17,831 bases of DNA, taken from NCBI GenBank assembly GCA_018651745.1, contig JABIDL010000013.1, forward strand, positions 1-17,831, in the 5' to 3' direction. The position numbers were made by a program, and so were the translations under genes. Under the pieces are notes generated by a model. The model was not told where the DNA came from. It saw only the letters and a list, made by a program, of their open reading frames with translations, and did not search any database. Below are positions 1 to 17,831 of this stretch, piece after piece. The stretch comes from Candidatus Neomarinimicrobiota bacterium. Lineage in GTDB: Bacteria > Fidelibacterota > Marinisomatia > Marinisomatales > TCS55. Within the stretch, counting starts at the first letter, position 1. The number at the start of each line of letters is the position of its first letter.

Positions 1-53
1 AGCGCACCTGCTTTGGGAGCAGGGGGTCGAAGGTTCGAATCCTTTCACCCCGA
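1..53 (+). tRNA. tRNA-Pro (anticodon TGG), 5' end cut by window
   Basis: This is the 3' part of a proline tRNA. The anticodon arm is CCTGC-TTTGGGA-GCAGG, with TGG at anticodon positions 34-36. It is followed by a GGGTC variable loop, a T arm GAAGG-TTCGAAT-CCTTT and the acceptor strand CACCCCG with discriminator A at 53. The CACCCCG strand would pair with a 5' CGGGGTG, which is typical of tRNA-Pro but lies outside the window. Bases 1-5 are the 3' side of the D stem. No CCA is encoded: the next bases are CTT. Confidence 0.93.
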
Positions 54-56
54 CTT

Positions 57-75
57 GTCAGAAACCACTTCTGAC
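57..75 (+). repeat. Perfect 7-bp hairpin just after the tRNA
   Basis: GTCAGAA (57-63) and TTCTGAC (69-75) form a perfect stem with a 5-nt loop, starting 3 nt after the tRNA discriminator base. No T-run follows directly, so it is more likely a 3'-processing or stabilising hairpin, or one part of the terminator region, than a terminator on its own. Confidence 0.5.
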
Positions 76-81
76 CGACAT

Positions 82-113
82 AAAGCCCTTCTTAATTGAG
101 GGGTTTTTGTTTT
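82..113 (+). terminator. Probable Rho-independent terminator of the tRNA
   Basis: AAAGCCCTT, a short TTAATT-containing loop and GAGGGGTTTTT form an imperfect stem with one G-G mismatch, followed by TTTTTGTTTT. It lies about 30 nt past the tRNA end, in the right orientation and place to end its transcript. Confidence 0.5.
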
Positions 114-310
114 ATCATATAGATCAATCAATATCAAACATATAGTCAAATGGGACACCAATTCACGGGACACACCCCAATTTGAATATGTTTTTCAACC
201 CAACTTTTTGAACCGCGGAAAGAAAGACGGGGGTTGGTTCGTAATAATAAAGCATACACACATTATTAAGTAATTTTTTATAAATTCAAGAAAACAATAA
301 GGAATGAAAA
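114..310. other. Non-coding stretch upstream of the small lysine-rich gene
   Basis: I see no convincing gene in this stretch. It holds two direct copies of GGGACAC (152-158 and 167-173, 15 bp apart) and a strongly AT-rich segment from about 240 onward that probably contains the promoter of the 311-412 gene. No -10/-35 pair is clear enough to name. Confidence 0.4.
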
Positions 311-412
311 ATGGGAAAAGGAAAAGATTCTAAAAAAGCAACAAAAAAAGCACCTGCGAAAACTCCAAAAGAAAAAAAAGCAGAAAAGAGACTTAAAAAA
401 GCAAATCGATAA
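311..412 (+). CDS. Small lysine-rich basic protein (33 aa)
   Basis: A 33-residue ORF starts at ATG 311 and ends at TAA 410-412. A good Shine-Dalgarno site AAGGA (299-303) lies 7 nt before the ATG, which argues that it is really translated. The product begins MGKGKDSKK and has 14 lysines and 2 arginines, with alanine, threonine and proline between them; it has no hydrophobic core. The composition suggests an unstructured nucleic-acid- or ribosome-associated peptide. The MGKG start recalls the small ribosomal protein bTHX, but the rest does not match that protein, so no name is given. A palindrome at 418-433 follows just after the stop. Confidence 0.62.
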   Translation: MGKGKDSKKATKKAPAKTPKEKKAEKRLKKANR

Positions 413-417
413 TTATG

Positions 418-433
418 CAAGGTCAAGACCTTG
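418..433 (+). terminator. Palindromic hairpin after the small gene
   Basis: CAAGGTC (418-424) and GACCTTG (427-433) form a perfect 7-bp inverted repeat separated by AA; a 6-bp stem with a 4-nt CAAG loop is also possible. It begins 5 nt after the stop of the lysine-rich ORF. The downstream TCTTCT is only weakly T-rich, so termination is a guess. Confidence 0.4.
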
Positions 434-481
434 TCTTCTGAACAACCATTTCATATTTTGTATTTCATTCAAATTATATGA

Positions 482-523
482 AATGCCTTTGGCATTGATT
501 TAGAAATCATTTTGTTAATGATT
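482..523. repeat. Two adjacent small hairpins at the edge of the duplicated segment
   Basis: AATGCC-TTT-GGCATT (482-496) and AATCATT-TTGTT-AATGATT (505-523) are both perfect inverted repeats. The right arm of the second overlaps the first bases of the iscS 3'-end copy (from 517). They may be the old terminator of the cysteine desulfurase transcript, which would run leftward here, displaced by the 589-1289 insertion. Confidence 0.4.
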
Positions 524-588
524 GCATCGCTCCCATAATTTCTTTCAATGCTTCATCCACATCCGATTCTGTGTTGAGGTGGCCGAAG
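507..588 (-). pseudogene. Degraded copy of the cysteine desulfurase 3' end
   Basis: Bases 517-588 match 1290-1361, the 3' end of the intact cysteine desulfurase gene, without gaps at 65 of 72 positions. All seven differences are transitions. Read on the minus strand, the copy still encodes GHLNTESDVDEALKEI followed by MGAMQSL, versus GRLNTESDVDEALKEI and VGAVQSF in the intact gene. It then reaches its own stop (TGA, 507-509). Beyond 588 (the gene's 5' direction) the match breaks. GAGCAGGAAATAG at 587-599 resembles GAACAGGAAATGG at about 1457-1470, so the fragment may be a longer copy with an internal deletion, but this extension is weak. It has no start and is not functional. Confidence 0.85.
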
Positions 589-671
589 AGCAGGAAATAG
601 TAAACGCCAATAAAAATAATCCTATTTTGTAGGAATGTTATCAAACTTTATAATTATCATGAGGAACTATC

Positions 672-1160
672 TTGAAAAATGAAAACTTTTTAAACCTTTA
701 TTCTCAGGAACGATTACACCAACAATTGAATAAATGTGCAAAAGAAATTGGAGGAAAAAATATTTTTCTCCAACTATTGGAAGCCATTAGAGAAGCTCAG
801 CCCCATCCGTTAACGGAAAGAAACTGTGAATTTCGGTTTGATTTGGGAACTATCAAATGGAGGAAACCCATTTTTAGGGAAAAAGTCTCTTTGTTAAAGC
901 ATGTAAGATTAGTAAATAAGGACGGGAATATTTTCCCAAAAAAGGGGATTAAAGGTTACAAAAGTATTTTGAACCTATTACGAACTCTCAAGCCCATTAC
1001 ATTTGAAGTAAAACCAAAGAATAGAAAACTTGGGCAAGGATTTACATTTCAACCGTTTGATATTATTGATGAGAAAACCACATGTATAAATCCCCTTTTC
1101 GAATCGGTCTTTTTTTCGCCGGTTTATCAGGTCAAAAAAATACTGATTTCTAAAAAGTAA
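672..1160 (+). CDS. Orphan basic protein, unknown function (162 aa)
   Basis: I do not recognise this family. The ORF starts at TTG 672, preceded by GAGGA (661-665) with 6-nt spacing; no suitable in-frame ATG lies nearby, so the TTG start is well supported. The product is rich in lysine, with no signal peptide or membrane segment, so it is probably cytoplasmic. The N-terminal ~50 residues look helical (LHQQLNKCAKEIGG, LLEAIREAQ). The middle is basic and may be beta-rich. One cysteine lies in each of the N-terminal, middle and C-terminal parts. The gene is AT-rich, unlike the cysteine desulfurase beside it, and sits between that gene and a duplicate of its 3' end, which marks it as inserted cargo. 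The TATAAT-like bases at 650-655 could be its -10 element. Coding status is fairly sure; function is open. Confidence 0.7.
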   Translation: MKNENFLNLYSQERLHQQLNKCAKEIGGKNIFLQLLEAIREAQPHPLTERNCEFRFDLGTIKWRKPIFREKVSLLKHVRLVNKDGNIFPKKGIKGYKSILNLLRTLKPITFEVKPKNRKLGQGFTFQPFDIIDEKTTCINPLFESVFFSPVYQVKKILISKK

Positions 1161-1282
1161 CTGATTGAAATTTCTAAAACGTTGAAAATTAAGGATAAGA
1201 TTGGGGAAGTTTGGGGTAATTGTTCAGACAACGCAAAAAGGGCAGGGTAAGTAAATTGCTTTTGTAGTGGGAACCAATTACC

Positions 1283-2437
1283 CTACGAAAATGATTGTAC
1301 CGCTCCCACAATTTCCTTCAGCGCTTCATCCACATCCGATTCTGTGTTGAGGCGGCCGAAGCCAATCCGGATGGACGCTTTTGCCAAAGTATCGCTGTGT
1401 CCTAGCGCTTTCATTACGTAGCTCGGTTCCAGCGTGGCGCTGGTGCAGGCCGAGCCGGAGGAACAGGAAATGGATTCCAGCTTCAGATGCAACGCCTCAC
1501 CGTCCACATTTGGGAAAGACACATTCAAATTATTTGTTAGCCGCCGGGCCATCGTTCCGTTTACAATCGTATCAGGGAAAGCATGCAAAATTCCATTCAA
1601 CAATCTGTCCCGCATGGGCTTCATCCGTTTGGTTTCTTCATCTCTAAGGTCGGCACACCGATTTACTGCTTTGCCAAATCCCACAATCAGCGGCACCGGA
1701 AGCGTTCCCGAGCGAAGTCCGCGTTCGTGTCCGCCGCCGTCCATTTGAAGTTTTAGTTTCACGTCAGAATTAACGTAGAGAAATCCGATGCCTTTCGGCC
1801 CGTACATTTTATGGGCAGTTCCGGCGAGCATAGATAAATTCATCGCTTGCACATCTGTTGGAATTTTTCCAAACGACTGGGCCGCATCGGTAAAGAAGCA
1901 AATGCCGTTTTTTTTGCATAATGCGCCGATCGCTTCCAAATCATGGATAACGCCGATTTCGTTGTTGGCGTGCATGATCGATACCAGAACGGTGTTGTCT
2001 TGTATGGCGCCCTTTAAATCTTCCAAGCTGATGAGCCCGTCAGCTTGAACGGGAAGCGTGGTAACATCCCAACCACGCTTCTCCATTTCGGCGCAGTTAT
2101 CGAGCACTGCTTTGTGTTCAGTCACTTGAGTAATGATGTGCTTACCACTAGATTTATTTGCTTCGCAAAACCCTTTGATGGCAAGATTCACACTTTCGGT
2201 TGCGCCGCTGGTAAAAATGATTTCCTTCGGCTTTGCATTCAATTCATCGGAAATGATGGTTCTTGCTCGATCCACAGCTTCCTGCGCTTTCCAGCCAAAC
2301 GGATGCCGGCTGGCGGCGTTGCCGAATTTTTCTGTGAAATAGGGAATCATTGCTTTCAGCACTTCCGCATCCACGGGAGTTGTGGCATGGTTATCAAGGT
2401 ACAGATTATTCATGGTAGAATCTAAATGTGGATTCAT
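1283..2437 (-). CDS. iscS: Cysteine desulfurase, IscS/NifS type (group I)
   Basis: This is a PLP-dependent enzyme that takes sulfur from L-cysteine as a persulfide for Fe-S cluster and thio-cofactor synthesis in the cytoplasm. The 384 residues show the family's opening YLDNHATTPVD (13-23), TSGATESVN (77-84), the PLP-stacking His108, Asp184 in TDAAQ, the PLP-binding Lys210 in AHKMYGPKG, and the active-site loop SSGSACTS with Cys331. The loop length is that of the IscS/NifS group rather than SufS. The protein is about 20 residues shorter than E. coli IscS and lacks most of the C-terminal tail that contacts IscU. No iscU or iscR is nearby. The codon for Met9 (2413) matches the family's usual N terminus better than the ATG at 2437; neither has a clear ribosome site. 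It is divergent from the hotdog genes, and its final 72 bp are duplicated at 517-588. Confidence 0.93.
   Translation of the reverse strand: MNPHLDSTMNNLYLDNHATTPVDAEVLKAMIPYFTEKFGNAASRHPFGWKAQEAVDRARTIISDELNAKPKEIIFTSGATESVNLAIKGFCEANKSSGKHIITQVTEHKAVLDNCAEMEKRGWDVTTLPVQADGLISLEDLKGAIQDNTVLVSIMHANNEIGVIHDLEAIGALCKKNGICFFTDAAQSFGKIPTDVQAMNLSMLAGTAHKMYGPKGIGFLYVNSDVKLKLQMDGGGHERGLRSGTLPVPLIVGFGKAVNRCADLRDEETKRMKPMRDRLLNGILHAFPDTIVNGTMARRLTNNLNVSFPNVDGEALHLKLESISCSSGSACTSATLEPSYVMKALGHSDTLAKASIRIGFGRLNTESDVDEALKEIVGAVQSFS
1290..1361. repeat. 72-bp repeat, intact partner of 517-588
   Basis: This is the source copy, inside the 3' end of the cysteine desulfurase gene, of the direct repeat at 517-588 (65 of 72 identical, same orientation, no gaps). 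Homology ends within the last three codons before the stop and does not continue into the downstream sequence. Confidence 0.9.
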
Positions 2438-2466
2438 TAAAAAGCGGTTATTTTGTAAGTTTTAGG

Positions 2467-2931
2467 ATGAAAAACAAATGTTTACAGGAAACCTATGCCG
2501 AAAAGAGTATTTGTTTCGGTTGTGGCCCCGCAAATAAAAAAGGTCTTCGCATTCAAAGTTTTGTTGAAGGCGACTTGGTAGTTGCGAAATGGTCAGCCGA
2601 AAAACATCATGAAGCATTCCCGGGAGTATTGAATGGCGGAATAATTGGCACTTTACTTGACTGTCATTGTAATTGGGCAGGTGCGTACTATTTGATGCAA
2701 TCCACCGGAGAAAAAGTAGCCCCCTCAACAGTAACTGCGGAATATTCTGTCAAATTACTTCGTCCAACACCAAGTAGGTCTTCACTTTTTCTTTCTGCCA
2801 AACTGATAGAGCTCGATGGAAAAAAAGCTGTAATTGAAGGTGAACTGAAAGCAGATGGAAAAATTTGTGCTATCTGTACAGGAATATTTGTTTCAGTTGG
2901 TCCGGGACATCCGGGATATCATCGGTGGTAA
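2467..2931 (+). CDS. PaaI-like hotdog thioesterase (154 aa)
   Basis: This is a probable acyl-CoA thioesterase of the 4HBT/PaaI hotdog superfamily, cytoplasmic, cleaving an acyl- or aryl-CoA of unknown identity. Visible signatures are the N-terminal ICFGCGPANKKGLRI (family start), the hotdog-helix motif HHEAFPGVLNGGIIGTLLDCH, the central strand TVTAEYSVKLLRPTP and the C-terminal PGHPGYHRW. The frame is open from a GTG at 2428, but ATG 2467 is preferred because homologues start a few residues before the FGCGP motif, and the extra 13 residues would overlap the divergent cysteine desulfurase start. The stop (2929-2931) is one base from the next ATG, so the two hotdog genes are almost surely co-translated. 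Its exact substrate cannot be read from sequence. Confidence 0.85.
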   Translation: MKNKCLQETYAEKSICFGCGPANKKGLRIQSFVEGDLVVAKWSAEKHHEAFPGVLNGGIIGTLLDCHCNWAGAYYLMQSTGEKVAPSTVTAEYSVKLLRPTPSRSSLFLSAKLIELDGKKAVIEGELKADGKICAICTGIFVSVGPGHPGYHRW

Positions 2932-2932
2932 G

Positions 2933-3400
2933 ATGAATCACATCAAAAGCACATCACTCATCAGATTGTGGGGGTTATTAAATGTCCCGATGATATTTTA
3001 CTGCAGACCTTCTATTGTTAACATCAATGATCAAGTAGTAACACTCAAAATTCCGTTGAAGTGGCGAACAAAAAATCATGTTGGATCTTTATATTTAGGC
3101 GCCTTTGCTGTTGGCGCCGATCTTTCTGCCGGTCTTTTGGCTATGCGTTTCATCAGAAAACAGAACGAAAAGATTGTACCCATTTTTAAGGATTTTAAGG
3201 CCGATTTTTTGAAGCTTGCCAAAGGGGACGTACATTTTACCTGTACGCAAGGCGATGAAGTTCGCGAACTTGTAAACACCGCCGTGCAAACCGGCGAGCG
3301 CCAAAATCTTCATTTGAACATCATTGCAACCGTTCCATCAATTGACGACGAACCTGTGGCAGAAATGGTGATTACCTTATCTATAAAAGTAAAGGAATAA
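2933..3400 (+). CDS. DUF4442 hotdog-fold protein (156 aa)
   Basis: This protein matches the DUF4442 family, a hotdog-fold group related to PaaI-type thioesterases and usually annotated as putative acyl-CoA thioesterase. Features are the basic N-terminal helix, the VTLKIPLKWRTKNHVGSLY segment (the family's RNHVGSIY-like motif, including the conserved Asn-His), GAFAVGADLSAG, and a C-terminal strand ending VITLSIKVKE. The frame is open upstream to 2855, but ATG 2933 is chosen because it follows the previous stop by one base and gives the normal family length. Two different hotdog folds in tandem suggest a shared acyl-CoA or lipid substrate pathway, possibly as a hetero-oligomer; this is inference. 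The last 58 bp of the gene and 2 bp after it are duplicated at 5987-6046, after the next two genes. Confidence 0.85.
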   Translation: MNHIKSTSLIRLWGLLNVPMIFYCRPSIVNINDQVVTLKIPLKWRTKNHVGSLYLGAFAVGADLSAGLLAMRFIRKQNEKIVPIFKDFKADFLKLAKGDVHFTCTQGDEVRELVNTAVQTGERQNLHLNIIATVPSIDDEPVAEMVITLSIKVKE

Positions 3401-3402
3401 CT
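3343..3402. repeat. 60-bp repeat, intact partner of 5987-6046
   Basis: The last 58 bp of the DUF4442 gene, including its TAA, plus 2 bp beyond recur in direct orientation at 5987-6046 with 58 of 60 identical. Homology stops 2 bp after the stop codon on the right. Confidence 0.95.
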
Positions 3403-3458
3403 GCCCAAGGAATGTTAATTGCATTGGCTTTTATTTAGTAATAGTTGTAACATCAAAT

Positions 3459-4799
3459 ATGGTGGCATGGTTTTACATCATTTCAATTGTAATTATTTTC
3501 TGTTCATCTTGTGATGAGACGCAACCCAATGACGAAAATATAGAAAAAGCTGAATGTTCTGTAGGATTCTACCCATGTGATGATGATTCTACAATTTGCT
3601 GTGAATTTGTAATTCCCTCATCAAAAACTCAGACTAGTATAGACTGGCCCTCACTTGCAGATTCACCATGGCCAATGTTTATGCATGATCCACAATTAAC
3701 TGGAAGAAGTCATTTATCTGGTCCAAGGGAAGGATCAATTGATACTGTATATACACCAGGTGGAGAATTATATTCTAATCCTTCGATTGATAGTGAGGAT
3801 AACATCCTTTTTATTAGTAACACTGGATTTCCGATTGGAGATAGCTATCTTATTTCAATAAATGATTCTTCTATAAAAAATTGGGATATGAATCTCGGGA
3901 ATGGATGGTCTGTCGGTACACCACTTATTACGTCAGATTATTATTTATATTTGTCCGCAGTAAATAATAATACAGGGTATTTATTCAAAAGTGATTTAAG
4001 TGGAAATATTGTGTGGACATATTCTCTGGGTTCTTTTTCGAATGAAACAAATGGTTCAGTAAATATTTCTAAAGATGGCAATCTTGTATTTGTCGCTGGA
4101 TTTGGTGGGTCTTTATATGCGGTAAAAAAAGATGGAAATCTTGAATGGAATTATGTTGTTAAATCGGGTATTACAATTGGTAATCCTGCAATGTCCATCG
4201 ACGGGGAACAAATCTATTTCGTTTCTAATGAGCCAGCACTTTATTGTGTATCACTGAATGGTGATTCATTATGGAAAAGAATATTACACGAGAATAGTGA
4301 GGTAAGTACAATTAATCCTTGCGTGGATTCTGATGGAAATATTTATGTGTATTCTGGTGAAAATTTATATTCTTTCTCTAGTGAGGGATATTTAAGATGG
4401 CAATATCAGGGACTCTCCAATGGATATGCTCTAAACGGAATTTCAATTGGTATAGATGGCTCTCTATTTATTTCTACACTTTCGGACTTTTATTGTTTTT
4501 CATATGGTGGATTCTTTAAATGGTCAATGAATATTTTGCAGTACAATTCTGGAATTTCGACGATACCAACCTCTGACATTAATGGATATTCCTTTCTTGC
4601 AATTGATAATACGGACGTTGAGTTTCAAGATTGGATAGGTATAAACTTTATAATATTTGATCAAAGTGGGGGAATTTATAAAAAGTTATCAGTAGGGGAC
4701 CATCGTCATACTGCAGATTCTACCCCCTGCATTGTTAGCGGCGTAATATATGGCGGAACCAGTGGTACAGCTGGGAGTTTTTTGTATTCAATAAAATAG
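3459..4799 (+). CDS. Beta-propeller lipoprotein (PQQ-like repeats), 446 aa
   Basis: This is probably a surface or periplasmic lipoprotein. The N terminus has a hydrophobic segment (residues 2-14) followed by FCSSC; Cys18 is the better lipidation site because Ser stands at -1. A short Cys-rich stretch follows (Cys33, Cys40, Cys47, Cys48), perhaps disulfide-bonded. From about residue 75 to the end there are about seven degenerate repeats of the PQQ/WD40-like propeller type, each with a small-residue strand, a SxDGNxxF/Y turn and a tryptophan strand (for example DGNLVFVAGFGGSLYAV, DGNLEWNYVV, GYLRWQYQG). The pyrroloquinoline-quinone ligands are not evident, so a binding or scaffold role is more likely than catalysis. 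Its base use is clearly more AT-rich than the genes on either side. Together with the next gene it lies between the DUF4442 3' end and its duplicate. Start ATG 3459 lacks a clear ribosome site. Confidence 0.78.
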   Translation: MVAWFYIISIVIIFCSSCDETQPNDENIEKAECSVGFYPCDDDSTICCEFVIPSSKTQTSIDWPSLADSPWPMFMHDPQLTGRSHLSGPREGSIDTVYTPGGELYSNPSIDSEDNILFISNTGFPIGDSYLISINDSSIKNWDMNLGNGWSVGTPLITSDYYLYLSAVNNNTGYLFKSDLSGNIVWTYSLGSFSNETNGSVNISKDGNLVFVAGFGGSLYAVKKDGNLEWNYVVKSGITIGNPAMSIDGEQIYFVSNEPALYCVSLNGDSLWKRILHENSEVSTINPCVDSDGNIYVYSGENLYSFSSEGYLRWQYQGLSNGYALNGISIGIDGSLFISTLSDFYCFSYGGFFKWSMNILQYNSGISTIPTSDINGYSFLAIDNTDVEFQDWIGINFIIFDQSGGIYKKLSVGDHRHTADSTPCIVSGVIYGGTSGTAGSFLYSIK

Positions 4800-4808
4800 G
4801 ATGTTACT

Positions 4809-5957
4809 ATGAAGATTAAATATTACATATTTTTCATAATGAGCCTATTTCTTAAAAGTCAACAAACTCGAATTCCAGGCGAACTTCTTATCCAAATAGA
4901 TGGAAGTGTGAGTCACACAATTGTTTTATCTGCTGTGTCATCGGTTTATAGTTCCTATGGCAATGGATACAGCACTGTGAATGACTTCAACTATTATTCA
5001 AAATTTGGCTCATACATGTTTTTTGGTTTCCTGAGATCTTTGGCAGGAGTGGATGGAACCATTGGGTATTCATTGTACCAATTAACCATTAACAATGACT
5101 CGATCCTTTTAGATTTTAGAGATTGTGATTATGGAAATGGCGATGGGATTTACGGAACAAATTATAATACTCAAGATATGTTTATAAAATATTTCCCTTC
5201 AAATGGTTTCAAAGTAAAAAACCATAATTCGGGGAATTACAGTTGGGTTGAAGGTGATACAGTAATGATATGGGATGATGATAGGAAATCTGTATCTAAT
5301 TATTACAATTCTTGTTTTGGATATCCATCCCCTCCACAGGGGATGACAATACAAAATTATAATGGAAGTCCTAAAATCTCTTGGTCTGCAAATACAGAAT
5401 ATGATTTAGGTGGTTATAAACTTTGGAGAAACCTTAATGGAGGTGGTTGGGAAAATATTTCTACTATGAATACACAGACGAATTCTTATATTGATTATTA
5501 TGTGGATATAATAAATGGTAGAAATTGTTTTTATGCCCAATACAAAACTCAGGCATTTGATTGGGCTGATAGTACTTCAGATTTTTCTATTACAAATGTT
5601 ATCAGATATGGAGGATGTTTTTTACCCCGAACTGGAAATAGTCCAATTGACGAGCACCCCCAATATTTTTCAGTATCGCAGAATTACCCAAATCCATTTA
5701 ATCCAAAAACAATTGTGGACTTTTCGATTCCAGAGCCATCAAAAATTGAAATAAGGATATTTGATTTAAAGGGAAATGAAGTTTTCCTCGGATATGATAT
5801 AATAGAAAATGCCGGGAATTATCAATTCCGTTGGGATGCAAGGACAGATGTTGATAAATCACTTCCTGCTGGTGTTTATTTATTATTGTTTGAATCTCGA
5901 ACTTTAGATGAAAGGAAGTATTATTCAAAGTCTGTAAAGATGATATTGTTGAAGTAG
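4809..5957 (+). CDS. Secreted protein with FnIII-like domain and T9SS sorting domain (382 aa)
   Basis: This is a secreted or surface-anchored protein of unknown role. It has a basic, hydrophobic signal peptide (about residues 1-18); a novel N-terminal region (about 20-170) rich in Tyr, Ser, Asn and Gly; a fibronectin-III-like domain (about 173-265, with PPQGMTIQ, KISWSANTEYDLGGYKLWR); and a C-terminal sorting domain from about residue 285. The last carries the hallmark QNYPNPFNPKT (from 291), then IEIRIFDLKGNEV, AGNYQFRWDA and LPAGVYLL, as in type A C-terminal domains of type IX-secreted proteins and their relatives across FCB bacteria. AGGA overlapping the upstream stop lies 8-9 nt before the ATG, so it is probably co-transcribed with the propeller lipoprotein 9 bp upstream. 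It shares the AT-rich composition of that gene. The pair may form a surface complex; this is not shown. Confidence 0.82.
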   Translation: MKIKYYIFFIMSLFLKSQQTRIPGELLIQIDGSVSHTIVLSAVSSVYSSYGNGYSTVNDFNYYSKFGSYMFFGFLRSLAGVDGTIGYSLYQLTINNDSILLDFRDCDYGNGDGIYGTNYNTQDMFIKYFPSNGFKVKNHNSGNYSWVEGDTVMIWDDDRKSVSNYYNSCFGYPSPPQGMTIQNYNGSPKISWSANTEYDLGGYKLWRNLNGGGWENISTMNTQTNSYIDYYVDIINGRNCFYAQYKTQAFDWADSTSDFSITNVIRYGGCFLPRTGNSPIDEHPQYFSVSQNYPNPFNPKTIVDFSIPEPSKIEIRIFDLKGNEVFLGYDIIENAGNYQFRWDARTDVDKSLPAGVYLLLFESRTLDERKYYSKSVKMILLK

Positions 5958-5976
5958 AGTAATTAATAAGCGCTTT

Positions 5977-6046
5977 GAACGCCAAATGACAACGAACCTG
6001 TGGCAGAAATGGTGATTCCCTTATCTATAAAAGTAAAGGAATAACT
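5977..6046 (+). pseudogene. Duplicate of the DUF4442 gene 3' end
   Basis: Bases 5987-6046 repeat 3343-3402 at 58 of 60 positions. The copy still encodes DNEPVAEMVIPLSIKVKE and a stop, versus DDEPVAEMVITLSIKVKE in the intact gene; both differences change an amino acid. Directly before it, GAACGCCAAA (5977-5986) resembles GAGCGCCAAA at 3296-3305 of the intact gene, so the fragment may once have been longer and lost about 37 bp internally. It has no start codon. It lies 66 bp before the DUF885 gene, so the original layout was probably DUF4442 directly followed by DUF885. Confidence 0.9.
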
Positions 6047-6112
6047 TCCATTTTTCCTTCCGCTTTGTAAATTCCCCACTCATTATTCAACCCGATTTCT
6101 AAAGGATATTTC

Positions 6113-7882
6113 ATGAAAATTATATTAACGACACTTTCTGTTACAGCTCTCTTAATGTGTTCCGGATGTGATATGTCGCCGGAAGATGCAACCACCGCGC
6201 TTCATCAGCTGTTTGAGGACGAGTGGGAAAAGGGACTGAAAGAGCATCCTGAAAGCGCAACATATCAGGGTGATGACCGCTACAACGACCGGCTGACAGA
6301 CTTAAGTATAGATGCTATTGAAAAACGGCATGAGGATTCCGATGACCTTTTGAAAAAGCTAAATAAGATTCCGCGGGAACAATTGTCTGAACCTGATAAA
6401 CTGAATTTCGATCTGTATCGCAAAAAACTCACACGTAGATTAGAAGGGTTTCAATACAAAGGCTATCTGATGCCGATCGACCAAATGGGAGGTGTCCAGA
6501 TTAATTCACCGAATTTGGTCAATATAACGCCATTCAGAAATCAAACGGATTTTGACAATTACTTGAAGCGGTTGGAAGCAGTTCCGGTTTACGTGGATCA
6601 AATTATTGAGCTGATGGAAAAAGGTCTTGATGAGGGATTTATTCAGCCGAAAATCATTCTCAGATCTGTTCCTGAACAAATTAAAGCTCAGTATAACTTG
6701 GAAGTTGAAGACAGCCCGTTCTTCAAACCGTTTAAAGAAAAATTAACGGCCTTGCCCGACTCACTGCATGAGACGTATGTATTGTGGGGAAAAGAAGCGG
6801 TCGGAAACCATATTTTTGGATCCTTTACCAAATTAGATGAATTCTTTTCGGAAGAATATTTACCGAGCGCGAGGGAAGATGTTGGCGCCATGCATTTCCC
6901 GAACGGAGAAGCGTATTATGCTTTTCAAATAGAGAATTATACAACTACCAAGAAGTCTGCAGAAGAGATTCACCGCATTGGTCTGAATGAAGTACTGCGC
7001 ATCCGAAACGAAATGGATGAGGTGATTGCTGAATCCGGTTTTCAGGGAGGCTTTAAACAATTTGTGGAATATCTCAGAACCAATCCGGATTTCTATTATT
7101 CGACGGCGGAAGAATTATTGGAAGGGTACCAAGCCATTTGCAAAAAAGCTGATCCTGAATTGGTGAAGCTGTTTGGTGTTCTTCCGAGAATGCCGTACGG
7201 CGTAAAGCCGATTCCGGATTATCAGGCGCCCGCTTCACCGACTGCATATTATTATTCCGGTTCCAAGGAAGGAAACCGGCCGGGATATTTTTGGGCAAAT
7301 ACCTATAAAATTGAAACGCGCCCCAAATATGAAATGGAAGCGCTGTCCCTGCACGAAGCGGTTCCGGGGCACCATCTTCAGATTTCATTAGCTCAGGAAT
7401 TGGAAAACGTTCCGGAGTTTCGGAAGCACGGAGGATTCACCGCCTTTACCGAAGGGTGGGGTCTTTATTCTGAAAAGCTCGGAGAAGAAATGGGATTTTA
7501 TCAAGATCCGTATTCCAAATTTGGCCAGCTAACGTATGAAATGTGGCGCGCCTGCCGCTTGGTTGTGGATACAGGAATGCATGCATTCGGGTGGCCCCGG
7601 GAAAAGGCGATCAAGTTTATGCTCGACAACACCGCCAAAACTGAAAATGACGTTACGGTTGAAATTGACCGATATATTGCATGGCCGGGGCAGGCGCTTG
7701 CGTACAAAATCGGTGAACTGAAAATCAGAGAACTTCGACAAAAAGCCGAGGATGCTCTTGGCGAACAATTCAATATTCGTGATTTCCATGATATTGTTCT
7801 TGGCAACGGATCGATTCCTTTGGATTTACTCGAAGAAAATGTGAATCAGCATATTTCTTCAATCTTGGATGTTGAAGGGTAA
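6113..7882 (+). CDS. DUF885 metallopeptidase-like lipoprotein (589 aa)
   Basis: This protein belongs to the DUF885 family of large, mostly helical, predicted zinc-dependent carboxypeptidase-like proteins. The N terminus is a lipoprotein signal peptide (hydrophobic 3-15, then CSGC with Cys19 as the lipidation site), placing it in the periplasm or outer membrane. The metal-site signature is HEAVPGHH (residues 414-421; His414, Glu415 and His420/His421), with a further conserved Glu447 in FTEGWGLYSE. The conserved C-terminal segments EIDRYIAWPGQALAYKIGE and DFHDIVLGNGSIPLDLL are also present. Length is normal for the family. AAAGGA six bases before ATG 6113 fixes the start. It is followed 21 bp later by the M16 subunit genes, suggesting a shared role in breaking down peptides in the envelope. 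Actual peptidase activity is inferred from the motif. Confidence 0.9.
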   Translation: MKIILTTLSVTALLMCSGCDMSPEDATTALHQLFEDEWEKGLKEHPESATYQGDDRYNDRLTDLSIDAIEKRHEDSDDLLKKLNKIPREQLSEPDKLNFDLYRKKLTRRLEGFQYKGYLMPIDQMGGVQINSPNLVNITPFRNQTDFDNYLKRLEAVPVYVDQIIELMEKGLDEGFIQPKIILRSVPEQIKAQYNLEVEDSPFFKPFKEKLTALPDSLHETYVLWGKEAVGNHIFGSFTKLDEFFSEEYLPSAREDVGAMHFPNGEAYYAFQIENYTTTKKSAEEIHRIGLNEVLRIRNEMDEVIAESGFQGGFKQFVEYLRTNPDFYYSTAEELLEGYQAICKKADPELVKLFGVLPRMPYGVKPIPDYQAPASPTAYYYSGSKEGNRPGYFWANTYKIETRPKYEMEALSLHEAVPGHHLQISLAQELENVPEFRKHGGFTAFTEGWGLYSEKLGEEMGFYQDPYSKFGQLTYEMWRACRLVVDTGMHAFGWPREKAIKFMLDNTAKTENDVTVEIDRYIAWPGQALAYKIGELKIRELRQKAEDALGEQFNIRDFHDIVLGNGSIPLDLLEENVNQHISSILDVEG

Positions 7883-7903
7883 TCGGCTAAATTTGGCGCT
7901 TCT

Positions 7904-9247
7904 ATGAAAAGACAACTGCTCATTTTACTCCTGATTAATACAGGAATTTTTGCATCCGAACCGACGCATTTTACGCTCGATAACGGTCTCAAAGTGATTG
8001 TCATGGAAAAACATTCCATTCCTGTCGCTGCTGTGCAAGTCTGGTACGATGTTGGCAGTCATGATGAATGGGATGGTATCCGGGGTACGGCCCATTTGTT
8101 TGAGCATATGATGTTTCGTGGAACAGAAAATTATGAATCTGAAGAGCACGCCCGCTTAATCAATGAAGCTGGAGGCTACAACAATGCTTTCACGTCTGAT
8201 GATGTTACGGTGTATCACGAACGCCTTCCCTCCGGAAAGCTTGAACTTGCTTTAAAGCTTGAGGCAGAGCGCATGCATCTTTTAAAACTGAATGAAGATA
8301 TTCTCGCAACGGAGCGCGAAGTGGTGCATGAGGAATATCGTCAGAGAAACGCAAATCCAATTGGAAAGCTGTTTCTCAAATTCCGTGGAGAAATGTACCC
8401 CGAGAAACATCCGTATGCCGTAACGCCAATTGGAATTATGGATCAGCTAGATACGGTTTCAGTCAAAACATGTCAGACGTTTTACGACATGCATTACGGT
8501 CCAGAGAATGCAACACTTGTCATTGTGGGTGATGTAGATCTCGAAAAAACTAAGGTGTTGGTGAATCAATATTTTGGTGTAGTCCGCCCATTGGGAACGC
8601 TTCCCGAAAACCCCGATTTATCCATACCAACGCAAACAGAGAAAGTTGTACTGAATGAAGAATCGTCTTTCGATCTTCCGGTCACTCTTATGGGTTTTCC
8701 TGTCCCGGGATCGGCTCATGACGATATCGCCGCGTTAGATGTTCTCAGCTACATAATGTCTAATGGACAAAGTTCCCGCTTAAATCAGGTTCTTGTTCGG
8801 GAAAAGCAACTGGCTTTGGGCGCCGGTGGATTTCCGATGTCCATGAAAGGTCCGGGAATTTTTATCTATTTCTCATTCTATTTTCCGCAAGTCAGTTCCG
8901 CTACAATTGAAAAGGCGATTATGGATATTGTTCAGGATATTCGAGAAAACGGGGTAGCGGTTGCCGAGCTCAGCAAGGCGAGAAAACAAATGCTTGCCGG
9001 GAAAGTGTTTGAAAGATATTCTGCAAATTCGCTTGCAAGCTCCCTTGGAAATGCTGAATTGGTCATGGGTGATTATCGAGAATTCAATACAGAAATTGAA
9101 CGATTTAATGCTGTAACTGCAGATGATGTACAGCGTGTTGCAAATGCCTATTTCACAGAAGAGAAAATGACAATAATGCACATCCAGCCGGAAAACTTGT
9201 CTTTCCTCAAGAAATGCATGTTCTGGGTTGCCGGACTGTTTATGTAA
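7904..9247 (+). CDS. M16B zinc peptidase, catalytic subunit (447 aa)
   Basis: This is an exported M16-family (pitrilysin/MPP-like) zinc peptidase. It has a signal peptide (about residues 1-17, ending IFAS), the N-terminal strand FTLDNGLKVIV, and an intact inverted zinc motif HLFEH (His64, Glu67, His68) within GTAHLFEHMMFRGT. The third ligand Glu lies in the REVVHEEYRQR helix. In the C-terminal half, the conserved substrate-binding Arg of the R-x6-Y pair is present (Arg299 in VREKQ), but the tyrosine seven residues later is replaced by glycine (Gly306). The length of one M16 half-repeat module, with two domains, is normal for subunits that work as heterodimers. The next gene begins 3 bp after the stop and encodes the likely partner, which carries the missing Tyr. 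Confidence 0.92.
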   Translation: MKRQLLILLLINTGIFASEPTHFTLDNGLKVIVMEKHSIPVAAVQVWYDVGSHDEWDGIRGTAHLFEHMMFRGTENYESEEHARLINEAGGYNNAFTSDDVTVYHERLPSGKLELALKLEAERMHLLKLNEDILATEREVVHEEYRQRNANPIGKLFLKFRGEMYPEKHPYAVTPIGIMDQLDTVSVKTCQTFYDMHYGPENATLVIVGDVDLEKTKVLVNQYFGVVRPLGTLPENPDLSIPTQTEKVVLNEESSFDLPVTLMGFPVPGSAHDDIAALDVLSYIMSNGQSSRLNQVLVREKQLALGAGGFPMSMKGPGIFIYFSFYFPQVSSATIEKAIMDIVQDIRENGVAVAELSKARKQMLAGKVFERYSANSLASSLGNAELVMGDYREFNTEIERFNAVTADDVQRVANAYFTEEKMTIMHIQPENLSFLKKCMFWVAGLFM

Positions 9248-9250
9248 GCC

Positions 9251-10624
9251 ATGAAAAATTTCATAATAAATCTGATGGTATTTTTGGGAATAGTATTTGC
9301 CCAAGCGCCGATTATAGATTATCCGGAATTTGAAACATTCACAATGCCGAACGGTCTCAAGGTCATGATTGCCGAACACCATGAAAACCCTGCCGTATTT
9401 ATGAATATGATGATTGAAGTCGGTTCCATGGATGTTGCTGTTGGGAAGGAAGGACTTGCAGGCATTATGTCTGAGCTTGTTCCAAAGGGAACAAAAGATC
9501 ACACAGCAGATGAAATTTCAGAATTAATTGATGCAACCGGGGGGAGTTTGAATGCCGGAATCGGGCTGGAATACACAAATGTTTCGGGAAGATTTTTGGC
9601 AGAAGACCTTGAATTTGGATTGAATATGATGGCGGAATTGATTCAGCACGCCACATTTCCTGAAACGGAATTCAAATTGACCATGAAGCAGAATAAAGAA
9701 GGAATCAAAACCTGGTATTCCGATCCGTCTTCTGTGGCATCAGCGCACGGGGATTATTTGCTTTTGGGTGAAACGCCCATGGGAAGAATGACTACGGAAC
9801 AAACGTTAAAATCTATTTCACTTAATGATGTAAAAGAATTCTACAAGAATATCCGCCCGGATATTTCAACATTGGTGCTGATTGGTGATTTTGAAACAGC
9901 AACGGCTAAATCGCTGATTGAATCTTCGCTTGGAAGTTGGACTGTTGATGGAAGTCCGATGCATCGCGCTGGATTTGCTTACGAAGATATCAATGGGCTC
10001 AAGTTTCGGTTCGTGGATAATCCGGAATTAGAGCAAGCTACAATTTATATGCTTCAGTGGGGATTGCCCCGTACGCATGAAGACCGCTATGCTATTAAGC
10101 TAGCGAATTACATTTTTGGAGGCGGTGCATTTTCTTCTCGTTTAATGAAAGTGGTGCGCGGAGAAGGTGGAAAAACTTACGGCGTTCGGAGTTGGGCATC
10201 GTCTAGAATGGATTATGGAGCCTTTGGGATAAGTACTTCAACAAGAAACCCTGAAGTGGTTAATACATATCAATTGATTATGAGTGAGCTCAAGCAACTA
10301 CGAGATGAGGGCGTGACAGACGACGAATTACAGAAGGCAAAGTTATTTTACACCGGATCTCAACCGCTTAGTCTGGAATCACCCGGTGCTATTGCAGTTA
10401 GTGTTTTGTCTGCACTTTATTACGGATTTACCATTGAAGATTTGGAAACATCTCTAGTCAAATTAAATGCGGTCACATTAGATGAAGTAAACGCAGCTAT
10501 AAAAAACCATTATGATGAAGCGAACAGAGTCCTTGTTATTGTGGGCAACGGCGGTGAAATAAAACCGTTGATTCAGCCGATTGGATCATTCGAAGAATCC
10601 TTTTATAAAGACGACGTTCACTAG
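9251..10624 (+). CDS. M16B peptidase-like partner lacking the zinc site (457 aa)
   Basis: This M16-family protein has lost the catalytic motif. It has a signal peptide (1-18, ending VFAQ) and the family fold (FTMPNGLKVMIAE at the N terminus; FYKNIRPDISTLVLIGDF closing the first domain). At the HxxEH position it reads GIMSE: Gly71, Ser74 and Glu75 replace His, Glu and His. The second domain does keep the substrate-binding pair Arg303 and Tyr310 in VRGEGGKTYGV. The pairing of an active HxxEH subunit with an inactive R/Y subunit is known for heterodimeric M16B enzymes such as mitochondrial processing peptidase and the Sphingomonas SPH2681/SPH2682 pair. A heterodimer with the preceding product is the likely functional unit. 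The start is 3 bp after the upstream stop, so the two are translationally coupled. Confidence 0.92.
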   Translation: MKNFIINLMVFLGIVFAQAPIIDYPEFETFTMPNGLKVMIAEHHENPAVFMNMMIEVGSMDVAVGKEGLAGIMSELVPKGTKDHTADEISELIDATGGSLNAGIGLEYTNVSGRFLAEDLEFGLNMMAELIQHATFPETEFKLTMKQNKEGIKTWYSDPSSVASAHGDYLLLGETPMGRMTTEQTLKSISLNDVKEFYKNIRPDISTLVLIGDFETATAKSLIESSLGSWTVDGSPMHRAGFAYEDINGLKFRFVDNPELEQATIYMLQWGLPRTHEDRYAIKLANYIFGGGAFSSRLMKVVRGEGGKTYGVRSWASSRMDYGAFGISTSTRNPEVVNTYQLIMSELKQLRDEGVTDDELQKAKLFYTGSQPLSLESPGAIAVSVLSALYYGFTIEDLETSLVKLNAVTLDEVNAAIKNHYDEANRVLVIVGNGGEIKPLIQPIGSFEESFYKDDVH

Positions 10625-10643
10625 AAAATAATTCGCTTTTCAT

Positions 10644-10847
10644 TTGCAGTACGGAACCGTAAAAGAATACAATAATTCAAAAGGATTCGGATTTATAACC
10701 GGTGACGATGGCGAGGATTATTTTGTGCATGTTTCCGGATTGGGGCCCAGAGTGAAAGATCGGGGGTTACGCCAAGATCAACGCGTTGGCTTTGATGTAG
10801 ATTTTGATATGAAAGGCGACCGAGCAATAAATGTAACATCGGTCTAA
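10644..10847 (+). CDS. Cold-shock domain protein, divergent (67 aa)
   Basis: This is a single cold-shock (OB-fold) domain that probably binds single-stranded RNA or DNA. RNP1 KGFGFI and RNP2 YFVHVS are both intact. The family start MQYGTVKWFN reads MQYGTVKEYN here, so the usual exposed Trp of strand 1 is Glu and Phe is Tyr, which should weaken base stacking. The start is TTG 10644: the upstream in-frame stop TAA is at 10629-10631 and there is no ATG between, and residue numbering matches the family exactly from this TTG. No Shine-Dalgarno site is visible. It lies 19 bp after the M16 gene on the same strand and might be read with it. Confidence 0.9.
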   Translation: MQYGTVKEYNNSKGFGFITGDDGEDYFVHVSGLGPRVKDRGLRQDQRVGFDVDFDMKGDRAINVTSV

Positions 10848-10865
10848 AATCCGGGAATAGAATTA

Positions 10866-11216
10866 TTGGGCCACGTATCCATTACTTGCCAAGAAGCCAC
10901 AACCGTCATGGCAGATGTGCTAAATAGGCCTAATTTGAAATATGTGGAGTCCACTTATGAAGATACAAAAAATGCAATTATTCAATATCGGGGTGCGTCA
11001 GAAAATTATACGGATGATTTAATTAATATGTATAAAGCTTACAATGAAGGTATTTTAGTCCCAGAACATCCCCGGACTTTCGAAAATACTACAGCCACCA
11101 GTTTTAGAGATTTTGCTGAATCATCTTTAGCAATTTTAAAAGTATTATCTATTAGAAATGAAAATAATATTTGCATCACTAACTTTTTTTGTTTAATATT
11201 GGTTAGTGAATATTAA
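10866..11216 (+). pseudogene. C-terminal remnant of an NmrA-like NAD(P)-binding oxidoreductase
   Basis: The open frame (116 codons, TTG 10866) resembles only the C-terminal third of NmrA-family atypical short-chain dehydrogenase proteins: an ITCQEATTVMADVLNRPNLKYVE strand-helix, then YRGASENYTDDLINMYKAYNEG and TATSFRDFAESS, the region that in the family follows the Rossmann domain. There is no room for the roughly 180-residue N-terminal NAD(P)-binding half, because the cold-shock gene ends 18 bp upstream, and no GxxGxxG motif is seen nearby. The last 20 or so codons (after AILKVLS) look non-homologous, as if the frame runs past the old end. Most likely this is a deletion remnant; a freestanding short protein is less likely. 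The start codon is only formal. Confidence 0.6.
11177..11183 (-). promoter_or_regulatory. Extra operator half-site upstream of tetR
   Basis: CACTAAC is the reverse complement of GTTAGTG, the core of the two larger operator-like sites, and lies 18 bp before the copy at 11202-11208. It could be an auxiliary binding half-site for the TetR protein, or chance. Confidence 0.35.
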
Positions 11217-11220
11217 CAAA
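11193..11220 (+). promoter_or_regulatory. TetR operator-like palindrome in front of tetR
   Basis: TTAGTGAATATTAACAAA (11203-11220) matches the site before the exporter gene, TTAGTGAACATTAACTAA (11842-11859), at 16 of 18 positions. It also overlaps a perfect inverted repeat TTAATATT (11193-11200) / AATATTAA (11209-11216). It sits 20 bp before the TTG start of the regulator, as expected for an autoregulatory operator. Confidence 0.65.
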
Positions 11221-11240
11221 CAAATAAACATTTCAACATT

Positions 11241-11822
11241 TTGAACGAATACACCGATAGACAAAACCAAATCATTCAGGAATCGATCCAACTGATTGCA
11301 GACAAAGGTATTCAGGGTTTGACCATAAAGAATATTTCAAAAGCGATTGGAATATCTGAACCTGCTATTTATCGACATTTTGAGAATAAAGATGACATTA
11401 TTCTTGCAATTATTTCAACCATGAAACAAACCACCGAGGAAGAACTATCTCACGTGGATGAAAATAATCCTACGATAGATAAAATTAAAAAAATGATTCA
11501 AGGGCACACCAATCGCTTCATTAAGAATCCATCATTGACAGCCATTATTTTTTCGGAAGAAATATTTAATAATAATAGTATTCTCGCAAAGCCCATACGC
11601 ATAATGATGAAATTGAATCAGAATAAATTAATTGCTATGATTGAAAAAGGGCAAGCTTCTGGCGATGTTCGTGTAGATATTCAAGCTGAACAAATTTCTC
11701 TCATGGTGATTGGGAGTTTCCGATTTTTAGTAAGCAAATGGCATATTATGAATTTTGATTTTGATCTAAAAAATGATGTAAATGAAATGCTTAATGCCAT
11801 CGAAAAGGTGCTAAAAACCTAA
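11241..11822 (+). CDS. TetR/AcrR family transcriptional repressor (193 aa)
   Basis: This is a DNA-binding regulator, most likely a ligand-responsive repressor of the exporter operon that follows. The N-terminal TetR helix-turn-helix is typical: QIIQESIQLIADKGIQGLTIKNISKAI, then GISEPAIYRHFENKDDIILAI (about residues 8-55). The remaining helical part is the ligand-binding and dimerisation domain and ends at the usual length. The start is TTG 11241; no in-frame ATG precedes the HTH, and only a weak ribosome site is seen. Near-identical palindromic sites flank it, one before its own start and one before the exporter gene, supporting control of both itself and the operon. The ligand is unknown; it could be the lipophilic substrate of the exporter. 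Confidence 0.92.
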   Translation: MNEYTDRQNQIIQESIQLIADKGIQGLTIKNISKAIGISEPAIYRHFENKDDIILAIISTMKQTTEEELSHVDENNPTIDKIKKMIQGHTNRFIKNPSLTAIIFSEEIFNNNSILAKPIRIMMKLNQNKLIAMIEKGQASGDVRVDIQAEQISLMVIGSFRFLVSKWHIMNFDFDLKNDVNEMLNAIEKVLKT

Positions 11823-11841
11823 AATTTTTTTCTTAATAATG

Positions 11842-11859
11842 TTAGTGAACATTAACTAA
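11842..11859 (+). promoter_or_regulatory. TetR operator-like palindrome in front of the exporter gene
   Basis: TTAGTGAACATTAACTAA is a palindrome with arms TTAGTGAA and TTAACTAA (one mismatch) around CA. It lies between the tetR stop and the Shine-Dalgarno site of the exporter (AAAGGAG, 11861-11867) and is repeated with two changes before tetR. The regulator would block transcription from a promoter in the AT-rich 50-bp gap. Confidence 0.7.
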
Positions 11860-11872
11860 TAAAGGAGCAAAC

Positions 11873-14182
11873 ATGCTAAACTTACTTGAACGATTTTTAA
11901 AACAGCCCATTATGGTTCTGATTGTATTTTTTGGAATCACAATCTTCTTCGTTGCTGAAATGAAGGATAATACGCGAATGGAAACAGATTTGGATAAATA
12001 TATGCCCCAGGATCATCCTGCATTTATTTATAGCGATCAAGCGGCTGAATGGTTTGATATAAAAGATGGCATTATCATTGCCATCGAAAATACAGGCGGT
12101 ATTTATAATACAGGCACGCTCGCCAAAATTAAAAAGCTCACTAAAGATTTACAGAAATTAGATGAAATTGAGAAGCAAGATGTAACGTCATTATATACAG
12201 CTGATAATATCGTGGGAACGGAAGATGGAATGGATGTAAAAGCATTCTTTAAACGCGTGCCGAAATCACAAGAAAAAATAGAAGCGCTTCAAGAAAAAGT
12301 GCGTTCCAATGAAATGGTTTTTGGTCGACTTGTATCAGAAAATGAAACAGTTTCAGTCATTATTGCTCGCATCAATGATGATGTTTTCACGCAGGAATTT
12401 TATGATGAAATTCTTGAACTCGCTCATTCCTATGAAGGAGATGAAAATATTCATGTCGCCGGTCGTCCAATCGTGGAAGGAACGATGGCTGTTTTAGGCC
12501 CTGCAGATATGAAACGAATGGTTCCCATTGTTTTGACGGTTATCATTCTTATTCTACTCTTCTTACTTCGGAGCGTTAAAAATACCATTTTAACCATGTT
12601 AGTCGTTTTATTCAGCACCATTTGGACTTTCGGATTACTCGCCGTAGTGGGCATCCCAATTTATGCGGTATTCACCACAATCCCAGTGATGCTCATTGCC
12701 ATTGGTGTGGCGGATGGGATTCATTTATTCAGTCATGTGGATTTATTTAGAGTCGAAAATCCCACTGCATCAAAAATAGACACCATTAAAAATATGATAA
12801 AAGAAATGTGGAAGCCCGTTGTAATGACATCCGTAACCACGGCTGTGGGATTTATTTCATTATTGACATCTCAAGTTTATCCCATTAAATATTTTGGTGT
12901 ATTCACTGCCTTTGGTGTTTTAGTGGCTATGTTACTATCGCTAGTTTTAATACCTGCAGGTATGATGATTGTTGGTTTGCCAAAGATTAGGAAAATCAGA
13001 GTTCACAGTGCAAACGACAAACATGCCGTTGTTTTCGCTCATAAGTTCGCTTCAGGACTTTTGAAATATAAATGGGCGACGCTTGGGCTTACCGCATTAA
13101 TAATAGTGATTTCCATCTTTGGAACCAGTAAAGTATGGATCAATTCCAGCTTTTTAGACAAATTCGAAAAAAACAGTGACATTGTGCTTACAGACAAATT
13201 TATTAATGAAAATTTTGGAGGCACATCAACATTAAATCTTGTTTTAGAATCAACTGAAAAGGATGTTTTTAAAAATCCAGCCATTTTAAAAATGGTGGAT
13301 CAAATGCAAACAGATGTTGAATCGATTGAAATTGTGGGTTCATCATTTGGACTGACTGATTATTTATTACGCATGAATAAGGTCATGCATGCAGATGATG
13401 AAGCATTTAATATTATTCCCGAAACATCTGATTTAATTGCGCAATATTTATTGCTTTACGAAATGTCTGGTGACCCGGAAAATCTCTGGCAAGTAACCGA
13501 TTTTGATTACCAAAAATTGAATGTGACTTTCCAATTGAAAAGTGATGATTCAAAAAGTATCAATTCTGCCATGGATCGAATAGAATCTTACAGAGACCAA
13601 TTTAACACACATAATATTGACATGAATTTTGCTGGTTCAGGTTATAAAGCGTTGGTCTTTACGGATTTGATTCTGCAAGGACAAATAGCAAGTTTACTCT
13701 TGTCATTAGTCATTGTGGCGGTGTTATTGAGTCTTATGTTTAAAAATGTGGTTGCGGGATTAACAGGCACAGTTCCTATTATTATAACGGCGGCAATTAG
13801 TTTTGGTGTTATGGGTTTATTGGGCATTCCATTAAGCACAACCACGGCCCTCATGTCCAGTATTTCCATCGGAATTGGTATTGATTATGCTGTGCATTTT
13901 ATTGATCGATATCGAGAGAATACGAGAAAAACGAAGGATATAGAATTGGCCATCCAACGAACCATGCACCATAGTGGTCGTGCCATTGTTTTTAATGCGG
14001 TGGTGGTAATAGCCGGTTTTATGGTGATGCTATTTTCAGTATTTCCACCAAATAGAGAATTGGGATTCTTGGTATCACTCAACATGTTTACCAGTTTTGT
14101 GGGTACAATTACGGTGATGGTGCTCATCATTGAACAGAAAAAACTTTTTTGTAAAAAAAGTAATAATGAAATAGGAGAATAA
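11873..14182 (+). CDS. RND/MMPL-family exporter, 12 membrane segments (769 aa)
   Basis: This is an inner-membrane proton-driven exporter of the RND superfamily, MMPL/COG1033 type. It has two homologous halves: TM1 (about 12-28), a periplasmic domain (30-212) and TM2-6 (216-368); then TM7 (about 401-417), a second periplasmic domain (420-600) and TM8-12 (604-755). Each half keeps the acidic residue of its core helix, Asp281 in AIGVADGIHLFSH and Asp671 in SIGIGIDYAVHFIDRY, the usual proton-relay positions in this group. At 769 residues it is smaller than AcrB-type pumps and needs no adaptor of the MFP type, none of which is encoded here. AAAGGAG five bases before ATG 11873 is the best ribosome site in the window. 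The overlapping operator implies TetR control. With the LolA-like and barrel genes downstream it probably moves a lipid or lipophilic molecule. Confidence 0.93.
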   Translation: MLNLLERFLKQPIMVLIVFFGITIFFVAEMKDNTRMETDLDKYMPQDHPAFIYSDQAAEWFDIKDGIIIAIENTGGIYNTGTLAKIKKLTKDLQKLDEIEKQDVTSLYTADNIVGTEDGMDVKAFFKRVPKSQEKIEALQEKVRSNEMVFGRLVSENETVSVIIARINDDVFTQEFYDEILELAHSYEGDENIHVAGRPIVEGTMAVLGPADMKRMVPIVLTVIILILLFLLRSVKNTILTMLVVLFSTIWTFGLLAVVGIPIYAVFTTIPVMLIAIGVADGIHLFSHVDLFRVENPTASKIDTIKNMIKEMWKPVVMTSVTTAVGFISLLTSQVYPIKYFGVFTAFGVLVAMLLSLVLIPAGMMIVGLPKIRKIRVHSANDKHAVVFAHKFASGLLKYKWATLGLTALIIVISIFGTSKVWINSSFLDKFEKNSDIVLTDKFINENFGGTSTLNLVLESTEKDVFKNPAILKMVDQMQTDVESIEIVGSSFGLTDYLLRMNKVMHADDEAFNIIPETSDLIAQYLLLYEMSGDPENLWQVTDFDYQKLNVTFQLKSDDSKSINSAMDRIESYRDQFNTHNIDMNFAGSGYKALVFTDLILQGQIASLLLSLVIVAVLLSLMFKNVVAGLTGTVPIIITAAISFGVMGLLGIPLSTTTALMSSISIGIGIDYAVHFIDRYRENTRKTKDIELAIQRTMHHSGRAIVFNAVVVIAGFMVMLFSVFPPNRELGFLVSLNMFTSFVGTITVMVLIIEQKKLFCKKSNNEIGE

Positions 14183-14183
14183 A

Positions 14184-14957
14184 ATGAAAACAATCAAATC
14201 AATACTACCTATGAGTATCCTTCTTTCAGGAATGATATTTGCCCAAGATTTATCTGGCCTTGAAGTCATTCAAAAGGTGTATGACCGTCCAACAGGAAAT
14301 GACATGACAGGAAATCTGATCATGACCATCGAAAATTCCCGTGGCAATCAACGCGTCAGAAAAATTAAACAATTTGTGAAGACTGTTAAGAATGGTGAAA
14401 AGAAAATTATGTATTTCCTTTCGCCTGCTGATGTAAAAAATACATCCTTTATGACATGGAGTTATGATGATGCATCTAAAAGTGATGATCAATGGATTTA
14501 TTTGCCCGCACTCAAAAAAGTAAAGCGGATTTCCAGCGACAGTAAGGGCGATTATTTTATGGGCTCTGATTTTACCTATGATGATTTGGGTGATCGCCAT
14601 CCTTTAGATGATACTCATACTATTCTACGGGAAGAAGTCATCAATGAAAAAGAAACCATCGTTATAGAAAGTGTGCCGAAAGATGAAGAATATATGTATG
14701 CCAGAACGGTAACATGGGTGGTCAAAGATTCTTGGATTGGACTCAAAAAGGAATTTTATGATGAAGATGATGAATTGTTAAAAATCCTGACGGTGGATGA
14801 TCAACAATCTTTTAAAGATGTGATTATTTTGACCAAAGTAAAAATGAAAAACGTCCAAAGAAATCAATTCACGATTATGGAATTTTCCGATGTTCAAATT
14901 GATACAGGAATTCCTAATAATAAATTCACAGAACGTATGATGAAAAGGGGGATATGA
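14184..14957 (+). CDS. LolA-like outer-membrane lipoprotein-sorting family protein (257 aa)
   Basis: This periplasmic protein matches the outer membrane lipoprotein-sorting protein family (LolA/LolB-like fold, PF17131 type). It has a signal peptide (1-20, ending IFAQ), then GLEVIQKVYDRPTGNDMTG, the strand LIMTIENSRGNQRVRKI, KIMYFLSPADVKNTSFMTW, QWIYLPALKKVKRISS, the conserved FMGSDFTYDDLGDR, and TWVVKDSWIGLKKEFYD. Such open beta-barrel proteins carry lipid or acyl groups in a hydrophobic cavity. Coding for it beside an RND exporter and an outer-membrane barrel is a known arrangement (compare DUF1329 with DUF1302 and RND genes), which suggests that it shuttles the exporter's substrate across the periplasm. 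AGGAGA sits at the very end of the exporter gene, 14 bp before ATG 14184; the start directly follows the exporter stop. Substrate unknown. Confidence 0.9.
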   Translation: MKTIKSILPMSILLSGMIFAQDLSGLEVIQKVYDRPTGNDMTGNLIMTIENSRGNQRVRKIKQFVKTVKNGEKKIMYFLSPADVKNTSFMTWSYDDASKSDDQWIYLPALKKVKRISSDSKGDYFMGSDFTYDDLGDRHPLDDTHTILREEVINEKETIVIESVPKDEEYMYARTVTWVVKDSWIGLKKEFYDEDDELLKILTVDDQQSFKDVIILTKVKMKNVQRNQFTIMEFSDVQIDTGIPNNKFTERMMKRGI

Positions 14958-16213
14958 TGAAAATGAAATCACTCATATTGAGTTTAATCTTTTTATTTGG
15001 GGCAAATAGTTATGGCCAAAGTTTAGACATAAACGGTTATGTTCGTTCTTATTTGGGTGTATTAACCAATGAGACGAACGATTATTCCATAAACCAAAAT
15101 ACATTGGATATAAAATTGAAACGCACGGATGATAATGTGTCCTTTTTTGCAAATCCATTTCTGTATCAAACGCCAAATCAGGATGTTTCTTTAGGACTGC
15201 GTGAAGCGTATATGGATGTGTATTTTTATAATATGGATTTACGCATTGGAAAACAGCAAATTATTTGGGGAAAAGCAGATGGAATGTTTATTACTGATAT
15301 TGTTTCTCCAAAAGATTTAGGCGAGTTTCTTCTTCGTGATTTTGATGAAATCCGCACAGGAATTACATCTTTAAAGGCAAACTATTATTTAGGTGATAAT
15401 ACATTAGAGATGGTTTGGATTCCAACATTTACACCCACAATTATGCCGGATGAAACATCTATTTGGTCTCGTATTCCAGAATTTCCATTACCTATTACGA
15501 TTAATGAATCCCAAAAAGATATTCCTGGACGATTAGAAAATAGTGAAGGATTTATCAAGTTTTCGGGTATGTCATCTTTATTAGACTACGAAATTATGGC
15601 GGGGAAAATGTGGGATGATGATCCAACCTTACATATTACTCCAATCATTACTGTAGATAACCCAACACCAACAGGCTTATGGTTATCTCCAATTCATCAC
15701 CAATTAACATTGGTCGGTGGTAGCTTTAGTTCGGAATTGGGTGGAGTAATTTTACGGGGAGAAGGAGCATATTATATGGGAAAACAATTTTCTGCTTTAA
15801 ATCCAGACCAATTGAATTTGCCAACGAGTTTACTGGAAAAAGATTATGCACATTATTTAATTGGGACGGATTTTTCTATTGGAACCACACGATTTAGCAC
15901 ACAATTTATTCAACGAGCTATACTTGATTATGACGAAACAATTATTCAAGATGAATTCGATAATACCATGACATTTTTAGCCAATCGCACCTTTTTGCAA
16001 GAAACACTCACACTTCAATTATTTGGATATGTTGGACTCAATAATGAAGATGCACTTATTCGTCCAAGTCTAACGTACGATGTAGCGGATGGGTTTGAGA
16101 TTTTAGCGGGTGCCAATATTTTTATCAAAAATGATGAAAGTGAAACGACTGGATTGTTTGGCCATTACGATGATAATGACATGGTCTATGTTAAAGTGAA
16201 ATACAGTTTTTAA
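14954..16213 (+). CDS. DUF1302-like outer-membrane beta-barrel protein (419 aa)
   Basis: This is a predicted outer-membrane barrel. It has a signal peptide (about 1-21, ending SYGQ), then amphipathic strands throughout and a C terminus VYVKVKYSF with the terminal Phe expected for BAM insertion. The segment RIGKQQIIWGKADG (97-110), then ITDIVSPKDLGEF, resembles the DUF1302 hallmark (R-x-G-x-Q-x-x-x-W-G followed by a N/S-P-x-D motif). Within the operon it is the likely outer-membrane end point of the RND + LolA-like pathway. The start overlaps the previous stop (ATGATGA; possible starts 14954 and 14957), with AGGGGG just upstream, so translation is coupled. A general porin-like role cannot be excluded. 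Confidence 0.82.
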   Translation: MMKMKSLILSLIFLFGANSYGQSLDINGYVRSYLGVLTNETNDYSINQNTLDIKLKRTDDNVSFFANPFLYQTPNQDVSLGLREAYMDVYFYNMDLRIGKQQIIWGKADGMFITDIVSPKDLGEFLLRDFDEIRTGITSLKANYYLGDNTLEMVWIPTFTPTIMPDETSIWSRIPEFPLPITINESQKDIPGRLENSEGFIKFSGMSSLLDYEIMAGKMWDDDPTLHITPIITVDNPTPTGLWLSPIHHQLTLVGGSFSSELGGVILRGEGAYYMGKQFSALNPDQLNLPTSLLEKDYAHYLIGTDFSIGTTRFSTQFIQRAILDYDETIIQDEFDNTMTFLANRTFLQETLTLQLFGYVGLNNEDALIRPSLTYDVADGFEILAGANIFIKNDESETTGLFGHYDDNDMVYVKVKYSF

Positions 16214-16232
16214 TCTTAGGTCAAGGTAAATA

Positions 16233-16664
16233 ATGAAAATATTAACCATACTATTTTTCGGCCCTTTGTTATTGTTTGCGGAAGATATTGGAACGTTATC
16301 TCTAACAATAAAAGTTGACTCACTCAAAAACTCAGATGGCGTTATACAGTTTGCAATATATAACAATGATAATTCTATCCCTGATATGAAATTTGAGAAA
16401 TGTCTCAAAAAGGGAAATGCCGTAATTAAGGAAAAATCTGCAACTTATACTTTTGAATCTTTAGAAAAAGGACGGTATGCTGTAAATATTTTACATGATG
16501 AGAATAAAAATAAAAAAATAGACAAAGGTTTTATATTGCCAAAAGAAGGATTTGGGTTTTCAAATTATAAATCTTTAGGGTTTTTTAATCGCCCCAATTT
16601 TAAGAAATCGAGTTTTGAATTAGATACTGATTCGACAATAACCGTTTTAGTAAACTACCTTTAA
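16233..16664 (+). CDS. DUF2141 secreted protein (143 aa)
   Basis: This is a small exported protein of the DUF2141 family, whose function is not established. A signal peptide (1-16, ending LLLFA) precedes the family pattern: GTLSLTIKVDSLKNSDGVIQFAIY, then TYTFESLEKGRYAVNILHDEN (G-x-YAV-x-x-x-HDEN), KNKKIDKGFILPKEGFGFSN. The fold is predicted to be an immunoglobulin-like beta-sandwich in the periplasm or at the cell surface. AGGT about 10 nt before ATG 16233 is a modest ribosome site. It lies 19 bp after the barrel gene, and its stop codon directly touches the patatin start (TAAATG), so it is read with both. Confidence 0.88.
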   Translation: MKILTILFFGPLLLFAEDIGTLSLTIKVDSLKNSDGVIQFAIYNNDNSIPDMKFEKCLKKGNAVIKEKSATYTFESLEKGRYAVNILHDENKNKKIDKGFILPKEGFGFSNYKSLGFFNRPNFKKSSFELDTDSTITVLVNYL

Positions 16665-17831
16665 ATGAAATATCTACTTTTTATAGTCATTCAAATTTCG
16701 TGTCTTGTTTCTGGCGATAATCGTGATTCAGCTTCAGTAATCGAATCTAACAAAATTGCTCTAGTTTTAAGCGGAGGAGGAGCACAAGGTATTGCCCATA
16801 TAGGTGTTTTGAAAGCATTTGAAGAATACAAAATCCCTATAGACCTAATTGTTGGCACAAGTGCAGGCGCAATCGTAGGTGGCTTATATGCTTCAGGCAT
16901 TTCCATAGAAAAATTAGAAATGATGTCAGTTGATGGTACTTTCATGAAGTTGTTTTTAGGACGAAATGATTTAAGTGATGTACCCGTTTGGCAGAGGAAT
17001 GACGTTTCAAGTGGAAAATTTTCTATTAGAAGAAATAACAAACAAATCAGTGGACCACCCGGGTTATTTAATGATCAACTCATATGGCGAGATTTATTTT
17101 TATTAACTGCAGCAGGGAACCATCAGGCTAAAGCAAATTTCGATTCGTTATTTATACCCTTTCGGGCAATTGGTGCTGACATAGTTGCGCAAGAAACAGT
17201 TGTTTTTGATTCAGGGTCTTTAGCAGAAGCGATCCGTGTCTCCATGTCTATTCCTATGGTTTATCCTTCAGTTGTAAAAGATGGATCCATTCTGATAGAT
17301 GGTGGTATATATAATAATATGCCAACTAATATTGCTAGAGAGTTAGGAGAATCCAAAATTATTGCTGTAAATGTAGACGATACGCCTCCAGGTTTAGAAA
17401 AAATGAAAGATATTTTTGATTATTTCGACTTATTTAGTTCTGTATTTTTTTCTCCAACAGATTCTATTAGTATCAGTGATTGGGATTACTTTATTAATGT
17501 CAATACAGAAGGGTTTTATATTTTTGATTTTTCTTCTGGAGAAGCATTAATTAAAAGAGGCTATGATGCGGGAGTAAAGGCTGCCAAAAAAATTAGAAAA
17601 AATATTAATAGGCAGTTAGATATAAACAAAATGAAAAACCGACAACATAAATATCAAAATGCTTTTATGGATAAATCAATAAAGCATATAAAGTGGGTCG
17701 ATCACAAAACGGGGGAATTATTAATTGATGAATACAAGATTAATACTCCTTTTTTATTTTCTACTCATAAAATCAAAACAATAATTAATTCACTCTATTC
17801 AACAAATACCTATGATTTAATAATTCCCGAA
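16665..17831 (+). CDS. Patatin-like phospholipase, probable PlpD/type Vd fusion, cut by window end
   Basis: The frame is open from ATG 16665 to the last base (389 codons, no stop). After a signal peptide (about 1-18) comes a full patatin domain (about 30-310): oxyanion-hole loop SGGGAQGIAH (from residue 36), nucleophile elbow GTSAG with Ser66, and the DGG motif with Asp212, so the Ser/Asp dyad is intact. Patatins hydrolyse phospholipid or other acyl esters. The signal peptide and the continuation past the patatin domain (KWVDHKTGELLIDEY, then FLFSTHKIKTIINSLY), which looks like the start of a POTRA-type module, suggest the PlpD/FplA architecture: exported patatin, POTRA, then a BamA-like 16-strand barrel. 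The barrel itself is outside the window, so this part is inferred. It is coupled to the DUF2141 gene and extends the exporter operon. Confidence 0.9.
   Translation, partial: MKYLLFIVIQISCLVSGDNRDSASVIESNKIALVLSGGGAQGIAHIGVLKAFEEYKIPIDLIVGTSAGAIVGGLYASGISIEKLEMMSVDGTFMKLFLGRNDLSDVPVWQRNDVSSGKFSIRRNNKQISGPPGLFNDQLIWRDLFLLTAAGNHQAKANFDSLFIPFRAIGADIVAQETVVFDSGSLAEAIRVSMSIPMVYPSVVKDGSILIDGGIYNNMPTNIARELGESKIIAVNVDDTPPGLEKMKDIFDYFDLFSSVFFSPTDSISISDWDYFINVNTEGFYIFDFSSGEALIKRGYDAGVKAAKKIRKNINRQLDINKMKNRQHKYQNAFMDKSIKHIKWVDHKTGELLIDEYKINTPFLFSTHKIKTIINSLYSTNTYDLIIPE

Follow-up and report, generated by a model that had tools for sequence, protein, structure and literature searches.

Integrative elements at the 3' ends of tRNA or protein-coding genes, such as e14 at icd, leave an arrangement of gene, element and 3'-end fragment. 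A second type of event, insertion with long target duplication, has been described for Helicobacter pylori strains 26695 and J99 (Nobusato et al. 2000; PMC1643837, PMC4978471). Each H. pylori insert is found in only one member of a pair of related genomes and lies between direct repeats of which the empty genome has a single copy. The inserts do not require a transposase as explanation and are frequently, though not obligatorily, linked to restriction-modification genes. Experiments in Escherichia coli have produced gene-end duplications of 109-950 bp when molecules that had been partly degraded and recircularised integrated by a single crossover, the product being a gene followed by foreign DNA and a duplicated gene-end fragment (PMC3240628). 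Transposed Arabidopsis genes are likewise flanked by direct repeats of more than 30 bp; these are mostly genic, stem from the target site that is empty at the orthologous position, and have been explained by the insertion of circular recombination products (PMC2869330).

The window analysed here is a complete contig (C13) of 17,831 bp from a draft genome of Candidatus Neomarinimicrobiota (G000; 1.86 Mb, 96% complete), which was compared with a sister genome of the same genus (G001) and with a further relative (G002). It harbours two structures that share the layout of e14-type elements and of the E. coli integrants. Unlike e14-type elements, their cargo lacks an integrase, the coding end of one host gene (nifS-like) is not exactly restored and there is no common att core; unlike the E. 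coli system, they do not involve a plasmid whose gene end was engineered in the laboratory, and the Arabidopsis inserts, similar as they are, belong to a plant genome. The resemblance to H. pylori extends to the empty sister genome and its single-copy repeats, but the phylum is a different one and the cargo consists of a 162-aa gene without a family, a propeller protein and a secreted-type protein, with a methyltransferase-like ORF in a third case on another contig. We consider it probable, at roughly 0.57, that the two structures arose independently and fairly recently, each when a small foreign segment entered by insertion with long target duplication, an event type that, to our knowledge, is new for this phylum.

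Two insertions at gene ends

The features of the two sites, in window coordinates, are as follows.

Site 1
517-588, minus strand: stub copy of the repeat; the adjoining 477-516 is ancestral downstream DNA
589-1289: insert, 701 bp, 33.1% G+C, missing from the site in G001
672-1160, plus strand: insert ORF, 162 aa, without Pfam or PHROG family
1290-1361, minus strand: 72-bp repeat copy within the intact gene; G001, empty here, has one copy (L077:11606-11676)
1283-2437, minus strand: intact host gene, nifS-like cysteine desulfurase / class-V aminotransferase (Aminotran_5; Pfam PF00266, E 5.5e-78); G001 orthologue 88% identical

Site 2
2933-3400, plus strand: intact host gene, DUF4442 (thioesterase-like; Pfam PF14539); orthologues in G001 and G002
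3339-3405, plus strand: 67-bp repeat copy at the 3' end of the intact gene
3406-5982: insert, 2577 bp, 33.9% G+C, missing from the site in G001 and G002
3459-4799, plus strand: insert ORF, 446 aa, PQQ-type beta-propeller protein (Pfam PF13360/PF13570)
4809-5957, plus strand: insert ORF, 382 aa, Por_Secre_tail-like C-terminus (Pfam PF18962, E 2e-5)
5983-6049, plus strand: stub copy, running on into ancestral DNA before a DUF885 gene at 6113

The original prediction had recognised an intact gene, AT-rich cargo and a 3' stub twice within 6 kb, in host genes on opposite strands and with no integrase in either insert, and all of these elements were recovered. The repeats of site 1 (517-588 and 1290-1361; 72 bp, 90% identity, 99.6 bits) and site 2 (3339-3405 and 5983-6049; 67 bp, 94% identity, 104 bits) score well above anything found off the diagonal when the window was resampled 60 times with a first-order model (maximum 38.3 bits), and a search of the remainder of the G000 genome with these sequences returned trivial matches only. 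The G+C content of both inserts lies below the sample mean of 39.4%, placing them in the lowest 1.2% (site 1) and 0.3% (site 2) of same-size stretches.

Alignment with the relatives revealed the corresponding empty sites. At site 1, window positions 477-588 match the sister genome continuously (L077:11717-11606, 87% identity) and positions 1291-2414 match L077:11676-10553, with an overlap of 71 bp between the two matches. At site 2, positions 2955-3405 correspond to L077:7478-7028 and positions 5994-10845 to L077:7083-2223, overlapping by 56 bp, and the DUF4442 site is likewise empty in the further relative, where positions 5994-10820 match L078:4966-133. The presence of a single copy without insert in the sister genome at both sites, and in the further relative at site 2, establishes these as real insertions, and sites 1 and 2 as independent ones. 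At both sites it is the stub side, and not the gene side, that adjoins ancestral downstream DNA.

Relatives of the 162-aa ORF are patchily distributed at other loci within the bacterial family. The 446-aa propeller ORF is absent from G001 and G002, its best relative (36% identity) lying elsewhere in the order; no close donor of the site 2 cargo was detected above that identity in 245 genomes of the phylum, and none in GTDB contigs. The PF18962 match of the 382-aa ORF, at 25.1 bits, is slightly below the curated cut-off of 27. Neither insert contains an integrase gene, no transposase was found among the Pfam and PHROG families of the insert ORFs, and no restriction-modification genes were detected in the cargo, whose ORFs have other Pfam families or none. 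A viral origin of the cargo or of an attP site was also considered and dropped, with no IMG/VR matches and a single weak PHROG match.

Inserts, targets and termini were further inspected for an integrase, an attC-like site, an inverted repeat or a shared motif, and none was identified, the sensitivity of the attC scan being unproven. The insert ends, compared by eye, presented no inverted repeat between them. A test for shared core motifs at the ends had been proposed; a single one of 12 comparisons between targets reached p 0.03, the others being non-significant.

Origin of the second copy

The homology had been described as ending at the stop codon of each host gene, and it does so exactly at neither. 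At site 2 it extends 5 nt beyond the DUF4442 stop codon, and the end of the gene is restored. At site 1 it ends 4 nt before the present nifS stop codon, which sits in insert DNA, and the C-terminus of the protein reads QSFS* in G000 and QS* in G001. The position of this stop codon indicates that the insert supplied a new coding end and that the old end was not exactly restored.

With the sister genome as reference, 5 lineage alleles are common to both copies at site 1 and 7 at site 2. Copy-specific changes, on the other hand, are concentrated in the stubs (5 of 7 at site 1 and 4 of 4 at site 2, or 9 of 11 overall). The occurrence of lineage alleles in both copies, together with the accumulation of most unique changes in the stub, argues that host sequence was duplicated upon insertion, rather than a foreign att site having been brought in; an att site from another lineage would not yield copies with these alleles, although a conspecific donor could. 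Both copies therefore belong to the host lineage, and the stubs have decayed. The hints of internal deletions that had been noted in them are not significant: extensions of the stubs beyond the repeats that allow for such deletions were equalled by 18 of 60 shuffles at site 1 and by 4 of 60 at site 2.

A third insertion and the genome-wide survey

A third clean case was found on another contig of the same genome (C20), with a repeat of 83 bp that spans a gene end (its last ~17 nt) and the intergenic DNA through to the start of the next gene. The first 42 bp of the insert match that downstream gene at a displacement of 186 bp (score 54; none of 500 shuffles as good), and the cargo includes an ORF judged by eye to be methyltransferase-like. 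The displaced remnant implies that the duplication once measured at least 311 bp and that the insert lies inside the duplicated copy of the second gene. A duplication of this length, reaching past the gene end, points to a target duplication of variable length and not to an att site at a gene 3' end. No displaced remnants of this kind were detected at sites 1 and 2. Direct repeats of 72 and 67 bp in the window and of 83 bp on C20, where the original length was at least 311 bp, are far longer than transposon target duplications; those of H. pylori are reportedly often about 100 bp.

Repeats of the kind seen in the window were surveyed in 718 kb of G000 (39% of the genome), 732 kb of G001 and 471 kb of other genomes, under a strict definition of the 3'-end pattern (a repeat of 35-150 bp with at least 80% identity, ending no more than 15 nt from the stop codon and with its partner downstream). 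The pattern was found twice in the G000 sample, both times in the window, twice in the G001 sample (contigs C12 and C26) and not at all in the 471 kb of other genomes. Neither G001 instance is clean: both have the layout, but on C12 the stub resembles a diverged allele, and C26 shows an additional rearrangement. Other candidates were set aside, namely a palindromic REP-like element (C20, 47504/49626), GIY-YIG ORFs with repeats (C20, 35000/35317, and G001 C3, 20643/21045) and a 39-bp piece of a sortase gene (C33). The genome-wide excess of 3'-end repeats that would accompany a 3'-end-specific process is thus not seen in the 39% of G000 sampled, where no further strict case occurs.

A scan for insertions and deletions over ~336 kb of aligned G000 and G001 sequence listed seven G000-specific insertions, one of which is merely a second palindromic repeat. 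Three of the remaining six (the two window sites and the C20 case) carry the duplication signature, with single-copy overlaps of 71, 56 and 80 bp, respectively, in G001. The G001-specific insertions in the same scan show no such signature, except for a repeated element on C10.

The suggestion of cassette integration at protein-gene 3' ends hence holds in one part: foreign cargo has entered with duplication of a host gene end, as the empty sites in relatives attest, whereas the C20 case and the omission of the nifS stop codon speak against specificity for the 3' end. Gene-end specificity and a trans-acting recombinase are not supported.

Evaluation of alternative mechanisms

The main alternative, although a rather unlikely one, is uptake of a conspecific fragment that already bore the gene end followed by the cargo; after circularisation, one crossover within the gene end would have integrated it, or else its two ends were joined differently, one by homologous and one by illegitimate recombination. 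In that case homology should stop where the downstream DNA of donor and recipient diverges, near the stop codon, and this reading accounts both for the observed ends of the homology and for the same-lineage alleles in the copies. The same layout has been made experimentally in E. coli (PMC3240628), and ComEC is present in G000. The scheme requires, however, a donor with the cargo already in place after the gene, and none was found in the 40 family genomes searched for each cargo; for the C20 case, the donor would also need its second gene to be interrupted. A homology of 60-70 bp is, moreover, short for a RecA-dependent crossover. The original prediction named, as one option, a recombinase acting in trans. 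A site-specific tyrosine recombinase, using an attP with the gene 3' end in the manner of phages and islands at tRNA genes or icd, would fit gene 3' ends with identity blocks of 40-80 bp, and two looser G001 cases have homology stopping at the stop codon. We regard it as improbable. The genome encodes four tyrosine-recombinase matches, but these correspond to XerD, a XerC-like protein and two integron integrases; the targets share no core, the inserts carry no recombinase, neither target sequence was found in IMG/VR contigs, and the host lineage of both copies, the unrestored nifS stop codon and the extension of the C20 duplication beyond the 3' end all speak against it.

Two further readings appear highly improbable. 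The two integron integrases (TIGR02249), located at contig ends, might have inserted cassettes at secondary sites; the inserts are cassette-sized, and a relative of the 162-aa gene in another genome (G022) lies on a contig with toxin-antitoxin-like genes. A simple R''/R' scan of the window nevertheless returned no attC-like site, a result of unproven sensitivity, as the same scan detected hardly any on the integrase-bearing contigs, where the integron arrays are truncated. We know of no integron insertion that duplicates 60-80 bp of its target. An artefact of assembly or strain mixing might be suspected in a metagenome-assembled genome whose window is one whole 17.8-kb contig, but a divergence of 6-10% shows that the copies are no k-mer duplicates, no overlap able to cause a false join is present where insert meets stub, the stub side keeps the ancestral order of an independent assembly, and a similar case occurs on another contig (C20).

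Under insertion with long target duplication, some 60-85 bp of host DNA (at least 311 bp in the C20 case) would have been duplicated at the insertion point, one copy leaving the gene intact and the other persisting as a decaying stub. Acquired linear DNA may have been joined by illegitimate recombination, and not by a site-specific enzyme, with staggered-break fill-in, template switching and sister-chromatid joining as candidate routes. Ku was not found in the G000 genome, which makes classical end joining unlikely, while the presence of ComEC makes DNA uptake possible; the uptake of DNA fragments, also part of the original prediction, is accordingly a possible source of the cargo. The recurrence of gene ends could reflect selection, since insertions within a gene persist only where the duplication preserves one complete copy. 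Two further observations count against insertion with long target duplication. The repeat ends ~10 nt or less from the stop codon in four of the five cases examined, which would be unexpected for random targets without selection, and two insertions lie within 5.5 kb, with no strict case elsewhere in 718 kb, a distribution more clustered than that of a uniform process.

Implications for gene acquisition in the phylum

The gain of this cargo does not call for a new integration system and matches a known, poorly understood type of insertion. The entry of single accessory genes without integrase or transposase is itself a poorly understood process, and the present data add three clean examples from an uncultured marine phylum, each matched by an empty site in a sister species. 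Strain comparison of such cases allows insertion with long target duplication to be measured. The findings also carry a warning, in that gene-end repeats may arise from duplication and selection instead of att sites. It is a distinctly speculative proposition that the Neomarinimicrobiota gain genes by a recurrent integrase-less route with a preference for gene ends and a target duplication of 60-300 bp, perhaps coupled to DNA uptake. If true, this route would account for half of the clean insertions specific to one lineage that were found here.

Other features, some possibly reflecting gene gain or loss

Further features in the window, in its source genome (G000) and in related genomes are as follows, C denoting a G000 contig and L a stretch of G000 or of a relative.

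Window 235-476: region holding a lysine-rich mini-gene of 33 aa (ORF 311-409)
L170:9703-10601 and C33:16555-17453: 899-bp segment with an outer-membrane-like ORF
L102:2551-2601, 4306-4356 and 5832-5880: repeated terminator-like sequence, genome G007
L180 and L181 (C32 and C3): one integron integrase (TIGR02249) each
L122:15000-15346 (C20:35000-35346): short ORF of GIY-YIG-like type, with a 30-bp direct repeat on either side
C20:47504-47587 and 49626-49709: pair of palindromic elements, each 84 bp long and almost the same in sequence, beginning TGTCATACCGGACTTGTTCCGG

The mini-gene region has a G+C content of 27%, and the sister genome G001 lacks the mini-gene at the equivalent position. A 208-bp match at 88% identity was identified in another genus (L102:6895-7100), adjoining a gene related to the 162-aa cargo gene; the ORF is possibly a mobile mini-gene. 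On the same stretch, copies of the terminator-like sequence follow successive genes, as if these had been added with or beside them.

The 899-bp segment presents 95% identity between two species against 76-84% in its flanks, which suggests recent exchange. It contains a piece similar to the end of a nearby sortase gene. Both integrases lie near a contig end, on the side expected for the cassette array, and their arrays were therefore probably broken by assembly.

On C20, the palindromic pair is REP- or MITE-like, and the 30-bp repeats, judged by eye, resemble part of a tRNA-Ser gene; a comparable GIY-YIG/tRNA neighbourhood is present in G001 (L162:643-1230).

The interval between the hotdog-like and DUF4442 genes holds an amidohydrolase gene and a second small gene in G001 and in the further relative G002, whereas only 24 bp are left in the window (2931-2955), indicating that gene loss has occurred here too.
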